Shown here: one piece after another, positions 1 through 64,000 of the stretch
Numbering within the stretch: position 1 is the first letter of the stretch
Layout of the letters: the number at the start of each line of letters is the position of its first letter
Origin: Alphaproteobacteria bacterium
GTDB taxonomy: Bacteria > Pseudomonadota > Alphaproteobacteria > Reyranellales > Reyranellaceae
Direction of reading: 5' to 3'
Assembly: GCA_017308235.1 (NCBI GenBank)
Contig: JAFKFL010000021.1
Coordinates: 1 to 64,000, forward strand
DNA length: 64,000 nt
Notes under the pieces: generated by a model
What the model was told of the DNA's origin: nothing
Seen by the model: only the letters and a program-made list of their open reading frames with translations
Database searches by the model: none
Program-made: the position numbers and the translations under genes

Positions 1-116
1 TCCTGTTTGTGCTTGAGCGGGCCATCGCGCGGGGCCTGCCGCCGCGATCGCTAATGACCTCGCTCGGGCCCGGCTTTACGGCAAGCTGCGTCACTCTGCG
101 TCACGTCGCATCGTGA
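1..116 (+). CDS. Type III polyketide synthase, C-terminal end (partial)
   Basis: Reading from base 3, the first 37 codons end at the TGA at 114-116. They encode the end of a chalcone/stilbene-synthase-type enzyme; the segment SLGPGFTASCVTL resembles the family's C-terminal glycine-rich GPG loop, which shapes the active site. These enzymes condense malonyl-CoA units onto an acyl starter. The gene starts outside the window. The next gene begins inside its stop codon (GTGA overlap), an arrangement seen in alkylresorcinol/alkylpyrone-type operons where a methyltransferase modifies the polyketide. The product is not predictable from 37 residues. Confidence 0.7.
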   Translation, partial: LFVLERAIARGLPPRSLMTSLGPGFTASCVTLRHVAS

Positions 117-607
117 CCCTCGCCATCCTCATTCTCGCGCTGGTCACCCTGCAACGGCTAGGCGAGCTCGTCATATCCCGATACAACACCCGCAGGCTAT
201 TGGCGCAAGGCGCGATCGAGATCGCTCCGGGTCATTATCCGTTCGTAGTTATGATCCATGCCGCCTGGCTGACCACCTTGTGGATATGGGGTCGCGGCCA
301 GGACGTAAATCTTGTCGCTCTTTCGATCTTTATTTTGTTGCAGGCCCTTCGCGTTTGGGTGCTGGCGACGCTCGGATCGCGATGGACAACGCGCATCATT
401 GTGTTGCCTAACGCGCCTATGGTTACGTCGGGGCCATACAGATATTTATCACATCCAAACTACGCAATCGTCGCTGCGGAAATCGCCATTTTGCCGCTCG
501 CTCTTCATCTGGTGTTGATAGCGTCGATCTTCACCGTCTTGAATGCGCTGGCGCTTGTCATCCGTATTCGTGCTGAATCCCGAGCACTCGCAACTGTGCG
601 GGGTTAA
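113..607 (+). CDS. Isoprenylcysteine carboxyl methyltransferase (ICMT)-like membrane protein
   Basis: A 164-residue integral membrane protein with hydrophobic segments near residues 2-18, 45-60, 64-84 and 122-150. The segment GPYRYLSHPNYAIV (about residues 107-120) is the conserved S-adenosylmethionine/substrate region of the ICMT/PEMT superfamily. The GTG start overlaps the stop of the type III polyketide synthase by 4 bp, so the two are almost certainly co-translated. In such pairs the methyltransferase is thought to methylate the polyketide (for example to a phenolic lipid ether) rather than a prenylated protein, since bacteria lack the prenyl-protein substrate. That role is inference from context. 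Confidence 0.8.
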   Translation: MTLAILILALVTLQRLGELVISRYNTRRLLAQGAIEIAPGHYPFVVMIHAAWLTTLWIWGRGQDVNLVALSIFILLQALRVWVLATLGSRWTTRIIVLPNAPMVTSGPYRYLSHPNYAIVAAEIAILPLALHLVLIASIFTVLNALALVIRIRAESRALATVRG

Positions 608-738
608 TTATGTCTGCCGACATCAAGGCTGAAGACCAGCCGCAGCACGGTTGCGAACGGATCGAGGCAAAGGATCATTCTCAGTCATGTGTGACGCTCC
701 GGCGGATTTCTTCATTCTCGCTCTCGTCAGCCTTGCTC

Positions 739-1188
739 CTAAACCGCCTTCCAGGCAATAAGCACTAGCACGACGGCAATCGCTAAATCTGAAATCATCG
801 CCATCGTCCGCTTTGAATTGCCTCGGGCATGAGGGATATGGCCTACGCCTGCGAGCGCATAGTAAATTCCGCCAACAAACGCCCCGCCGAACAGCAGTTG
901 CGGCCAGACAAGCGACAGCGCGCCAAGTGAGCCCATCGCTAAATTGGCGAATCCGAGTTCTCTCACGATGCCAAAAGCAGACCGATCTTCAATGTGGAAG
1001 ATATCTCGTGCAGTGAATGCAGGCTGCATAACTTGACGGATGCCGGCAATGAGCAATCTCAGCATTGGCCAGAAGACAAACCATTTCATGGCTGACGTGG
1101 AGAGCGTGTGACCAAATGCGAGCGCCTCGATAGCGGTCGAAGCGATCGGAAAAATCAGAAGAAGCAAAAGAATGGTGATAAAATACAT
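739..1188 (-). CDS. Small integral membrane protein (DUF6790-like)
   Basis: 149 residues with four hydrophobic stretches (about 2-24, 36-50, 78-112 and 128-146) and a very hydrophobic N-terminus that would act as an uncleaved signal anchor. It resembles the DUF6790 family of short polytopic membrane proteins, for which no function is established. It converges on the methyltransferase gene and is separated from its other neighbour by a gene-poor stretch, so it looks monocistronic. Coding character is clear (regular hydrophobic pattern, high G+C third positions), but no role can be given. Confidence 0.65.
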   Translation of the reverse strand: MYFITILLLLLIFPIASTAIEALAFGHTLSTSAMKWFVFWPMLRLLIAGIRQVMQPAFTARDIFHIEDRSAFGIVRELGFANLAMGSLGALSLVWPQLLFGGAFVGGIYYALAGVGHIPHARGNSKRTMAMISDLAIAVVLVLIAWKAV

Positions 1189-2019
1189 TTGAGGTATTCA
1201 AAGGCAACTTGGAAGCGATGGCAAGCAATGTTCGTCATGTTGGTGCTATCTGTCTCGGGTCAGTTGCCGTGACATTCTCCAGCGACGGTTCTTCCTAGCT
1301 CAGATTACTGATTGGCACCGTTTAGAGTGAGCTTCCTTGCTCTCTACGGAAAGCGTTTGCTGGTGCTCGATCTTTTGGATCTGTTTGATACGAACTCCAC
1401 GGGATAGCGCATGCCCATTTTCGCAAGGTCAGCAGCGTTGGCGCTGGGGGGCGCAGCGGAGATCCGGGGTCCGAAGATCGAACTTGGCGCCGAAGGCGCG
1501 CGGGCCTTCAAGGCATGCGAAGTCTTCGAAGTCCAAACGGAAAAAACGGGCGATAAAGGCGATCCAGCCACGGCGAACGTCCGTGCGGTTCAGGGCGAGG
1601 GTGCCGTAAGCTGCGTTGGCAGCAAATGCTGGTTTCAGTCTGTTTCAGTGGCGAAGCGCCTGGACGGAGCTAGGCGAATTACACAGCCTGCGGTTGGTCT
1701 CTGTCTCAAAAATACGACGACGAGCTTGGCGGGTAAAGAGCTAGCCAAACTCCCCGCCAGGCTCTCCCGCATCCTAACGAGCGATTAAGGGGCGGCCCGT
1801 TTTGGGGTGAGGCCTGGCGTAAGCCGTCCAGACCTCGGCGCCGTAAATCGAGCTTCTCGGCATACGGAAGAAAGCGCGCCTGGAGCGATCGCTCAAATCC
1901 GCAGCCGACGCGCCGGCATCTGCAATGAACCGCGCGGCATGGTTCGATACCGTCCTTCCGGTTGACGGAGTTTGAATCCAATTCATACTCGTTTCTGAAT
2001 TTTGTCCTCATTGTGGAAG
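1189..2019. other. Gene-poor stretch with no recognisable gene
   Basis: Open frames on both strands overlap each other here and none shows a recognisable protein family. The best coding candidate is a 70-residue minus-strand frame listed separately. No hairpin terminator, tRNA or inverted repeat was obvious on reading. Confidence 0.5.
1774..1986 (-). CDS. Possible small hypothetical protein
   Basis: A 70-residue frame with ATG start and TAG stop and a G+C-rich third-position pattern resembling nearby genes. The product is basic and soluble and matches no family I recognise. It runs divergently from the 2HCT transporter gene. It could equally be chance open frame in G+C-rich DNA, so confidence is low. 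Confidence 0.28.
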   Translation of the reverse strand: MNWIQTPSTGRTVSNHAARFIADAGASAADLSDRSRRAFFRMPRSSIYGAEVWTAYARPHPKTGRPLIAR

Positions 2020-3306
2020 ATGCCAGTGCCGGCGTCCAAAAGGAATGCCATTCGCGATGCGGCATCGTCCCCTCGATGGCGCACGCGAAGCACGGGCGTC
2101 CTTGGCGTTGTGGTATTGGCGCTTGGTCTTGCCGCCGTTGCTTCCGTCGAAAAGCCGGATGTGTCTTTGGGCAGGCTCTGCATCGCTCTTTTTATCACAA
2201 TTCTCGGCGCTTTCGCCTGCGCGGAGTTTGGCCGTCTTTCGCGTCTCCGCTTGATAGGCATCGATACGGTGCTTTGCCTGGTCATCCCGTCCTGGCTTGC
2301 AGGCATTGCCTGGATTCCCCGAGATACAGTCGTTTCGCTGGGCGCTGCGACCGAACGGTTGGATATCCTCGGATGGCTTATCAGCGTCCTCGTGCTCGGT
2401 GGCTGCTTACAAATCAACTGGAGAACGATGCGAGGCATGGCCCTGAAACTCGCGATTCCCGTGATCGGCGGGACTCTCGCGGCGTCAGCGACGACGTGGG
2501 GCCTAGCGGCGCTTTGGGGGAGCGACTTTCCGAGAACGTTTTTCCTCCAGTTGGCGCCGATGATGGCTGGCGGACTGACCGCGGGAGCGCTACCGCTCGC
2601 AGCGGGTTATGCTGATCAATGGGGGCAGGGGCATGGCGAACTGCTGGCTCAGATGCTGCCTGCGCTGTTCGTCGCCAATCTCGCCGCAATCGTCGGCGCG
2701 GGAATAATAGGGATGCTTCACCCGGTGGGCGCGGCCGGAAATGGCAGCGCTGCGGCGAGCGATGTAGAATCGTTCAGCCCTGCGGACGTCGGACTGGCCA
2801 TCGTCGCAATCATTGTGCTGCACGTTTGTGGAGCCGTCGTTTCGCGTTCTTCTGGAATTTCCGCTGCTTTGGTCGTCATCGTCGTCGCCATGGCGGCGAG
2901 TGCGCTGGACGTCGTGCCGGCGCCGGTTGTGCGGGGGATGAGGGCTGTTCAGGTTTACTTCACATCCTACCTGCTGTTGCCGATACTGTGGCTGGTGGGC
3001 ATGACTCTTTTGCCTTGGGAGCCCATTGTGGCTGGGTTCGCGGCGCCCTTGTTCGGTATGGTCATTGCCGCCGTTCTGGTGCTTTCCATCACCGGCTATC
3101 TCGTCTCGGGCTGGACGGGCTTGGACCCTGCCGATGCGGCGACGATCACGCTCTCGCGGATGGCGATGGGCGGCACCGGCGCTGTCGCGATGCTGAGCGC
3201 AGGAGGTCGTCTGCCTCTCCTGCCGTTCGCGCTTCTGGTGACGCGGCTCGGCGGGGCGCTGACGGTGCTGATCGCGCTGCAGGCTGCGGCCGTGATACAA
3301 CCCTGA
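2020..3306 (+). CDS. 2-hydroxycarboxylate transporter (CitS/MleP type)
   Basis: A 428-residue polytopic membrane protein with about ten hydrophobic segments. Its best family signatures are the glycine-rich loops: PMMAGGLTAGALPLAAGY near residues 188-205, and MAMGGTGAVAML in the second half. These are the two inverted re-entrant GGxG-type loops of the 2HCT family (citrate, malate, lactate symport or exchange). I chose the ATG at 2020; an upstream in-frame TTG at 2002 would add six residues. A LysR gene follows 42 bp downstream on the same strand and probably controls it. The exact substrate cannot be read from sequence. The protein would act in the cytoplasmic membrane, importing di- or tricarboxylates with Na+ or H+. 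Confidence 0.78.
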   Translation: MPVPASKRNAIRDAASSPRWRTRSTGVLGVVVLALGLAAVASVEKPDVSLGRLCIALFITILGAFACAEFGRLSRLRLIGIDTVLCLVIPSWLAGIAWIPRDTVVSLGAATERLDILGWLISVLVLGGCLQINWRTMRGMALKLAIPVIGGTLAASATTWGLAALWGSDFPRTFFLQLAPMMAGGLTAGALPLAAGYADQWGQGHGELLAQMLPALFVANLAAIVGAGIIGMLHPVGAAGNGSAAASDVESFSPADVGLAIVAIIVLHVCGAVVSRSSGISAALVVIVVAMAASALDVVPAPVVRGMRAVQVYFTSYLLLPILWLVGMTLLPWEPIVAGFAAPLFGMVIAAVLVLSITGYLVSGWTGLDPADAATITLSRMAMGGTGAVAMLSAGGRLPLLPFALLVTRLGGALTVLIALQAAAVIQP

Positions 3307-3348
3307 CAAGGACAACCAAAAAAGGCATGCCGACAATAGGGGCGCATT

Positions 3349-4278
3349 TTGCAACTCAGGCACCTGCGATATTTTGTCAAGATCGTCGATGCCGGGAGCT
3401 TTTCCCGCGCGGCTGCGACGATCCACGTGGCTCAGCCCGCGCTCAGCCAGCAGATTAGAGAACTGGAGGAGGAGCTCGGGGTGGCGGTGTTGCAGCGCCA
3501 TGCACGAGGCGTCAGCGCAACGCCCGCAGGCGAAGCGCTCTATCGGGAAGCGCTCGCCATATTGCGGCAGATCGAGCAGTTGCCGGGGATCGTACGTTCG
3601 AGCGGCGGCGAGCCGGACGGCGCTGTCGCACTCGGCATGTCATCGACTCTGGCTGCCGCGCTGGGCGGACCTTTCATTCAGGCGTGCCGCGAGCGATTCC
3701 CGAAGGTGTTCGTGAAGTTTCACATCTCCGACAGCGAGACGCTGAAATCCGAGATCTCTGCGCGTACGCTCGATCTGGCGCTGCTTTTCGAAGATCAACT
3801 GGCTGCCGGTTACTCTCGATCGCGGCTGTTCCGGCAGCGTCTGTACTATATTGGAAACAAGCGACTGTCTCGGTCCGCGGGGACGATATCGCTCGATCGG
3901 CTGGCGAAGAGTCCGCTTGTTCTTCCGACTGTACCAAACATCCTGCGTTCGGTTCTCGACCGCGCTTTTGCCGGAATCGGCGTCGTGCCGAATATCGTTA
4001 GCGAAGGTGATCAGCTGAGTTCGATCATGTCCCTTGTGCGGCAGGGTCTCGGCGGGACCGTGCTGCCGCGCGGCTTCCAGCATGGCGAGGGGGCAGGCGA
4101 TCTCGGCGTCCCCATGATGATCGAACCGCCGCTCGCTTTGACGGCTTCCGTCATGTGGTCGAGCGATATCGCGCTCAGTCGTGCCGCGGAGTCGGTGCGC
4201 CTTGCGCTCGAGGACTACGTCATCGCATATGCGCAAAACAACGTCCTTCCCGGCCTCGAACTCTTCGAGCAAGGCTAG
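3349..4278 (+). CDS. LysR-family transcriptional regulator
   Basis: 309 residues. The N-terminal winged helix-turn-helix is plain (LRHLRYFVKIVDAGSFSRAA, then VAQPALSQQIRELEEELG, residues 3-45), followed by the two-lobed effector-binding domain (about 90-295). The chosen start is TTG at 3349, preceded by an AGGGG ribosome-binding site at suitable spacing; the protein then begins MQLRHLRYF as is standard for the family. Overall character resembles the Nac/Cbl-like and aromatic-acid LysR branches. It lies directly downstream of the 2HCT transporter, so it probably senses a related carboxylate and regulates that gene; unlike many LysR genes it is not divergent from its likely target. Confidence 0.88.
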   Translation: MQLRHLRYFVKIVDAGSFSRAAATIHVAQPALSQQIRELEEELGVAVLQRHARGVSATPAGEALYREALAILRQIEQLPGIVRSSGGEPDGAVALGMSSTLAAALGGPFIQACRERFPKVFVKFHISDSETLKSEISARTLDLALLFEDQLAAGYSRSRLFRQRLYYIGNKRLSRSAGTISLDRLAKSPLVLPTVPNILRSVLDRAFAGIGVVPNIVSEGDQLSSIMSLVRQGLGGTVLPRGFQHGEGAGDLGVPMMIEPPLALTASVMWSSDIALSRAAESVRLALEDYVIAYAQNNVLPGLELFEQG

Positions 4279-4767
4279 CTATTGGAAGCCGATAGGGCTC
4301 TATAGCGAGACCATATCTGTGCGGCCGATCCTGAGGGGACTGCATGATCTGTTACCCACCTCCGCTGGATCGGAGTTTCGATGGTAGGCACGATCGGCGC
4401 ATTAACATACGAGATATTGACGATGGGAAATGCGGCTGACGCGCATCGAGGTCGGCGGAAAACAGAACACCTCGCGGTTGCGGGCAGCGATCTTGAAGAT
4501 TTGAAAATTCTCGGCAGACATCTCGATCGCTGCTTCGATACGTCGGACAGAACGAATGATTGAGAAAGCACATCATCGTGAAGCTCATATCGTGTCCGTG
4601 TCGAGCGAGAAAATTTATATGAGTGGAGAAATTTGCTCCGAAAAGGGGAACATGGGCGGTTCACAATTTTGAACTCGATGGAACATTCCGCTTTGCTTGT
4701 CTCTTACTGTTCCTCGGAAGCGCCTTGAAGTGAGCCTCGGCGACGAGGCGAGGCGCTTGAGGTTTCA
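4279..4767. other. Intergenic region upstream of the gluconate-dehydrogenase operon
   Basis: About 490 bp, noticeably richer in A+T than the flanks, especially around 4580-4700. It presumably carries the promoter of the dehydrogenase operon. The short open frames on both strands (for example 4381-4563 plus and 4352-4588 minus) match no family and oppose each other. No operator could be assigned. Confidence 0.45.
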
Positions 4768-5520
4768 ATGATGGACTCTCAGACTTCGCTTCGCTTGTCC
4801 CGGCGGCTGTTTCTCACATCCGCGGCCATTTTTCTGACGACCTCGGCTTCTGTTGTTCATGGGCGAACCATTCAGCAGGAAATGCCGTGGGCGCCGGGTG
4901 CCGCCGATCCTCCCGCGCAGGTGCGCCCGGGCCCGTGGGCTTTCTTCACCAGCGACGAAGCCGCGACCATCGAAGCCATCGTCGATCGCCTGATTCCACC
5001 GGACGATCACGGTCCCGGCGGCAAGGATGCCGGCTGCGCCGTATTCATCGACCGGCAACTGGCTGGACCTTACGGCCGTAGCGAGGGCCTTTATACGCGT
5101 CCTCCGTTCATGCCGGGCTCTTCGACGCAGGGATATCAAAACCCGGCTTCGCCCGCGGGCCGCTATCGCAACGGATTGAAGGCGCTGGCGGATCAGGTCG
5201 GGCAATCCCGGAGCGGGAAAGCTTTTCACGAATTGACCGCTGCCGAGCAGGACAAAATTTTGTCCGCGCTGGAGGACGGATCGGTCAAGCTGAAGGACGT
5301 CGACGCGAAAGCCTTCTTCGCGATGGTGTTGCAGGACACCCAGCAGGGGTTCTTTGCCGATCCGATCTATGGCGGCAATCGCGACATGGCGGGCTGGAAA
5401 TTGGTCGGCTTCCCGGGTGCGCGATACGACTATCGCGATTGGGTCGAGCGCCACAACGAGTCTTATCCGCTGCCTCCGGTGAGCATCATGGGGCGTGCGG
5501 ACTGGTTATCGAAAGGATAG
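4768..5520 (+). CDS. Gluconate 2-dehydrogenase subunit 3 (small, Tat-exported subunit)
   Basis: 250 residues. A twin-arginine export signal is visible at the N-terminus (SRRLFLTSAAIFLTTSASVV, residues 11-30), followed by the subunit-3 domain with FFTSDEAATIEAIVDRLIPP (about 59-78). This family is the chaperone-like small subunit of membrane-bound flavin gluconate/sorbitol-type dehydrogenases, and its Tat signal carries the folded flavoprotein partner into the periplasm. It is the first gene of a tight three-gene operon with the flavoprotein (4 bp downstream) and the triheme cytochrome. The substrate sugar acid or polyol is not determinable. Confidence 0.88.
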   Translation: MMDSQTSLRLSRRLFLTSAAIFLTTSASVVHGRTIQQEMPWAPGAADPPAQVRPGPWAFFTSDEAATIEAIVDRLIPPDDHGPGGKDAGCAVFIDRQLAGPYGRSEGLYTRPPFMPGSSTQGYQNPASPAGRYRNGLKALADQVGQSRSGKAFHELTAAEQDKILSALEDGSVKLKDVDAKAFFAMVLQDTQQGFFADPIYGGNRDMAGWKLVGFPGARYDYRDWVERHNESYPLPPVSIMGRADWLSKG

Positions 5521-5524
5521 ACGA

Positions 5525-7288
5525 ATGGCGCGGAAACTGCCCTCCAAGAACGTCGTGGTGATCGGACTGGGATGGACGGGGTCGATCCTCAGCTATCATC
5601 TCGCGAAGGCGGGCCTAGACGTCGTTGCGATCGAACGCGGGCCGTGGCGTGACACCGCGACCGACTTCCCGCCCGCTTATGCCCAGGACGAATTGCGCTA
5701 CGCCATTCGGCTGGATCTGTTTCTGCGGCCCGCGCAGGAAACCCTGACGTTCCGCAACAGGGCCGATCAAACCGCGTTGCCGATCCGGAATTTCGCCGGC
5801 TTTCTCCCCGGCAACGGCGTGGGCGGCGCCGGAATTCACTGGAACGGCCAGACCTGGCGTTTCCTGTCCACCGACTTTCGTCTGCGCAGCCACCTTACCG
5901 AACGTTACGGCGCGAGCATGCTGCCCGGTGATATGACGATCCAGGATTGGCCGGTCAGCTACGACGAACTGGAGCCATACTACGACCGCTTCGAGAAGCT
6001 CTGCGGCACTTCGGGCAAGGCCGGCAACCTCAAAGGCGTCAAACAGGACGGTGGCAATCCGTTCGAAGGCTGGCGATCGTCCGAATACCCCACGCCGCCA
6101 TTGAAGCAGGGACTCGGTGCAACGCTGTTTGCCGAAGCCGCGCGCAAGCTAGGACACTCGCCATTTCCCCAGCCGGCGTCCAACCTCAGCGAGGCCTACA
6201 CCAATCCGCTCGGCATCCGCATGGGCCAATGCAGCTATTGCGGCTTCTGCGAACGCTTCGGCTGCGGCAACTATTCCAAGGCAAGCCCACAGACCTGCGT
6301 GCTGCCGGCTCTGATGCGTCTGCCGAATTTCACCGCGCAGACCGAATCCGAAGTTCTCAGGATCAACCTCGATTCAACTGGCAAGCGCGCGACCGGCGTC
6401 ACCTATGTCGATACGTCGGGAGAGGAATGGGAGCAGCCCGCGGACATCGTGCTGTTATGCGCGTTTGCCCTGTTCAACGTGCAACTGATGCTGATTTCCG
6501 GCATCGGAAAACCCTATGACCCGGACAGCGGCCAAGGTGTGCTAGGCCGCAATTACGCTTATCAGACCACATCAAGCGTCAGCGTGATCCTGAAAGACAA
6601 GGTGCTCAATCCGTTCATCGCCACCGGCGCTCACGGTATGATGATCGACGACTATAACGGCGACAATTTCGATCACAGCAATCTCGGTTTTGTCGGCGGC
6701 GGCTACATGGGAGCGGGGCAGACCAATGGACGGCCGATTCAGACGCGCCCCGTGCCGAAAGGCACGCCGAAGTGGGGCGCCGCGTGGAAGAAGGCGACCG
6801 CCGAAACCTATCAGCACGCCTACAGTCTTTCGACGCACGGCAGTTCCTACAGCTATCGCGACTGCTGGCTCGATCTCGATCCCACTTACAAGGATCGTCT
6901 CGGACGGCCGCTGATGCGCATGACGTTCGATTTCCACGACAACGAACTGAAGATGTCCGCCTATCTCACCGAACGCCTCGCGGAGATCGCCAAGGCGATG
7001 AACCCGACGGAGATGCAAGCCCATCCCCGCAAGGGGCCGTATGACAGCACGATTTATCAAACAACCCATAACACTGGCGGCACGGTGATGGGTGACGACC
7101 CACAAACCAGCGTCCTCAATCGCTACTGCCAGAGCTGGGATGTTCACAACCTTTTCATTCCAGGCGGCGCCTCCGTATTCCCGCAGAACCACGGCTACAA
7201 CCCGACCAATACGGTTGGCGCGCTGGCCTTCTGGACGGCGGATGCGATTACGCAGCTTTATCTAAAAAATCCCGGTCCGCTGGTGTAG
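5525..7288 (+). CDS. GMC-family flavoprotein, gluconate 2-dehydrogenase large subunit
   Basis: 587 residues. The FAD-binding dinucleotide fold is at the N-terminus (VVVIGLGWTGSILSYHLAKA, about 10-29) with IERG following. The GMC-type flavin loop is near residues 96-107 (GNGVGGAGIHWN), and the cysteine-rich CSYCGFCERFGCGNY segment near 237-251 is typical of this dehydrogenase branch. The C-terminal active-site region carries the HNTGG and PQNHGYNPTNT motifs, with the catalytic His-Asn pair. I chose ATG 5525; an upstream in-frame ATG at 5495 lies inside the preceding gene. It has no signal of its own and is expected to be carried across the membrane by the Tat subunit upstream. It oxidises a sugar acid or polyol and passes electrons to the cytochrome subunit. 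Confidence 0.9.
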   Translation: MARKLPSKNVVVIGLGWTGSILSYHLAKAGLDVVAIERGPWRDTATDFPPAYAQDELRYAIRLDLFLRPAQETLTFRNRADQTALPIRNFAGFLPGNGVGGAGIHWNGQTWRFLSTDFRLRSHLTERYGASMLPGDMTIQDWPVSYDELEPYYDRFEKLCGTSGKAGNLKGVKQDGGNPFEGWRSSEYPTPPLKQGLGATLFAEAARKLGHSPFPQPASNLSEAYTNPLGIRMGQCSYCGFCERFGCGNYSKASPQTCVLPALMRLPNFTAQTESEVLRINLDSTGKRATGVTYVDTSGEEWEQPADIVLLCAFALFNVQLMLISGIGKPYDPDSGQGVLGRNYAYQTTSSVSVILKDKVLNPFIATGAHGMMIDDYNGDNFDHSNLGFVGGGYMGAGQTNGRPIQTRPVPKGTPKWGAAWKKATAETYQHAYSLSTHGSSYSYRDCWLDLDPTYKDRLGRPLMRMTFDFHDNELKMSAYLTERLAEIAKAMNPTEMQAHPRKGPYDSTIYQTTHNTGGTVMGDDPQTSVLNRYCQSWDVHNLFIPGGASVFPQNHGYNPTNTVGALAFWTADAITQLYLKNPGPLV

Positions 7289-7292
7289 AGAT

Positions 7293-8522
7293 ATGTATCG
7301 TTCGCTTGCACTCACGGTTCTGTCATTCGCATTCATTACCTGCGCGCACGCTCAGGGAGCGACGCAGGATTTCAGCCGCATCGAGCGCGGACGTTACCTG
7401 ACGACGCTCAGCGATTGCGCGGGATGCCATACCGCTCCGGGCGGCAAGCCGTTCGCCGGGGGCGTGGCCCTGCAAACCCCGTTCGGAACGCTGATCGCGC
7501 CGAATATCACGCCTGATACCGAGACCGGAATCGGCAACTGGAGCGACGACGAGTTTGTCTCCGCTCTGCAAGAAGGTCGCGGCCGCAACGGGACACGGCT
7601 TTATCCCGCCATGCCTTATACGGCCTATACCAAGATGACGCGCGACGACATTCTGGCGATCCGCGCTTATCTCACCACGGTGACGCCGGTGAATCACAAG
7701 GTAAATGCCAATCAGTTGCCGTTTCCTTTCAACATTCGCCTCGCGATGATGGTTTGGAACTGGCTGAATTTCACGCCGGGGCGCTTCGTTCCGGATCCGC
7801 ACCAAAGCGACGAATGGAATCGTGGCGCTTATCTCGTTCAGGGCCCCGGACATTGTGGGACGTGCCATACGCCGAAAACCATTTTGAATGCCGACAAGAA
7901 CGACGCGCCGCTCGCCGGCGCAACGCTGCAAGGCTGGTTCGCGCCGAACATCACCGCCAATCGATACCAGGGGGTCGGCCGCTGGTCGAAGGACGACCTG
8001 ATCCAGTATCTGAAAACCGGCGCCAATAACGCCACCCTCGCCTCCGGTCCGATGGTGGAAGCGGTGACGCATTCGACTTCGCGAATGAAGGATGCGGACG
8101 TGGCCGCGATCGCGACCTACCTGCTCGGCATCGACCAGGGTGGAATCAACAAGCCTGCGCCGCTTGCCGCAGACAATCCGTCCATGAAGGCTGGCGCGGC
8201 GATCTATAAGGACGCCTGCGCACCCTGCCATCAGGACAATGGTCGGGGCAGCGCTGAACTGTTTCCCCGCCTCGCCGGTAGCGCCATCGTGCAATCGGAC
8301 GACCCGACAACGCTCGGCCGGATCGTGCTTGAGGGATCGCGCGCCGTCGCGACGAGCTCCGCTCCGACCGCCCCCGCGATGCCGGCGTTCGACTGGCGGC
8401 TCGACAGCGATCAGGTCGCCGCTGTCCTGACCTATATCCGCAACAGTTGGGGCAATGCCGCACCGGCGGTGACTGGCGCAGCGATCGCCAAGCAGCGAAC
8501 GACACTGGCGCACTCGCGCTGA
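7293..8522 (+). CDS. Triheme cytochrome c subunit of gluconate-type dehydrogenase
   Basis: 409 residues with a Sec signal peptide (about 1-20, ending AHA-Q) and three CxxCH haem sites: CAGCH near residue 44, CGTCH near 187 and CAPCH near 310. Three evenly spaced c-type domains in about 400 residues is the usual form of the gluconate/alcohol dehydrogenase cytochrome subunit, which anchors the flavoprotein to the outer face of the inner membrane and reduces ubiquinone. It begins 4 bp after the flavoprotein stop. It converges on the caa3 oxidase cluster; whether electrons reach that oxidase is speculation. Confidence 0.92.
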   Translation: MYRSLALTVLSFAFITCAHAQGATQDFSRIERGRYLTTLSDCAGCHTAPGGKPFAGGVALQTPFGTLIAPNITPDTETGIGNWSDDEFVSALQEGRGRNGTRLYPAMPYTAYTKMTRDDILAIRAYLTTVTPVNHKVNANQLPFPFNIRLAMMVWNWLNFTPGRFVPDPHQSDEWNRGAYLVQGPGHCGTCHTPKTILNADKNDAPLAGATLQGWFAPNITANRYQGVGRWSKDDLIQYLKTGANNATLASGPMVEAVTHSTSRMKDADVAAIATYLLGIDQGGINKPAPLAADNPSMKAGAAIYKDACAPCHQDNGRGSAELFPRLAGSAIVQSDDPTTLGRIVLEGSRAVATSSAPTAPAMPAFDWRLDSDQVAAVLTYIRNSWGNAAPAVTGAAIAKQRTTLAHSR

Positions 8523-8545
8523 CGAGGCGCACGGAATGATGGGCT

Positions 8546-8845
8546 TCATACCCGTGTCAGAAAATCCATCAGACCGAGCCACAACAGGATCGCAAGCCAA
8601 AAGAATCCAGCAGCAGCGAAGGCACGGATGATGCCGGATCGATGTCGAAGTTCCATGAATATCGCGGCAACGAGCCCGGCCTTGATCGTCGCGATCGTCA
8701 TGGCAACCGGGAAATTGAATGACGCCAGCGGCTGATAGGAGAGCGTGACGGTCAGGCCAAGCAAGGCCAACAGGCCGATCCAGCAAAGAACCAGATCGAC
8801 GAACGGACGCCATAGCCTCCGTTCGGGGCGCCTGATCTCGCTCAT
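8546..8845 (-). CDS. ctaF: Cytochrome c oxidase subunit IV (bacterial type)
   Basis: 99 residues with three membrane segments (about 14-35, 46-64, 76-95), the layout of the small fourth subunit of bacterial caa3 and bo3 oxidases. The segment ATIKAGLVAAIFMELRHRSG matches the conserved core of the family. The ATG at 8843-8845 overlaps the stop of ctaE by 4 bp, which fixes the start; a much longer open frame continuing upstream is only the antisense-free extension through ctaE. It is the last gene of the minus-strand oxidase operon and probably stabilises subunits I and III. Confidence 0.85.
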   Translation of the reverse strand: MSEIRRPERRLWRPFVDLVLCWIGLLALLGLTVTLSYQPLASFNFPVAMTIATIKAGLVAAIFMELRHRSGIIRAFAAAGFFWLAILLWLGLMDFLTRV

Positions 8846-9486
8846 GAGCTTCGTCCCGGCAGATAGATCAGGGCAAACAGGAAGATCCAGACCAGATCGA
8901 CGAAGTGCCAGTAAAGCGCCGCTGTTCTGAGCCCGGCGATGTATCGCGACCTTGCCGTCGTGGCCGTGGCCATTGCGGCGAAAACGGCCAGCACTCCGAT
9001 TCCGGCCACGACATGGACCCCGTGAAGAAGCGTCGCGATAAAATAAAAGATGAAGAACAGTTCGATCCCGTGCGCATCTTGACCCGTGCGTGCAAAGTTG
9101 ACACCGGGAACGAGATGCTCGCGATATTCCCCGAGATACTCGACACCCTTCAATCCCAGAAAGCCAAGCCCCAACAGGATTGCGATGCCGAGCAACGTGC
9201 GTGTCGCACGGCGCGCTCCCTGCTCCGCAGCTTGAAGCGCCGCCGCCACGCAAAAACTGGAGGTGAGAAGCAGCGCGGTGTTGACTGTTCCAATGACGAT
9301 CCGGGTCTCGCGTCCGGCCGCGAGAAACGCCTGCGGGTCCGCGTGGCGATAGACGAAATAGCTGAGGATGAGCCCGCCGAACAGCAGCACTTCCGTCGAC
9401 AGAAACGTCCACATCCCAAGCTCTAGCACTTCGTCACGTTGCGCGCTGGTCGCCAGATGCTCGGCGATGTCCTGACTGTCAGACAT
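8842..9486 (-). CDS. ctaE: Cytochrome c oxidase subunit III
   Basis: 214 residues and five or more membrane helices. Family marks are the [17 protein letters not shown] start of helix 1, then [18 protein letters not shown] and [19 protein letters not shown] near the C-terminus. At 214 residues it is the short, caa3/quinol-oxidase-like form. I chose ATG 9484-9486, giving an N-terminus of MSDSQDIAE and an 8-bp overlap with ctaD; a longer start would reach deep into ctaD. It supports proton supply and stability of subunit I in the membrane. Confidence 0.9.
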
Positions 9487-11080
9487 GCTGCGGCTCCGGC
9501 GCGTGCGCGTAGTCGTACGGATCTCCGTCGACAACGGGTTGCCGATCAAAATTCAGCCGTGGCGGCGGCGATGACGTCTGCCACTCCAGTCCCGTGGCGC
9601 CCCACGGATTGGCTGGCGCGCGCGCGCCGAAGAACAACGAGTAGGCGAGATAGAACATCGGCAGTAAGTAGGCGATAGCGAGAACGGATGCGCCGCCCGA
9701 CGACAACACATTCCAAATCTGAAATTCTGGAGCGTAGACGTGGTAGCGCCGCGGCATCCCCTCGGCGCCGAGAACGAACTGCGGAAAGAACGTCAAATTG
9801 AATCCGAAGAAGATCAGAATCGCAGCCGCGCGCGCCCAGTATTCCGGATACATCCGGCCGGTAATCTTCGGCCACCAATAGTGAAGCCCGCCGAAATAGG
9901 CTGTCACCATTCCACCGACCATGATGTAGTGAAAGTGCGCGACGACGAAATAGGTGTCCGTGGCGTAGACGTCAAAAGCAAGGCAAGCCAAAAACAGTCC
10001 GGTCAAGCCGCCGATCGTGAAAAGCCCGATGAATGCCAACGCATACAGCATCGGCGCATCGAACCGTATCTTTCCCTTGTGCAGGGTTGCGGTCCAGTTG
10101 AACACCTTGATCGCGGAGGGTACGGCGACGATGAAACTCATGAACGAGAACACCAGGCTGGCGGTCAACGACTGCCCGGACACGAACATGTGGTGACCCC
10201 AGACCAGAAACCCCGCAGCCGCGATAGCGAGGCTGGCCCATGCCACGAACTTGTATCCGAAGATTTTCTTGCGCGCGTAACATGCGATCAACTCGTTCAC
10301 GACCCCCATGCCCGGCAGGATCATGATGTAGACCGCCGGATGCGAATAGAACCAGAATAGGTGCTGGAACAGCAACGGATCGCCGCCGATTCGCGGATCG
10401 AAAATGCCAACGCCGAACAGACGCTCCGCCGTCAGCAGCACCAGCGTGATCGCGAGCACCGGCGTCGCCAGCACGAGGATCACGGAAGTGGCGTACAGTG
10501 ACCAGATAAACAGCGGCAGCCGATACCAGGTCAGCCCCGGCGCCCGCAGCTTGTGGATCGTGACGATGAAGTTCAATCCGGTGAGAATCGAAGAGAAGCC
10601 GGCGATGAAGATGCCCGTGACCGCGACCGAAACATAACTGTTGGAGTACAATGTCGAGAACGGCGTGTAGAGCGTCCACCCGGTATCGATCCCGCCCATG
10701 AAGATCGCAAAGAGCGTCACGCTTCCGCCGAGCACGAACAGATACCAACTCGCCAGATTGAGTCGCGGAAAGGCCAGATCGCGGGCGCCGATCATCAGCG
10801 GAACGATGAAGTTTCCCAGCGTGTTCGGAATTGACGGGATCAGGAAAAACCACACCATGATAATGCCATGCATGGTGAACAGCCGATTGTAGGTATCAGC
10901 ACTGACCACATCCGGTCCGGGTGTCGCGAGCTCGATCCGAATCAATGTCGCGGCCACACCGCCGATGAAGAAGAAAAAAATCAGCGTGGCGAAATACAGG
11001 ATCGCAATTCGTTTGTGGTCCGTGGTGGTGAACCAGGAGCCGAGCCGATAGTCATCAGTGAGATAGTTCTTGCCCGTCAT
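9479..11080 (-). CDS. ctaD: Cytochrome c oxidase subunit I, A2-type haem-copper oxidase
   Basis: 533 residues, twelve membrane helices, catalytic subunit reducing O2 to water with proton pumping. Haem and copper ligands are visible: [11 protein letters not shown] (haem a histidine, helix II), [10 protein letters not shown] (CuB His with the cross-linked Tyr, near residues 245-254), WGHHMF (two CuB His) and [12 protein letters not shown] (haem a3 and a histidines). The helix VI motif is YSHPAV rather than GHPEV, so the D-channel glutamate of canonical mitochondrial-type enzymes is absent and a Tyr-Ser pair replaces it. This defines the A2 subgroup known from Rhodothermus-type caa3 enzymes. It overlaps ctaC upstream and ctaE downstream. 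Confidence 0.95.
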
Positions 11081-12018
11081 GGCTTCACCGTCGCCAGCGA
11101 TTTGATATAGGCGACCAACTGCAACAACTGCGCCTCGTCGATCCGCCCCTCGAACGAAGGCATCACGGGCTGATAGCCAGCGGCAACCTGGCTGCGTGGC
11201 AGCAGGATCGAATCGCGCAGATACTTGTCATCAGCGATGACGGTGCTGCCGTCAGACAAGGGAACGGGCTTTCCGTACAGGCCCTCCAATCGCGGCGCGT
11301 GAATGCTGCTGGAGCCCTCATGGCAACCTGAACAGCCAAGCTGCCGGAACAACGCGCTTCCCTGCTGCGCCAACGAACTGGATGGTGCCTGCTGCGCCAG
11401 CCATGCGGCATAATCGGCAGGACGCATCGCAACGACCTCCCCCAGCATGCGCGCATGATCCGTGCCGCAATATTCGGCGCAGAACAGGTGATAGTGACCG
11501 GGACGCATGGCTTCGATTTCGATGCTCTGATAACGGCCGGGTACGACATCATGCTTCAGGCGAAGCGCCGGGATAAAGAAGCTGTGAATGACATCCTGTG
11601 AAGCCATCACCAGATTGACCGGTCGATTGATAGGCATATGAAGGGCGTTGATCTCGGCTTGCCCCCCGGGATGCTGCACTTTCCACATCCATTGCTGGGC
11701 GACCACGAAGACCGACAGGTCATCCGCCGGCGTTTGATAGATTTTAAGGAAAATCGCCGCTCCCCACGCGAACAGGCCGAGAAATGCGACCAGGGATGCG
11801 GCGGTCCAGCCGATCTCCCAATGCCAACTTTTGGCTTCGTGATTCTCGCGATCGACGTCGTTTCCGGCGCGATAGCGAATGCAGAACAGCAAAATCAGAA
11901 ACAGAAGGAGTCCGAGAACAAGGGTACTGGCGACAAGAAGCCCCCGGAATAGAAGATCGACATCCCCTCCATACGGCGAGACCCCTTCGTGCCAGAATGG
12001 AATCCACTGTCGCCACAT
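11077..12018 (-). CDS. ctaC: Cytochrome c oxidase subunit II fused to cytochrome c (caa3 type)
   Basis: 313 residues. Two N-terminal membrane helices (about 27-48 and 73-95) precede the cupredoxin domain. The CuA site is complete: [11 protein letters not shown] supplies the first His, and [12 protein letters not shown] (about 181-192) the two Cys, Glu, His and Met. A C-terminal cytochrome c domain follows with CSGCH near residue 230 and a methionine ligand candidate in [12 protein letters not shown]. The fused haem domain makes this caa3-type, taking electrons directly from a membrane donor such as the adjacent alternative complex III. It overlaps ctaD by 4 bp. Confidence 0.94.
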
Positions 12019-12035
12019 CCGCTCCCTGCTCCGCG

Positions 12036-12419
12036 TCAGTGACGGGATCCGCTCTGCAACTGATCTTTTCCAGATGACCCTGCGGGCCAGCCCGGCAGAC
12101 CGCGCTGCGCCAGTAGCTCCATGGCGCGCGTGACTGGAATTTGCACAACGCCGTGATCGCGATCGATCCAGCCGTACCGAGCGATTGCCGTGGTATCCGC
12201 CTTGTCGAACTGCGCGAGTTTGGCGCGAGGATTCACTTCGAGAACAGCTGCTCCAGCCGCGATGTCTGGCAGCCGAGGCGCTCTAGGTTGCCGCGTTTGC
12301 GGATAGATCAACGTCATGACAAGCGGCACAGCGATAACGAAGGCGGCGACACCCGCCGCCAGCTTCGCAAGTAAACTTGGCGGCGCGTCCGTGCGCTCGA
12401 AATCAACCCGTTCGGTCAT
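12036..12419 (-). CDS. Small membrane-anchored protein at head of caa3 operon
   Basis: 127 residues: a short cytoplasmic N-terminus, one hydrophobic segment (about 20-40), then a soluble, presumably periplasmic domain with YGWIDRDHGVVQIPVTRAMELLAQRGLP. The latter resembles a segment found in small proteins of ACIII/caa3 loci, sometimes in ActD- or SCO-adjacent genes. I chose ATG 12417-12419 because an AGGA site sits 7 bp upstream; the GTG 6 bp further upstream would leave the site too close. It is 17 bp before ctaC and divergent from actA, so it is likely an assembly or accessory factor of the oxidase. This role is inferred only from position. Confidence 0.75.
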   Translation of the reverse strand: MTERVDFERTDAPPSLLAKLAAGVAAFVIAVPLVMTLIYPQTRQPRAPRLPDIAAGAAVLEVNPRAKLAQFDKADTTAIARYGWIDRDHGVVQIPVTRAMELLAQRGLPGWPAGSSGKDQLQSGSRH

Positions 12420-12425
12420 ATCCAC

Positions 12426-12499
12426 ATCCTGCGACCTAACAATGCGAGCCGGCGCGGGTTGTTCCTCGACTGGAACGCAACGGCTTCCGAGAGGTTGGA
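12426..12499. promoter_or_regulatory. Divergent promoter region between caa3 and ACIII operons
   Basis: Only 74-80 bp separate the starts of the minus-strand oxidase operon and the plus-strand act operon, so both sets must be driven from overlapping promoters here. No clear operator palindrome is evident by eye. The arrangement implies coordinated expression of quinol oxidation and the terminal oxidase. Confidence 0.5.
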
Positions 12500-13171
12500 A
12501 TGCCGAGACACAGCATGACCCAGATATTCTCGCCTGCGGCCGATACCTGGCTACGGCTTGCCGTGGTGGGATTTCTCTCGGTCTGTGGCGGGAGTGTCGT
12601 CGGGGCGATCGGGTTTGCGAGGTCGGCCTATGTCACATCGATCGATAATGCACCGCATCAGCCGGTGCCTTTCAGCCATCGCCATCATGCCGGGGAATTG
12701 GGGATCGACTGCCGATATTGCCACGCGGACGTAGAGAAAGGCCCGAAGGCCGGGCTGCCGCCGACCGCGACCTGCATGACCTGCCATTCTCAGATCTGGA
12801 CCAACGCCGCGATGCTCGAACCAGTCCGCCAAAGCCTCGTCGAGAACAAACCGCTGCGCTGGGTCCGCGTCGCGAAATTGCCGGACTACGTGTTCTTTCG
12901 TCACGATATTCATATCGCCAAGGGCGTCGGTTGCGTCACCTGCCACGGCCGGATCGACACGATGCCGCTCACCTACCGCGCCCATGCCTTCACGATGCAG
13001 TTCTGTCTCGACTGTCATCGCGATCCGACGCCGAACCTTCGCCCGGCGGACAGAATTACCGACATGACCTGGAAGCCGGCCGGAAACCCGCGCGATCCCG
13101 GCGGCAAGATCGCAGCTCATGTTGGTATCCGGTTCGGCGAATTGACCCATTGCTACGTGTGCCACCGATGA
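12500..13171 (+). CDS. actA: Alternative complex III subunit A, pentahaem cytochrome c
   Basis: 223 residues with an N-terminal membrane anchor (about 18-42) and five CxxCH motifs: CRYCH (near 72), CMTCH (near 91), CVTCH (near 148), CLDCH (near 171) and CYVCH (near 219). Histidines such as HHAGE and RHDIH can serve as distal ligands. This matches the five-haem ActA subunit of alternative complex III, which passes electrons from the quinol-oxidising core to ActE or directly to an oxidase. It is the first gene of the six-gene act operon and its stop overlaps the actB start (ATGA). Confidence 0.93.
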   Translation: MPRHSMTQIFSPAADTWLRLAVVGFLSVCGGSVVGAIGFARSAYVTSIDNAPHQPVPFSHRHHAGELGIDCRYCHADVEKGPKAGLPPTATCMTCHSQIWTNAAMLEPVRQSLVENKPLRWVRVAKLPDYVFFRHDIHIAKGVGCVTCHGRIDTMPLTYRAHAFTMQFCLDCHRDPTPNLRPADRITDMTWKPAGNPRDPGGKIAAHVGIRFGELTHCYVCHR

Positions 13172-16035
13172 CGACATCGCCGAGACAATGGACCAGCATC
13201 GAGGAACTGGCAGGCGATGCCGCCTTTGCCGAAAGGATCGCGGCCGAATTTCCCGTCGCCGCAACCTTTCCGCCAACCGCACGCCGCGACTTTCTCAAGA
13301 TCATGGCGGCATCCTTTGCCCTCGCGGGATTGACCGGATGCGAGAAAAGCCCGTTCGTCGCCGGTATTCCCTATGTGGACCAGCCGGAAGCCGCTCTGCC
13401 CGGTGTGCCACGTTATTACGCAACCGCCGTCACTCTGAATGGATACGCCCAGCCGGTGCTGGCGACGACTTACGACGGCCGTCCGACTAAGCTCGATGGA
13501 CTTCCCGGACATCCGGCAACGCTAGGACGCAGCGATGTGTTCATGCAGGCCGCCGTGCTCCAGCTCTATGACCCGGATCGCGCGCAAAGTCCGACCCGCG
13601 CCGGCGCGCCCGTCACATGGACCGATGTCGGCGCAATGTTCTCGGCGCAGCGCCAAGACTGGCAAAAGGACGGCGGAAAACGGCTTCGCCTGCTGCTGTC
13701 GCAAACAACCTCGCCGACATTGGCGCGCCAGATCAAAGAATTCCAATCGCAGTTTCCGGCCGCGCAGTTGCATGTTCACGATGCCTCGGGCGAGCGTGAG
13801 CGGATCGCCAATGCCATTGCAGCCTACGGCGAGCCTCTCGACCTGCACTATCAGCTTGATGCCTGCTCCGTTGTCGTCAGTTTCGACGATGACTTTCTCG
13901 GTCCCGGCCCACGCCAGCTTTTGCATGCGATCGAATGGGCGCAGGCGCGCCGTCGCACGGATGTGCCGGGCATTCATCTCTACTGCGCCGACAGCATTCC
14001 GGGAGCCACCGGCGCGGTTGCGTCGCATCGCCTTCGCGCCGCTCCGTCCCGGATGTCGCATCTGATCGAAGCGCTCGCCGCCCGGCTTGGCGTTGCGGGT
14101 GCATCGGCGGCCGATCTCTCCGAGCAAGAACGTCACTGGCTGGCGCGCGCTGGCGCGGCGATCGACGGCGCGAAAGGCGGGGCACTGGTGACGGCGGGCC
14201 TCGGAACCGGTTCGCAGACGGCGCGTTGGGCCGCGCGCATCAACGACGCCATCGGCGCATCCGGACAAACCTTGAAGTTGACCCCGCCGGTCGCCAATCC
14301 CGGTATCGATGTGGCGTCGCTCGGCGAACTTGTCACCGATATGGACAATGGGCAGGTGGATACGCTGGTGATCCTCGATGCCAATCCAGTCTACACCGCA
14401 CCGGGCTCGCTCGATTTCGTCAACGCGCTATCGAAGGTGAAGACCTCGATCCACATCGGTCTTTATCGCGACGAGACCGGCCATCGCTGCAACTGGCAGC
14501 TCCCGCTGACCCACGATCTGGAAAGCTGGAGCGATGCGCGCGCGGTGGATGGCACTGCCACCATCATCCAACCGGTCATTACATCCTTCTATGACGTCCG
14601 ATCGCGGCATCAGATCCTGGCGATGATGTTCGGACGAGACGAGGAGGCCGATGCGCTGGTGAAGGAAACGTGGCGGAACGCATTCGGCGACTCCTTCGAC
14701 GCGCAATGGAAGAAGGCGTTGCGCGACGGCTTTGTCGCAGGCAGCACCGCTCAGGCCCAGGCGAAACCGGCCTCCGGCTGGACCGAACCGGCACCGTCGG
14801 ACGTCGACGGGTTGGATATCGTATTTCGTCTCGACCCGACCGTCTGGGATGGGCGCTACGCCAATCTCGGCTGGCTCCAGGAATTGCCGAAACCGCTGAC
14901 GACGCTGACATGGGGCAACGTGATTGCCGTTCCGCCAGCGTGGGCGCGCGACTTCGCCGTCGAAAACGGCGACCTGCTTGAGGTCGATATCGACGGCCGC
15001 AAGGTTTTGGGTCCGGCCTGGATCATGCCGGGTCAGGCTGACAACACCATCGGGCTCTGGCTTGGCCACGGTCGCGAGAATGCAGGCCGTGTCGGAAACG
15101 GGGTCGGCTACAACGCTTATGCCGTGCGCCCGGCGGCGACGCCGTGGACGACGAAAGGTTCCGTTCGAAAGCTCGACAGCAGAGAAGCCCTCGCGATCAC
15201 CCAGATGCATCACCGGATGGAGGGGTTCGATTTCGTTCGCGAAGTCAGCGCCGCATCACCCAGCCTGCCCGCTCCGTCACCGCAACCGAGTCTCTATCCG
15301 CCATATCCATCCGCGAAGAACGCCTGGGGCATGGTGATCGATATCGATTCCTGCATCGGCTGCAACGCCTGCGTCGCGGCCTGCACGGCTGAGAACAACG
15401 TCGCGGTGGTTGGCAAGGCCCAGGTGGAGATGGGCCGCGAAATGCACTGGTTGCGGATCGCGCGCTACTACACCGGCGATGTCGAGAATCCGCGCAGCTA
15501 TTTCCAGCCGGTCCCCTGCATGCAGTGCGAGGATGCGCCCTGCGAAATGGGATGCCCGGTTCATGCCACCGTGCACAGCCCCGAAGGCATCAATCAGATG
15601 GTCTACAACCGCTGCATCGGCACGCGGACCTGCTCAAGCTACTGCCCCTACAAGGTACGGCGCTTCAATTACCTCGATTATCGCAACACGCCGGAAGCGC
15701 CCGTCGAACCGGTCCATAATCCGGATGTCACGGTCCGCTCGCGCGGCGTGATGGAGAAGTGCACTTATTGTACCCAGCGCATCCAGGCGGCGCACGTCGC
15801 GGCTGACAAGGACAATCGCGACTTGCACGACGGCGACGTGGTGACGGCCTGTCAAGCCGCGTGCCCAACCCGCGCGATTGTGTTCGGAGACATCAACGAT
15901 CCCAATTCGGAGGTTTCAAAACTGCGCCGAAGCGGCCGTCACTATGTATTGCTCGATGAATTGGGGACGCGACCGCGCACGACCTACCTGGCCAAGTGGA
16001 ATGACGGCCCGGACAGTGAGGACGACCGAACATGA
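13168..16035 (+). CDS. actB: Alternative complex III subunit B, molybdopterin-like plus Fe-S protein
   Basis: 955 residues. The Tat-like signal RRDFLKIMAASFALAGLTGC (about 39-58) ends in a lipobox-like cysteine. Residues roughly 70-690 form a molybdopterin-oxidoreductase-like domain that in ACIII lacks the cofactor. From about residue 720 come iron-sulphur sites: CIGCNACVAACTAENN (about 728), CMQCEDAPCEMGCP (about 784), CIGTRTCSSYCPY (about 815), CTYC (about 865) and CQAACP (about 894). That is the usual set for one 3Fe-4S and three 4Fe-4S clusters. Start is the ATG at 13168 overlapping the actA stop; a longer upstream open frame runs through actA in another frame and is not used. Confidence 0.93.
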   Translation: MTTSPRQWTSIEELAGDAAFAERIAAEFPVAATFPPTARRDFLKIMAASFALAGLTGCEKSPFVAGIPYVDQPEAALPGVPRYYATAVTLNGYAQPVLATTYDGRPTKLDGLPGHPATLGRSDVFMQAAVLQLYDPDRAQSPTRAGAPVTWTDVGAMFSAQRQDWQKDGGKRLRLLLSQTTSPTLARQIKEFQSQFPAAQLHVHDASGERERIANAIAAYGEPLDLHYQLDACSVVVSFDDDFLGPGPRQLLHAIEWAQARRRTDVPGIHLYCADSIPGATGAVASHRLRAAPSRMSHLIEALAARLGVAGASAADLSEQERHWLARAGAAIDGAKGGALVTAGLGTGSQTARWAARINDAIGASGQTLKLTPPVANPGIDVASLGELVTDMDNGQVDTLVILDANPVYTAPGSLDFVNALSKVKTSIHIGLYRDETGHRCNWQLPLTHDLESWSDARAVDGTATIIQPVITSFYDVRSRHQILAMMFGRDEEADALVKETWRNAFGDSFDAQWKKALRDGFVAGSTAQAQAKPASGWTEPAPSDVDGLDIVFRLDPTVWDGRYANLGWLQELPKPLTTLTWGNVIAVPPAWARDFAVENGDLLEVDIDGRKVLGPAWIMPGQADNTIGLWLGHGRENAGRVGNGVGYNAYAVRPAATPWTTKGSVRKLDSREALAITQMHHRMEGFDFVREVSAASPSLPAPSPQPSLYPPYPSAKNAWGMVIDIDSCIGCNACVAACTAENNVAVVGKAQVEMGREMHWLRIARYYTGDVENPRSYFQPVPCMQCEDAPCEMGCPVHATVHSPEGINQMVYNRCIGTRTCSSYCPYKVRRFNYLDYRNTPEAPVEPVHNPDVTVRSRGVMEKCTYCTQRIQAAHVAADKDNRDLHDGDVVTACQAACPTRAIVFGDINDPNSEVSKLRRSGRHYVLLDELGTRPRTTYLAKWNDGPDSEDDRT

Positions 16036-17387
16036 CGGCCTCGGCAACCGACATTTTGCCGACCGATCAGAGCATCGGTGACGTCAGCAGGCAACTGACC
16101 GGCATACCGCTGCACTTTCCCGCACGGCGGCAATGGTGGATCGCGATGGCGGTCGCGGTCGCGCTGCTCATGCTGTTTATCGTCTCGGTGATCGAACTGT
16201 TTACCCGCGGCGTCGGCATATGGGGCCTGAACGTTCCGGTCACCTGGGCCTTTGCGATTCACAACTATGTCTGGTGGCTCGGCATCGGCCATGCCGGGAC
16301 GCTGATTTCGGCGCTTCTGTTGCTCACCGGCAGCGAGTGGCGCAACTCGCTTAACCGCTTCGCCGAAACCATGACGCTGTTCGCCGTGGTGTGTGCCGGC
16401 ATCTATCCGGTGCTTCACCTCGGCCGCCCCTGGTATCTCTACTGGATGTTTCCCTATCCGGCGACGATGGGCGTCTGGCCGCAATTCCGCAGTCCGCTGG
16501 AATGGGACATCTGGGCGGTGCTGACCTATCTTAGCGTCTCCGTGCTGTTCTGGTACACCGGGCTGATCCCCGATCTCGCCAACGCCCGTGACCGCGCGAC
16601 GCGGCGCGGCTGGCAGGTGTTCCTCGGCATCCTCGCGCTCGGTTGGCGCGGCTCGACGATCCACTGGCACCGCTGGTCGCGAACCTATCGGATCATGGCG
16701 GCGATCGCCGTGCCACTGGTGGTCTCCGTGCATAGCGAAATCTCGCTGCTGTTCGCAGCCAGTCAGTTGCCCGGTTGGCATTCGACGCTGTTCCCGCCCT
16801 ATTTCGTACTCGGCGCCGCGTTTTCGGGCTTTGCCGTCGTCTCGGTGATCGCGGTGGCGTTACGCGCGATGTTCGGGCTGGAAAACCTCGTGACGCGCAA
16901 GCATTTCGACGTGCTCGGTAAGGTGTTGCTCGCGACCGGACTGATGACCGGTTACGGCTACGTGTTCGAGGTCGTCGATGTCCTCTACGGCGGCAATCCC
17001 CACGACTTGCAAACGCTGCTCGACCGCACCACTGGCGCCTATGCCTGGCTCTATTGGGGCGCCGTGGTCTTTAACTTTGTCCCGCTGCAATTGCTATGGT
17101 GGCGCGCGGTGCGGCGAACCGGCTGGGCGCTGTTGCTGGTTTCCGTTTCGGTGATCATCGGCATGTGGCTGGAGCGTTACATGATCCTGGTGACCACGCT
17201 CTACCGCGATTTTCTGGTTTCGTCATGGAGCCACTACACGCCGACGTTCTGGGACTGGTCGACTTATTTCGGCACCATCGGCCTTTTCCTGGTGCCGTTC
17301 CTGCTGGCGATCCGGTTCATTCCCGTGATCTCGATTTTCGAAACCGAGAAAACGCTTCTGGACGAACGGGAGGCGCATGATGGCTGA
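16032..17387 (+). CDS. actC: Alternative complex III subunit C, NrfD-like quinol-binding membrane protein
   Basis: 451 residues with ten predicted membrane helices, the NrfD/PsrC fold. Characteristic stretches include FAIHNYVWWLGIGHAGTLIS near residues 75-94 (with the conserved histidines of the menaquinol/ubiquinol site) and CAGIYPVLHLGRPWYLYWM near 121-139. ActC carries the quinol oxidation site and is coupled to the Fe-S chain of ActB. The ATG overlaps the actB stop by 4 bp and the 3' end overlaps actD by 11 bp, so the operon is tightly translationally coupled. Confidence 0.93.
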   Translation: MTASATDILPTDQSIGDVSRQLTGIPLHFPARRQWWIAMAVAVALLMLFIVSVIELFTRGVGIWGLNVPVTWAFAIHNYVWWLGIGHAGTLISALLLLTGSEWRNSLNRFAETMTLFAVVCAGIYPVLHLGRPWYLYWMFPYPATMGVWPQFRSPLEWDIWAVLTYLSVSVLFWYTGLIPDLANARDRATRRGWQVFLGILALGWRGSTIHWHRWSRTYRIMAAIAVPLVVSVHSEISLLFAASQLPGWHSTLFPPYFVLGAAFSGFAVVSVIAVALRAMFGLENLVTRKHFDVLGKVLLATGLMTGYGYVFEVVDVLYGGNPHDLQTLLDRTTGAYAWLYWGAVVFNFVPLQLLWWRAVRRTGWALLLVSVSVIIGMWLERYMILVTTLYRDFLVSSWSHYTPTFWDWSTYFGTIGLFLVPFLLAIRFIPVISIFETEKTLLDEREAHDG

Positions 17388-17910
17388 CACGCCCTACGGT
17401 TTTGTCGCCGAGTTCGCCACCGAGGATGCGATCGTCAAAGCCGCGCGACAGGTGCGCCAGGCGGGTTATCGGAATATCGATGCCTTCACGCCATTTCCGC
17501 TTCCGCGACTGGCGCGCATCATGCGCATCAGGGATTCGCGGCCGGCGTGGCTCGGATTGGCGGGCGGCATCTTCGGCTTTCTGCTCGCGTTCGGGATGCA
17601 AGCTTTTGTCAGCTATGACTATCCGCTCAATGTCGGCGGTCGCCCGCTCTATCCGCTGTCCGCCTACGCGGTGGTGATCTTCGAACTGACGATCCTGTTC
17701 GCCGTGCTGTTTCTCTTCGTCGGGCTGTTGGTTTTGAACCGCCTGCCGCGGTTGAACTATCCGATCTTCAACGCTCCCAGATTCCATCTCGCGAGCAAGG
17801 ATCGCTTCTTCCTTTGCATCAAAGCCCAAGACAGGCAATTCGATCGGGAGAGCACCGCCCGCTTCCTGCGCGATATTGGAGCGGTGAGCATCGCGTTGGT
17901 GCCGTCGTGA
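17377..17910 (+). CDS. actD: Alternative complex III subunit D (DUF3341)
   Basis: 177 residues: a soluble N-terminal part (YGFVAEFATEDAIVKAARQV, about 5-24, then AFTPFPLPRLARIM) followed by two transmembrane helices (about 50-70 and 92-118) and a short cytoplasmic tail. This is the standard layout of ActD (DUF3341), a membrane-peripheral subunit of ACIII. Two adjacent ATG codons (17377, 17380) are possible starts. The stop is overlapped by the GTG start of actE. Confidence 0.92.
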   Translation: MMADTPYGFVAEFATEDAIVKAARQVRQAGYRNIDAFTPFPLPRLARIMRIRDSRPAWLGLAGGIFGFLLAFGMQAFVSYDYPLNVGGRPLYPLSAYAVVIFELTILFAVLFLFVGLLVLNRLPRLNYPIFNAPRFHLASKDRFFLCIKAQDRQFDRESTARFLRDIGAVSIALVPS

Positions 17911-18440
17911 AAGCCGCCGCCGCGGCCTTCGCGTTGGCGGTTCTTCTGGCCGGATGCGACCAGAACATGGAGGAGCAGCCGGCCGGTCGCAGCTATTCAA
18001 CGCTGCCGCAACTTGGCGGCAGCGCAATGCGGCCTCCTCCCTCAGGGACCGTGGCACAGGACGCCGCCGCCCGAGAGGAGGCGACCCAACGGAAGCCGCA
18101 ACTCACGGCGGCGTTGCTGGCACGCGGACAGGATCGCTTCAACATCTATTGTTCGCCCTGTCACGGCCGAACCGGCCAAGGTAACGGCCGCATCGTTCAG
18201 CGCGGGATGCCGCACCCGACCAGCTATAACGATCCACGGTTGCTGGCGGCCGACGACCAGCATTTCTTCGAGGTCATCACCCGGGGATACGGCGCGATGT
18301 ACTCCTACGCCATGCGCGTATCACCGCAGGATCGCTGGGCGATCGTCGCCTACATTCGCGCGCTGCAACTGAGCCGTCACGCTGCGCTGGCGGATGTCCC
18401 TGACAACGAGAAGGCAAAACTGGTGGAGGACCGGAAATGA
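17907..18440 (+). CDS. actE: Alternative complex III subunit E, monohaem cytochrome c lipoprotein
   Basis: 177 residues from a GTG start at 17907, which overlaps the actD stop by 4 bp. A lipoprotein signal ends in LLAGCDQN (Cys near residue 17), so the protein should be membrane-tethered by lipid in the periplasm. One haem site, CSPCHGRTGQGNG, lies near residue 80; GAMYSYAMRVSP downstream offers the methionine ligand. ActE is the exit cytochrome of ACIII. A longer open frame upstream runs into actD and is rejected in favour of the overlap start. Confidence 0.92.
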   Translation: MKAAAAAFALAVLLAGCDQNMEEQPAGRSYSTLPQLGGSAMRPPPSGTVAQDAAAREEATQRKPQLTAALLARGQDRFNIYCSPCHGRTGQGNGRIVQRGMPHPTSYNDPRLLAADDQHFFEVITRGYGAMYSYAMRVSPQDRWAIVAYIRALQLSRHAALADVPDNEKAKLVEDRK

Positions 18441-19498
18441 GCACAATCCGGCTCCGTGCAACCATCATCGGCGTAGCCACGCTTACCTGCCTGTGCCTCG
18501 GCGCGATCATCGACCCGCGCACGACGTTGGCGGCCTATCTGGTCGGCTGGATCACGCTCGCCGCGATCCCGATCGGCGGACTGCTGATCCTGCCGACGAC
18601 ATATCTTGTCCGCCGCACATGGACCCACGACCTGCCCCCCATCCTCGCCGCGATGACGGCAACATTACCCTTGTGCGGCGTGCTTTTTATTCCCGTTCTG
18701 CTCCGACAATCGCTGCTTTATCCGGTCGCGGCAGGCGCCGCCGCTCCTGCGTTCAGGGCGGCCTATCTGGCGCCGTGGGCGTTTGCGTTGCGGACGATCG
18801 CCTATTTCTCAATCTGGTTCGTACTCGGCGCCTGGCTTACTCGCGCATGGGGAGATTCGGCCCGCATGAACCGGGCGGCATCGGCCACCCTTATCGTCGC
18901 ATCGCTGACGATATCGCTCGCCGGGATCGACTGGCTCGAATCGTTGAACGCGGATTTTCACTCCTCGATTTATGGGTTGCTCTTCGTCAGTTTCACGCTG
19001 ATGTCCTCGCTGGCGTTCGTTCTGGCTTTTGGATTGCGTTCTTACCGACGCATCCATTCCACTCGCGGCTATGGCGGATTGTTCCTGGGCACGCTACTGC
19101 TATGGGCTTATCTCCATGCGATGCAATACATCGTCATATGGGCCGGAAACATCCCAGACGAGGTGACGTGGTATCTCGATCGCGCACAAAACGGATGGCA
19201 ATATGTGACGGCCTTACTGGCCATCGGCCAGTTCGTCGTCCCGTTCCTCTTACTTCTCTCCGCCCGAGTGCGCCGCGACCGACGTTGGCTGTTCGCGATA
19301 TGCACCGCGACCTTAATACTGCGCGGAGCCGAAGCCGCGCTGCTCGCTTTTCCGGAGATTGACAATCTCAACGTCATGCTTCTGCCATTCGCGAATATCG
19401 CCGCGCTACTTTTCATAGCGAGTGCATTCACTCTTGTTATTACGCGAAAGCTTGGCGATACGGCCGTCGGTCTCAATGCACCTGCCGCTCGTGCCTGA
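18437..19498 (+). CDS. actF: Alternative complex III subunit F, integral membrane protein
   Basis: 353 residues with about ten hydrophobic helices and little else; this ActC-like but more divergent subunit closes the act operon and forms the second membrane arm of ACIII. Weakly conserved segments include the tryptophan-rich WAYLHAMQYIVIWAGNIPDE near residues 222-241, a recognisable ActF feature. It begins with the ATGA overlap of actE. Its 3' end overlaps the convergent SCO gene by 26 bp, leaving no room for a conventional terminator between them. Confidence 0.9.
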   Translation: MSTIRLRATIIGVATLTCLCLGAIIDPRTTLAAYLVGWITLAAIPIGGLLILPTTYLVRRTWTHDLPPILAAMTATLPLCGVLFIPVLLRQSLLYPVAAGAAAPAFRAAYLAPWAFALRTIAYFSIWFVLGAWLTRAWGDSARMNRAASATLIVASLTISLAGIDWLESLNADFHSSIYGLLFVSFTLMSSLAFVLAFGLRSYRRIHSTRGYGGLFLGTLLLWAYLHAMQYIVIWAGNIPDEVTWYLDRAQNGWQYVTALLAIGQFVVPFLLLLSARVRRDRRWLFAICTATLILRGAEAALLAFPEIDNLNVMLLPFANIAALLFIASAFTLVITRKLGDTAVGLNAPAARA

Positions 19499-20282
19499 AC
19501 ATGAAACCCAGAAATCCGGCCAGCAGCGCAACCATGACACCACCGCCGATCGACAGCGCGCGACCGATCGCCAGATTGTAAAACCCATGGCTTGGATCGA
19601 AGCCGTAGCATAGCAGACGCACTTGATCGGCCACGCTCCCGATCCGACCGTCGCCCGCCTCGACAAGCGCAAGTCTCAGGTCGGCGGGATCAAGCCCAAA
19701 ACCCGAAAGCGCATGGCTGACGCGGCCGTCGGCCGTCACCGTGAATGCGGCCGCCGGGTGGGCATATTGGTCAAGCGCCGGATCGTAAATGGAGCTGAAT
19801 CCGAAAGCCGAGGTGATTCTGGCGATGTCCTCGGCAGTTCCACGCAACATGTGCGTGTGCTCTGCTATCGGACCGGAGGTCCCGACTTGCGCCGCCTTCA
19901 TCGCCGACGCATCGGCGTCGCTGTCTTTCGGATCAAGCCCGAGCACGCGCACGCTGAAATCTTTTCCCGGCACGAACCCGGTTTTACCCAGCACATCGGT
20001 CATGGTTCGCAGAACCGGGCTGCAAAGCGAACGACAGGTGAAGTCTGCGACGATCCAAACGCTGGGCTTGCCTTCCAGCCATTGGCTGAGCGCAGCGGAC
20101 GTATCACCGTCCGTCAACGTAACGTCGAGCGGAAGCTGCGCACCGGGCCGGGGCGAGGCCGTTACGGCGGCGATATCCTTGCTCAACAAAGCCGCATCCG
20201 CCGGACTTATCATCGCGCAGATGAGAGGGAGCGTTAGCAAACCCGCGAACGCTTTTCTGCGAACGTTGAAGGGATATCCCAT
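19473..20282 (-). CDS. SCO1/SenC-family copper chaperone
   Basis: 269 residues. It has an N-terminal signal or anchor (about 9-31), then a thioredoxin-like domain with the copper site CRSLCSP near residue 81 (CxxxCP) and the distal histidine in YAHPAAAF. A C-terminal hydrophobic segment (about 240-262) probably re-anchors it. SCO proteins deliver copper to the CuA centre of oxidase subunit II, here encoded by ctaC. I chose ATG 20280-20282; the longer open frame upstream is unlikely because the family signal begins here. It is convergent with actF and lies just downstream of the decayed TPP-enzyme gene on the same strand. Confidence 0.88.
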   Translation of the reverse strand: MGYPFNVRRKAFAGLLTLPLICAMISPADAALLSKDIAAVTASPRPGAQLPLDVTLTDGDTSAALSQWLEGKPSVWIVADFTCRSLCSPVLRTMTDVLGKTGFVPGKDFSVRVLGLDPKDSDADASAMKAAQVGTSGPIAEHTHMLRGTAEDIARITSAFGFSSIYDPALDQYAHPAAAFTVTADGRVSHALSGFGLDPADLRLALVEAGDGRIGSVADQVRLLCYGFDPSHGFYNLAIGRALSIGGGVMVALLAGFLGFMFRHERQVH

Positions 20283-20314
20283 CGCTGCCTCCGCGCGACC
20301 CCTGCTGCGCTCCA

Positions 20315-21141
20315 TCATTTCTCCGACGGCAGCACGGCCGCCAAAGCCTGCCGCACCGCGCCGGAGAAGGTCCGCCGTTCGCTGGGGTCTCCCTTCAGCA
20401 ACGACAGGCTGAAGTTGCGCGCCTGCTGCATCGTGATGTGCGGCGGCAGCGGCGGTACCTCCGGATCTGTCTTCACCTCGAGCACGACCGGAATATTGCT
20501 CGACAACGCCTCGTCCCACGCCGGGCCCATCTGTTCGGGGTCGTCCACGAAGATGCCGCGCAAGCCGATCAATTGGGCAAAGCGATGATACGACACGTTG
20601 GGAATCTTTTGCGAGGATTCAAACTTGGGATCGCCTTCCAGGACCCGTTGCTCCCAGGTCACCTGGTTAAGGTCTTCATTATTGAAAACACAGACGATCC
20701 AGCGCGGATCCGATCGACCAGGTGCCGAACCTGGGATGGCGATGACGCCTGCTGAACATAGGCACCGGCGACATCCTTCAGCATCGAGACCAGATCGAGT
20801 TCCTGCTGATAATGCCCGCCAAGGGCGTTGCGCGCCTGCTGACCAACGATAGCGAGCACGGGCTGATGATCGAGCAGAGCGTCGTATAGCCCGGTCACCA
20901 GATGCGAGGCGCCCGGTCCCGACGTCGCAATGCATACGCCGATCCGCCCGCTAAACTTGGCGTAGGCGGACGCCATGAAAGCCGCCATCTCCTCATGGCG
21001 CGCCTGAATGAAGTCGATCAACCCATCCGAGCGGTTCAGTGCGCCGAAAACGCCGTTGATGCCGTCGCCGGGATAGCCAAAAACCGTGTCAACCTTCCAC
21101 AACGAGAGCCTTTCAACGACAAAATCACCGACGGTACGCAT
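20315..21141 (-). pseudogene. Thiamine-diphosphate-dependent oxidase/decarboxylase, internal deletion (copy 1)
   Basis: Two ends of one gene survive. The first about 145 codons (from ATG 21139-21141, MRTVGDFVVERLSLWKVDTV, then VFGYPGDGINGVFGAL, HEEMAAFMASAYAKFSG and CIATSGPGASHL) are the N-terminal thiamine-binding domain of pyruvate-oxidase/acetolactate-synthase-like enzymes with its catalytic glutamate. The last about 129 codons (20315-20704, VFNNEDLNQVTWEQR ... PPHITMQQA) are the C-terminal domain of the same enzyme. About 300 codons between them are missing and the frames differ across the joint near 20704, so no active enzyme can be made. The second, more degraded copy lies at 41925. Confidence 0.85.
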
Positions 21142-21428
21142 CGTTGGCTCTCCCTTAAACCTCACACAGGTGGCCTGATATCAATGTGTCGAACGTTTCA
21201 GGTGAGCGGGTGTTCCTCTCGCGTTCATCACCTGTGGGACGCGCGTGTCGATATTTGAACCGATGGTCTACAGCTGCTTGAGCGGCGTCTTCCTGTTGGA
21301 TCGACATCCGGCTCCGCTCGCCTCCGGCCTTTATCGTGCAGCGGGCGGCTATGACTCGGCATAGCGCTCCGCAACGGAACCGCCGAGCCATTGGCTGGTT
21401 CCTATCCTCGGCGGCGGAGCGCCGAGCG
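21142..21428. other. Former divergent leader of the emrAB module (copy 1)
   Basis: This stretch aligns along its length with 42004-42270, the leader of the intact emrA gene. Shared pieces include CGCGTTCATCACCTGTG (21220-21236 and 42076-42092) and GGCTGGTTCCTATC just before the emrA start side. In the intact copy the same DNA separates the TPP-enzyme remnant from emrA, so it probably held promoters for both. Here the emr genes it served have been deleted. Confidence 0.75.
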
Positions 21429-21568
21429 GCCGCCTGATCGGGCAGATTTTGAAAGGACAGGCAGTGCTGTTTGCCTATATCGACGTATTCGTGATCGTTG
21501 GATCGATGACATCGCTCGCGCTATCTCCGCACACAGTGAAGCACGGAGGTTCGGCGCCGATACACTGA
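21429..21568 (+). pseudogene. emrB C-terminal fragment (copy 1)
   Basis: The last 44 codons of an emrB-like gene remain in frame, ending GGSAPIH; the intact emrB at 43513-45099 ends GGSAPVH and shares IGQIL, GQAVL and AYIDVFV in the same order. The break is at about 21420-21430 next to the leader, with a short shared GAGCG, so one deletion of about 2.6 kb removed emrA and most of emrB. Not functional. Confidence 0.85.
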
Positions 21569-21576
21569 CGACCTAA

Positions 21577-21672
21577 CTATCTGAGCCGGATTGCGATAGC
21601 GGCGAGTTTGACGAAACCCATGACGGCGAGCAGCTTGTCGAAACGTGTTGCGAGGCGCCTTGCCACCACCAT
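21577..21672 (-). mobile_element. IS5-family transposase C-terminal remnant (copy 1)
   Basis: On the minus strand 31 codons read RRLATRFDKLLAVMGFVKLA and end in TAG. This matches the end of IS5-family transposases (R-x-ATRYDKLA...L). The rest of the element is gone. The same fragment, in the same position after emrB, recurs at 45117-45239, so the insertion predates duplication of the module. Confidence 0.65.
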
Positions 21673-21829
21673 GGCAGCGGGCCGCGATCGCTGGCAGGCA
21701 CGTTTGAGCCGATCGAGATTGCGGTGGCGCACGCCCGGCTGACCACGTCAGGGCAGGACAACGGAATGGAAAAGTCAGGCGCTACGGGAGCCAAAAAGCG
21801 ACGCAGCGTCTGGCTTCTCCTCGTTAGTG

Positions 21830-22576
21830 CTATCGAAGCAACCACGAAAAGGAACGTCGCAAAAAGGATTCGCCGTCCGCCCTGACAATTTCTCCGTGCG
21901 CCACGACGACGTGCTCGGGGTGTTTCTCGATGAGCTCACGAATCTTCGGGCGCGCGCTGGCGCGGTTGCGGAAACTTATCCGATAGTCGATCGGCGGATA
22001 GCCCCACCCCTCGACCATTTTCGAAAGTCTTGCGATTGGTCGCATCCACCAAGGCCAATGGCGTTTCAGGAACGTTTCGCTGAGGGTCTGCGACAGGTCG
22101 GCGATGATGGCGGTGCGTGATGCGCGGTGAAAAAAGATCAGTTCGTGCACGAAAGGCGAATTGGTGAAGCAGAATTGGTCGATCTGTCCTTTCCATTCGG
22201 CTGGCGGGTCGTCGGCCAGTATCCCGGCGAAGCGGAGTTCCCTGCACTTGGCGACTGTCTCCCCCGTACCCCACAAACTCGCATCCGGGAAAGCGGTCTG
22301 CCACTCGCCTAGAAACAGATAGTGCAGCTTGTTGGGGCTGACGATATGCCGGACAGGTCCCAGCGATCGAATCTCATCTTCGATCGCGGCGGTCTTTTCG
22401 ACCGGCGACCATAACCAAAGCCCTCCATCTGCAAGCCGCACGATGACCATGCGTGTCGGATAGTCGAAGCCTTTGAACGAGACGACTCCGCCATCCGCAA
22501 ACCATAGGTCCGATCCAAGCTGCTCCAGCATGTCGCGTAATCTAGTCCTTTGGATGGACGCTTTCCATTGTTCCAT
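21830..22576 (-). CDS. DUF4336-family protein (beta-lactamase-fold-like)
   Basis: 248 residues, soluble. The protein resembles DUF4336: DLWFADGGVVSFKGFDYPTR near the N-terminus, then VSPNKLHYLFLGEWQTAFPD (about 80-99), HELIFFHRASRTAIIADL in the middle and HPEVVVAHGE-like (HPEHVVVAHGEIV) near the end. The family is related to metallo-beta-lactamase folds, but its function is unproven. The ATG at 22574-22576 is given; an ATG at 22529-22531 (MLEQLGSDLWF) fits the family's usual N-terminus equally well. It follows the histidine kinase and a possible small gene on the same strand and may be part of that transcript. Confidence 0.75.
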   Translation of the reverse strand: MEQWKASIQRTRLRDMLEQLGSDLWFADGGVVSFKGFDYPTRMVIVRLADGGLWLWSPVEKTAAIEDEIRSLGPVRHIVSPNKLHYLFLGEWQTAFPDASLWGTGETVAKCRELRFAGILADDPPAEWKGQIDQFCFTNSPFVHELIFFHRASRTAIIADLSQTLSETFLKRHWPWWMRPIARLSKMVEGWGYPPIDYRISFRNRASARPKIRELIEKHPEHVVVAHGEIVRADGESFLRRSFSWLLR

Positions 22577-22596
22577 GCCGTCACCGATCCTATTCG

Positions 22597-22761
22597 TTAC
22601 CGATGACGGGCGTCGTCAAGCAGTTCGTCGATATGGCTGCGAATCGCTTCAAACGCCTGCTGATTTTCCATCAGGGCTTCGACGGTCCTGGCGTCATAAT
22701 CGGCCGGTTGCAGGCGGAACTCCGTTATGGAGTCCGTTGATGCTAGAAAAACTTCAATCAA
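22597..22761 (-). CDS. Possible small protein downstream of histidine kinase
   Basis: A frame without ATG or GTG runs from the kinase stop (22888) to TAA at 22597. A TTG at 22759-22761 would give 54 residues containing FRLQPADYDARTVEAL and EAIRSHIDELLDD, which look like real protein (amphipathic helices). The upstream part of the frame is also protein-like (hydrophilic, Glu/Arg-rich). It may be a small gene with a rare start, or the tail of a gene broken by a frameshift. No family recognised. Confidence 0.3.
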   Translation of the reverse strand: MIEVFLASTDSITEFRLQPADYDARTVEALMENQQAFEAIRSHIDELLDDARHR

Positions 22762-22887
22762 CGTCCACGGTTCCTCGTCGCAGCGGTCTTCCGCAGCCTC
22801 GCGTTCGTTGCGGCATTGACGACCCTGCTCGTCAAACCGGGCCGGCTTTCCTTTATGCGTAAGTTCCTCCCGCTTCGCGGCAAAGTC

Positions 22888-24252
22888 TCATGCGAGCAGG
22901 AGTGGAAAGCGCATGATGAATCTGGCGCCGCGACCGGGGGCGTCCTCAACTGTGATGCTTCCATGGTGGGCTTCGACAATCTTTTTGACGATGGATAACC
23001 CCAGCCCTGCGCCTCCGCTCGCACGCGTGGATTGTCGCCAGAAACGCTTGAAAATCGATTCGCGATTCTCCGGCGGCACTCCGTCGCCGTTGTCGATCAC
23101 GCTGATCGACCCGTCCTGTCCAACGACGATTTCGATGGTAGTGCCTTCGGGGGTGTGATGGAGAGCATTTTCGACGAGATTACGCGTCGCGCGCCGGATC
23201 ATCTCCGCGTTTCCCACGATGAGAACGGGCTCATCCACGCCAATCAATTCGATGCTCTTTCCGCGCTTCAATGCGAGCGGGGCGATGAATTCCGCGATCT
23301 CAACACCAACCTCGTGGAGATCAGCAACGGATTCCGGATCGACCACCGCTGTCTCCAGCTCCGTCGCATCGAGCAACTGACTGACGACCCGGCTCATGTT
23401 CTCGACGTCGCGTCCCAGGGCGCGGCTCGCCTCGCTGTGCGGGAGAGTTTCAATTCTCGTGCGGAGAATCGCGAGCGGCGTCCGTAATTCATGCGCCGCG
23501 TCAGCGGCGAACTCGCGCTGGCTTCGGAAACCAAGCTCCAGCCGATCGAGAGCCTGATTGACCGCTTTCACCAGAGGCAGGATTTCGGGAGGCATGTCGT
23601 CGGTTGGCAGGCGGACATCAAGGCGCGTCGGGCTGATATGCTTCGCGCGGTCCGATGCCCGGTGCAGCGGCCTCATCGCCAGGCGGAAAATGATGGTGTC
23701 GGCAACGAGCAGGAGAAGCAGAACGGGAACGATTATCCAAACTACCTGCCGCAGAAAATTAGCGAGAACATCGTCGACGATCACGTCGCGATGCGACAAT
23801 TTCTCTGCGACCTGGATCCAGACAGGATGGCCGTCAATATCCTTGCGCGCGCTGGCTCCCGCGATGGTCCTTGCGCCACGCGGGGTTCGCGCCCGGTACG
23901 GCACAATTCCGGTCGCATCCGGATCGATAGCAAAGAGCGGTTGCTTGCTCGCATGCGATGAAAAGATCACTTTGCCCGCGTCGTCGATGATCGCATAGCT
24001 GTAACGATCATAGGCGTCGGAATATTGATCGCGGACGCCATCCGGCAGATGCAGCGACCATCCTCCCCTCGATGCCGGCTCCAGGTGACGGGCAAAGATC
24101 TCGATCTGAGCCGCCATCGTGTTCAACTGAAGTGTTGCGATGTCCGACGCCAGCGACCAGTGCAGCACGAACCGCAAAAGAACTGCCGCAACAATTACCG
24201 CCACGAGATGAAGAGCGACGATGCGCGACAGAATGGATTTTTGCAGCGCCAC
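22888..24252 (-). CDS. Sensor histidine kinase
   Basis: 454 residues. Two transmembrane helices (about 10-30 and 165-188) frame a periplasmic sensor domain of about 130 residues; a HAMP region follows (MRPLHRASDRAKHISPTRLD). The H-box is HELRTPLAILRTRIE near 251-265 with the phospho-accepting His, the N-box is RNLVENALHHTPEG, and the G-boxes are IDNGDGVP and GGAGLGLSIVK. Architecture resembles the QseC/TctE/PmrB class. Start is GTG 24250-24252, directly abutting the hairpin array. Its partner regulator lies upstream on the same strand; the divergent RND pump is the likely target. Confidence 0.9.
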   Translation of the reverse strand: MALQKSILSRIVALHLVAVIVAAVLLRFVLHWSLASDIATLQLNTMAAQIEIFARHLEPASRGGWSLHLPDGVRDQYSDAYDRYSYAIIDDAGKVIFSSHASKQPLFAIDPDATGIVPYRARTPRGARTIAGASARKDIDGHPVWIQVAEKLSHRDVIVDDVLANFLRQVVWIIVPVLLLLLVADTIIFRLAMRPLHRASDRAKHISPTRLDVRLPTDDMPPEILPLVKAVNQALDRLELGFRSQREFAADAAHELRTPLAILRTRIETLPHSEASRALGRDVENMSRVVSQLLDATELETAVVDPESVADLHEVGVEIAEFIAPLALKRGKSIELIGVDEPVLIVGNAEMIRRATRNLVENALHHTPEGTTIEIVVGQDGSISVIDNGDGVPPENRESIFKRFWRQSTRASGGAGLGLSIVKKIVEAHHGSITVEDAPGRGARFIMRFPLLLA

Positions 24253-24585
24253 CTAGTGCCCTAAATCTGAAGTTCGCCTCACTGTGCAGCGCCCTCCGGA
24301 GCGAACTTCAGATTCGAAAGGGCACTAGAAAATTTATAATTCTGGTGTGGTTCAAGTTCGGAAGCTCGCTTGAAGCGCTCGCAGAGAAAATGAAGTGAAC
24401 TTCTGAACCGCCACACTAGTGGAGTGAATTTGACATTCGCTACCCACTTTGCAGCAAACCCGTCAGGCGAATGTCAAATTTAAAACTCCACCAGAAACCT
24501 GATAGCTGCTAGTGGTTTTTTGATTCTAACATTTGCAAGAACTCCCTGCCGCAACGGGATGCAAATGTTAGAATCGGACCACTAG
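24253..24585. repeat. Array of four CTAG-bounded hairpin elements
   Basis: Four imperfect palindromes in a row fill the whole gap between the response regulator and kinase genes: 24253-24328 (arms around AATCTGAAGTTCGC), 24342-24419, 24416-24494 (arms around AATTTGACATTCGC; it shares the CTAG with its neighbour) and 24509-24585 (arms around GATTCTAACATTTGCA). Each is 76-79 bp and most ends read CTAGTG or its complement CACTAG; the second and third elements have one end reading CTGGTG/CACCAG. The outermost CTAG at 24582-24585 contains the TAG stop of the regulator gene, and the other end touches the kinase start codon. They have no coding capacity, and each could fold into a long RNA hairpin. 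They look like small non-autonomous elements of one family that insert at CTAG. Confidence 0.85.
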
Positions 24586-25256
24586 TCGCTCTCCATCATC
24601 ACATAGCCAACGCCCCGGATCGTGGTGATCTTGACCTTCGCACCGATATCGAGAAGCTGCTTGCGCAGGCGATGCACATAGACCTCGACGGCATTGGACG
24701 CGACATCGCCGGTCAGGCCGAAAATCTGGTCTTCGAGAAGTTTCTTGGAGACGACGCTGCCTTTGCGGCGCAACAGCAGTTCGAGGACCGCGATCTCCCG
24801 GGCGGAAAGATTCTGAGGCTTCATGTCGACGAATGCCTGTCGGCCATCGGTATCGAACGTCACGTTCGAGAGACGCAATGTGCTGCCGAGCATCTGTCCC
24901 GGGCGCCTGAGGAGCGCTTCGAGCCGTGCTACCAGTTCATCGAAGGCGAACGGCTTGACGAGATAGTCGTCTGCTCCGCTCCGAAGACCGTTGACCCGAT
25001 CCTCCACGCCGCCGCGTGCGGTGAGTACGAGAATCGGAATGGGATCCTTGCGATGCCGCAGTTCGCGCAGGATCGAAAGCCCGTCGCCATCCGGCAAGCC
25101 CAGGTCCAAAATCAGCGCGGCATAACGGGTGGTCCCAAGCACGCTGGACGCATCCGAAACGCTGGCCAGAAGGTCGATCTCGTAGCCGGCCGCCTGCAGC
25201 CCCTTCGCCAGAAGGTCAGCCAGTTCTTCGCTGTCCTCCACGATCAGGACCCTCAT
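24582..25256 (-). CDS. OmpR-family response regulator
   Basis: 224 residues. Receiver domain 1-115 with the acidic pair in VEDSEE, the phospho-acceptor Asp in ILDLGLPDGDGL (about residue 51) and the Lys in DYLVKPFAFDEL. The winged-helix DNA-binding domain (about 125-222) has LSAREIAVLELLLRRKGSVV and VEVYVHRLRKQL. Start chosen at ATG 25254-25256 (MRVLIVEDSEE); the long open frame upstream has no homology. The stop TAG is supplied by the CTAG end of the hairpin array. It is divergent from the RND operon across about 310 bp and likely activates it. Confidence 0.93.
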   Translation of the reverse strand: MRVLIVEDSEELADLLAKGLQAAGYEIDLLASVSDASSVLGTTRYAALILDLGLPDGDGLSILRELRHRKDPIPILVLTARGGVEDRVNGLRSGADDYLVKPFAFDELVARLEALLRRPGQMLGSTLRLSNVTFDTDGRQAFVDMKPQNLSAREIAVLELLLRRKGSVVSKKLLEDQIFGLTGDVASNAVEVYVHRLRKQLLDIGAKVKITTIRGVGYVMMESD

Positions 25257-25569
25257 GGATACGACGGGCTCCTCGATCTGCCGGATGGCACGGCGGGCCA
25301 TGGACGAGCTAATGCCGCTGCCTTCGCGACCCTGCGCGATCTCGTGTTGTAAGTTCCGTGTAAGGTCGGTGTCATGAAGAGCATTGTAAGGCTGCCGTAA
25401 GATGCAACTCCTATAGCAGATATGCTGTGCATCGGATCGAGGTTTCATCATGCGTGCTCGCAAAATCGCTTGAGCCGGCAAGGTCTTGAACCGAAGTCGC
25501 CGATCCCTTGGGAGGCAGGCTGCCTCTCGGCATATCAAGCTGAGCACGAGGAAGTGGAGACACGAAGCA
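25257..25569. promoter_or_regulatory. Divergent promoter region between two-component system and RND operon
   Basis: About 310 bp separate the regulator start from the adaptor start. The part nearest the regulator (25340-25420) contains closely spaced TGTAAG-like motifs: TTGTAAG (25346-25352), TGTAAGG (25358-25364) and TTGTAAGG followed by CCGTAAG (25384-25402). These direct repeats at roughly helical spacing are the kind of pattern bound by OmpR-type regulators. Assignment as the operator is inference. Confidence 0.4.
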
Positions 25570-26826
25570 ATGCTTCGTCTGGCATCATTCTGGCGGACGC
25601 GGGCAGTCCCGCGGGCTGTCATCGGCCTGTTGACCGTTCCGATCATGATTGCAGCGGCTGTGATCGTTTTGAGGGTCGACCGTGGCAGCGCCGCCCGTAG
25701 TTCAGCGCTGGACAGCGAGATCAAGTCAGCCGACGGAAAGCTGCGCCTCACCGCATCGCAATGGAGCGCCGTGACGGTGCAGCCCATCGAGCAACAGGCA
25801 TTCCGCTCGGAATTCCGCACCGAGGGAAAGGTCGCAATCGATCAGAACCTGTCGACCCGTATCTTTGCGCCCTACGCGGGACGAGTGACGAAATTGACGG
25901 TTGCGCCCGGCGATGAGGTTCAAAAAGGCCAGCTTCTCTTTGTGATCGCGGCAGCGGACTCCGTTGACGCCCAGAAGGATTTCGTCGTCGCTCTGGCGAG
26001 CCGGAACAAGGCGGTTTCCCAGGTTAATCTGGCGCAGATCGTCGAGCGACGGATGTCGAACCTCGCGAAGGACAAGGCAGCGTCGCAGCGAGAATGGCAG
26101 GAGGCTCAGGCCAACCTCACCGCGGCGGAGAACGATTCCCGTTCGGCGGAGATCGCCCTTCAGGCCGCGCGCAACCGGCTGCGACTGGTCGGCAAAACCG
26201 ATGCGGAGATCGAAACGTTCGAGAAAACCGGCGCGCTCACGCCGGACGCTCCGGTATACGCGCCGCTGGCCGGAACCGTTCTGCAACGCAAAATCGGACC
26301 CGGACAGTATGTCAGCGCGGGAGCAGGCGACAGCGATCCGGTATTCCTGATCGGAGACACCTCGAAAGTCTGGATCGCGGCCTATGTGCGCGAAACCGAC
26401 GTCGCCAAGGTGCGGATCGGCGAGCGGTTGACATTCAAGGTGCTGACCGAGCCGGACCGCGTGTTCGAGACCCGGATCGACTACGTTGCGCCGGGAATCG
26501 ATCCCGACAGCCGCCGATTACTGGTCCGCGCCAGCGTCGATAATGCCGACGGGCTGCTCAAGCCCGAGATGTTTGCCAGCGTCACGATCGTCACCAGCGA
26601 CGGGAAGCCGACGCCGGCCGTGCCCCTCGATGCCGTGATCTATGAAGGAAACAATGCGCGCGTCTGGGTCGTCGGCGACGATCACTCCGTCGAATTACGC
26701 CAGATCAAGCTCGGTCAGTCGAGCGAACGGATGATCCAGGTTCTGGACGGACTCCACGCGGGCGAGAAGATCGTCACGCGGGGCAGTCTGTTCATTGACC
26801 GGATGACGACCGCCAAACAAACCTGA
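25570..26826 (+). CDS. RND efflux periplasmic adaptor (CusB/HlyD type)
   Basis: 418 residues. One N-terminal membrane anchor or signal (about 19-38), then the lipoyl/barrel-sandwich half motifs FAPYAGRVTKLTVAPGDEVQ (about 97-116) and VYAPLAGTVLQRKIGPGQYV, flanking an alpha-helical hairpin (about 130-215). A beta-barrel domain and a membrane-proximal domain (VWVVGDDHSVELRQI) follow. No methionine- or histidine-rich metal tail is apparent. I chose ATG 25570; the upstream in-frame codons have no signal-like character. It precedes the RND pump by 19 bp and would bridge pump and outer-membrane channel. Confidence 0.9.
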   Translation: MLRLASFWRTRAVPRAVIGLLTVPIMIAAAVIVLRVDRGSAARSSALDSEIKSADGKLRLTASQWSAVTVQPIEQQAFRSEFRTEGKVAIDQNLSTRIFAPYAGRVTKLTVAPGDEVQKGQLLFVIAAADSVDAQKDFVVALASRNKAVSQVNLAQIVERRMSNLAKDKAASQREWQEAQANLTAAENDSRSAEIALQAARNRLRLVGKTDAEIETFEKTGALTPDAPVYAPLAGTVLQRKIGPGQYVSAGAGDSDPVFLIGDTSKVWIAAYVRETDVAKVRIGERLTFKVLTEPDRVFETRIDYVAPGIDPDSRRLLVRASVDNADGLLKPEMFASVTIVTSDGKPTPAVPLDAVIYEGNNARVWVVGDDHSVELRQIKLGQSSERMIQVLDGLHAGEKIVTRGSLFIDRMTTAKQT

Positions 26827-26845
26827 TGAATACAGGCCGCCCGCA

Positions 26846-29800
26846 ATGATCGATTCGGTCGTCGCGTTTGCATTGAGACAGCGCGTTCTGATGCTGGTTG
26901 TGTTCGTCATGACGCTGGCCGGCGGTCTCGCTGCGTTCAAAGTCCTGAACATCGAGGCCTATCCCGATCCCGTTCCGCCCATGGTGGACGTCATCACCCA
27001 AAGCGCGGGACTTTCGGCCGAAGAAATCGAACGCTACATCACGATTCCGATCGAGACGCAGCTTTCCGGCGTGCCGAACCTCCGGGTGATGAGGACGATC
27101 TCGCTTTACGGGCTGTCGGACGTCAAACTGCAATTCACCTATGACTTCACCTATGACGAGGCGCTGCAGCAGGTCATCAACCGTCTGGGGCAACTCTCCG
27201 GATTGCCGGACGGAGTTCAGCCGACCATCAGCCCGGTCAGCCCCATCGGTGAAATCTATCGTTACAGGCTGGTCGGTCCGCCCGGCTATAGCGTGCTCGA
27301 TCTGAAGACTCTGCAGGACTGGGTTCTGCAGCGCCGCTTTCGTGCCGTTCCAGGCATCGTGGATGTCGTCGGCTGGGGCGGGAAGACCAAAACCTTCGAG
27401 CTGCAGGTCGATCTCGACAAGCTCATCGCCCACAATCTGACACTGTCGCAATTGCTGCAGACGTTGCGCAGCAGCAACCTGAACGTCGGCGGAAACATCG
27501 TCAATCTCGGTACGCAATCGGCCGTGGTTCGCGGTGTCGGCCTGATCCGCTCGGTCGACGACATCAAGAATACGATGCTGACCCAGACCGGCGGAAATCC
27601 GGTTCTGGTCGGCGACGTCGCCACGGTCATCGTCGGCCATCAACCCCGCCTCGGTATTGCAGGCCAGGACAATGACGACGATATCGTCGAGGGCATCGTT
27701 CTGATGCGCCGTGGCCAGCAAAGCACCCCGACGATCGAGCGGGTAAAAGCGGAGGTCGAGCGCATCAATACGTCAGGCATTCTGCCGCCCGGCGTGCGGA
27801 TCGAGCGCATCTACGATCGTCAGGATCTGATCGACACGACCACCCATACTGTCCTGCACAATATGCTGGTCGGCATTCTACTGATCTTCGCATTGCAGTG
27901 GGTGTTTCTCGGCAATCTTCGCAGCGCCATGATCGTCGGCGCAACGATTCCGTTCGCACTGTTTTTTGCCGTCGGCATCATGGTTCTGCGTGGAGAATCC
28001 GCAAACCTGTTATCCGTCGGCGCCATCGATTTCGGCCTGATCGTCGATGCGACGGTGATCATGGTGGAGCGGATATTCCGGCAACTCGGGCATGACGCGC
28101 CCGCTCCTTCATCGGGGGATGCCGAATCATCCGGGCTCAGTGGAAGGCTGCTCGCCATTTATAGCGCGGCCACCGGCGTCAATCGCTCGATCCTGTTCGC
28201 GACCGGAATCATTATCGCCGGGTTCATTCCACTTTTCACCATGAGCGGCGTGGAGGGACATATCTTCGGCCCGATGGCGAAGACCTATGCATATGCCATT
28301 GCCGGTGGATTGATTGCCACATTCACAATCACGCCTGCGCTCAGCGCGCTTCTGCTGCCTGAGCATGTCGAGGAAACCGAGACGTGGCTGGTGCGGACAC
28401 TTCATCGCTTTTACCGGCCTGTGCTGCGATTAGCCGTCTCGAATCGAAGGTTGACGGCCGTTCTGGCGCTGGCTTTATTTATTCTGGCCGGCGTCGCAAT
28501 GCGCTTCCTGGGATTGGAGTTTCTTCCCAAGCTGGAGGAGGGCAATTTGTGGATCCGGGCCACCATGCCGGCGACCATCTCGCTTCAGGAAGGTAATGGC
28601 TATGCGAACCGCATGCGCCGGGTGATCCGCAGCTTCCCCGAAGTGGAAACTGTCGTCACCCAGCACGGCCGCCCGGACGACGGCACGGACGCAGCCGGCT
28701 TTTTCAATGTGGAGTTCTTCACGCCGCTGAAGCCGATCAGCCAGTGGCGCGCCGGAGTGGACAAGGAAAAGCTGACGGAAGAAATCCAGGCGAGGCTTGA
28801 GACTGAATTTCCGGGGATCGAGTTCAATTTCTCGCAGTACCTGCAGGACAATGTTGCCGAGCAGATATCAGGCGTGAAGGGCGAAAACTCCATCAAGGTT
28901 TTCGGCAATGACTTGCAGGAACTGACCGATACCGCCGACAGGATCAAGGCGGTGCTCGCCACCGTGCCTGGAATAACGGACCTCGGCGTCTTCACATCGC
29001 TCGGTCAGCCAACCATCCAGATCGATATCGATCGCGAGCGCGCCGCGCGTTACGGGTTGACGCCCGGCGACATCAACTCGACGATCCGGACCGCCGTCGG
29101 CGGCGAAGAAGCAGGCGATGTCTATGAGCCGGGAAGCGATCGACACTTCCCGATCGTCGTCCGGCTCGCCCCGCAATATCGCCAGAGCGCGGAAGCCATC
29201 AGCAAGCTGACGATCGGCGCGTCCGGACCCAAAGGAATCACGCAGATCCCCTTAAGCGAGGTCGCGCGCATCCAGCTCGTGAGCGGTCCTTCATACATCT
29301 ATAGGGAACAGCAGCAGCGCTACCTGCCGATCAAGTTCAGCGTTCGCGACCGCGATCTCGGCAGCACTATCGAGGAGGCTCAGCAGCGCATCGCACGGGA
29401 GGTGCAATTACCACCCGGAACCCAACTCCAATGGGTCGGCGAATTCCGCAATCTGCAGGATGCGATCGGGCGGCTGCAGATCGTCGTGCCGCTGAGCCTC
29501 GCGATTATCGGTCTTTTGCTTTGGATCAATTTCACCTCCGTGCGCGATACCCTGCTTGCACTGAGCGTCATTCCGATGGCCGTGATCGGCGGCGTCTTTG
29601 CGCTATTCCTGGCGCGGATTCCGTTCAGCGTTTCGGCGGCTATCGGCTTCATCGCGCTGTTCGGAATTTCCGTGATGAACGGCATTCTGATCTTGTCGCA
29701 GTACAACCAGTTCATCGATTCCGGCCTGCAGCGCATCGACGCGATCATACGGGCCGGAGAAGCGCAGATGCGCCCGGTCCTGATGACCTGCGTGATAGCG

Positions 29801-29998
29801 GGAATCGGCCTGCTGCCCGCCGCCCTGTCCACCGGGATCGGATCGCAGGTGCAGAAACCGCTGGCGGTCGTGGTGGTCGGCGGAATGACGGTTGCTCCGC
29901 TCGTCATTCTCGTTGTCTTGCCGGCTTTGATCTCGCTATTTTCTCGTCGAAGAATGGTGGCTGACGCTCCCGAATCGGCGTTCGAACCGGCAAAATAA
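26846..29998 (+). CDS. RND efflux pump, CzcA/CusA (HME) family
   Basis: 1050 residues with the twelve-helix RND layout and two large periplasmic loops. Helix 4 contains GAIDFGLIVDATVIMVE (about 392-408), carrying the Asp-Asp-Glu proton-relay residues typical of heavy-metal-efflux RND pumps rather than the multidrug branch. The N-terminal ALRQRVLMLV and NIEAYPDPVPPMVDV segments are also CzcA-like. Substrate is probably a cation, but many pumps of this clade are uncharacterised. It is the second gene of the operon and the outer-membrane channel gene follows 38 bp downstream. Confidence 0.92.
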   Translation: MIDSVVAFALRQRVLMLVVFVMTLAGGLAAFKVLNIEAYPDPVPPMVDVITQSAGLSAEEIERYITIPIETQLSGVPNLRVMRTISLYGLSDVKLQFTYDFTYDEALQQVINRLGQLSGLPDGVQPTISPVSPIGEIYRYRLVGPPGYSVLDLKTLQDWVLQRRFRAVPGIVDVVGWGGKTKTFELQVDLDKLIAHNLTLSQLLQTLRSSNLNVGGNIVNLGTQSAVVRGVGLIRSVDDIKNTMLTQTGGNPVLVGDVATVIVGHQPRLGIAGQDNDDDIVEGIVLMRRGQQSTPTIERVKAEVERINTSGILPPGVRIERIYDRQDLIDTTTHTVLHNMLVGILLIFALQWVFLGNLRSAMIVGATIPFALFFAVGIMVLRGESANLLSVGAIDFGLIVDATVIMVERIFRQLGHDAPAPSSGDAESSGLSGRLLAIYSAATGVNRSILFATGIIIAGFIPLFTMSGVEGHIFGPMAKTYAYAIAGGLIATFTITPALSALLLPEHVEETETWLVRTLHRFYRPVLRLAVSNRRLTAVLALALFILAGVAMRFLGLEFLPKLEEGNLWIRATMPATISLQEGNGYANRMRRVIRSFPEVETVVTQHGRPDDGTDAAGFFNVEFFTPLKPISQWRAGVDKEKLTEEIQARLETEFPGIEFNFSQYLQDNVAEQISGVKGENSIKVFGNDLQELTDTADRIKAVLATVPGITDLGVFTSLGQPTIQIDIDRERAARYGLTPGDINSTIRTAVGGEEAGDVYEPGSDRHFPIVVRLAPQYRQSAEAISKLTIGASGPKGITQIPLSEVARIQLVSGPSYIYREQQQRYLPIKFSVRDRDLGSTIEEAQQRIAREVQLPPGTQLQWVGEFRNLQDAIGRLQIVVPLSLAIIGLLLWINFTSVRDTLLALSVIPMAVIGGVFALFLARIPFSVSAAIGFIALFGISVMNGILILSQYNQFIDSGLQRIDAIIRAGEAQMRPVLMTCVIAGIGLLPAALSTGIGSQVQKPLAVVVVGGMTVAPLVILVVLPALISLFSRRRMVADAPESAFEPAK

Positions 29999-30036
29999 AA
30001 CCGACTCTGGCAGGCGATCATAGAAAAGGAAAAGTT

Positions 30037-31575
30037 GTGGGGGGAGGCTGGCAAAGAGCATTGGCGTCCGGCTTTTGCGGGAGCGGATGCGCTCACGCGC
30101 GATCCCCCGCGCGTCTCCTGATCTTGTCCGGATTGCTATTCGTCTCGCAGGTGCTCTCAGGCTGCGCGGTGGGGCCTGACTTCAAACCTCAGGCACCCCC
30201 CGAAACCTCAAAATATCTTTCCGGTCCGGCGGCAGATCGCGTGCCGGGACATCCCCTCGTGCACGGCGCGGAAATTCCTTCCCAGTGGTGGGAGTTGTTC
30301 CGCTCGCCGGCGCTGAACCGAATCGTGCAAGACGGGATCGCACACAATGCCGATCTCGCGGCGGCGGAGGCAGCAGTGAGGGTGGCGCAGGCCAACGCGC
30401 TGGCACAGCGCGGCGCCCTGTTTCCGAGCGTGACCGGAGATTTCGAATCCTCGCGTCAAAAGGTGGCGGTCGATCTGTCGTCGCCTCTTGAGTCCGGCGC
30501 CAATATTTTCAATCTGCATACCGGTCAGGTCACGGTCTCCTACGTCGCCGACGTCTGGGGAGGCACGCGCCGTCTTGTTGAGTCCGCAGACGCGCAAGCC
30601 GAGATGCGCGCGTTCCAGCGTGAAGGCGTCTATCTGACGCTGGCCAGTAACATCGCGCTTGCTGCGATCGAGGAAGGGCGGTTGCGCGGACAGATCGCGG
30701 CGACCCGCCGGGTCATGGGCCTGCAGTCCGAGGTTCTCAAACTCTTGAAGCGGCAACAGGAGCAGGGCCAGATCGCCCTGACCGACGTTGCGGCGCAGGA
30801 AACTGCGGTTTCGCAGACCAGGCTCTTGTTGCCGCCGCTCGAAAGGCAGCTCGCGCAACAGCGTCATTTGTTGACGTTTTTGACCGGACGCCTGTCGAGC
30901 GACGCACCGGCCGAAACTTTCAATCTTGGCTCGTTTCGAATGCCGCGCCGTCTTCCTCTCAGCTTGCCGGCTGATCTCGTAAGACAGCGCCCCGACATTC
31001 GCGCCGCCGAGGCCAATCTCCGCTCCAGCAACGCAATGATCGGAGTGGCGATCGCCAACCGCTTGCCGCAGATCTCCCTGACCGGCAATGTCGGCGCGGC
31101 GGCTGCCCGATTTGCAGAACTGGCCACACCGGGAGCGGGCCTCTGGATGCTGGCCGGGAATGCGGCGCAAACCATTTTCGATGCGGGAACGCTGGAAAAC
31201 AAGCAGGTCGCCGCGGAACAGGAAACCAATCAGGCTCTCGCTCAGTATCGCAGCACGGTGCTTGCTGCGTTTCAAAACGTCGCGGACGTCTTGCGGGCTC
31301 TTCAGGCCGGTACCCGCGCCATCAGTGCCGCGACAGATGCGGAGCGATCCGCATCGGAGAGCATCGCGTTGTTGCGCAAGCAGGTGGATCAGGGACAGAT
31401 CAGCGTGCCGCTTCTGCTCGCCGCGCAACAGGCCTATCTGCAGACCTCTCTTGCGCGCCTCGATGCGCAGGCTTCTCAACTCGCCAATACGGTCGCGCTG
31501 TTTCAGGCTCTCGGCGGCGGCTGGTGGAATAGGGAATCCGGATTCGCTCGTGTTACCGAGGCAAAGCCGCTCTGA
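30037..31575 (+). CDS. Outer-membrane efflux channel, NodT/OprM-type lipoprotein
   Basis: 512 residues. The signal ends in VLSGCAVGPDFKP (lipidated Cys near residue 46), a hallmark of the NodT subgroup of RND outer-membrane factors. The two repeated OEP domains follow; PADLVRQRPDIRAAEANLRS (about 310-329) and SLTGNVG are family signatures. Start is GTG 30037 with an AAGGA site 6 bp upstream, giving a long, arginine-containing signal; a later start is possible. It completes the tripartite system with the two genes upstream. Confidence 0.9.
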   Translation: MGGGWQRALASGFCGSGCAHARSPARLLILSGLLFVSQVLSGCAVGPDFKPQAPPETSKYLSGPAADRVPGHPLVHGAEIPSQWWELFRSPALNRIVQDGIAHNADLAAAEAAVRVAQANALAQRGALFPSVTGDFESSRQKVAVDLSSPLESGANIFNLHTGQVTVSYVADVWGGTRRLVESADAQAEMRAFQREGVYLTLASNIALAAIEEGRLRGQIAATRRVMGLQSEVLKLLKRQQEQGQIALTDVAAQETAVSQTRLLLPPLERQLAQQRHLLTFLTGRLSSDAPAETFNLGSFRMPRRLPLSLPADLVRQRPDIRAAEANLRSSNAMIGVAIANRLPQISLTGNVGAAAARFAELATPGAGLWMLAGNAAQTIFDAGTLENKQVAAEQETNQALAQYRSTVLAAFQNVADVLRALQAGTRAISAATDAERSASESIALLRKQVDQGQISVPLLLAAQQAYLQTSLARLDAQASQLANTVALFQALGGGWWNRESGFARVTEAKPL

Positions 31576-32620
31576 TCCGGTGTAACCATTCATCCGACAC
31601 GCGACCAACGGCAAGATCACGGTGTTCCGCCCGGACGGCCGATGAGCGATGGCCTCTTACAAATCGACTGGTAAGTTGCGGCGCTTACGGCGAAGACGAG
31701 CAGTGCCTCACACCTTGCGCCACTGCGCCAGACCCCACCAAGCTGGCCGTGCCGATGCTCTAGCGCTTTATGGCGATGGATAAGGCATTCCGGAAGGCGA
31801 GGGCGCAGTTTCAGCAGCCGCGGCCATGGGCGCTTCAACGTTCGCGCGCAGGTTGACGTGTTGTCGGTGACGCGACAATCGTGCCTCCGCTGTGGGGTGA
31901 CGGTTGCGAGCGGGGGACTCTTTCGGACTTCATCGTCCGCCAATCGGCCATCAAAACAGGAACGGCCGTGATCCTTCCTCGCCTGTAGCCATGGGGGCGT
32001 CTGCGATTGTCCAGAGTTGGAGTTTCCCGCGCCCGCCACCGCCGCGGTCAGCGCCATGCAAACACGATTGCGAGTCCCGACATGACGGCTCACGAGATCA
32101 ACCTGCGGCGACATGACCCATTTCTTATCCCAGTCACTGTCGAGAAGGAACTTGGCGCGGGATGGCGGCCGCCCCATTCATTATTCACGCCTTGCAGCAA
32201 TTGCATTGACGTCCGACACTGAGTCGAAGAAAAACCGGTGATGGCTGATTCGATTTATCTGGATAACCAAGCGACGGCGCCCACAAACCCTCGGGTGCGG
32301 GCTGCGATGCTTCCGCGTGGGCGGTTGAGACGAGCTCACGGTCGAAGATCCTGGTGTCATGCGCGGCCGAAATTGGCCATGCTATGATCGGACGCCCGTG
32401 GAACGGGCGAATGCTCTTTTTCACCGTTTCGACCCGCCACGGGCGGGGATAACGGCGAATTTCATGACGACCCCCTCGAAGAGAATGAATTCAATCCTCT
32501 TAATAGTGAAATTTTGGCTAACCCACCACCACTTGCCGCTTCATTGATTGAGTCTGACTGTCCCGTCATTGACATCGCGCGGACTTCGGTTACGCCATTC
32601 CCAGGTAAAGAGAGGTCCAG
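31576..32620. other. Gene-poor, apparently decayed stretch
   Basis: About 1 kb between the RND operon and pseB. The only recognised piece is a 25-codon start of a cysteine desulfurase gene (listed separately). The longest open frame (minus, 31617-32177) is arginine/proline-rich, matches nothing and looks like chance. The stretch probably holds eroded genes. Confidence 0.5.
32241..32315 (+). pseudogene. Cysteine desulfurase 5' fragment (NifS/IscS family)
   Basis: From ATG 32241 the first 25 codons read MADSIYLDNQATAPTNPRV and then AAMLP, the near-invariant start of NifS/IscS cysteine desulfurases (YLDNQATTP-TDPRV). Immediately afterwards homology stops, so the pyridoxal-phosphate lysine and active-site cysteine are absent. 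It is a truncated relic, perhaps the scar of an insertion or deletion that brought in the nonulosonic-acid cluster. Confidence 0.65.
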
Positions 32621-33622
32621 GTGTTCAACGGCAAATCCGTATTTGTGTCCGGTGGTACGGGCTCTTTCGGACGCAAATTTGCGAAGATACTGCTCGAGCG
32701 CTACGACTTGGCGCGCCTTGTTTTCTATTCCCGCGATGAGCTCAAGCAATTCGAGATGCAGCAGGAAGTAAACGCGCCCTGCATTCGCTGGCTGATCGGC
32801 GATGTGCGTGATGGCGCGCGTTTGATCGAAGCGACGCGTGGGATTGACTATCTCGTTCATGCTGCCGCTATGAAGCAGGTGACAGCATCTGAATATAATC
32901 CAATGGAATGTATCCGCACCAACATTCATGGCGCGGAGAACATTGTGGCAGCCGCGCTTGCCAACAACGTTGAGCTGGTGGTTGCGCTTTCAAGCGATAA
33001 GGCGGCTAATCCGATCAACCTGTACGGCGCTACCAAGCTTGCATCGGATAAACTGTTCATTGCGGCCAACAATATGGCGGGCAAACGCCGTACCGCCTTT
33101 TCGGTCGTGCGCTACGGCAACGTTGCCGGCTCGCGTGGATCGGTCGTTCCATTTTTCGAAAAACTGATAGCGCAAGGCGCGACGTCATTGCCGATTACCG
33201 ACATCGCCATGACGCGTTTCTGGATATCGTTGCAGCAAAGCGTCGACTTCGTTCTGAAGTGCTTCCAACGTATGCAGGGCGGCGAAATCTTTGTACCGAA
33301 GTTGCCGTCGATCCGGATAGTCGACCTTGCAACGGCGATGGCGCCGCACCTGCCACAGAACTTGATTGGTATCCGGCCGGGCGAAAAGCTGCACGAGATA
33401 TTGTGCCCCGCGGATAATAGCCATTTGACGCTTGAATTCAGTGATCATTATGTCATGCGGCCGACGATCAAGTTCTACGATCGCGGATATGATTACTTGG
33501 AGAACCGTCTCGGTGAGACTGGCGCTCCTGTAGCGCGGGGTTTCGAGTACAACTCAGGTACAAACCCCGTCCTGTACTCTGTGGAACAAATCCGGGAATT
33601 TTATGAACGGACCAAGGCATGA
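32621..33622 (+). CDS. pseB: UDP-N-acetylglucosamine 4,6-dehydratase (inverting)
   Basis: 333 residues, extended short-chain dehydrogenase fold. NADP-binding GGTGSFGRKF is near residues 11-20; HAAAMKQV follows, and the catalytic tyrosine motif is replaced by the PseB/FlaA1-type SSDKAANPINLYGATKLASD (about 125-144, Asp-Lys with YxxxK). The later stretch VVRYGNVAGSRGSVVPFF is family-specific. It catalyses the first step of pseudaminic-type nonulosonic acid synthesis. Start is GTG 32621. The stop overlaps pseC by 4 bp. Confidence 0.93.
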   Translation: MFNGKSVFVSGGTGSFGRKFAKILLERYDLARLVFYSRDELKQFEMQQEVNAPCIRWLIGDVRDGARLIEATRGIDYLVHAAAMKQVTASEYNPMECIRTNIHGAENIVAAALANNVELVVALSSDKAANPINLYGATKLASDKLFIAANNMAGKRRTAFSVVRYGNVAGSRGSVVPFFEKLIAQGATSLPITDIAMTRFWISLQQSVDFVLKCFQRMQGGEIFVPKLPSIRIVDLATAMAPHLPQNLIGIRPGEKLHEILCPADNSHLTLEFSDHYVMRPTIKFYDRGYDYLENRLGETGAPVARGFEYNSGTNPVLYSVEQIREFYERTKA

Positions 33623-34776
33623 TTCCCTATGGTCGTCAGGACATCTCGAGCTCTGATGTCGAGGCGGTCGTCGAAGTCCTTCGGTCGGACTTCCTAACCC
33701 AGGGGCCGATGGTCCCTAGATTTGAGGAGACGTTGGCGCGTGCAGTTGACGCGCCTGAAGCGGTCGCCTTTTCCTCGGCGACTGCGGCGCTTCACGTCGC
33801 TTGTCTTGCGCTCGGGCTCGGTCCAGCTGATCGACTCTGGACGGTGCCGAACACCTTTGTAGCCTCCGCCAACTGCGGTCTCTACTGCGGAGCGACCGTC
33901 GATTTCGTCGATATCAATGCCAAGACCCGAAACATGGACGTCGAGGCACTGGCCGCCAAGCTCGAAGCGGCCGAACGCAACGGCACCTTGCCGAAGGTTG
34001 TCGTTCCAGTGGACTTCGCCGGTACGTCCGCAGATCTGGCCTCGATCCGCCGGCTGGCGGACCGATACGGCTTCCGTATCCTTGAAGACGCGAGCCATGC
34101 TGTTGGCGGATACTACCAGAACCGGCCCGTCGGTTCGAGCGAGCTCGCTGACGTTACCGTCTTTTCGTTCCATCCCGTCAAGATTGTGACGACAGGAGAA
34201 GGCGGTGCGGCGACCACGCGTTCTGCCGAGATCGCCCATCGCATGCGCTTGCTGCGCAACCATGGTATTTCGCGCGATCCCGCCGATATGACCGCCGTTC
34301 CCGAAGGACCTTGGTACTACGAGCAGGTGATGCTCGGTTTCAACTATCGTATGACCGACATTCAGGCGGCGCTTGGCGTGAGGCAATTTGATCGCCTCGC
34401 CGAATTCGTCGCCCGGCGGCAGGCGATCGCGGCGCGTTATCACGAAGGGCTTGCTGGTCTTCCCGTGATTCGCCAGTTCGTGCCGGAGGGCACTCTCTCG
34501 GCGTTGCATCTATATGTCATTGAACTGGATGAAACCGTACGACGTACTCGCGCCGAGGTTTTTGCGGCGATGCGCTCTTCAGGTGTCGGCGTCAACGTCC
34601 ATTACATCCCGGTCCATCTACAACCCTGGTACCGGGCCTTGGGCTTCTCCCGTGGCGACTTTCCGGCTTCCGAAAAATATTACGACCACGCACTGACGTT
34701 GCCTATTCATCCAAACCTGAGCGCCGAACAGCAGGATTACGTTATGGAACGATTATCCCACGCGCTCGAATCCTGA
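33619..34776 (+). CDS. pseC: UDP-4-amino-4,6-dideoxy-N-acetyl-altrosamine transaminase
   Basis: 385 residues, DegT/DnrJ/EryC1/StrS aminotransferase fold. It begins MIPYGRQDISSSDVEAV, and the pyridoxal-phosphate lysine lies in FSFHPVKIVTTGEGG (about 189-203). NYRMTDIQAALGVRQ and the C-terminal VHYIPVHLQPWYR are typical for PseC. It aminates the product of PseB using glutamate. Overlaps pseB by 4 bp, so the two are translationally coupled. Confidence 0.93.
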   Translation: MIPYGRQDISSSDVEAVVEVLRSDFLTQGPMVPRFEETLARAVDAPEAVAFSSATAALHVACLALGLGPADRLWTVPNTFVASANCGLYCGATVDFVDINAKTRNMDVEALAAKLEAAERNGTLPKVVVPVDFAGTSADLASIRRLADRYGFRILEDASHAVGGYYQNRPVGSSELADVTVFSFHPVKIVTTGEGGAATTRSAEIAHRMRLLRNHGISRDPADMTAVPEGPWYYEQVMLGFNYRMTDIQAALGVRQFDRLAEFVARRQAIAARYHEGLAGLPVIRQFVPEGTLSALHLYVIELDETVRRTRAEVFAAMRSSGVGVNVHYIPVHLQPWYRALGFSRGDFPASEKYYDHALTLPIHPNLSAEQQDYVMERLSHALES

Positions 34777-34958
34777 GGACCTAAATTATTTTGTTTTGAG
34801 ATTTCGACCAGCGATCCAAGGTCTGGTCTCGGAGTAAGACAGGCAGGGCCAAGGCCGACTGGACCTCAGATGGAGATCTGCCTATAGAACGTGATCTTTT
34901 CGGGTTGGTTTGCGCGATCAAAAATTTGAAAAACAGATCGCCGGGATCGCATGACGCC

Positions 34959-36635
34959 ATGAATATTAGCGAGTTTCTGGAAGAAAACCGGCGATTCTGG
35001 ACATTCGCTACCTCGCCCAAGTCTGACCCGCCCAAGTCCAACCCGCCCACGTCTGACGGCATCTTGATACTTGACCTTTATCACAATGACAATGTGCACT
35101 TTCACCTGTTCGCAAATTGTGTCGTTGCGAAGTGCATACAGCACATATGGGGAGGTGAAATCGTCGGAATTTTCGCCGATGACTTTGGTGATATTCAAGA
35201 GGGTGATGTTCGAGGGAGTGATGTTCGAAGGACAGACGTTGAAGCGAACCGGGCGCTCGCCCGCTCGTTTGGCGTCAGTCGCTTTTACAATGTTTCCGAA
35301 TTTCGCAATCGTCTCCTGTCTGATCCGGTTTGGTCAGCCAATGCAGAGAGTGACCTTCGCAAGCGACTGCAAGGCAAGTCTGGATCCTCGCTCAGGCAAG
35401 CAATTCGCTCACTGTCAGAACAGCGATCCCCACGATGCGGCCTCCTGATTTACAATGAATTTCTGAGACGGTTTGGTGTCGGAACCATCGATAACCTCAG
35501 CGACGAGCTCATTGCAGTTGCAAAGCTCGTATTGGCTGACTACGAAGCTATTCCCATGATGTTCGGAGAGTCCCCGATCCGAGCGAGTGTATTGGGACAC
35601 ATTTGCTATTCGGGATCGGGACAGCTGGCTGACTTTGCGGCCATGCACGGCGCGCCAACATTCCTGGTAGAACAGTACATCCCGATTGCCGTTACGCGAT
35701 ACCGGGATCTGACCGACTTGTCGTGCGGTATTCCCGGCGACTGGAAGGAGATGCTGAAAAGGTACGCTTTCGATCAAGCTCTACTGGATGATCCCAGGCT
35801 TGACCTGTTCGGCGGCGCTGTTGAAGGCACGCTGGCGCGGACGATCGAGCCGCTATTGAATCGTGATGTTGTCGAGCAGCCGTCAGTTTCTCGCGAGGCC
35901 TTCCTTGAGAGCTGCGGTGTTAACCCCAAGAATCGGACGATCTGCGTATTCGCGCATGTGTTTCAGGACGCTCCGCTGACGCGACCAAAGCAACTCTCGG
36001 ACGATTACTGGCAAGCTGTTGTCGACGTCGTCGATCTTGCGCGGCAACTGCCGCATCTCAACTTGATTATAAAGCCGCACCCGCTGAACGACAGCTATGA
36101 CCGGAAGCGTTCGTGGGATACGCTGCGTGAATACTGTGCCGACATCGGAAATGTCGGATTTGCAGATGGCGCCCTCAGCGCCGGCGAGGCCATGAAGTAT
36201 TGCGATGCCGGTCTCACGGTTCGTGGAACGGTTCTCTACGAAATGGCCGCGGCTGGACATAGAATGATCGCGACGGGCGAAGACAAGTTTTCCGGCCTCG
36301 GTATTGTCGAGGAGGCGTCCAGCATGGAAGCTCTGAGGAGCATTCTGTTAGATGTGTCGCGAAAGGATTGGTCGATGCCGGCGGAGCAGCGTCGGCGCGC
36401 AGTGGCTTATTCCTACTGCATGCTCCAGGGATTTCGTAGCAAATCGATCTTGATTCCCGATAAGCGTTGGGCTCCTGCAGAATATTTTCGCAGCGCGACG
36501 CTGGCGTTGTCGAATTTCAGATTGGAAGAAGATCCCCTCTTCATAAATCTCAAGTCGTTTCTCCGAGATGACCTGCCAATGCTGGTTTCGAAAGAGGCAT
36601 TTCCCGTGCTCGATGCGGCTTGCGACCGGGATTAA
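34959..36635 (+). CDS. Unrecognised large protein with glycosyltransferase-like C-terminal half
   Basis: 558 residues from ATG 34959. I recognise no full-length family. The C-terminal half (about 310-480) resembles capsule-polysaccharide/CDP-glycerol-transferase (GT-B-like) domains: a beta strand followed by IIKPHPLN (about 371-378), then FADGALSAGEAMKYCDAGLTVRG and TVLYEMAAAGHRMIATGE, where a Glu-containing loop binds the nucleotide sugar in relatives. The N-terminal third is novel and contains two sets of 15-bp tandem repeats (35016-35060 and 35190-35249). G+C is lower than in pseB/pseC and the gene stands 182 bp downstream of pseC. It could be the transferase that places the nonulosonic sugar on flagellin or a capsule; that is inference. 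Confidence 0.7.
   Translation: MNISEFLEENRRFWTFATSPKSDPPKSNPPTSDGILILDLYHNDNVHFHLFANCVVAKCIQHIWGGEIVGIFADDFGDIQEGDVRGSDVRRTDVEANRALARSFGVSRFYNVSEFRNRLLSDPVWSANAESDLRKRLQGKSGSSLRQAIRSLSEQRSPRCGLLIYNEFLRRFGVGTIDNLSDELIAVAKLVLADYEAIPMMFGESPIRASVLGHICYSGSGQLADFAAMHGAPTFLVEQYIPIAVTRYRDLTDLSCGIPGDWKEMLKRYAFDQALLDDPRLDLFGGAVEGTLARTIEPLLNRDVVEQPSVSREAFLESCGVNPKNRTICVFAHVFQDAPLTRPKQLSDDYWQAVVDVVDLARQLPHLNLIIKPHPLNDSYDRKRSWDTLREYCADIGNVGFADGALSAGEAMKYCDAGLTVRGTVLYEMAAAGHRMIATGEDKFSGLGIVEEASSMEALRSILLDVSRKDWSMPAEQRRRAVAYSYCMLQGFRSKSILIPDKRWAPAEYFRSATLALSNFRLEEDPLFINLKSFLRDDLPMLVSKEAFPVLDAACDRD
35016..35060 (+). repeat. Three 15-bp tandem repeats in coding sequence
   Basis: Three in-frame copies: GCCCAAGTCTGACCC, GCCCAAGTCCAACCC, GCCCACGTCTGACGG. 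They encode proline-rich pentapeptides of the form P-K/T-S-D/N-P. Because the unit is a multiple of three, copy-number change would lengthen or shorten the protein without breaking the frame. Confidence 0.9.
35190..35249 (+). repeat. Four 15-bp degenerate tandem repeats in coding sequence
   Basis: Four consecutive 15-bp units begin GATATTCAA, GATGTTCGA, GATGTTCGA and GACGTTGAA. They encode the pentapeptides DIQEG, DVRGS, DVRRT and DVEAN. The unit length equals that of the upstream repeat set 130 bp away, but the sequences are unrelated. Confidence 0.85.
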
Positions 36636-36684
36636 TCTCTTCCGGACTCTGTTCAACCGACGTTAGCGACGGGATGGCGGACCG

Positions 36685-37740
36685 TCACGCGATCGCTGAC
36701 CACGTCAGTGCTTCACCATAGGCGATGTCGCGTGCGGCGGTGCGGCCGATAACGTCGGGTAGATGCTTTGGCGGCAGGCCAAAGCCGGGCCGGATGACGC
36801 GGATATTCTCGCTCGTCAGAGGCTCTCCCGCCTTGATCGGCTTGACTGCGTAGATCGAACGGCGAAACCGCATGTTGGCCTTCTCGCTCCGGACGGGGCC
36901 ATAATCGACAGATCCGAGCGCCGACCATGCCGACTTGCAGTCGTCGACCAACCGCTTGAACTCGTGCGGTTCGAGCGAAAACGCTGCGTCCGGACCACCG
37001 TCTGCGCGCGAGAGCGTAAAGTGCTTCTCGATTATGGAGCCGCCCAGCACGATCGAAGCGACGCAGGCGGCAGAGCCCGGCGCATGATCGGAAAGGCCGG
37101 ACACTGCGTTGAAAGCCTGGCCGAGATGCGCCACCGTGCGCACATTCGCTTCCTCGATCGGAGCCGGGTAGGCACTCGTGCAGTGCAAGAGCGCGATGCC
37201 GCCGGCGCCGTTGCTACGCGCCGTTTCGATCGCCTCCTGAACCTCGCCGAGACTGGCCATACCGGTCGAGATGATCATCGGTTTGCCCTGTTTGGCGACA
37301 TATTTGATGAGCGGCAGGTCAATCACCTCGAACGATGCGATCTTGTAGGCGGGAGCATCGAGCCCTGCGAGCAGGTCGACAGCGGTCTCGTCGAAGGGAC
37401 TGGAGAAGATCGTGATCCCCAGCTCGCGCGCCTTCGCGAACATTTGCCCATGCCATTCATAGGGTGTGTGAGCCTGCTGGTAGAGCTGGTGGAGCCCGTA
37501 GCCGTCCCACAGGCCACCCTTGACCAAAAATTCCTCGCCATCGTGAGGAATGGTCATGGTGTCGGCCGTATAGGTCTGGATCTTGATCGCGTCAGCGCCG
37601 CTAGCGGCGGCGGCTTCAATCAACTCCAGCGCTTTCAAAAGCTTGCCGTTATGGTTCGCCGACAGTTCGGCGATGATGTAAGGAGGATGGTCCGGGCCGA
37701 TCTTGCGCCCCGCGATGATGAGTTCCGGGCTCTGCATCAC
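36685..37740 (-). CDS. pseI: Pseudaminic-acid-type nonulosonate synthase
   Basis: 351 residues. An NeuB-type TIM-barrel domain (1-280) carries YIIAELSANHNGKLLKALEL (about 21-40), DAIKIQTYTADT, SSPFDETAVDLL, ISTGMASLGEVQEAI and GLSDHAPG. A C-terminal SAF (antifreeze-like) domain (about 290-350) closes the active site (RRSIYAVKPIKAGE). SANHNG and YTADTMT favour PseI over NeuB or LegI. It condenses a hexose-derived substrate with phosphoenolpyruvate. It sits last in a minus-strand operon behind the Nudix, HAD and methyltransferase genes, with 144 bp separating it from the Nudix gene. Confidence 0.92.
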   Translation of the reverse strand: MMQSPELIIAGRKIGPDHPPYIIAELSANHNGKLLKALELIEAAAASGADAIKIQTYTADTMTIPHDGEEFLVKGGLWDGYGLHQLYQQAHTPYEWHGQMFAKARELGITIFSSPFDETAVDLLAGLDAPAYKIASFEVIDLPLIKYVAKQGKPMIISTGMASLGEVQEAIETARSNGAGGIALLHCTSAYPAPIEEANVRTVAHLGQAFNAVSGLSDHAPGSAACVASIVLGGSIIEKHFTLSRADGGPDAAFSLEPHEFKRLVDDCKSAWSALGSVDYGPVRSEKANMRFRRSIYAVKPIKAGEPLTSENIRVIRPGFGLPPKHLPDVIGRTAARDIAYGEALTWSAIA

Positions 37741-37884
37741 AATTTACGCTCCTGGTGCGCACGGGAAGGCACGGTTCGCAGCAACGCTGCCACTCGGCGG
37801 AAATGACCACCCCGGCAGCCGGTTTACGAGGCGAAGATCAAAGCTGCATCGGGGCTGTCGCGGATTTTTTACGATTTTCATGAG

Positions 37885-38664
37885 TTATTTCAAATCCTTA
37901 TAGCTTTGATCGGACGCGACTTCAAAGCCGCTGCCCAGGAAGCCGGCGCCGGGTTGCATGAGAGCATCCAGAAGGGCGGCGGAAACAGCGCCCAACGAGT
38001 AAGCCTGGTCGCGCCGAAACGCCCGCAGCTCTGCTGGTGCAACGATTTCAAGTTCAGAATATTCGCGATTCTCCAGCGCCGCGAAGCGGCGCTGGATTTG
38101 CGCAGCCGAGGAGGCGGTCGCGAGCATGATGCCGACGTCGGTGACGTGGCTTTGCGGATCCTCGACGAGCGCAACGGCTCTGGAATGCACCGACAGCTCG
38201 GACGCTCCGATGCCGGTTTCTTCCTCGAGTTCGATCAGAAGGCATTGTTCGAGGCTCACCTGTCCGGCCGGACCGACTGCCGCGTCGTCAACGCTGCCTG
38301 ACGGCGCCAGCTCCCAGCACCCGGCGTCCATCTCGGAGCGAACGCTGCGCCGGCCGAATAAAATACCATCCGGACAAGACAGGATACCCGTGACGGCGAG
38401 CGGTTTGATCTTCAGCGCGGCATGAAGGCTCGGCTCGCGCCGTTGTGCAAGGAAGTAGCGGTACTCCGAAATCCAGCCGACGATCGTTCTGGCATCACAA
38501 TGATCGATGCTGAACAGTCGCCCGTTGTAAAGCTCGTGCGAGCGCAGCTCCTTTTCGCGCTGCCAGATTTCGTCCACGCGCGCCTCGATGTCCGGACCAA
38601 TGGTTGGCGTTGCCGCTCCCAGCGTTACTCTCGGCTCCGACTGAAGCAGATGAACATTCAGCAT
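37885..38664 (-). CDS. Nudix-fold protein of the glycan cluster
   Basis: 259 residues. The central segment has Nudix features: WELAPSGSVD (about 128-137) and the box helix IELEEETGIG (about 154-163), where the usual REUxEExGU reads I-E-L-E-E-E-T-G-I. The metal-binding glutamates are kept but the arginine is replaced. The N-terminal 90 residues are unlike a typical Nudix hydrolase. I chose ATG 38662-38664; it overlaps the HAD gene upstream by 7 bp. It may hydrolyse or sense a nucleotide sugar of the pathway; the loss of the arginine means activity is uncertain. Confidence 0.72.
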   Translation of the reverse strand: MLNVHLLQSEPRVTLGAATPTIGPDIEARVDEIWQREKELRSHELYNGRLFSIDHCDARTIVGWISEYRYFLAQRREPSLHAALKIKPLAVTGILSCPDGILFGRRSVRSEMDAGCWELAPSGSVDDAAVGPAGQVSLEQCLLIELEEETGIGASELSVHSRAVALVEDPQSHVTDVGIMLATASSAAQIQRRFAALENREYSELEIVAPAELRAFRRDQAYSLGAVSAALLDALMQPGAGFLGSGFEVASDQSYKDLK

Positions 38665-39323
38665 GCCGGTATTCTTCCCAAAAGATCGGTGAGGCGTTCG
38701 ATGAACACGACCTGACCGGGCCACCCGGCGCGATCGTTCGGCGGCGCCAATGCCCACGTTTTGAGCCCCGCGGCAACCGCCGACATCGCGCCGATGCGGG
38801 AATCCTCGACGGCATGCGACAGGGCGGCCGAGCAATTCAGCCGGCTCAGCGCCCTGATGTAGGGTTCGGCGGTTGGCTTGCCTGCGCTCACCTCATCGCC
38901 GCCGACGACATCGTCGATCTTGTCGGCGAGCCCGCTGAATGCGAGCCATTTTTGCGCGTACAATTTAGGTGACGACGTAACTACGGCGATCTTCAATCCG
39001 CACGCGCGGGCGTGCGCCAGCAATTCATGTGCGCCGGCAGCGGGACGCGCGCTTTGGTGCGCCTGCGACACCATGGCCGAGTATGTTTGCAGGAGATCGG
39101 CCAGTGTTCCGGGCAGTTTGTGAGCCGTCCTCAGCCGTTCGATAATCTCGCCAAGCGGCGGTCCGTTGAGCCGCTGAAACTCGTTCTCGTCGCCGCTCGC
39201 TCCGAAGGAGGCGAGAAAGGAATAATAGACGTTTTTCAGCGCCGTCAGGCTGTCCGCGAGCGTGCCGTCAAGATCCAGAAAGAGGCCGCTGTGGAGCGGG
39301 CTGGCGGCAGTTTCCGGCATCAA
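38658..39323 (-). CDS. HAD-superfamily phosphatase
   Basis: 221 residues, Gph/phosphoglycolate-phosphatase-like. Motif I is LFLDLDGTLADS (about 14-25, nucleophile Asp), followed by a helical cap domain. Motif II is IAVVTSS and motif III is around GKPTAEPY; motif IV resembles VEDSRIGAMSAVAAG. In the Pse pathway the synthase product is a 9-phosphate-free sugar, so a phosphatase is not strictly needed; related nonulosonate pathways (NeuA-NeuB-SiaP type) do use a HAD phosphatase. It overlaps the methyltransferase gene upstream by 4 bp and the Nudix gene downstream by 7 bp. Confidence 0.85.
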   Translation of the reverse strand: MMPETAASPLHSGLFLDLDGTLADSLTALKNVYYSFLASFGASGDENEFQRLNGPPLGEIIERLRTAHKLPGTLADLLQTYSAMVSQAHQSARPAAGAHELLAHARACGLKIAVVTSSPKLYAQKWLAFSGLADKIDDVVGGDEVSAGKPTAEPYIRALSRLNCSAALSHAVEDSRIGAMSAVAAGLKTWALAPPNDRAGWPGQVVFIERLTDLLGRIPAC

Positions 39324-40141
39324 GGTTTCCGACAGACAAACATCCGGCCTTGCCCAAAGGCGCCGAAGGCGTTCGATGTCTCCGCCGATACCGCTATGTT
39401 GAGCAGGGTTGCCGCATGCACCAGCGGATGGTCGTAATCTACGGTGCCCCCATTGATGGCCGGGACCAGCACATAGAGCATCAGGTCGTGAAGCGAAATG
39501 AAATCCTCGATCTCGACCTCAAGGCCGAGCGTTTTGAGGTGCGGCAGGATGCGTGTTTCGTCGAAGAACAAGTTGAATGCGGCGGGCGTGCGCGCAGGCA
39601 GGTCCAGCAGGGTGCGGCAACGATTTTGCCGATCATAGGTCGCCATCGAATTCTCGATCATGATCAGATGCCCACCCTCCCGCACCCTTGCGGCAAGGTC
39701 GGTGATGGCACGCATCTGCAGTCCGACTGATTCGATGTTAATCAGGCAGCGAACGGTAAAAACGACATCGTATTGCGCCAGCAACCCCGAGGCCGCCGAA
39801 AGTTCGAGCGCATTGCCGACCAGGAATCTGGACCTGTCCTGGAAGCCGTTGGCAACGGCTGCCTTATGCGCAGCGTCGATCATTTCCGCGGTATAGTCGA
39901 TGCCGTCGAGTTGCATGCGCGGGAATTTCGCGGCAAGGCCAAAGCAGTTCAAGCCATTGCCGCAACCGACTTCGAGAACGTGTGCCGGCGTATCGCCGAG
40001 CCCGATCGCAGACATCCGGCGCGCCAATGCGTCGATCTCGAGCATTTTCGCGGTTCCGGTTCTGGTGGTGGCGCCGAGCGCGGTGCCGAATTTCGATGCC
40101 CAGTCCCGCCAATGAGCCTTGACTTGCTCGCGATCCATCAT
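39320..40141 (-). CDS. Class I SAM-dependent methyltransferase
   Basis: 273 residues. Motif I is HVLEVGCGNGLNCFGLAAKF (about 54-73), then IDYTAEMIDAA (motif II), and VVFTVRCLINIE in the motif IV position. The N-terminus (KAHWRDWASKFGTALGATTRT) resembles methyltransferases found beside glycan and flagellin-modification genes. It starts the minus-strand operon (HAD, Nudix, pseI downstream) and is preceded by a GGAAGG site. Substrate unknown; a nonulosonate or glycan hydroxyl is plausible. Confidence 0.85.
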   Translation of the reverse strand: MMDREQVKAHWRDWASKFGTALGATTRTGTAKMLEIDALARRMSAIGLGDTPAHVLEVGCGNGLNCFGLAAKFPRMQLDGIDYTAEMIDAAHKAAVANGFQDRSRFLVGNALELSAASGLLAQYDVVFTVRCLINIESVGLQMRAITDLAARVREGGHLIMIENSMATYDRQNRCRTLLDLPARTPAAFNLFFDETRILPHLKTLGLEVEIEDFISLHDLMLYVLVPAINGGTVDYDHPLVHAATLLNIAVSAETSNAFGAFGQGRMFVCRKP

Positions 40142-40316
40142 AGCCCTTCCATTTGCCTCTTCCGCAGCTCGCCTGACATTGCCGGGGGTTTACTCTCCTG
40201 TGCGCCCGGAGCCAATGAAAGGTCTTCCGCAGGTTCGTGACGAGAGCATGTACAATGATCCGCTGCTCGTTTTAGTTGTAGCAATGACGTGAAACTTCAA
40301 GGGGAAACCAGCACCT
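40142..40316. promoter_or_regulatory. Divergent promoter region in the glycan cluster
   Basis: 175 bp separates the minus-strand methyltransferase operon from the plus-strand pseudaminic-associated methylase gene. It likely holds both promoters. The segment 40248-40280 (ACAATGATCCGCTGCTCGTT ... AGTTGTAGCAATGA) is the only A+T-richer part. No operator assigned. Confidence 0.4.
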
Positions 40317-40937
40317 ATGACCCAGATCACAGCACAGGAGGAATTCTGGGCCGGGGAGTTTGGCGACAACTACATCGAGCGGAATCAAAGCCAGGAAGTG
40401 CTGGCCGCCAAAACCGCGATGTTTGCCCGAATTGTCCAGCGATGCAGCAATATCCGGTCGGTTCGAGAGCTTGGCGCCAACATCGGCCTTAATATTCTGG
40501 CCCTCAAGACCCTGCTTCCAGACGCAGCGTTTCAAGCCATCGAAATAAACAGCCTGGCCTTCGAAAAGCTGGCGACGATACCCGAAATAGCTGCTTCCAA
40601 TATGACGTTGTTCGAACCGGTCGGGTGGTCAAGCGTCGATCTGGCATTTACCGCCGGTGTTCTGATCCACCTCAATCCTGACATGCTGCCGGTGGCCTAT
40701 GAAAGGCTCCATGAGGCCAGCAATCGTTATGTCCTCGTGGCGGAATATTACAATCCCTCCGTGGTGGAGATCAGCTACCGCGGTCACGGCGGGCGTTTGT
40801 GGAAGCGGGATTTCGCTGGCGAGATGATGGACAGGTACCCTGATCTAAAGCTTGTCGATTACGGGTTTATCTATCATCGGGACCCGGTATTCCCTGCTGA
40901 CGACCTGACGTGGTTCCTGATGGAAAAGCGGGCCTGA
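40317..40937 (+). CDS. Pseudaminic acid biosynthesis-associated methylase
   Basis: 206 residues. It starts TQITAQEEFWAGEFGDNYIE (residues 2-21), the mark of the family named after its association with pse genes; the SAM-binding motif is VRELGANIGLNILAL (about 50-64), and FTAGVLIHLNPD follows. The family's target is thought to be a nonulosonate or flagellin glycan. It is followed within 23 bp by a thermonuclease relic and then an SpsF-like gene. Start ATG 40317. Confidence 0.9.
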   Translation: MTQITAQEEFWAGEFGDNYIERNQSQEVLAAKTAMFARIVQRCSNIRSVRELGANIGLNILALKTLLPDAAFQAIEINSLAFEKLATIPEIAASNMTLFEPVGWSSVDLAFTAGVLIHLNPDMLPVAYERLHEASNRYVLVAEYYNPSVVEISYRGHGGRLWKRDFAGEMMDRYPDLKLVDYGFIYHRDPVFPADDLTWFLMEKRA

Positions 40938-40959
40938 TGAATCAGCCAATACAGCATCA

Positions 40960-41154
40960 GCGGGCCGTTGCGATCTGCACGAAGCGCATGGCCCGTGGTT
41001 GGCGCGGAGCGGCTATGCTGTCGAACATGCGAGATTCTCCAAGGATCGTAACAAGGATCGTAATACGGAGCGGCAACTCGCAAAGGCCGATCGAGCCGGG
41101 ATTTGGAACGGCGCGTTCACCAATCCCTGGATTATCGGCGCGCTACATCGATAG
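40960..41154 (+). pseudogene. Thermonuclease (SNase-like) C-terminal fragment
   Basis: Sixty-four codons read in one frame: LARSGYAVEHARFSKDRNK, then ERQLAKADRAGIWNGAF and TNPW, ending TAG 41152-41154. This matches the C-terminal third of SNase-like nucleases (W-LVREGYA-Y-RYS then A-RA-RGIW-G-F--P). A start codon, the beta-barrel and catalytic Arg-Glu-Arg residues are absent. It is a relic between two glycan genes, so an insertion or deletion has occurred here. Confidence 0.5.
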
Positions 41155-41167
41155 CGTGCCAGGTTGA

Positions 41168-41914
41168 GTGTTTCCCAAGATTGCCACGATGCCAGATGAC
41201 GTCGTAATCATCACCCAGGCGCGCATGACGAGCACCCGCCTTCCGGGCAAGATCTTGATGCGGGCCGGGGGGCGCACGCTTCTTGAAACGCATCTCGATC
41301 GTCTCGCCGGTGTCGGCGTGCCCGTGATTGTCGCGACGACAACGAATCTCTCCGACGGTCCCGTTGTCGAACTCTGCGCGGCGCGCGACGTTCCCGTATT
41401 TCGCGGCAGTGAGAATGACGTACTGGAGCGTTACCAGGGAGCGGCGCGGGCACATGAGGCTCGCCACGTGATCCGCGTGACGTCGGACTGCCCGCTCATC
41501 TGTCCAGACGTGATTCGCGCTGGCCTCGACATCTATTCGGGCCTGAAGAGCGAGTCCATTTATCTTTCGAACGCCGATAAGCGAACCTACCCTCGCGGGA
41601 TGGATTTCGAAATTTTTTCCCGGCGTTCACTCGACTTCGCGGCGGAGAATGCCAGGCTTCCGTCCGAGCGCGAGCATGTCACAGGATATATTCGCACATC
41701 GATGCCGGGTATTCGCCACGAGCACTGCACGGATGAAGACGATCTCAGCGACTGGCGAATCACCGTCGATACCGACGATGACTTCAAACTCGCCAGACTT
41801 TTGATTGAAGACTATCATGCAGCCGAGATGAATTACCCGGGCTTAAAGGCTTTGCTGAAAGCACATCCGGAACTCATGAAAATCAACTCTCACATTCAAC
41901 AGAAATCGATCTAA
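41168..41914 (+). CDS. SpsF-like cytidylyltransferase/nucleotidyltransferase
   Basis: 248 residues (241 if the ATG at 41189 is used; I kept GTG 41168, preceded by AGG at short spacing). The nucleotidyltransferase motif ITQARMTSTRLPGKIL is near residues 15-30, with VIRVTSDCPLICPDVI (about 98-113) and DWRITVDTDDD later. This is the SpsF branch, related to CMP-nonulosonate synthetases, and may do the CMP-activation step (PseF role) because no ordinary PseF is seen in the window. It could also act on another sugar. Confidence 0.8.
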   Translation: MFPKIATMPDDVVIITQARMTSTRLPGKILMRAGGRTLLETHLDRLAGVGVPVIVATTTNLSDGPVVELCAARDVPVFRGSENDVLERYQGAARAHEARHVIRVTSDCPLICPDVIRAGLDIYSGLKSESIYLSNADKRTYPRGMDFEIFSRRSLDFAAENARLPSEREHVTGYIRTSMPGIRHEHCTDEDDLSDWRITVDTDDDFKLARLLIEDYHAAEMNYPGLKALLKAHPELMKINSHIQQKSI

Positions 41915-41924
41915 GGAAAGATCA

Positions 41925-42003
41925 GCGGCATCCTTCAGCATCGATACCAGATCGAGTTCCTGTCGCCCGCCAAGGACGTTGCGCCTGCGGTACGATCGTT
42001 GGC
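41925..42003 (-). pseudogene. Thiamine-diphosphate enzyme gene, residual fragments (copy 2)
   Basis: About 80 bp aligns, with internal deletions, to the 5' part of the copy-1 enzyme gene: CATCCTTCAGCATCG and ACCAGATCGAGTTCCTG (20770-20804 in copy 1), then CGCCAAGG-ACGTTGCGC, then a jump to the start-codon region before ATCGTTGGCTCTGCCTTAAACCTCAC. Nothing codable remains. Together with the leader and emrAB that follow, it shows the two loci are copies of one module. Confidence 0.8.
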
Positions 42004-42282
42004 TCTGCCTTAAACCTCACATAAGTCGCCTCGATATCAATATGTCGAACGCTTGAGCGGAGCAGGCGTTCCTTTCGCGTTCATCACCTGTGTGATGCTC
42101 GCGTCGGTATCTTGGATCGATAGCCCAAAGATGCTTGCGCAGTATCTTTCTGTTGGATCGCATCGCCATCCGCTTCCCGCTTTATCGTGCAACGAATCGG
42201 CATAAGCCCGACAACGGAACCGTCGGGCTACTGGCTGGTTCCTATCTTGGCGGCGGAGCGGTGTCGATGGTGAGAATTCCTT
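42004..42282. promoter_or_regulatory. Leader and promoter region of emrAB
   Basis: About 280 bp homologous to 21142-21428. Conserved blocks include GATATCAATATGTCGAACG (GATATCAATGTGTCGAACG in copy 1) and the run CGCGTTCATCACCTGTG. Conservation over a stretch with no open frame suggests regulatory sequence or simply recent duplication. A GGTGAG ribosome-binding site precedes emrA. Confidence 0.55.
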
Positions 42283-43506
42283 ATGAATTCCCTGAACAGA
42301 CCAACTGCCATGGCAGATCGCCGCTCCGTTGACGTCAAAGTACCGGCCGATTCTCACAACGCGTCCATTTCGGACGACGCTGCCACGCGCGCCGAGCGCC
42401 CGCAGGAGTCGGCCGATAAAGGCGTCGACAGGAGCAAAAAGCAGGAGAAGGCACCGCTGTCGGACAAGCCATCCGGCAGTCCGATCGATCGTATGCGTCA
42501 GCATCCGATCGCCATCGGCGTCAGCTTCGGCCTCATCGTCATCGGCCTGGTGGGAGGCATCATCTGGTATCTCAATGCGCGTCATTACGAGAGCACCGAC
42601 GATGCCTTTATCGATGCCCGTCCGGTATTCGTCAGCCCGCAAGTTACCGGCAACATCATCGAAGTCGCGGTGACCGACAACCAGATCGTGCATCGCGGCG
42701 ATCTTCTGGCACGGATCGATCCACGCGATTACCAGGCCGCCGTCGATCAGGCATCGGCGCAGATCCGTCAGGCTGAAGCATCCGCGCGAAATCTGGATGC
42801 CCAGATCGTCGCACAACAGGCCCAGATCGAGCAGACACAAAAGCAGGAGAGCGAAGCACAGGCTGCGCTGAAATTCGCGCAGGACGAGAACAAGCGCTAT
42901 CAGGATCTGGTGCGAACGGGAGCGGGCACCGTGCAACGCGCGCAGCAGGCGTCGAGCGATCTGCAAGGCAAGCAGGCGGCATTCGATGCCGCGCAAGCCG
43001 CGAGCACAGTGGCCCAACGCCAGATCGACGTATTGAATGCGCAGAAGTCAGGCGCGCTCGCTCAGATCGCGCAGGGTAAGGCCCAGAAGGCGCAGGCCGA
43101 CGCCAACTTGCAGCGCACGGAATTGCGTGCCACCGTCGATGGCCGCGTGACCAAACTCACCGCCGCGGTAGGGGCGCTTGCCGCTCCCGGTCAGTCCATC
43201 ATGATCGTCGTTCCGCTCGACGTATGGGTCACCGCAAACTTCAAGGAATCGCAACTGGCCAACATGAAGGTGGGCCAGCCGGTTACGATCAGCATCGACG
43301 CCTATGGCAGGTCGTTTTCCGGTCACGTCAACAGCGTCCAGGCCGGCAGCGGCACGGCCTTCAGCCTGCTGCCGGCGGAAAACGCCACCGGAAATTATGT
43401 GAAGGTGGTGCAGCGCGTGCCGGTCAAGATCACGTTCGATCAGCGTCCGGATCTCGAACTGGGGCCGGGCATGTCGGTTGTGCCCACCGTCACGGTTCGT
43501 CCGTAA
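42283..43506 (+). CDS. emrA: EmrA/HlyD-type membrane-fusion protein
   Basis: 407 residues. A charged N-terminal cytoplasmic tail of about 75 residues, one membrane helix (about 80-102), then the lipoyl half motif ESTDDAFIDARPVFVSPQVT (about 107-126), a long coiled-coil hairpin rich in Ala/Gln/Glu (about 155-285), the second half LRATVDGRVTKLTAAVGALA, and a beta-barrel. It is the periplasmic adaptor for EmrB, 6 bp downstream. Start ATG 42283 (GGTGAG upstream); ATG 42310 is an alternative. Confidence 0.92.
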   Translation: MNSLNRPTAMADRRSVDVKVPADSHNASISDDAATRAERPQESADKGVDRSKKQEKAPLSDKPSGSPIDRMRQHPIAIGVSFGLIVIGLVGGIIWYLNARHYESTDDAFIDARPVFVSPQVTGNIIEVAVTDNQIVHRGDLLARIDPRDYQAAVDQASAQIRQAEASARNLDAQIVAQQAQIEQTQKQESEAQAALKFAQDENKRYQDLVRTGAGTVQRAQQASSDLQGKQAAFDAAQAASTVAQRQIDVLNAQKSGALAQIAQGKAQKAQADANLQRTELRATVDGRVTKLTAAVGALAAPGQSIMIVVPLDVWVTANFKESQLANMKVGQPVTISIDAYGRSFSGHVNSVQAGSGTAFSLLPAENATGNYVKVVQRVPVKITFDQRPDLELGPGMSVVPTVTVRP

Positions 43507-43512
43507 GGCGCC

Positions 43513-45099
43513 ATGGCCGATGCGGCGGACAGCGGCAGCTCCGAATATGGCAGTGCCAATCCGTGGCTGATCGCTGTCCTGGTCTCGGTGGCAACGTTCA
43601 TGGAGGTGCTCGACACCACCATCGCCAACGTCGCGCTGCGCTATATCGCCGGTGGTCTTGCGGTGAGCAGCGACGAAGCCTCGTGGGTGGTGACCACCTA
43701 TCTTGTTGCAAATTCGATCGTCCTGGCCGCGAGCGGATGGCTTGCGCAGATGTTCGGACGGCGAAATTTCTTCCTTGCCTGCATCGCGCTCTTCACCGTC
43801 AGCTCATTCCTCTGCGGCATCGCATGGAATTTGCAGGCGCTGCTGATCTTTCGCGTGATGCAGGGACTGGCCGGCGGCGGCATGACGCCGGTCGCGCAAT
43901 CGATTCTTGCCGCCGCCTTTCCGCCCGCCAAGCGCGGCCAGGGGTTCGCACTCTACGGCATCGCAGTGGTGGTCGCGCCCGTCGTCGGGCCGACGCTGGG
44001 CGGATGGCTCAGCGACAACTGGTCCTGGCACTGGTGCTTCCTGATGAATGTTCCGGTCGGCATCATTTCGCTGGCCCTGATCTTTTTCATCATCCCCAGT
44101 TCACCCGAGCGGCGAGCCGCGCGGCGGGCGATGTGGAGCAATGGACCCAGATTCGACCTCATCGGCTTCCTATTGGTCGCGACCTTTCTCGGCGCGCTCG
44201 AAGTTGTTCTCGACCGTGGGCAGATCGACGACTGGTTCAACTCACCCTTCATCGTGGCCTTCGCCGCCCTATCGGCGATCGCCCTTCTGCTGTTCATCCC
44301 GTGGGAATTGACGCGCGAGGAGCCGCTGATCGATCTGAAGATGCTGACGGGGCGGCAGTTCGGCACCTGCTTCGTCATCATGCTGGTCACCGGCGCGTTG
44401 TTGATTGCGACCACACAGGTTCTGCCGCAACTGCTGCAGGAACGATACAACTACACCGCCACATGGGCGGGACTGGCGATCTCGCCCGGCGGGATGGTCA
44501 CCATGTGCATGATGGTGGTGGTCGGGAGGCTCGGTTTCGTGCAGCCGCGCTATCTGATAACGGCCGGCGCCTGCATCGCGGCGGTCGCGATGATCGATCT
44601 GTGGCGCATGACCCCGGATGTCGACTTCTGGTTCTTCGCCTGGTCGCGCGTCATTCTCGGCGTGGGACTGCCGCTGATCTTCATTCCGATCACAGCGGCA
44701 TCCTATGACGGCATTCCGGCCTCCAGGACCGATCAGGCCTCGGCGCTGATCAATCTGGCCCGCAACTTCGGCGGATCGATCGGCGTTTCGCTCAGCCAGA
44801 CCATGCTGGCGCAGCGTGAGCAGTTTCATCAGAGCCGCCTCATCGAGCACATCGGCACCTGGAATCCGGTCTACAACGACACGCTGGCCCGTGTGCAGGA
44901 CTATCTCAAAACCCGGAGCGCCACCGGAAGCGTTTCGGGATCGAGCGTCGCGGTGATCGGGCAGATCCTGCAAGGACAGGCGGTGCTGCTCGCCTATATC
45001 GACGTATTCGTGATGCTCGCCGTGCTCGCCGGATTGATGATACCGCTCGCGCTATCGCTGCGCACCGTGACGCGCGGTGGTTCGGCGCCGGTACACTGA
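43513..45099 (+). CDS. emrB: EmrB/QacA-type (DHA2) multidrug efflux transporter
   Basis: 528 residues with 14 membrane helices. Conserved points: LDTTIANVALRYIAGGL (motif D1 region, about 34-50), GRRNFFLACIALFTVSSF (motif A), FRVMQGLAGGGMTPVAQSIL (about 115-134) and VVAPVVGPTLGGWLSDNWSWHWCF (motif C region). It exports hydrophobic drugs, fatty acids or phytochemicals by proton antiport together with EmrA. The last 44 codons are duplicated at 21434-21568 in a deleted copy. Confidence 0.94.
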   Translation: MADAADSGSSEYGSANPWLIAVLVSVATFMEVLDTTIANVALRYIAGGLAVSSDEASWVVTTYLVANSIVLAASGWLAQMFGRRNFFLACIALFTVSSFLCGIAWNLQALLIFRVMQGLAGGGMTPVAQSILAAAFPPAKRGQGFALYGIAVVVAPVVGPTLGGWLSDNWSWHWCFLMNVPVGIISLALIFFIIPSSPERRAARRAMWSNGPRFDLIGFLLVATFLGALEVVLDRGQIDDWFNSPFIVAFAALSAIALLLFIPWELTREEPLIDLKMLTGRQFGTCFVIMLVTGALLIATTQVLPQLLQERYNYTATWAGLAISPGGMVTMCMMVVVGRLGFVQPRYLITAGACIAAVAMIDLWRMTPDVDFWFFAWSRVILGVGLPLIFIPITAASYDGIPASRTDQASALINLARNFGGSIGVSLSQTMLAQREQFHQSRLIEHIGTWNPVYNDTLARVQDYLKTRSATGSVSGSSVAVIGQILQGQAVLLAYIDVFVMLAVLAGLMIPLALSLRTVTRGGSAPVH

Positions 45100-45116
45100 C
45101 GATCTAACTATCTGAG

Positions 45117-45239
45117 TTAGATTGCGACAGCGGCGAGTTTGATGAAACCCGTGACGTTGGCGAGCAGCTTATCGAAACGTGTTGCGATGCGCTTGAGCTG
45201 CCTGAGAATGTGGCGCGCTTCTCGACGATCTTGTCGACG
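45117..45239 (-). mobile_element. IS5-family transposase C-terminal remnant (copy 2)
   Basis: Forty codons on the minus strand read ARHILRQLKRIATRFDKLLA and VTGFIKLAAVAI, ending TAA 45117-45119. The pattern (helical, R-x-ATR-YDKL) is the C-terminus of IS5-family transposases. No catalytic DDE residues remain. It follows emrB in exactly the position occupied by the related fragment at 21577-21672. Confidence 0.65.
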
Positions 45240-45287
45240 ACACGATTGGCATCATCGTCGATTGTCCCCCCTCGCAGCCGATCCCAT

Positions 45288-46244
45288 TTATACGGCCGAC
45301 CGGATTTCCCTTTCGATGATTTCGGAAAAGCCCTGACGCCAGGACGGATAGTGTGGCAACCACCCGAGTTCCCGCTTGGCCCTGGCGTTCGATCCTGCGC
45401 GCGACTCGGTCATCATGACAACGAGATGTTGTCCGGCCACAAGGCGACCCAGCCAGGCGGGAACGCGGAACGGCGGTTTGGCGCCGAGCATTTTGGCGGT
45501 CGCCATGAGCCAGTCACGCACCGGCGTGGGATCATCGTCGACGATATTGTAAATGCCCTCGCCCCGATCGACAGCGAGCGAGGCCGCTTCGGCGGCATCG
45601 TCGACATGCAGAAACGACCACCATCCCGTTCCGCCGCCGATCAGCGGCATGCGGCGCTTGCGAATCTGTTCCAAAACGGACGGTTCGCAGAATCCGGTAT
45701 CGGGGCCATAAAATCCGCCATAGCGGAGCGCAACGCCGACCAGGCCCGGCGTCGTCGTGACGGCGTGCTCAAGATGGCGGATCGCGTCGAGCGTGCCGCG
45801 GAGTTCCTGCGGCGGATTCCGATCGAGCGGGGCATCTTCAGTCTTCACGTGATCGCCAATCCGTGCATACGGCCAGCCGCAGAAGCTTTGCGCGACGATT
45901 CGCTTCGCGCCGCAGTCCTGCGCGGCTGCAAGAAGATAGTCGGTTCCGGCTGTACGCAGCCGGTTGCTGCTCGCGAAAGTGCGGTCAAATTTGCGCAGGT
46001 CTGACGCACCCTTCAAATCCGTGAGTTGATGTACGATCACATCCGGGCGCGCGGCCACAACCGCGTCATGCATGGCTTTCTCATCGAGCGCATCGGCGAC
46101 CACGGGTTCAGCTCCGAGTTTCCGCAAGAGGTCCGTTTTCGCGGGCGTTCGCGTCAGTCCGGTCACCCGATGCCCTCTGTTGACAAGGCGTGGAACCAGG
46201 CGGCGTCCGACAGCGCCCGTCGCTCCGGCAACGAAAATGCGCAT
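45288..46244 (-). CDS. NAD-dependent epimerase/dehydratase (extended SDR)
   Basis: 318 residues. Rossmann motif MRIFVAGATGAVGRRLVPRL (1-20), then VIVHQLTDL, the catalytic region RIVAQSFCGWPYA (Tyr-containing, about 110-122) and ALRYGGFYGPDTGF (about 160-173). The typical YxxxK is not obvious, and SFCGWPY is the likely substitute seen in atypical SDR members. Function unknown; these proteins act on nucleotide sugars or small carbonyl compounds. Convergent with emrB and downstream of the IS remnant, so its connection to neighbours is unclear. Confidence 0.82.
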   Translation of the reverse strand: MRIFVAGATGAVGRRLVPRLVNRGHRVTGLTRTPAKTDLLRKLGAEPVVADALDEKAMHDAVVAARPDVIVHQLTDLKGASDLRKFDRTFASSNRLRTAGTDYLLAAAQDCGAKRIVAQSFCGWPYARIGDHVKTEDAPLDRNPPQELRGTLDAIRHLEHAVTTTPGLVGVALRYGGFYGPDTGFCEPSVLEQIRKRRMPLIGGGTGWWSFLHVDDAAEAASLAVDRGEGIYNIVDDDPTPVRDWLMATAKMLGAKPPFRVPAWLGRLVAGQHLVVMMTESRAGSNARAKRELGWLPHYPSWRQGFSEIIEREIRSAV

Positions 46245-47616
46245 GGATCACCTCACAGGTTGCTGCTGATCTCCTTCGGATGAGGTTGGTATTGGCCCCC
46301 ATGAATACAAGCGTTCGCTGGCACTTGAAGACGACGGGTAAGATCCGAGAATTCAAGGTCCGCCATTGTCGCTGCCCATGACGGTGCCATTCATACTCAT
46401 CCGCTCGCCTGGTTGTTCCATCGTGTTGGCCTGACATTTGTGCCTGGGATGAGCTTCGCAAGCCGCCTCACCGGTCAAAAACCATAAGTTTGAAAGCCTG
46501 CGCTTTTGGGCGGTACTTTTCACTCGACTGTAGGCAATGTTTCTCGCTTATGGGTATATCGCCGAAGCATCTTGCCGTCCTTGTGACGGATCGCAAGCAT
46601 AGGCTGACCAATCAAGAGACCGGCTGCATAGGGTCGGCTGATCCAAACGTACTGAGAAAAAATGCATCTAAATCAACCTTATAGATTTTCCGTTGCGCCT
46701 ATGATGGAATGGATCGACCGACCATTCAACGTGCGGACATCAAAACGAATACCGAAACCGGAGAGACCATGTTGCACTTTCGTTGCACCATGAAATCGTT
46801 GGATCGTTCGCTCTAATCATCTGAAACAGCGGCAGAATTTCACTTCTCCGGTGCCTATTCCTGGTGGGATAGCACGGAAAATAGCCGCTAGAAATCAAGT
46901 ATTTGCGTGGAGCTGAGGCGGTCGCGTTGCACTTCGTCCGAACGTGCTCTTGAAATTGGTGGAGCTGCGAGGTGTCGCGCGCCATCGACCCGTGTGGCTT
47001 CACGTCCTCCAACGGTGGCGGCAACGCGCGGAATGTGCAACGTCGCCGCTCGTAAGTGGCTCGTTGGTTACTGGCATTGAGCGACATCATTGTTCGATGT
47101 CGAATTCGTCGGGAAAGTTGATGGGCGCATAGTCAGGTATTTACGCTTTGCGATTGACCGCCGACTGGTGAATGCGGGGCTTATCAGATGAATCGTCGAG
47201 GACTCTTGGCTCCCCGTCGGGGATATAGCAATTGAGAAACTCTCGGCGCTTCCATTTTGTGGATCTCGGAAATCTACTCCAGAATCCTCCATGCTGGCGT
47301 CAGCGATTCGTGCAGCGCTCCCAATACGTCGGGCGCCACACAGATGTTTCGTCCCCCTTCACGCGGCTGCCCTAGAACAAAGTAATGGAAACGCTGGACG
47401 GTGGGTTCGCGACGTGACCCATCGATCTCGTTGAGGTCATGCAGAATGGGCTTGAGCTCGAGCCGGATGTACACCCCAGTTGCCGCTTTCGGCTGAAGGT
47501 CCAATCGCTAACTCTGTTCCCCGCGGGCTAACCCCGGAACGGAAGCTTGAAAGGCAACATGAAATGCTGCCATGTGAGGCGCCTAATGACTTAGTGCACA
47601 TTGAGGGGGGAAAGTA
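46245..47616. other. Gene-poor, A+T-richer stretch ahead of the accessory operon
   Basis: About 1.37 kb with reduced G+C relative to the rest, particularly 46480-46850 and 47060-47260. Short frames occur on both strands without recognisable families; 47274-47504 minus is the most protein-like. The composition change suggests horizontally acquired DNA begins here. No tRNA, integrase or direct-repeat attachment site could be identified by eye. Confidence 0.5.
47274..47504 (-). CDS. Possible hypothetical protein
   Basis: A 76-residue frame with a plausible mix of residues (YIRLELKPILHDLNEIDGS ... RFHYFVLGQPREGGRN). It has no family match I know and no clear ribosome-binding site. It is divergent from the NdpA-like gene 113 bp away, where a regulator or antitoxin would fit, but nothing in the sequence shows it is one. 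Confidence 0.3.
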   Translation of the reverse strand: MDLQPKAATGVYIRLELKPILHDLNEIDGSRREPTVQRFHYFVLGQPREGGRNICVAPDVLGALHESLTPAWRILE

Positions 47617-48663
47617 TTGGGCTATCTGACCGATGAAGAGTTCGGAAATCTGCGCGTCGAGCGAATGATCATTCACTTGGTTGGCAAGGCGGATGAGCCT
47701 TTCGCGCCGCGCGACGAGATCGACGTTCAGGAGGAAGGGTTCTTTCGCGCTCGCATCCAAAGCGAGGCAGGAGACGGCGTCCATTCCTTTGTCGACGGAT
47801 CAGAGGTCAGGCAGATTGTCGAGCGTATGGCGAAGGGGAGGATGAGCTTCGCAAAGGGAGGTCAGGCACTCGCTCGTCGCTTCTTCGATCTGCACGTTCG
47901 CCAGAGCGTGAGCGGCGCGTTCTTTGTGCTCCAGCTCGGTGCCGACGACCGGGACACCAAGCTCTTTGCGCTGATCAAGTACGACTATCGCGAGGCGGTC
48001 GAACTGACCGATGCGGACGGGCGAAGTGTTCTGAGGGCAATCGTTCAAGCGTTCGTCAAGGAGCGGCGTGCCGTTCAAAAATTCTGTCTCATTCGTGTCA
48101 ATAATGGCGCAGCCGACGAGCTTGTGTGCGCGTCTGATCGCATGAAAGAGGCGCCGGACCTCACCGACTACTTCGAACGATATCTCGGGGTACAACGCTC
48201 CAAGTCGAACAGCGAACTATCGAAGCGGTTGAACGAGGCTTTGCGTGGCACGCTGCAGGAGGTCAAGGACCTTCTGCTGAACGCCGATGTGGGGGCCGCG
48301 ATGTCGAAGGCAAAGCTTGCGCTCCAGGGTCGGGCTACCGTTTCTAACGATGACGTCGTCGATGCTGTGATGCATGCCGCAGATCGGCCTGACGATGAGG
48401 ATATCCGAACTCGGATCGACAATGTGACGCGACGCACCCTTAAGCGGCAGCAGCTCCAGGACGTTGAATTCCGGCCCGATCGTGCAACATTGCAGGTCCA
48501 GCCTCGAAGGGTCGTGCGCACCGTCGAGGAGGTCCGGCTCGAGTTTCCCGGTGAGGAGCTGGGACGTAGCGTCATACGGCAGACTATCGGCGACGAGGTC
48601 GTCTTTACGGTGCGCACAAGGCGGTTGGTGGAAGATGGGACCCTCCCAGTCAAAACTCGCTGA
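47617..48663 (+). CDS. NdpA/YejK-like nucleoid-associated protein
   Basis: 348 residues from a TTG start preceded by a strong GAGGGGGG site. The N-terminal two thirds resemble the 37-kDa nucleoid-associated family (NdpA/YejK): VERMIIHLVGK at the start, FARGGQALARRFFDLH-like (FAKGGQALARRFFDLHVRQ, about 87-105), FALIKYDYREAVEL (about 125-138) and a long helical C-terminal half. Family members bind DNA at the nucleoid; in plasmids and islands diverse members occur. The downstream gene begins inside this gene (29-bp overlap), so the two are one operon. It probably recognises DNA for the system; not demonstrated. Confidence 0.7.
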   Translation: MGYLTDEEFGNLRVERMIIHLVGKADEPFAPRDEIDVQEEGFFRARIQSEAGDGVHSFVDGSEVRQIVERMAKGRMSFAKGGQALARRFFDLHVRQSVSGAFFVLQLGADDRDTKLFALIKYDYREAVELTDADGRSVLRAIVQAFVKERRAVQKFCLIRVNNGAADELVCASDRMKEAPDLTDYFERYLGVQRSKSNSELSKRLNEALRGTLQEVKDLLLNADVGAAMSKAKLALQGRATVSNDDVVDAVMHAADRPDDEDIRTRIDNVTRRTLKRQQLQDVEFRPDRATLQVQPRRVVRTVEEVRLEFPGEELGRSVIRQTIGDEVVFTVRTRRLVEDGTLPVKTR

Positions 48664-49939
48664 AGCTCTGAACGACCTTGTCGAACAGGGGCAAGTGGCC
48701 GTCACCGAGACGGAAACTGGAATCTCAATCTACCAGCTCAACGGTGTCGAGGCCGACAGGCTCTACGAGCTGCTGATCAATGCCGAGTGGACTGGGGTCC
48801 TTTGCGGCGACGCTGGCGGTGAAATCCCAAGGCATCAGATCGCGACTAACGGCGAGGGCCTTCACATAACTGCTGATAGGCCGCCGATTCCCGCGGGCGT
48901 CGAGGCGGTGCTGACACGTTCTGGATTCGAGGCGTTGCTGGATCGCGATCCGAACTCGCCGGTCGTGTGGGCCGAGGGGCTCCAATCGACGATCGATACG
49001 AGAGCTGTTCGCTACTGCGCGTGGTGGCAGGGGACACCGTTCGCCGCAGAGGGCGGTCCTACCGGCGTCGTGAAAGTGACGCGAGTCCTAGGTATGAACG
49101 GGCCGGGAGGCCACCTCGGACGATGGCTCCTGCGCTCTCCAGAGGGACAGGTTCAGGATGACGCGCTCACGCCTTGGCGGCAACGAGCAGGCTCACGGCT
49201 CCTGCGTGCAATGGCGCAGGAGATCGAGCCGGATGATCGGCTGCTGTTCAGGGGGCCGCCGGCGGCTCGCTTTACCGTTTCCAATCTTGAAGAGTTGCCT
49301 CCTGACCGCTTTGCGACGGTCCAGTCGGTTTCGTGCTGGCTGCTTGAGAATGAGCGTGAGCTCGAGAACCGCCATGGCCTGCTTGCGGCCGAGATCGCCC
49401 GTGATGCAGTGCGGGATGGTGACGCAAGGGACCTCGCGAGTGTGCTTGTTCCTGCACTTGAAGGCGCAAGGATTGCGTACAATTTCGGAGTCACGCAGCA
49501 AAGTAGAGATACGCTGAAAGCGTTGGGCGAACTCCGAAAGTCAGTGGCCGACGACACGGCCAAACTTTCCGAAACGATGCGAACACTTGGTGGGGCTGTC
49601 GTAGGCGCCGTCTTCGCCAATATCGGCCTGATCGTTGCGCGTCTCGCCTCGCCGGCAAATAGCACGTTCGTAGGGTCAGCTGCGATCTTGATCGGAATCG
49701 TTTTGACGATTTATGTTGCGACAATCGTCGGCAGTGGCATCCACTACATCTGGGTGCAGCGCTACCTTCGCAAGGAATGGCGGAACAGCCTCTACAGATT
49801 CCTCGCCGCGGACGATTACAGGCGCTTGGTCGAGGTCCCTATGCGGCGTGCAGAGTTCGCATTCTGGTGCATAGCCGGTGCTGGTATCGCCATGGTCGTT
49901 CTGCTGCTGATCGCTGTCTTTCAGACAGCTGGCGCTTGA
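48635..49939 (+). CDS. Membrane-anchored protein of unknown family
   Basis: 434 residues. A soluble N-terminal region (1-290) matches no family I recognise; it has mixed alpha/beta character with TETGISIYQLNGVEADRLYE and FRGPPAARFTVSNLEELPPD. A short amphipathic/coiled-coil stretch follows (about 292-318), then three hydrophobic helices (about 319-337, 346-370 and 409-430) separated by a positively charged loop (WVQRYLRKEWRN). The ATG at 48635 overlaps the upstream gene by 29 bp; the longer open frame runs back through that gene. Such a layout (large cytoplasmic domain plus terminal membrane helices) is common in membrane-perturbing effectors of phage defence, but this is analogy only. Confidence 0.7.
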   Translation: MGPSQSKLAEALNDLVEQGQVAVTETETGISIYQLNGVEADRLYELLINAEWTGVLCGDAGGEIPRHQIATNGEGLHITADRPPIPAGVEAVLTRSGFEALLDRDPNSPVVWAEGLQSTIDTRAVRYCAWWQGTPFAAEGGPTGVVKVTRVLGMNGPGGHLGRWLLRSPEGQVQDDALTPWRQRAGSRLLRAMAQEIEPDDRLLFRGPPAARFTVSNLEELPPDRFATVQSVSCWLLENERELENRHGLLAAEIARDAVRDGDARDLASVLVPALEGARIAYNFGVTQQSRDTLKALGELRKSVADDTAKLSETMRTLGGAVVGAVFANIGLIVARLASPANSTFVGSAAILIGIVLTIYVATIVGSGIHYIWVQRYLRKEWRNSLYRFLAADDYRRLVEVPMRRAEFAFWCIAGAGIAMVVLLLIAVFQTAGA

Positions 49940-49949
49940 GGAGACCGAC

Positions 49950-50831
49950 ATGGTACCTGCGGCAGTTGAGTCCAAACTTGCTCTCGCGGCGCAGACGGAA
50001 GTAGAATCGGTACTTGCAAGCGGCGGCCCGCACACGAGCAAACCGATTGGTGAAGTTAGCGCGGTGCGCACGATGACGCTCGATGGTTTCGATGCAATCG
50101 CCAATGCGTGGTCGCCGATCATGCGATCCTACGGCTATCGGACCAGCCTGCAGGCCGTCTTCTGTCACTCGCGCCCGCAAGTGACGTTTAAGCGAGTCCC
50201 GTCACCCCACGCTCCGCTACCTCCGGCCAGCGGAAGAGGGCGCTGCGAACTCGCCGACTTACTCGTCGTCATCGATCACACAGATCCTTCGACGAGCGTG
50301 AAGGATCGCCGTGCTGTCTTGATACAAGCGAAGCTACTCCACTCCGGGTCCATCAAACCCGCTAGAAAGGAATGGATACAGCACGAGTTACTCGCCTGGC
50401 GACCCGGCTTTGACTTTGTCGATTCATGTTACACTAAGAAGACTCGAGATCTCGACGCCTCGCCAGTCGTCGGTAATCCCGCCAACACCGCCGAGTATGG
50501 CGGTATCGATCTCAGAGTAACGCCGCCGGTTTGGAATCAGTGGCTAACGTCGCAGGTCGCTCCTTGCTTTACGAGTCAAGCAGATTTCGGCCCCTTCCTG
50601 GCCGGCATGGTGGTCGGCAGGCTTCAATATGGACGCGAGGCGATCGACGGCGGAGTTGATGATTGGTCGCTTACGGTCGACGAACTTTTGAGGGTTACCG
50701 GAGCCAATCCGATTGTCCAGCGAGCCTCAAAAGTGTTGCGCGGGACGTCGCATGTGGTCGGATTTATCATCGACACCGCTCCACACACACCTTGGTGGCG
50801 CGGGGAGCTACGTTCCACCGGTGGAGTATGA
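49950..50831 (+). CDS. PD-(D/E)XK-like nuclease, probably frameshifted near its end
   Basis: 293 residues from ATG 49950 (GAGGAG site, 10 bp after the previous stop). The segment CELADLLVVIDH (about 99-110) and then RRAVLIQAKLL (about 120-130) match the restriction-endonuclease-like fold: a Glu/Asp pair in strand 2 and a Q-x-K active-site motif in strand 3. The stop at 50831 lies in one frame, but the +1 frame continues to TGA 50896-50898 with protein-like text (VPPVEYEGAEW, STVHLTF), so a one-base shift near 50780-50805 may have shortened the natural end. Third gene of the operon. Confidence 0.65.
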   Translation: MVPAAVESKLALAAQTEVESVLASGGPHTSKPIGEVSAVRTMTLDGFDAIANAWSPIMRSYGYRTSLQAVFCHSRPQVTFKRVPSPHAPLPPASGRGRCELADLLVVIDHTDPSTSVKDRRAVLIQAKLLHSGSIKPARKEWIQHELLAWRPGFDFVDSCYTKKTRDLDASPVVGNPANTAEYGGIDLRVTPPVWNQWLTSQVAPCFTSQADFGPFLAGMVVGRLQYGREAIDGGVDDWSLTVDELLRVTGANPIVQRASKVLRGTSHVVGFIIDTAPHTPWWRGELRSTGGV

Positions 50832-51255
50832 GGGTGCGGAATGGTCGGAAGGCCCGATCAGCACCGTCCATTTGACCTTCAGTTCGCTGGAGAGGTGAGG
50901 CTGGAGTTGGATTTGGATTAGGTTCCCCAAGTTGTCCAACTAGGTACGCGTCGCAGGCTGAGACCAAGGGCTCGATCCGCGAAGCAGGCGTGATGCATCT
51001 CGCCGTCAGCCGGCTGCTCGTTCACCGAGAAAGTTCGTAGCGCTGTGTTCTGCTTCAGCCGCATCCAAGCATCGCGACTGCCGATCGTACCGATGCCCGG
51101 ATTGTAGTAGACGCGCTGATGCTCGTTCCTCTGAGCGATACGGAATAGCTTGAGGACGTTGGATAGATTGCCCTCGACCTCATTGCCGGTGCCGTCGCAG
51201 CAGATGACGATGTTCTTGCTCACGCACAAGACTCCTGGCCGGAAGACATGACCGA
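50832..51255. other. Boundary region between nuclease operon and phosphodiesterase gene
   Basis: Holds the out-of-frame tail of the nuclease gene (to 50898) and the DUF2235 fragment on the minus strand. No other gene or hairpin recognised. Confidence 0.5.
50918..51229 (-). pseudogene. DUF2235 (Tle1-like phospholipase) N-terminal fragment
   Basis: From TTG 51227-51229 or GTG 51221-51223 the frame reads KNIVICCDGTGNEVEGNLSN, then VLKLFRIAQ, VYYNPGIGTIGS and ALRTFSVNEQ. This is the characteristic beginning of DUF2235 proteins (CDGTGN, nucleophile elbow not reached), known from type VI lipase effectors and from hydrolases. After about 65 residues homology is lost and the frame soon stops. The full family is over 300 residues, so this is a truncated copy. 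Confidence 0.75.
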
Positions 51256-52338
51256 TCAGCTATCGGATGTCGGCCCGGCCTCGGGACGCGGGCCTGCGGC
51301 CGGATTGAAGGTTGCCAACGGCGTGGCGCCGGCCTTCAGGCTGGTGAGATAGGACTCCGTGAAATCCATCTTGATCTCGGTCCACAGCGGCAGGTGGTCC
51401 GACATCTGCCATGTGCGCCAAGTTCTATAAGCCTTGTTGTCGGTCTTTGCGTCCTTGCCGGTTTTGGTCTTCGTCGGCATCAAGGGCTTGTACGCCGTAT
51501 AGTCTGCCTCGTCGCGAAACACGTAGTCCTGCCAGCGGAAGCAACCGGCGCTCCTGATCTCGACTAGTTTGTTCTGTGTTCTCAGTGCGATTTGATCGTA
51601 ATAATTCTCGCTCGCCAGCGCCGTTGGCTTGCGTAGTGTGGCCGGCACCTCGAAGCCGCCGCCCAGCAGCGCGTTCATGGTCGGATCGTCGGGATTCAGA
51701 ATATTGAAATCGCCAAGCAGGATGTAGGTCTCGCCGTCCTTCTTCTGTCGTGCTGTGAAGAACGCAGCGATGTCGGCGATCTCCCGCTTACGCTGCGCGG
51801 TGTCCTGCGCGGTACCATAATAGATATGCACGGTACAGACGTTGAACTTGAACCAGCCGGCCTGGAAAGCGACAAGGAACGGCGTGCGGTTGAACTGGGC
51901 AACCTGTTTGCCCTTCTTCGCCGGCAGCACGATCTCGCCCGCGACATGGCGAAACCGGATCTTGCGCGTGTCAAACACGAACGCGAGGCGCTCCATGTTT
52001 CCGCTCTGGTCGGTGACGATATAGTCCCAATGCGGGCCGAGCAGCCTCACGACCTTCTGGAAGTCGGCCATGTTCTCGTTGACCTCTTGCACCGCGACCA
52101 GATCGAAAGCGGAAATGACCTCCGCAATGTAGAGGAGGGATTCCGGCAGGCGCGGGGAGGGGTTCAGCCGGCTGCCGCCGAAGTCCCGGATATTCCATGT
52201 CGCGAGGTGAAAGGAGTCCTGCTTGTTATTAGACGTGACCTCCTTGACGAGGCCCGCGCGCAACGCCAGCAAACGGTCGATGGCGCGATCCCTTGTCCCA
52301 GCATCGCTCCAGAAGCGCAGTCCTGAATATTGGACCAT
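51256..52338 (-). CDS. Endonuclease/exonuclease/phosphatase family protein
   Basis: 360 residues. The EEP fold is clear: LATWNIRDFGGSR (about 45-57), DLVAVQEVNENM (about 78-89, with the metal-binding Glu), CTVHIYYGT (about 167-175), YILLGDFNI (about 205-213) and MSDHLPLWTEI (about 318-328). These residues form the single-metal phosphodiesterase site acting on DNA, RNA, inositol phosphates or sphingolipids. No signal peptide, so it is cytoplasmic. Substrate not predictable. It sits between the DUF2235 relic and the PrtN-like gene on the same strand. Confidence 0.88.
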   Translation of the reverse strand: MVQYSGLRFWSDAGTRDRAIDRLLALRAGLVKEVTSNNKQDSFHLATWNIRDFGGSRLNPSPRLPESLLYIAEVISAFDLVAVQEVNENMADFQKVVRLLGPHWDYIVTDQSGNMERLAFVFDTRKIRFRHVAGEIVLPAKKGKQVAQFNRTPFLVAFQAGWFKFNVCTVHIYYGTAQDTAQRKREIADIAAFFTARQKKDGETYILLGDFNILNPDDPTMNALLGGGFEVPATLRKPTALASENYYDQIALRTQNKLVEIRSAGCFRWQDYVFRDEADYTAYKPLMPTKTKTGKDAKTDNKAYRTWRTWQMSDHLPLWTEIKMDFTESYLTSLKAGATPLATFNPAAGPRPEAGPTSDS

Positions 52339-52416
52339 GACCCACCCCTTCGCTCAGGAGGCTGACCTTATCAGAAAACAAGATGCTCGGATGTGGAAGT
52401 TATGAGCGGGTCGTGC

Positions 52417-52698
52417 TCAACACCTGTCGCGGAGATGCCGGCCGTGAAGTTGCTCGTGCTCTTTCAGCGCGAGCGCCCGCCGTCGGTCGATGTAGTCGGC
52501 CAGATCCTGAAGATGGACGCCCTTGGCGCATTTCTGGCTGTGCTCCATGCGAACGAGCGGGATTGCGATCTCTCCGGACGATACCTTTCTGACGAGCTTC
52601 TCTGGCGTGAGGTGTCTGAAATAATCCCGGCACACAAGTTCTACCGGAATGACAGCTCGGCCATCATACTGCGCCATGAGAAGGAAAGCGGTGTTCAT
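52417..52698 (-). CDS. PrtN-family (pyocin activator-like) DNA-binding protein
   Basis: 93 residues. MNTAFLLMAQYDGRAVIPVE (1-20), CRDYFRHLTPEKLVRKVSSG and KCAKGVHLQDLADYIDRRR are the conserved core of the PrtN family, which in Pseudomonas activates pyocin genes. Start chosen at ATG 52696-52698 because the family begins with M-x-TAFLLMAQY; an upstream ATG would add eight residues. Stand-alone PrtN-like proteins are common on accessory DNA and often lie beside prophage or bacteriocin genes; none is visible in this window, so the target is unknown. Confidence 0.85.
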   Translation of the reverse strand: MNTAFLLMAQYDGRAVIPVELVCRDYFRHLTPEKLVRKVSSGEIAIPLVRMEHSQKCAKGVHLQDLADYIDRRRALALKEHEQLHGRHLRDRC

Positions 52699-53226
52699 GT
52701 CCAAACGCACCTCGTGCATCACGTCAACGTGGTCTTACGTCGACGGGACTTAGAATTCCTTCGAAGCCCGAGCGGGTCAATCGGAGACGGAGCGTGACAG
52801 CGGCCAAGCGCAGATGACTGGATCACAGCACATTATGCCCTGACCGTCTCGGTCTCACGCGATACATGCGCGGCGGCTGAAGCTTTATTTTTTATTTCTG
52901 CTCGTGTGCACCGCAGCTCGCTCAAGGCCCGGCCCGTCGTTCGGTCACAAAGAACGCGACGGACCGTCGCTTCGATGCAACACTTCCATAAATCGTCGTT
53001 ATTTTTCAAAACCATGGAACAGCGAGCGAGCCCAACCTGATTTTCTGATCGCCTTTCCTTAAATTCATTCTAAATTATTGCGTTTGCGACGGAAATTCAG
53101 GCGCGCTAAGGAAATCTATGTCGTTCATCGTGCATCTGCGGTGAAATCTTCGCGGCAGGTGTTTTGCCCGGATAACGGTTGCCTGCAAACAACATTCGCC
53201 GCGCGTGATGGTCAGGAGAGCCCGAC
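52699..53226. promoter_or_regulatory. Upstream region of the iron-signalling operon
   Basis: About 530 bp without a supported gene; the small minus-strand frame at 52833-53015 is judged chance. The last 190 bp are A+T-rich (53040-53100), in keeping with a promoter for fecI, and include the palindrome-like element at 53058-53074. Confidence 0.5.
53058..53074. promoter_or_regulatory. Possible Irr/Fur-type iron box upstream of fecI
   Basis: The 17 bp read CTTAAATTCATTCTAAA. The right half (TTCTAAA) matches the half-site of the iron control element (TTTAGAA-N3-TTCTAAA) of Bradyrhizobium-group Irr; the left half matches four of seven bases. Located about 155 bp before fecI, a plausible regulatory distance. 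Only a suggestion. Confidence 0.25.
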
Positions 53227-53733
53227 ATGTTCGGGACGTTAGTGCAGGAATTGCAGCGTTCGGAGGAAGGTCGGCTCCGGCGTTTTTTTATGCGCCGGTT
53301 TCGCAACGCCACCGAGGCATCCGACGCGACGCAGGAGACTTTCCTGCGCATGCTCGATGCGCCGCCGAAGACCATCATCGAAAATCCGCAAGCCTATCTG
53401 TTCCAGATCGCGAAGTCAGTCGCCCGAGTCACGTCAGCCCGCCTCGCGGCCGATGCCGAGCTGTTTCTGCCTGCGATCGTGGGCGAGAATCAGGCGACGG
53501 ATGCTCCGGATCAGGAACGGGTCGTCATCGGTCGCCAAAGCCTGATTCTGCTGGCGAAAGCGATCGAGAAACTGCCGAACCGCTGCCAGGAAGTCTTTAT
53601 CCTAAGCCGCCTGCATGGCATGTCGAATGGCGAGATCGCCGACCGGCTCGGAATTTCGCGCAACATGGTCGAGAAGCATATCATCAAGGCCTTGATCCGC
53701 TGCCGGAAGGTGCGCTCCGAGATTTGTTTCTAA
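53227..53733 (+). CDS. fecI: FecI-family ECF sigma factor
   Basis: 168 residues. Region 2: RRFFMRRFRNATEASDATQETFLRML (shown here as two parts, RRFFMRRF at about 18-25 and EASDATQETFLRML at about 30-43). Region 4: KLPNRCQEVFILSRLHGMSN (about 117-136) and GEIADRLGISRNMVEKHI. Length and motif set match iron-starvation (FecI) sigma factors, which are released by a FecR anti-sigma protein when a TonB receptor meets its siderophore. FecR and such a receptor follow. The promoter motif seen before fecR and the receptor is not repeated upstream of fecI. Confidence 0.92.
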   Translation: MFGTLVQELQRSEEGRLRRFFMRRFRNATEASDATQETFLRMLDAPPKTIIENPQAYLFQIAKSVARVTSARLAADAELFLPAIVGENQATDAPDQERVVIGRQSLILLAKAIEKLPNRCQEVFILSRLHGMSNGEIADRLGISRNMVEKHIIKALIRCRKVRSEICF

Positions 53734-53736
53734 GGA

Positions 53737-53771
53737 GACGTCAGGTAGCACCCCTGCTTTCGACTCTATTA
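53737..53771 (+). promoter_or_regulatory. Shared promoter-like motif upstream of fecR
   Basis: The 18-bp GACGTCAGGTAGCACCCC is followed 7 bp later by GACTCT. The same arrangement (GACGTCAGGAGGCACCCC, 6 bp, GACTCT) recurs before the receptor gene at 54852. In both places the motif ends about 55-57 bp before the start codon. It is a candidate -35/-10 promoter for the FecI-type sigma factor. Confidence 0.55.
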
Positions 53772-53825
53772 AAGTAGCGGCGGTCGTTGGCCGATCCCGG
53801 TCGAAGATGGACTGCTGGAGCGGGT

Positions 53826-54779
53826 ATGCCGGACAGGGTTTCGCAGAGCATCGAGGATCGGCTTGCAGAAGAAGCGGCGCGCTGGGTTGCGCGTCTGCAA
53901 TCCTCCGACGCGACCGATCAGGACCGGCAAGAGTTCCACCTCTGGCTGGATCGCGATCCCGCGCATCAAGAAGCTTATGACGAATTCAAAAATCTTTGGG
54001 CCGACCTCAAGGATGTGCCGATCCCGTCGGACCGCCTGAAAAAGCTCCGGATGACACGGCGTGCAGCAGCATCCAGCATCGTGTCGATCGGCATTATCGC
54101 GATCCTGTCGACCACGCTCTACCGCATGGGATTCATCGATCATCTACGGGCGGACTATTACACGCTTGTCGGCGAAGTGCGCAGCGTCACGCTTGCCGAT
54201 GGCTCCCGCGTCGACCTGAACACGGATTCTGCGATCATCGTTCGCTATTCGCAAGGTGAACGCAAAATTCAGCTCTTGCGAGGTGAGGCGTTCTTTGAAG
54301 TCGCGCGCAACCCCGAGCAACCGTTTACGGTTGATGACTCCTCTCTGAAGGCGACGGCGCTGGGTACGCAATACAGTGTGCGCGCGGCGTCCGATGACTC
54401 TCTCGGCACGGTGCGGGTCGAGCACGGACGCGTGGAGGTTAAGAGTCGCGAACAACAGGTCGTGCTGGAGGCCGGCGACGCCGCAAACCTCACGGCCAAA
54501 GGCGCCTTCGCGGTGACGAAAACCGACGTTGCGAATGAGACAGCGTGGCGGACCGGAAAGCTGGTATTTTCCGGCCAGCCACTCCGCGAGGTCCTGGCGA
54601 CCCTCGAGCGCTATCGTCGCGGGCGCATCCTCGTCTTGGATAACGCCGCCGCGGACCAGCAGGTCTCAGGTATTTTCGACCTGAAGGACACGGACCAGGC
54701 GCTCCGGGTGCTGGCGGAAAGCTTACCCGTAAGTGTCACGCATCTGACCGATCTGATGGTCATCGTTCGCTCGCGCTGA
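53826..54779 (+). CDS. fecR: FecR-family anti-sigma/signal relay protein
   Basis: 317 residues. An N-terminal cytoplasmic DUF4880 segment (AARWVARLQSSDATDQDRQE, about 16-35, then WLDRDPAHQEAYDEF) contacts the sigma factor. One membrane helix (about 83-103) follows, then the periplasmic FecR domain (VTLADGSRVDLNTDSAIIVR, about 123-142; LLRGEAFFEVARNPEQPF) and a C-terminal STN-like DUF4974 domain (LREVLATLERYRRGRI) that meets the receptor. I chose ATG 53826 (GGAGCGGGT site); an in-frame TTG at 53787 would add 13 residues. Confidence 0.9.
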   Translation: MPDRVSQSIEDRLAEEAARWVARLQSSDATDQDRQEFHLWLDRDPAHQEAYDEFKNLWADLKDVPIPSDRLKKLRMTRRAAASSIVSIGIIAILSTTLYRMGFIDHLRADYYTLVGEVRSVTLADGSRVDLNTDSAIIVRYSQGERKIQLLRGEAFFEVARNPEQPFTVDDSSLKATALGTQYSVRAASDDSLGTVRVEHGRVEVKSREQQVVLEAGDAANLTAKGAFAVTKTDVANETAWRTGKLVFSGQPLREVLATLERYRRGRILVLDNAAADQQVSGIFDLKDTDQALRVLAESLPVSVTHLTDLMVIVRSR

Positions 54780-54851
54780 AGATTCCTCAAGACAAGCGAT
54801 TCTCGCCGCGAACTCAGTGAGAACGATATCCTTCAAGTTTATTTCTGAACC

Positions 54852-54886
54852 GACGTCAGGAGGCACCCCGGTTTTGACTCTTAGTC
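54852..54886 (+). promoter_or_regulatory. Shared promoter-like motif upstream of the receptor gene
   Basis: GACGTCAGGAGGCACCCC plus GACTCT after 6 bp, nearly identical to the motif before fecR at 53737. It lies 57 bp before the receptor start, matching the 55 bp at fecR. Conservation of both motif and distance argues for a promoter used by the same sigma factor rather than chance. Confidence 0.6.
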
Positions 54887-54942
54887 AGTAGGAGGGTGCG
54901 TACACAGCGCCGCACTCCGGATATTGACCAACGGGGGCAAAC

Positions 54943-57417
54943 ATGGCGTTTGGAAGTGCGTGGGTAAGAGAAGGCAGCCGAGCTGCGGCGCTGGCCGGAG
55001 TTTCGTTGCTTGCGCTCAACACGGCGCTTCATGCGCAGCCAGCCAATGTGCAACCCCCGACCGCTCGACCTTCCGGCATGATAAACGTTTCCGTCGCGGC
55101 GGGCTCACTCGAAAGCGGCCTCCTCAGCCTCGGACGTCAAACCAATCTTCGGATGCTCTATCCGAGCAATCTCACCGCGGGCAAGCGCACGGCGGGCGTC
55201 AGCGGACAGGTGAGCCCGCAACAAGCGGTGACGCAACTGCTGGCTGGAACGGGCTTGCGTGCATCGTTCACGGGCCGAAATACGGTGCAAGTTTTTGATC
55301 CGTCGACGCCTGTAGCCGGCGGCGCCTTGCCGGCCGGGGCGATCGCGCTCGACACTATTGATGTGCAGGGTGCCAACAATCCGAATGCACTGATCGGCAA
55401 TCTCCCGCCGGAATATGCAGGTGGCCAAGTCGCGCGCGGCGGACAACTCGGCATTCTCGGAAACCGCGACTTGATGGACACGCCGTTCAGTCAGACAAAC
55501 TACACGTCAAAGACGATGCAGAATCAGCAATCGCGCTTCATCTCCGACGCCCTAAACAACGATCCGACTGCTCGCGCTGTCGGTCCATCAGGTGGATACA
55601 ACGGGTTCAATATTCGCGGTTTCCAAGTCTCCAACAGCCAGGTCTTGTTTAATGGGTTGCAAGGCGTTGCCCCGGCAAGCAACGAAGCAGTCATGGCCGA
55701 ATCCTTCGAGCGGATCGAAGTGTTTAAAGGTCCCAGTTCCTTGCTGAACGGGATGGTCGGAAATGCCGGCGGCGTCATCAATCTTGTTCCCAAGCGTGCT
55801 GGCGATGAGCCACTAACACAAATTACGCCTGACTATGGAATGAACTCCCAATTTGGCGGCCACGTCGATGTCGGCCGAAGGTTTGGCGACAACAAGGAGT
55901 TTGGTGCTCGATTTAACGGTGTCTACCGTAACGGCGATACGACCATCAACCACCAATCTCGAGAACAGAAGCTCGCAACACTTGCGCTCGACTATCGTGG
56001 TGAGCGTTTGCGCGTTACGGCTGATCTTGGCTATCAGAAACAGTTAATGCAGGGAATTCGCCGCGTGACCCGCGCGGTGGCTGGCATACAGATTCCTGCT
56101 GCTCCTGACAGCCGCACCAATTGGTTCGATCCTGCCGAGTTGAGCGATGGCCGCGCCTACTATGGAGCTATACGCGGTGAATACGATCTGACTGATAAAT
56201 GGACGGCGTTTGTCGCGCTCGGCGCTAGCGATAAGGAAATCACCAGGTTCTCAACTAATCGCACCATCATAAATACTCAAGGCGACTTGGCTGCCGGCAA
56301 CTTGTCTTTTTCCGGCTCGCTTGACAAACGAACTCAAGAAACGCTGGAGGCCGGAGTACGTGGTCGATTCGATACGGGACCGGTCCAGCACCAAGTCGCT
56401 CTTGCCTATTCGACTTATCACCAGCTTGGCGAATTCGGTCCTTCAACAGGGGCGAGCGTACCGTTCCCAGCCTCAAATATTTACAACCCAGTGTTTGGTC
56501 CCCGGCCAGACATGTCCCTTCGGCCGGGTTTCGATTCAAATCTGACGCCGTTCTCCGATACAACCCAATCCAGTGCAGTCTTGGCAGACACGTTGTCCAT
56601 CCTGAATGAGCGCGTGCAATTGACTGCCGGGGGCCGACTCCAGGAAATCAAATCAACCAACTTCACCTCTGGCGTTGTTACTTCGAGCTATGACGAAGGC
56701 GCAATAAGCCCGTCGGTTGGTTTGGTGGTCAAGCCCTGGCAGAACATCTCTCTTTACGCGAGTTATATCGAAGGCCTGCAGCAGGGCCCTGTTGCCCCAC
56801 CGGGCACAGCCAATCAAGGGCAAGTCTTTGCGCCATATAAGGCCGAACAATATGAAACTGGCGCTAAGTTCGATTTTGGCGGCTTGGCTGCAACACTGGC
56901 ATTCTATCAACTCGCTCTTCCGAATGCCTACACCAATCCCAATACGAACGTCTTCGGTATCGATGGAGAGCAGCGCAACCGTGGCGTCGATTTCAATATC
57001 TTCGGCGAAGTGGTGTCAGGAATTCGGATATTGGGTGGAGCCGCATACATCGACTCCGTCCTGTTGAACACGGTAGGGGGCATCGACGACGGAAATAGAG
57101 GAATCGCTGTGCCAAAGTGGCGTGTCGTGTTTGGCGCCGAATGGGATACACCATTCATCCCCGGGCTCACTCTAACTGGTCGTGCGATCCACAATGGCTC
57201 CGTCTATGTCGATACAGCCAATACCCAAAGCATTCCGGCCTGGACGCGTCTAGATATCGGCGCCCGGTACCGAATCGAGCGGCCAGGTGCCCAACCAATC
57301 ATTATTCGCGCCAGCATTGAGAACGTGCTCGGCTCAAATTACTGGGAAGCAACCGATACGACGCTGGTCCTAAACGATCCACGAACGTTCAAGCTCTCGG
57401 CGAGTTTCAACTTTTGA
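54943..57417 (+). CDS. TonB-dependent siderophore receptor with signalling (STN) domain
   Basis: 824 residues. Signal peptide about 1-27; STN signalling domain about 45-115 (VAAGSLESGLLSLGRQTNLR, then VSGQVSPQQAVTQLL); plug domain about 165-290 (NGFNIRGFQVSNSQVLFNGL, RIEVFKGPSSLLNGM, GGVINLVPKR); then a 22-strand barrel ending NDPRTFKLSASFNF with the usual terminal aromatic. The STN domain lets the ligand-bound receptor signal through FecR to FecI. TonB box and substrate are not certain; the plug pattern is that of ferric-siderophore receptors (FhuE/FpvA-like). Followed by an overlapping operon for energy supply and iron release. Confidence 0.93.
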   Translation: MAFGSAWVREGSRAAALAGVSLLALNTALHAQPANVQPPTARPSGMINVSVAAGSLESGLLSLGRQTNLRMLYPSNLTAGKRTAGVSGQVSPQQAVTQLLAGTGLRASFTGRNTVQVFDPSTPVAGGALPAGAIALDTIDVQGANNPNALIGNLPPEYAGGQVARGGQLGILGNRDLMDTPFSQTNYTSKTMQNQQSRFISDALNNDPTARAVGPSGGYNGFNIRGFQVSNSQVLFNGLQGVAPASNEAVMAESFERIEVFKGPSSLLNGMVGNAGGVINLVPKRAGDEPLTQITPDYGMNSQFGGHVDVGRRFGDNKEFGARFNGVYRNGDTTINHQSREQKLATLALDYRGERLRVTADLGYQKQLMQGIRRVTRAVAGIQIPAAPDSRTNWFDPAELSDGRAYYGAIRGEYDLTDKWTAFVALGASDKEITRFSTNRTIINTQGDLAAGNLSFSGSLDKRTQETLEAGVRGRFDTGPVQHQVALAYSTYHQLGEFGPSTGASVPFPASNIYNPVFGPRPDMSLRPGFDSNLTPFSDTTQSSAVLADTLSILNERVQLTAGGRLQEIKSTNFTSGVVTSSYDEGAISPSVGLVVKPWQNISLYASYIEGLQQGPVAPPGTANQGQVFAPYKAEQYETGAKFDFGGLAATLAFYQLALPNAYTNPNTNVFGIDGEQRNRGVDFNIFGEVVSGIRILGGAAYIDSVLLNTVGGIDDGNRGIAVPKWRVVFGAEWDTPFIPGLTLTGRAIHNGSVYVDTANTQSIPAWTRLDIGARYRIERPGAQPIIIRASIENVLGSNYWEATDTTLVLNDPRTFKLSASFNF

Positions 57418-57431
57418 CGGCGGGTCGGCAA

Positions 57432-57713
57432 ATGACTCGCCACGCAACATCCGTATGCCAGCGCGTGTCGGCTGCCATATTCGGTGGCTATGCGCTGGCG
57501 GCCGTCTTCTCGACCTTCTTTTCCTACATTCTTCCGACGTCGCGCGCTGAGGCGGCGATGTCGGGCCTGCTGCTGAGCTTCGCTGTTTATGCCGCTACAA
57601 TTCTCTGCGCCTTCGGCGCGCGCTCGATATCGCGAATGTGGACCGGCATGATCTTGCTGACAGCCGGGTTTGGATTGCTCGCGATCCTTCTCAAACTGGC
57701 CCGCGGGCCATGA
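57432..57713 (+). CDS. DUF3649-family small membrane protein
   Basis: 93 residues and three hydrophobic segments (about 15-36, 44-63 and 70-90). It resembles DUF3649, short membrane proteins that sit between TonB receptors and PepSY proteins in siderophore loci. I chose ATG 57432; an in-frame TTG at 57414 overlapping the receptor stop is an alternative. The stop is overlapped by the next gene (ATGA). Function unknown; likely part of an inner-membrane iron-uptake or reductase complex. Confidence 0.82.
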   Translation: MTRHATSVCQRVSAAIFGGYALAAVFSTFFSYILPTSRAEAAMSGLLLSFAVYAATILCAFGARSISRMWTGMILLTAGFGLLAILLKLARGP

Positions 57714-59311
57714 AGGACGGATTCCGGCAATCGATGGCGTGGCTGCATACCTGGACCGGGCTGCTGCTCGGCTGGGTACTGTTCTTCATCTTCCTCACCG
57801 GCACAGCGGGTTATTTCGACACCGAAATCGACCGCTGGATGCGCCCCGAGTTTCCGCCGCCGGCATCCCAGGTGCAGACGGTTAAAATGTTGGAGCGAGC
57901 CGTCGAACGTCTGCAAGCAAAAGCGCCTAACGCCGAACGATGGCGTGTCAGTCTGCCAACGGATCATGGCGTAGTCGGCTTGAACGTGTCCTGGCGGGGA
58001 AGCGGGCACGATGCCGCAGCGGCCAACGGAAGTGAGCAACTTGATCAAAATTCGGGCGAGCCTTTGAAACCGCGAGCGACCGGTGGCGGGCAGTTGCTCT
58101 ATAGGATGCATTACAGGTTGCACTACCTGCCAACAACTATTTCGTACTGGCTGGTCGGGATCGCCGCCATGTTCATGCTTGTCGCTATCCTGACCGGCAT
58201 CATTGTTCACCGGAAATTCTTCGTTGACTTCTTCACCTTCCGGCAACGGAAGGGACAGCGATCATGGCTCGACGCGCACAATGTCCTCGCCGTGATGGCG
58301 TTGCCCTTCCATGTGATGATCACATATTCGGGGCTGATCTTCTTTGCCTACCTCTACATGGCGCCGGTGATTGCCGCGACATACGGCTTTGGAGAGAACA
58401 GTCAACGACTCTACTTCGACGAACTGGAAGGCCGCCTTGCGCGACCTGCGCGCGCCAACACGCAAGTGCCCTTGACACCGCTTGCACCGTTGATCGCCGA
58501 GGCTGAAGCGCAATGGGGCGAGGGGCGTGTACGCAGCCTGGAGATCCTGTACCCCGGCGATTCACAGGCGCAGGTGTCAATTAGTCAGACACCGTCAGGT
58601 CCTCTGCGCCGCACGGCGACGATGGTATTCAATGGCGTCAGCGGTGCGTTGATCGAGGTGAAGCCGGCCATCCGATCAACACCGAAGGCGATACGCGACA
58701 CTTTGCTGGGGTTGCATGAAGGCCTGTTCGCCGGACCAGTGTTGCGCTGGTTGTACTTCCTGTCGGGCTCGATCGGCACGGCAATGATCGCGACCGGACT
58801 GGTGCTGTGGACCGTCAAGCGCCGCGAGAAGCTCAAGCGCACCGGCGAGCCTTCATTCGGCCTGTTGCTCGTCGAGCGGCTGAACATCGGCACGGTCGTC
58901 GGATTGCCGATTGCGATCGCAGCTTACTTCTGGGCCAACCGGCTGATCCCCGCCGGGGTGGAGGGGCGCGCGGCCTGGGAAGCGCACGCGATGTTCATCG
59001 CATGGACCGGAATGCTCCTGCACCCGATTTTTCGTCCTGTGCAGCGCGCCTGGATCGAGCAATGTTGGCTCGCAACGGCTGTTTTCGGTCTGCTGCCGAT
59101 GTTGAACGCGCTGACCACCAATCGCCATCTCGCCGCGAGTTTGGCGCAGGGTGATTGGGTTCTCGCGGGCTTCGATCTGACCATGCTGGCCTTCGGCGCA
59201 GCGTTTGGCTGCACAGCGTGGATGCTGTCACGCCGGGCGCGCGACAGAGTCACCAGGCACGAGACTTTGCTGTCATTCGCAGCATGCAAGAACGCGGAGC
59301 CGGCGGAATGA
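57710..59311 (+). CDS. PepSY-domain membrane protein (siderophore-iron reductase-like)
   Basis: 533 residues: membrane helix 1 (LHTWTGLLLGWVLFFIFLTG, about 12-31), a periplasmic PepSY domain, a helix pair around 140-165 and 195-230, a second PepSY-like region (about 265-345) and four C-terminal helices. The conserved histidines in MAWLHTW, HYRLHYL, HNVLAVMALPFH and GLHEGLF resemble haem ligands of the FpvG/FoxB-type inner-membrane reductases. These release iron from siderophores in the periplasm. Start ATG 57710 overlaps the previous stop; the longer open frame upstream is rejected. Confidence 0.88.
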   Translation: MKDGFRQSMAWLHTWTGLLLGWVLFFIFLTGTAGYFDTEIDRWMRPEFPPPASQVQTVKMLERAVERLQAKAPNAERWRVSLPTDHGVVGLNVSWRGSGHDAAAANGSEQLDQNSGEPLKPRATGGGQLLYRMHYRLHYLPTTISYWLVGIAAMFMLVAILTGIIVHRKFFVDFFTFRQRKGQRSWLDAHNVLAVMALPFHVMITYSGLIFFAYLYMAPVIAATYGFGENSQRLYFDELEGRLARPARANTQVPLTPLAPLIAEAEAQWGEGRVRSLEILYPGDSQAQVSISQTPSGPLRRTATMVFNGVSGALIEVKPAIRSTPKAIRDTLLGLHEGLFAGPVLRWLYFLSGSIGTAMIATGLVLWTVKRREKLKRTGEPSFGLLLVERLNIGTVVGLPIAIAAYFWANRLIPAGVEGRAAWEAHAMFIAWTGMLLHPIFRPVQRAWIEQCWLATAVFGLLPMLNALTTNRHLAASLAQGDWVLAGFDLTMLAFGAAFGCTAWMLSRRARDRVTRHETLLSFAACKNAEPAE

Positions 59312-59742
59312 TGGAATTGCTCGCTCTTGTGCTTGCCTATGCCGGATTCGTCGCGCTCGCACTGGCGATGAACCGTCATCACCGGCAGGTGTGGAACGGT
59401 GAGGCCTCGGAACACACTCGAATTCTCCTGCGCATTGCAGGCGCCGCGGGTCTCGCGTCGGCATTTGCGCTGTGCATCCGTTACGCAGGCTGGTCGGTCG
59501 GGCCGGTGCTAATGCTCGGCCTGCTCAGCGCTGCCGGCATCGCTGTCGTGTTGTTACTCACTTTCCGTCCTCGCATCGCTTTCGCCTCCGGAGTGGTCGC
59601 TGTTCTGTTTGCCGGCGTGATGAGTGGATATGCGTTGGTAACGAACGGTATTGCGAAAGCTCCAATATTACAGAAACTCCAGTTTCATCATTGGCCGGCG
59701 GAGCGAACTCAGCCGCAAGAACAACCGGAGAAAGTCCTATGA
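59308..59742 (+). CDS. DUF3325-family membrane protein
   Basis: 144 residues, with four hydrophobic segments (about 3-19, 40-58, 64-84 and 88-108). DUF3325 members follow PepSY proteins in siderophore loci (FpvH-like position). The first about 105 residues fit the family; the tail (KLQFHHWPAERTQPQEQPEK) is extra. Start ATG 59308 overlaps the PepSY gene and the stop is overlapped by exbB. No biochemical role is known. Confidence 0.8.
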   Translation: MMELLALVLAYAGFVALALAMNRHHRQVWNGEASEHTRILLRIAGAAGLASAFALCIRYAGWSVGPVLMLGLLSAAGIAVVLLLTFRPRIAFASGVVAVLFAGVMSGYALVTNGIAKAPILQKLQFHHWPAERTQPQEQPEKVL

Positions 59743-60902
59743 CCAATGCCTGGTTCGTCCGTGTCCTGCCCGCAATGCTGCTGACGCTCGCAACCGTCAC
59801 CACTTCGGTTCGCGCGCAAGAGCAACAACCGTCATCTCAAACACCCTTCTCGACTTCGCGCCCCCCTGGCGCGATAGCGCCGTCGGCGACTCCACCTGTC
59901 ACGCCTGCCTCGTCGCCATCGTCCGGTGCCCCTTCCGTTTCCCCGGCATTGCCCGGATCGACGAGTTCTGCTCCGTCGAGCTCTGATCCGTCAGCTGCGG
60001 CCGCGTCGTCCCAGCCGTCCGCATCGTCTCCTTCGCCTGTGCCGGGTGATGCCATCACTCCGTCGCAGCCCATCCAGGGCGCGGAGCCGACAGGGGATTC
60101 TGCGGGCGCCAGCGATGCGACTCAGGATGCAGCTGCGCCGGCGGCCGCGCCAGCATCGGATGCCTCGTCCTCTACGCTTCCGCAAGACCTGTCGCCGTGG
60201 GGCATGTTCATGCAGGCCGACATCATTGTGAAGGCGGTGATGATCGGGCTTGCGTTTGCGTCGCTGGTGACGTGGACGATCTGGCTGGCGCGGGGGCTGG
60301 ATCTGGCGGCTTCACGGCGGCGGGCGCAGAGCTGCTTGCGCAAGCTGGAGCGCGCCGACACTCTTGCGGCGGCACGGGCAGAGATCTCTGAAGGGTGGAC
60401 CGGCAAGGGCCCGGTGTCTGATCTGATGGAGGCGGCGGAGAACGAATGCAGGCGCTCGAACGATCTGTCCTCTGAAGGCATCAAGGAGCGTCTGGCCATT
60501 GCGCTGTCGCGTATCGAGGCCAAGTCGGGGCGCGACATCGCCCGCGGCACGGGCTTGCTAGCGACGATCGGGGCCACCGCGCCGTTCGTCGGGCTGTTCG
60601 GCACGGTGTGGGGCATCATGAACTCCTTTATCGGCATCTCGCATTCCAAGACCACCAATCTTGCGGTGGTGGCGCCGGGCATCGCCGAAGCCTTGCTTGC
60701 GACCGCGCTCGGGCTCGTCGCCGCGATTCCGGCGGTGATCATCTACAACGTGTTCGCGCGTGCGCTTTCGAGCTACCGGGCGCTGCTGTCGGATGCCTCC
60801 GGCGAGATCATTCAGCACATCTCGCGCGACCTGGAACGTCAGGAGCGGGGGCTTGGACCGTCCGTGGTGCCGCTGTCGCGCGGCCGCTCCGCTGCGGAGT
60901 GA
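59739..60902 (+). CDS. exbB: ExbB, TonB-system energiser, with long N-terminal extension
   Basis: 387 residues. A signal peptide (about 1-26) is followed by a low-complexity Ala/Ser/Pro-rich extension (about 27-148) and then the three-helix ExbB core. Core signatures: SPWGMFMQADIIVKAVMIGL (about 151-170), GLLATIGATAPFVGLFGTVWG (about 269-289, seen here in two parts GLLATIGATAPF and VGLFGTVWG) and APGIAEALLATALGLVAAIP (about 311-330). It forms the proton channel with ExbD that powers TonB. Overlaps DUF3325 by 4 bp. Confidence 0.93.
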   Translation: MTNAWFVRVLPAMLLTLATVTTSVRAQEQQPSSQTPFSTSRPPGAIAPSATPPVTPASSPSSGAPSVSPALPGSTSSAPSSSDPSAAAASSQPSASSPSPVPGDAITPSQPIQGAEPTGDSAGASDATQDAAAPAAAPASDASSSTLPQDLSPWGMFMQADIIVKAVMIGLAFASLVTWTIWLARGLDLAASRRRAQSCLRKLERADTLAAARAEISEGWTGKGPVSDLMEAAENECRRSNDLSSEGIKERLAIALSRIEAKSGRDIARGTGLLATIGATAPFVGLFGTVWGIMNSFIGISHSKTTNLAVVAPGIAEALLATALGLVAAIPAVIIYNVFARALSSYRALLSDASGEIIQHISRDLERQERGLGPSVVPLSRGRSAAE

Positions 60903-60908
60903 GCCCTC

Positions 60909-61391
60909 ATGGCGGTATCTCTGAAGAACCCGCAGGACGGCGGCATCGACGAGCTGAGCGAAATCAACGTCACCCCGTTCATCGACGTGATGCTGGTGCT
61001 TTTGATCATCTTCATGGTGGCGGCGCCTTTATCGACGGTGGATATCGCGGTCGACCTGCCGGTGTCGAACGCACAGCCGCAGCCGCGTCCCGACAAGCCG
61101 GTGTTTTTGACGGTGAAGCAGGATCTGACGCTGGCGCTCGGCAACGACGAGGTGCCGCGCAATACCCTTCAGGCAACGCTCGATCAGCAGACCAGCAATG
61201 ACCGCGAGCAGCGGGTGTTTCTGCGCGCCGACGGGACGGTGGCTTACAACGAGCTGATGAAGGTGATGAACCTGTTGCGCGAGGCCGGCTATCTCAAGAT
61301 CGCGCTGGTTGGGCTGGAGGATACCGGACAGGTGCAAGCAGGTGGCGTGGCCGCCGGTAGCAGCGCGCCAGCGGCGGCGACCAAACCATGA
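60909..61391 (+). CDS. exbD: ExbD, TonB-system energiser
   Basis: 160 residues. A short cytoplasmic N-terminus, one membrane helix containing INVTPFIDVMLVLLIIFMV (about 18-36) with the essential proton-carrying Asp in FIDVML, and a periplasmic domain (VFLRADGTVAYNELMKVMNL, about 109-128). Six bp after exbB and overlapping tonB by 4 bp, so exbB-exbD-tonB is a unit. The C-terminal Ala/Ser/Gly tail is longer than in E. coli. Confidence 0.95.
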   Translation: MAVSLKNPQDGGIDELSEINVTPFIDVMLVLLIIFMVAAPLSTVDIAVDLPVSNAQPQPRPDKPVFLTVKQDLTLALGNDEVPRNTLQATLDQQTSNDREQRVFLRADGTVAYNELMKVMNLLREAGYLKIALVGLEDTGQVQAGGVAAGSSAPAAATKP

Positions 61392-62185
61392 GGATCGACT
61401 GGCACGATCCGGACGGGCGGCCGGAAGGCGCGGTGACCGGGGCCGCGGCGCTGCGCTGGACCGCGGCCGGACTTGCGGTGGTCGCGGTGCACGCCGGCGG
61501 CATCTGGCTGGCGTTACACTGGCCGGCGCAGGCCGAGACGCCGGGCGATCCGCCGGCCGCGATCATGATGGAGCTGGCGCCGCTGGCGGTGGCGCCGGAG
61601 GTACCGCAGCAGGACATCGCGCCGGGGCCGCAGATGGAGGAGGCCGAGGAGGAGCAGCCCGAACCGGAGAAGCCGGTCGAGGACAAGCCAGATCCGACGC
61701 CGCCGGAAGTGAAGGAGGCCGAGCTCAAGCCGCCGCCGACGCCGAAGGTGGAGAAGGCGGAGGTGGTGCTGCCGGCCAAGACGGAGCCGCCGAAACCGAA
61801 GCCGAAGAAGAAAAAGAAGAAGGCGCCGCGCACCACCGCGCCGCAGAGTTCACAGGCGCAGCGCGCCGATCGCGCCGCCGCGCCGGCCGAAGGCATGGCT
61901 TCGTCGATGTCGCCGAGCTCCTGGCGCGGCGCGCTGATGGCGCACCTCAACCGCCACAAGCGTTTCCCGTCCGGTGCGGCGGGGGCGGGTGTTGCGACGG
62001 TTGCGTTCACGATCGACCGCTCCGGCCGCGTGCTATCGGCGCGCCTGGTGCGCTCGGCCGGCGACTCCGCGCTCGATACTGAGGCCGCCTCGCTGCCGCG
62101 CCGCGCCAGTCCCGTTCCCGCCCCGCCGCCCGATGTCGGCGGTGGTTCAATCACACTCGCCGTTCCAATCAGGTTCAGTCGATGA
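61388..62185 (+). CDS. tonB: TonB energy transducer
   Basis: 265 residues. Membrane helix about 24-47, then a long Glu/Pro- and Lys/Pro-rich spacer with EPEKPVEDKPDPTPPEVK and PKPKPKKKKKK (about 95-150), and the C-terminal domain with WRGALMAHLNRHKRFP (about 179-194), VATVAFTIDRSGRVLSARLV and a final VPIRFSR. The spacer lets TonB span the periplasm to reach the receptor upstream. The transmembrane segment keeps the histidine (AVVAVHAGGIWLAL) needed for coupling to ExbB/ExbD. Confidence 0.94.
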   Translation: MRIDWHDPDGRPEGAVTGAAALRWTAAGLAVVAVHAGGIWLALHWPAQAETPGDPPAAIMMELAPLAVAPEVPQQDIAPGPQMEEAEEEQPEPEKPVEDKPDPTPPEVKEAELKPPPTPKVEKAEVVLPAKTEPPKPKPKKKKKKAPRTTAPQSSQAQRADRAAAPAEGMASSMSPSSWRGALMAHLNRHKRFPSGAAGAGVATVAFTIDRSGRVLSARLVRSAGDSALDTEAASLPRRASPVPAPPPDVGGGSITLAVPIRFSR

Positions 62186-62337
62186 TCTCAGCAAATCTCA
62201 CACGAACGAACCCTCAGACGACGAGCTTGTCACTTCGCTCAACGGCGTCAGCGCCGCGCTGGCGCGGGTGGCGAAACTCGTGAAGTAGCACAGTCGAAAC
62301 CGAAAGCCGCCCTATCCGGCACACAAGGAGATCGCCC

Positions 62338-62829
62338 ATGCTGACGCTGGTCAAGGATGCCGATGTTCCCGTTCAGCCGGCTGCGCCACCGCCAGAACGA
62401 CGGCCGAGATCGACGCTGCGCGAGAGCAACTATAACCGTCGCCGATTCCTCGCCTGGCTGCACGACGAGGTGGCGGTGCTGCGTGCGCTCGGCATGGATC
62501 ATCGCCGCATCGCCGCGCAACTCGACATCGCGGAGCATGACGTGCGAGCATTCTGTCCGAAACCGAAGGAGAAGATCCTGCGCCGCCATCTTCCCCGTCG
62601 CGCTGTTGAGGCGCTCCTTCATGGCCGTCACGCCTCAATTGGCGGTCGAACCGTTGCCAAGCGCAGTCGCTACCTCGTCGAGATCGCCAGTGCCTATACT
62701 TGGAATGAGCTCATGTCCGAATCCGGGGTCGGCACTGTCACGGCCTCAGAAATACGTTTGTGGCTCGAGGAGCGAGGAGCCGCACTGCGGGATGATGAGG
62801 ATGACCAGCATCGGTCGGCGCAATGGTGA
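62338..62829 (+). CDS. Hypothetical soluble protein
   Basis: 163 residues with AAGGAG eleven bp before ATG 62338. The mid part (SNYNRRRFLAWLHDEVAVLR, about 30-49; ALGMDHRRIAAQLDIAEHDV) resembles a helix-turn-helix: IAAQLDI followed by a turn and DVRAFCPKP. The end is Asp/Glu-rich. I do not recognise the family. It follows the tonB operon after 150 bp on the same strand and may share its transcript, or be independent. Confidence 0.55.
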   Translation: MLTLVKDADVPVQPAAPPPERRPRSTLRESNYNRRRFLAWLHDEVAVLRALGMDHRRIAAQLDIAEHDVRAFCPKPKEKILRRHLPRRAVEALLHGRHASIGGRTVAKRSRYLVEIASAYTWNELMSESGVGTVTASEIRLWLEERGAALRDDEDDQHRSAQW

Positions 62830-62989
62830 TCGTCCGATAATGCCGATTGCGAGCGAGGTCCGATCCCGTCCGGATCTGGGATCAGCTATTCGCATCGAGT
62901 GCCGTAGGCTGCCTGCATCCGACAGCGTCTGGATCGCGCCGCCTGAATGCAGAGACCTGCTTCACGTCTCGAGGGTGGAGACAGGGTGA

Positions 62990-63871
62990 ATGGAGCTTCG
63001 TCATCTCCGGCATTTTGTCGCGGTCGCCGAGGAACTGCACTTCCAGCGCGCAGCCGATCGCATCGGCATCGAGCAATCGCCCTTGTCGCGTTCGATCCGG
63101 AATCTCGAACAGCAGCTGGGCGTGATGTTGTTTGAGCGGACACGGCGGTCGACCAGGCTGACTCTGGCTGGCGAACGACTCTTTGTTCACGCCCGTGCGC
63201 TCCTGGCGGCTGCCGACGAAGCGCGCCTCGATGTGCGCACGAAAGACGGCGATCGGACCGGCCATCTTCATATTGGTGTTTGCGACGGTGTGCCGCTGCC
63301 GCGTCTCGCTCGCCTGCTTGCGTCGCTCAGGCAGACGACTCCGCATATCAGCGTGCATGTGCATGAAATGTCCTTGGTGCAGAAGGTCTATGAACTGCGA
63401 TGCGGATTCCTCGACGCTGCGCTCGCGCCGGAGAGCGGATATGGCAAGGGCATCGTTTCCGAGGCGATCTGGCGAGATCCGCTGATCGCAGTTATGCCAA
63501 GTAAGCATCCGCTGACGCAGAGGAAACAAGTCGCTTTGGTCGACGTGGTTCTGGAACCGCTCGTGCTATGCCAACGGGATACGGGCCTTGGCCATCAATG
63601 CCAGATCGAGCAGATCATCCGCACGGTGACAGCGACGCCGAACATCACTGATACGGCGGCAACACTTAGCATGTTAGTCGCGCTGGTGATTGCCGGATAT
63701 GGCATCGGGCTCGCCACCACCGCCCAACTTGAAGCCGTCAGCGCGAGCGAGCTGGTGCTGCGCCCGTTGTCCGATGTGAGCAAATTGGTCAAGACTTGGC
63801 TGATGATGCGCGCGGAAACGCCAGCCGAGCCGTTAGCTCGCTTTATCGAGCACGCGCGCCGGCCGACTTGA
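62990..63871 (+). CDS. LysR-family transcriptional regulator
   Basis: 293 residues. N-terminal winged helix-turn-helix: MELRHLRHFVAVAEELHFQR (1-20), AADRIGIEQSPLSRSIRNLE (about 21-40), then LTLAGERLFVHARALL. The substrate-binding domain spans about 90-290 (GVCDGVPLPRLARLLASLRQ). The ELHFQRAADRIGIEQSPLSR helix sequence is typical of a LysR subgroup common near conjugation and efflux genes of Rhizobiales. Target not evident; the tonB locus upstream and the convergent unknown gene downstream are candidates. Confidence 0.88.
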   Translation: MELRHLRHFVAVAEELHFQRAADRIGIEQSPLSRSIRNLEQQLGVMLFERTRRSTRLTLAGERLFVHARALLAAADEARLDVRTKDGDRTGHLHIGVCDGVPLPRLARLLASLRQTTPHISVHVHEMSLVQKVYELRCGFLDAALAPESGYGKGIVSEAIWRDPLIAVMPSKHPLTQRKQVALVDVVLEPLVLCQRDTGLGHQCQIEQIIRTVTATPNITDTAATLSMLVALVIAGYGIGLATTAQLEAVSASELVLRPLSDVSKLVKTWLMMRAETPAEPLARFIEHARRPT

Positions 63872-64000
63872 CCGGCTTGCGCGTCCAGAGCACGCCGCTC
63901 GGAATCCCTTGTCGCGCGCCATGAAGGTTTCAAGCATGAGCGGCGCCAGGGTTGTTGCATCGACCGGCGTGCCGTTCAGTTCGGAATGAAGTGCGGCATA
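63833..64000 (-). CDS. Unidentified gene, 3' end (partial)
   Basis: A frame open to the window edge, ending TAA 63833-63835, reads ALHSELNGTPVDATTLAPLM, then LETFMARDKGFRA. It is convergent with the LysR gene and overlaps its end by 39 bp. No family recognised. Possibly the last 55 codons of a conserved gene beginning beyond the window; confidence is limited because only the tail is present. Confidence 0.35.
   Translation of the reverse strand, partial: YAALHSELNGTPVDATTLAPLMLETFMARDKGFRAACSGRASRSSRPARVLDKAS

Follow-up and report, generated by a model that had tools for sequence, protein, structure and literature searches.

A probable CTAG-inserting mobile element with paired hairpins, in two tandem copies between a response regulator gene and a sensor kinase gene

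The window, by which we mean the whole stretch of 64,000 nucleotides that was analysed, carries on its minus strand an OmpR-type response regulator and, downstream of it, a sensor histidine kinase. Between the two genes lies an array of four hairpins, laid out as follows.

22888..24252, minus strand: sensor histidine kinase, whose GTG start directly adjoins unit 1
24253..24419, no strand: unit 1 (core type GAAGTTC), a 167-bp pair of facing hairpins
24253..24328, plus strand: hairpin E1, outer end beside the kinase start; covariance model match of 81.7 bits, E 1.2e-17
24329..24341, no strand: spacer of unit 1, 13 nt, read from the sequence
24342..24419, minus strand: hairpin E2, inner foot altered to CTGG; covariance model match of 64.1 bits
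24416..24419, no strand: CTAG common to units 1 and 2, the mark of one unit inserted at the end of the other
24416..24585, no strand: unit 2 (core type ACATTYG), a 170-bp pair of facing hairpins
24416..24494, plus strand: hairpin E3, inner foot altered to CCAG; covariance model match of 74.2 bits
24495..24508, no strand: spacer of unit 2, 14 nt, AAACCTGATAGCTG, identical in unit L096 of Nitrobacter sp. 62-23
24509..24585, minus strand: hairpin E4, whose outer end is the regulator stop; covariance model match of 77.8 bits
24582..25820, minus strand: open reading frame of the OmpR-type response regulator, with its domains in 24582-25280 and its TAG stop within the CTAG of the unit

An earlier note on this DNA had described four palindromes of about 76-79 bp with ends close to CTAGTG/CACTAG, two of them having a CTAG in common; it had also placed the TAG stop of the regulator in one outer CTAG, and the other end of the array against the GTG of the kinase. 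All of this is confirmed in the window: the palindromes measure 76, 78, 79 and 77 bp, the common CTAG is that of 24416-24419, the stop lies in the CTAG at 24582-24585, and the kinase GTG immediately follows the one at 24253-24256. The word CTAG occurs 5 times within the 333 bases of the array, and 33 times in the whole 64-kb window. The folding energy of these 333 nucleotides, taken as mRNA (minus strand), is -140.5 kcal/mol, whereas shuffled versions give -92.3 +/- 5.0 (z = -9.7). The supposed four separate stem families are in fact a single family with two core types; different as they look, the stems align with hairpins of other genomes. The hairpins follow each other in the order + - | + -: the array is therefore read as two units of differing core types, with one CTAG in common. 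The closest relative of unit 1 is a unit of Nitrobacter sp. 62-13 (L140, 79%). Unit 2 differs from L096 at 6 of its 170 positions (96.5% identity), and four of these six changes affect just one side of a stem or foot, so that pairing decays here instead of being maintained.

A covariance model built from 13 hairpins was used to search genomes for the family. The element is about 165 bp long and bounded by CTAG: a hairpin A, a 13-nt AT-rich spacer, and an oppositely oriented hairpin B. Each hairpin measures 75-79 nt, or 55-56 nt in a short variant, has CTAG at both feet, and follows the plan CTAGTG, NNN, inner stem of about 15 bp (GATTYYGAMRTTYGC), loop of 20-25 nt, inner stem, bulge, N'N'N', CACTAG; the stems, in two parts, have about 24 bp. 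It is the bulge, one-sided, AT-rich and about 4-5 nt long, that sets the direction of the hairpin. In a set of 138 units, nearly all have a + hairpin followed by a - hairpin, with a spacer of 12-14 nt (10-11 nt in a 121-bp variant), and there are 14 cases of adjoining units at spacing -4, that is, with a common CTAG.

The sequences of the arms vary together. Changes on both sides affect half of the 24 predicted pairs in the first 13 hairpins, with few one-sided intermediates. The outer triplets, on whose bases the search pattern placed no constraint, are complementary in 107 of 117 cases, when 24 would be expected after random dealing. The two hairpins of a unit carry different outer triplets, such as TCC with TGG, or GTC with GAG; their core, either GAAGTTC or GACATTYG, is the same in 103 of the 105 typed units (chance expectation about 54). 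When the feet of a hairpin depart from CTAG, the inner and the outer foot are often altered together, and 12 of the 16 changed on both are complementary. These joint changes could be due to template switching from one arm to the other, or to copying during transposition.

How the units enter DNA can be read from pairs of filled and empty sites. Contigs L317 and L328 represent one locus, with an additional unit in L328, and their near flanks otherwise match: the insert in L328 is 161 bp long, a whole unit plus one extra CTAG, and has entered an older unit, intact in L317, at its inner CTAG. When five units of genome G187 are compared with the related genome G291, three matching unit-free sites are found, reading CTAG, CTAA and CATC. 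Insertion turns one CTAG into two, both at the empty site of L284 and in the pair L317/L328, a result in which duplications of TA and of CTAG are indistinguishable. Outer ends other than CTAG are present in 23 of 123 units, and in none of the 23 does the same deviant word stand at both ends, so that these units have no matching direct repeats; given such units, the rule that CTAG is duplicated has exceptions. One unit is nested inside another in L114. Single-CTAG empty sites thus exist for relatives of the element, which bears out the earlier idea of small non-autonomous elements inserting repeatedly at CTAG; what moves, however, is a pair of hairpins, and not each hairpin independently as had been proposed. 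Solitary hairpins do exist (L261, L092, L112), and since the spacer is retained in them, with a CTAG or a stub in place of the partner, we read them as units that have lost one hairpin.

At L114:600-670 and L102:2150-2235, units are inserted at a CTAG that ends another repeat (CGAACCGG...CCACTTCGC...GCTCTAG), which we take to be of the rhizobial mosaic type. At L054:1320-1576, the partner hairpin of one unit has the remnant of a PF01609-type transposase next to it, and appears to be interrupted by it.

We conclude, with a probability of about 0.86, that the array consists of two tandem copies of a non-autonomous mobile element, made of paired hairpins, that inserts as a whole at CTAG. One unit would have entered the CTAG of the regulator stop, immediately before the GTG of the kinase, and the second unit would have entered the terminal CTAG of the first, as the CTAG they have in common suggests. 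Because the arms co-vary, and because the hairpins of a unit differ and yet have a common core, recognition is likely to be of structure: the two paired hairpins would be recognised by a trans-acting enzyme, probably while single-stranded or extruded as a cruciform.

In the genome of the window, the covariance model matches the four hairpins of the array and no others, contrary to an expectation of further copies elsewhere; the earlier note had named a lack of such copies as grounds for refutation. The contig itself is compositionally foreign, which would account for this. Its GC content is 0.59-0.60 over the window, against 0.64-0.65 for other contigs of the same genome, and its tetranucleotide profile correlates better with Nitrobacter loci (r 0.93-0.96) than with the other contigs of its own genome (0.81-0.91). 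The block of DNA seems to have been imported from a Nitrobacter-like source, and the array probably arrived with it, as an island or plasmid, or else the contig was mis-binned. The contig, that is the window and G000:C9:64001-119000, also carries metal-type RND efflux and cytochrome oxidase genes and, further on, restriction-modification and HipA-like genes.

Among 65 genomes of the genus, only one other, G046, has covariance model matches. Class-wide, 20 of 289 genomes are positive, the present one included; they belong to up to 14 family-level groups, in a patchy distribution and often with many copies. A pattern scan of named genomes yields at least 118 stretches, nearly all from Alphaproteobacteria among the matches listed, where the carriers include Bradyrhizobium, Nitrobacter, Afipia, Mesorhizobium, Brucella, Caulobacter, Sphingobium, Chelatococcus and Asticcacaulis. 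In genome G121 the 121-bp variant is present in about 40 copies that are 84-100% identical, and the copies in G046, which is of a different family, are 96% identical to that variant; such similarity indicates a spread that is recent and crosses families. A search of plasmids with the second unit type gave no match, and neither did a search of phage genomes with the element. One unit, L068, lies on a contig binned as Acidobacteria, by contamination or transfer.

One rival explanation is that the element is a MITE of an ordinary DDE insertion sequence. Insertion sequences of the IS5, IS481 and IS630 types favour CTAG-like targets, and a MITE derived from one of them would be, like our element, short, non-coding, terminated by inverted symmetry, found in nested insertions, and flanked by a target word gained on insertion, here one CTAG. 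The protein domains do not follow the element. As consistent mobilisers, IS630 fails with DDE_3 in just 1 of 9 genomes searched, IS4/IS5 with PF01609 in 4 of 9 (a family that leaves out part of the IS5 group), and IS481 with its zipper domain in 1 of 10; genome G204 has none of these three, nor Y1. Moreover, each end of the element is a complete hairpin that varies by compensated changes, down to the terminal triplets, a freedom that a fixed terminal repeat would not permit. No parent transposon was found in the sampled flanks. We consider descent from a common DDE insertion sequence unlikely.

Neighbouring genes give no better candidate: in the sampled flanks, the genes that recur beside units code for ABC transporters, kinases, phage proteins and unit read-through peptides, with no transposase and no Y1, nor was an autonomous form seen in which two hairpins enclose a gene. 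Partial copies in G046 and G121, considered as possible ends of an autonomous element, proved to be solitary or decayed remnants. The mobiliser either belongs to a different enzyme family or has disappeared from many lineages.

Among the known elements closest to it are the REPINs, inverted doublets of REP sequences associated with the RAYT transposases (PMC3116915). Like our units, REPINs are replicative pairs of inverted palindromes, non-coding, with a short spacer and compensatory changes in the arms, and they spread within genomes. That our units are true REPINs, moved by a RAYT, a Y1 tyrosine transposase, is however very improbable, and we regard this reading as largely refuted. The corresponding domain, PF01797, is absent in 12 of the 19 carriers tested, some of which have many units (the genome of the window, G000, and G070, G075, G076, G121, G160, G163, G204, G207, G211, G338 and G341), and no Y1 gene recurs in the sampled flanks. 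The hairpins, of about 76 nt with CTAG at both feet, are about two to three times longer than those of REPINs, which measure 20-40 bp and carry GTAG at a single end (PMC3733652); they have an asymmetric bulge, and insertion takes place at CTAG with a gain of one CTAG. The element is thus REPIN-like but lacks two features that define REPINs, namely the tag and size, and the RAYT. The CGTC-tagged REPs of Alphaproteobacteria, which have stems of 8-9 bp, loops of 4-5 nt and a CGTC tag (PMC3733652), resemble it as palindromes that form mostly inverted dimers without an associated transposase; they differ from its two-part stems of about 24 bp, its loops of 20-25 nt, and its CTAG ends.

No Rfam family matched above its gathering score, and a search of the open literature, outside subscription papers and ISfinder, by sequence words and by description found no account of the element, which may be undescribed. 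More tentatively, and against somewhat unfavourable odds, the data might point to a widespread and undescribed class of miniature elements: a co-evolving hairpin pair, recognised by its structure, for which the enzyme of insertion at CTAG would be other than RAYT/Y1 or a common DDE transposase, possibly through a new mechanism of transposition or hairpin copying that also keeps the feet complementary. The element is a REPIN-like mobile unit without the REPIN transposase, with signs of recent activity; if its mobiliser is identified, one could ask whether bacteria have evolved structure-recognising transposition more than once.

We now turn to the effect on the operon. Regulator and kinase are 329 nt apart in the window, against mostly a 4-nt overlap, and a gap of at most 7 nt, in 28 relatives of the genus having both genes; these array-free, tight joints agree with the earlier proposal of a formerly tight joint pulled apart. 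The kinases of these relatives are 45-48% identical to that of the window, and their joints mostly overlap as GTGA or TTGA, not CTAG; the empty site of the window locus itself was not found among the relatives compared. Of 385 genomes sampled from the class, G423 has the kinase that matches best (52%), and its joint reads TAG-C-GTG. Joining the flanks of the window at one CTAG gives GGAGAGCGACTAGGTGGCG, and the expected array-free site would read GACTAGGTGGCG. In the joined sequence, GGAGAG, near the end of the regulator, lies 7 nt before the GTG, and it is predicted to have been the ribosome site of the kinase; it is currently about 340 nt away from that GTG, and the AGGG that now precedes it is part of the stem of E1.

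The array has thus probably split a tightly joined regulator-kinase pair. Since CTAG restores its TAG stop, the regulator protein stays as it was. The kinase, deprived of the upstream ribosome site and of tight coupling, is probably less translated, so that on sequence grounds a reduction of its translation by the array is likely, and a shift of the regulator:kinase protein ratio is a plausible prediction. The suggestion of a role in termination fares less well: no T-run follows the hairpins, and a span of 700 bp contains 2 weak terminator-like sites, for 0.9 expected.

Another reading is that the array is a conserved RNA device, an attenuator, processing site or stabiliser, selected to set the ratio of regulator to kinase. 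The hairpins would be very stable in mRNA and stand between two genes of one operon; in addition, annotated plasmid copies are located in or beside operons of transporter and catabolic clusters, two of them with a unit CTAG forming the stop of a gene. However, the array is absent in all relatives of the genus having the gene pair, the one-sided changes of unit 2 with respect to its Nitrobacter copy are those of decaying pairs, and Rfam offers no match. Nor are units more intergenic than other CTAG sites: according to a crude gene prediction, 42 of 70 units are intergenic, as are 95 of 157 other sites. All this makes selection as a device quite improbable. Finally, that each hairpin is its own mobile element, landing four times here, would fit the CTAG at both feet of every hairpin and the existence of solitary ones, but is hardly credible in view of the near-universal + - pairing, the fixed spacer, the common core types, filled and empty sites that differ by whole units, and solitary cases that look like deletions.

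For the mobile paired-hairpin element, position with respect to genes seems mostly due to the target word. Outer CTAGs end an open frame of at least 100 codons in 63 of 222 cases, against 17% for other CTAGs. CTAG is rare inside genes and can arise from TAG stops, which allows the elements to land where genes end, and such a landing can uncouple the genes of an operon while leaving the upstream protein untouched, as in the kinase operon studied here. The units of L317 and L328, on contigs filed as viral, lie just upstream of a PhoR-like sensor kinase. On another viral contig (L320:3482-5804), a double-hairpin unit lies within an open frame of 774 amino acids, and does not stop it.
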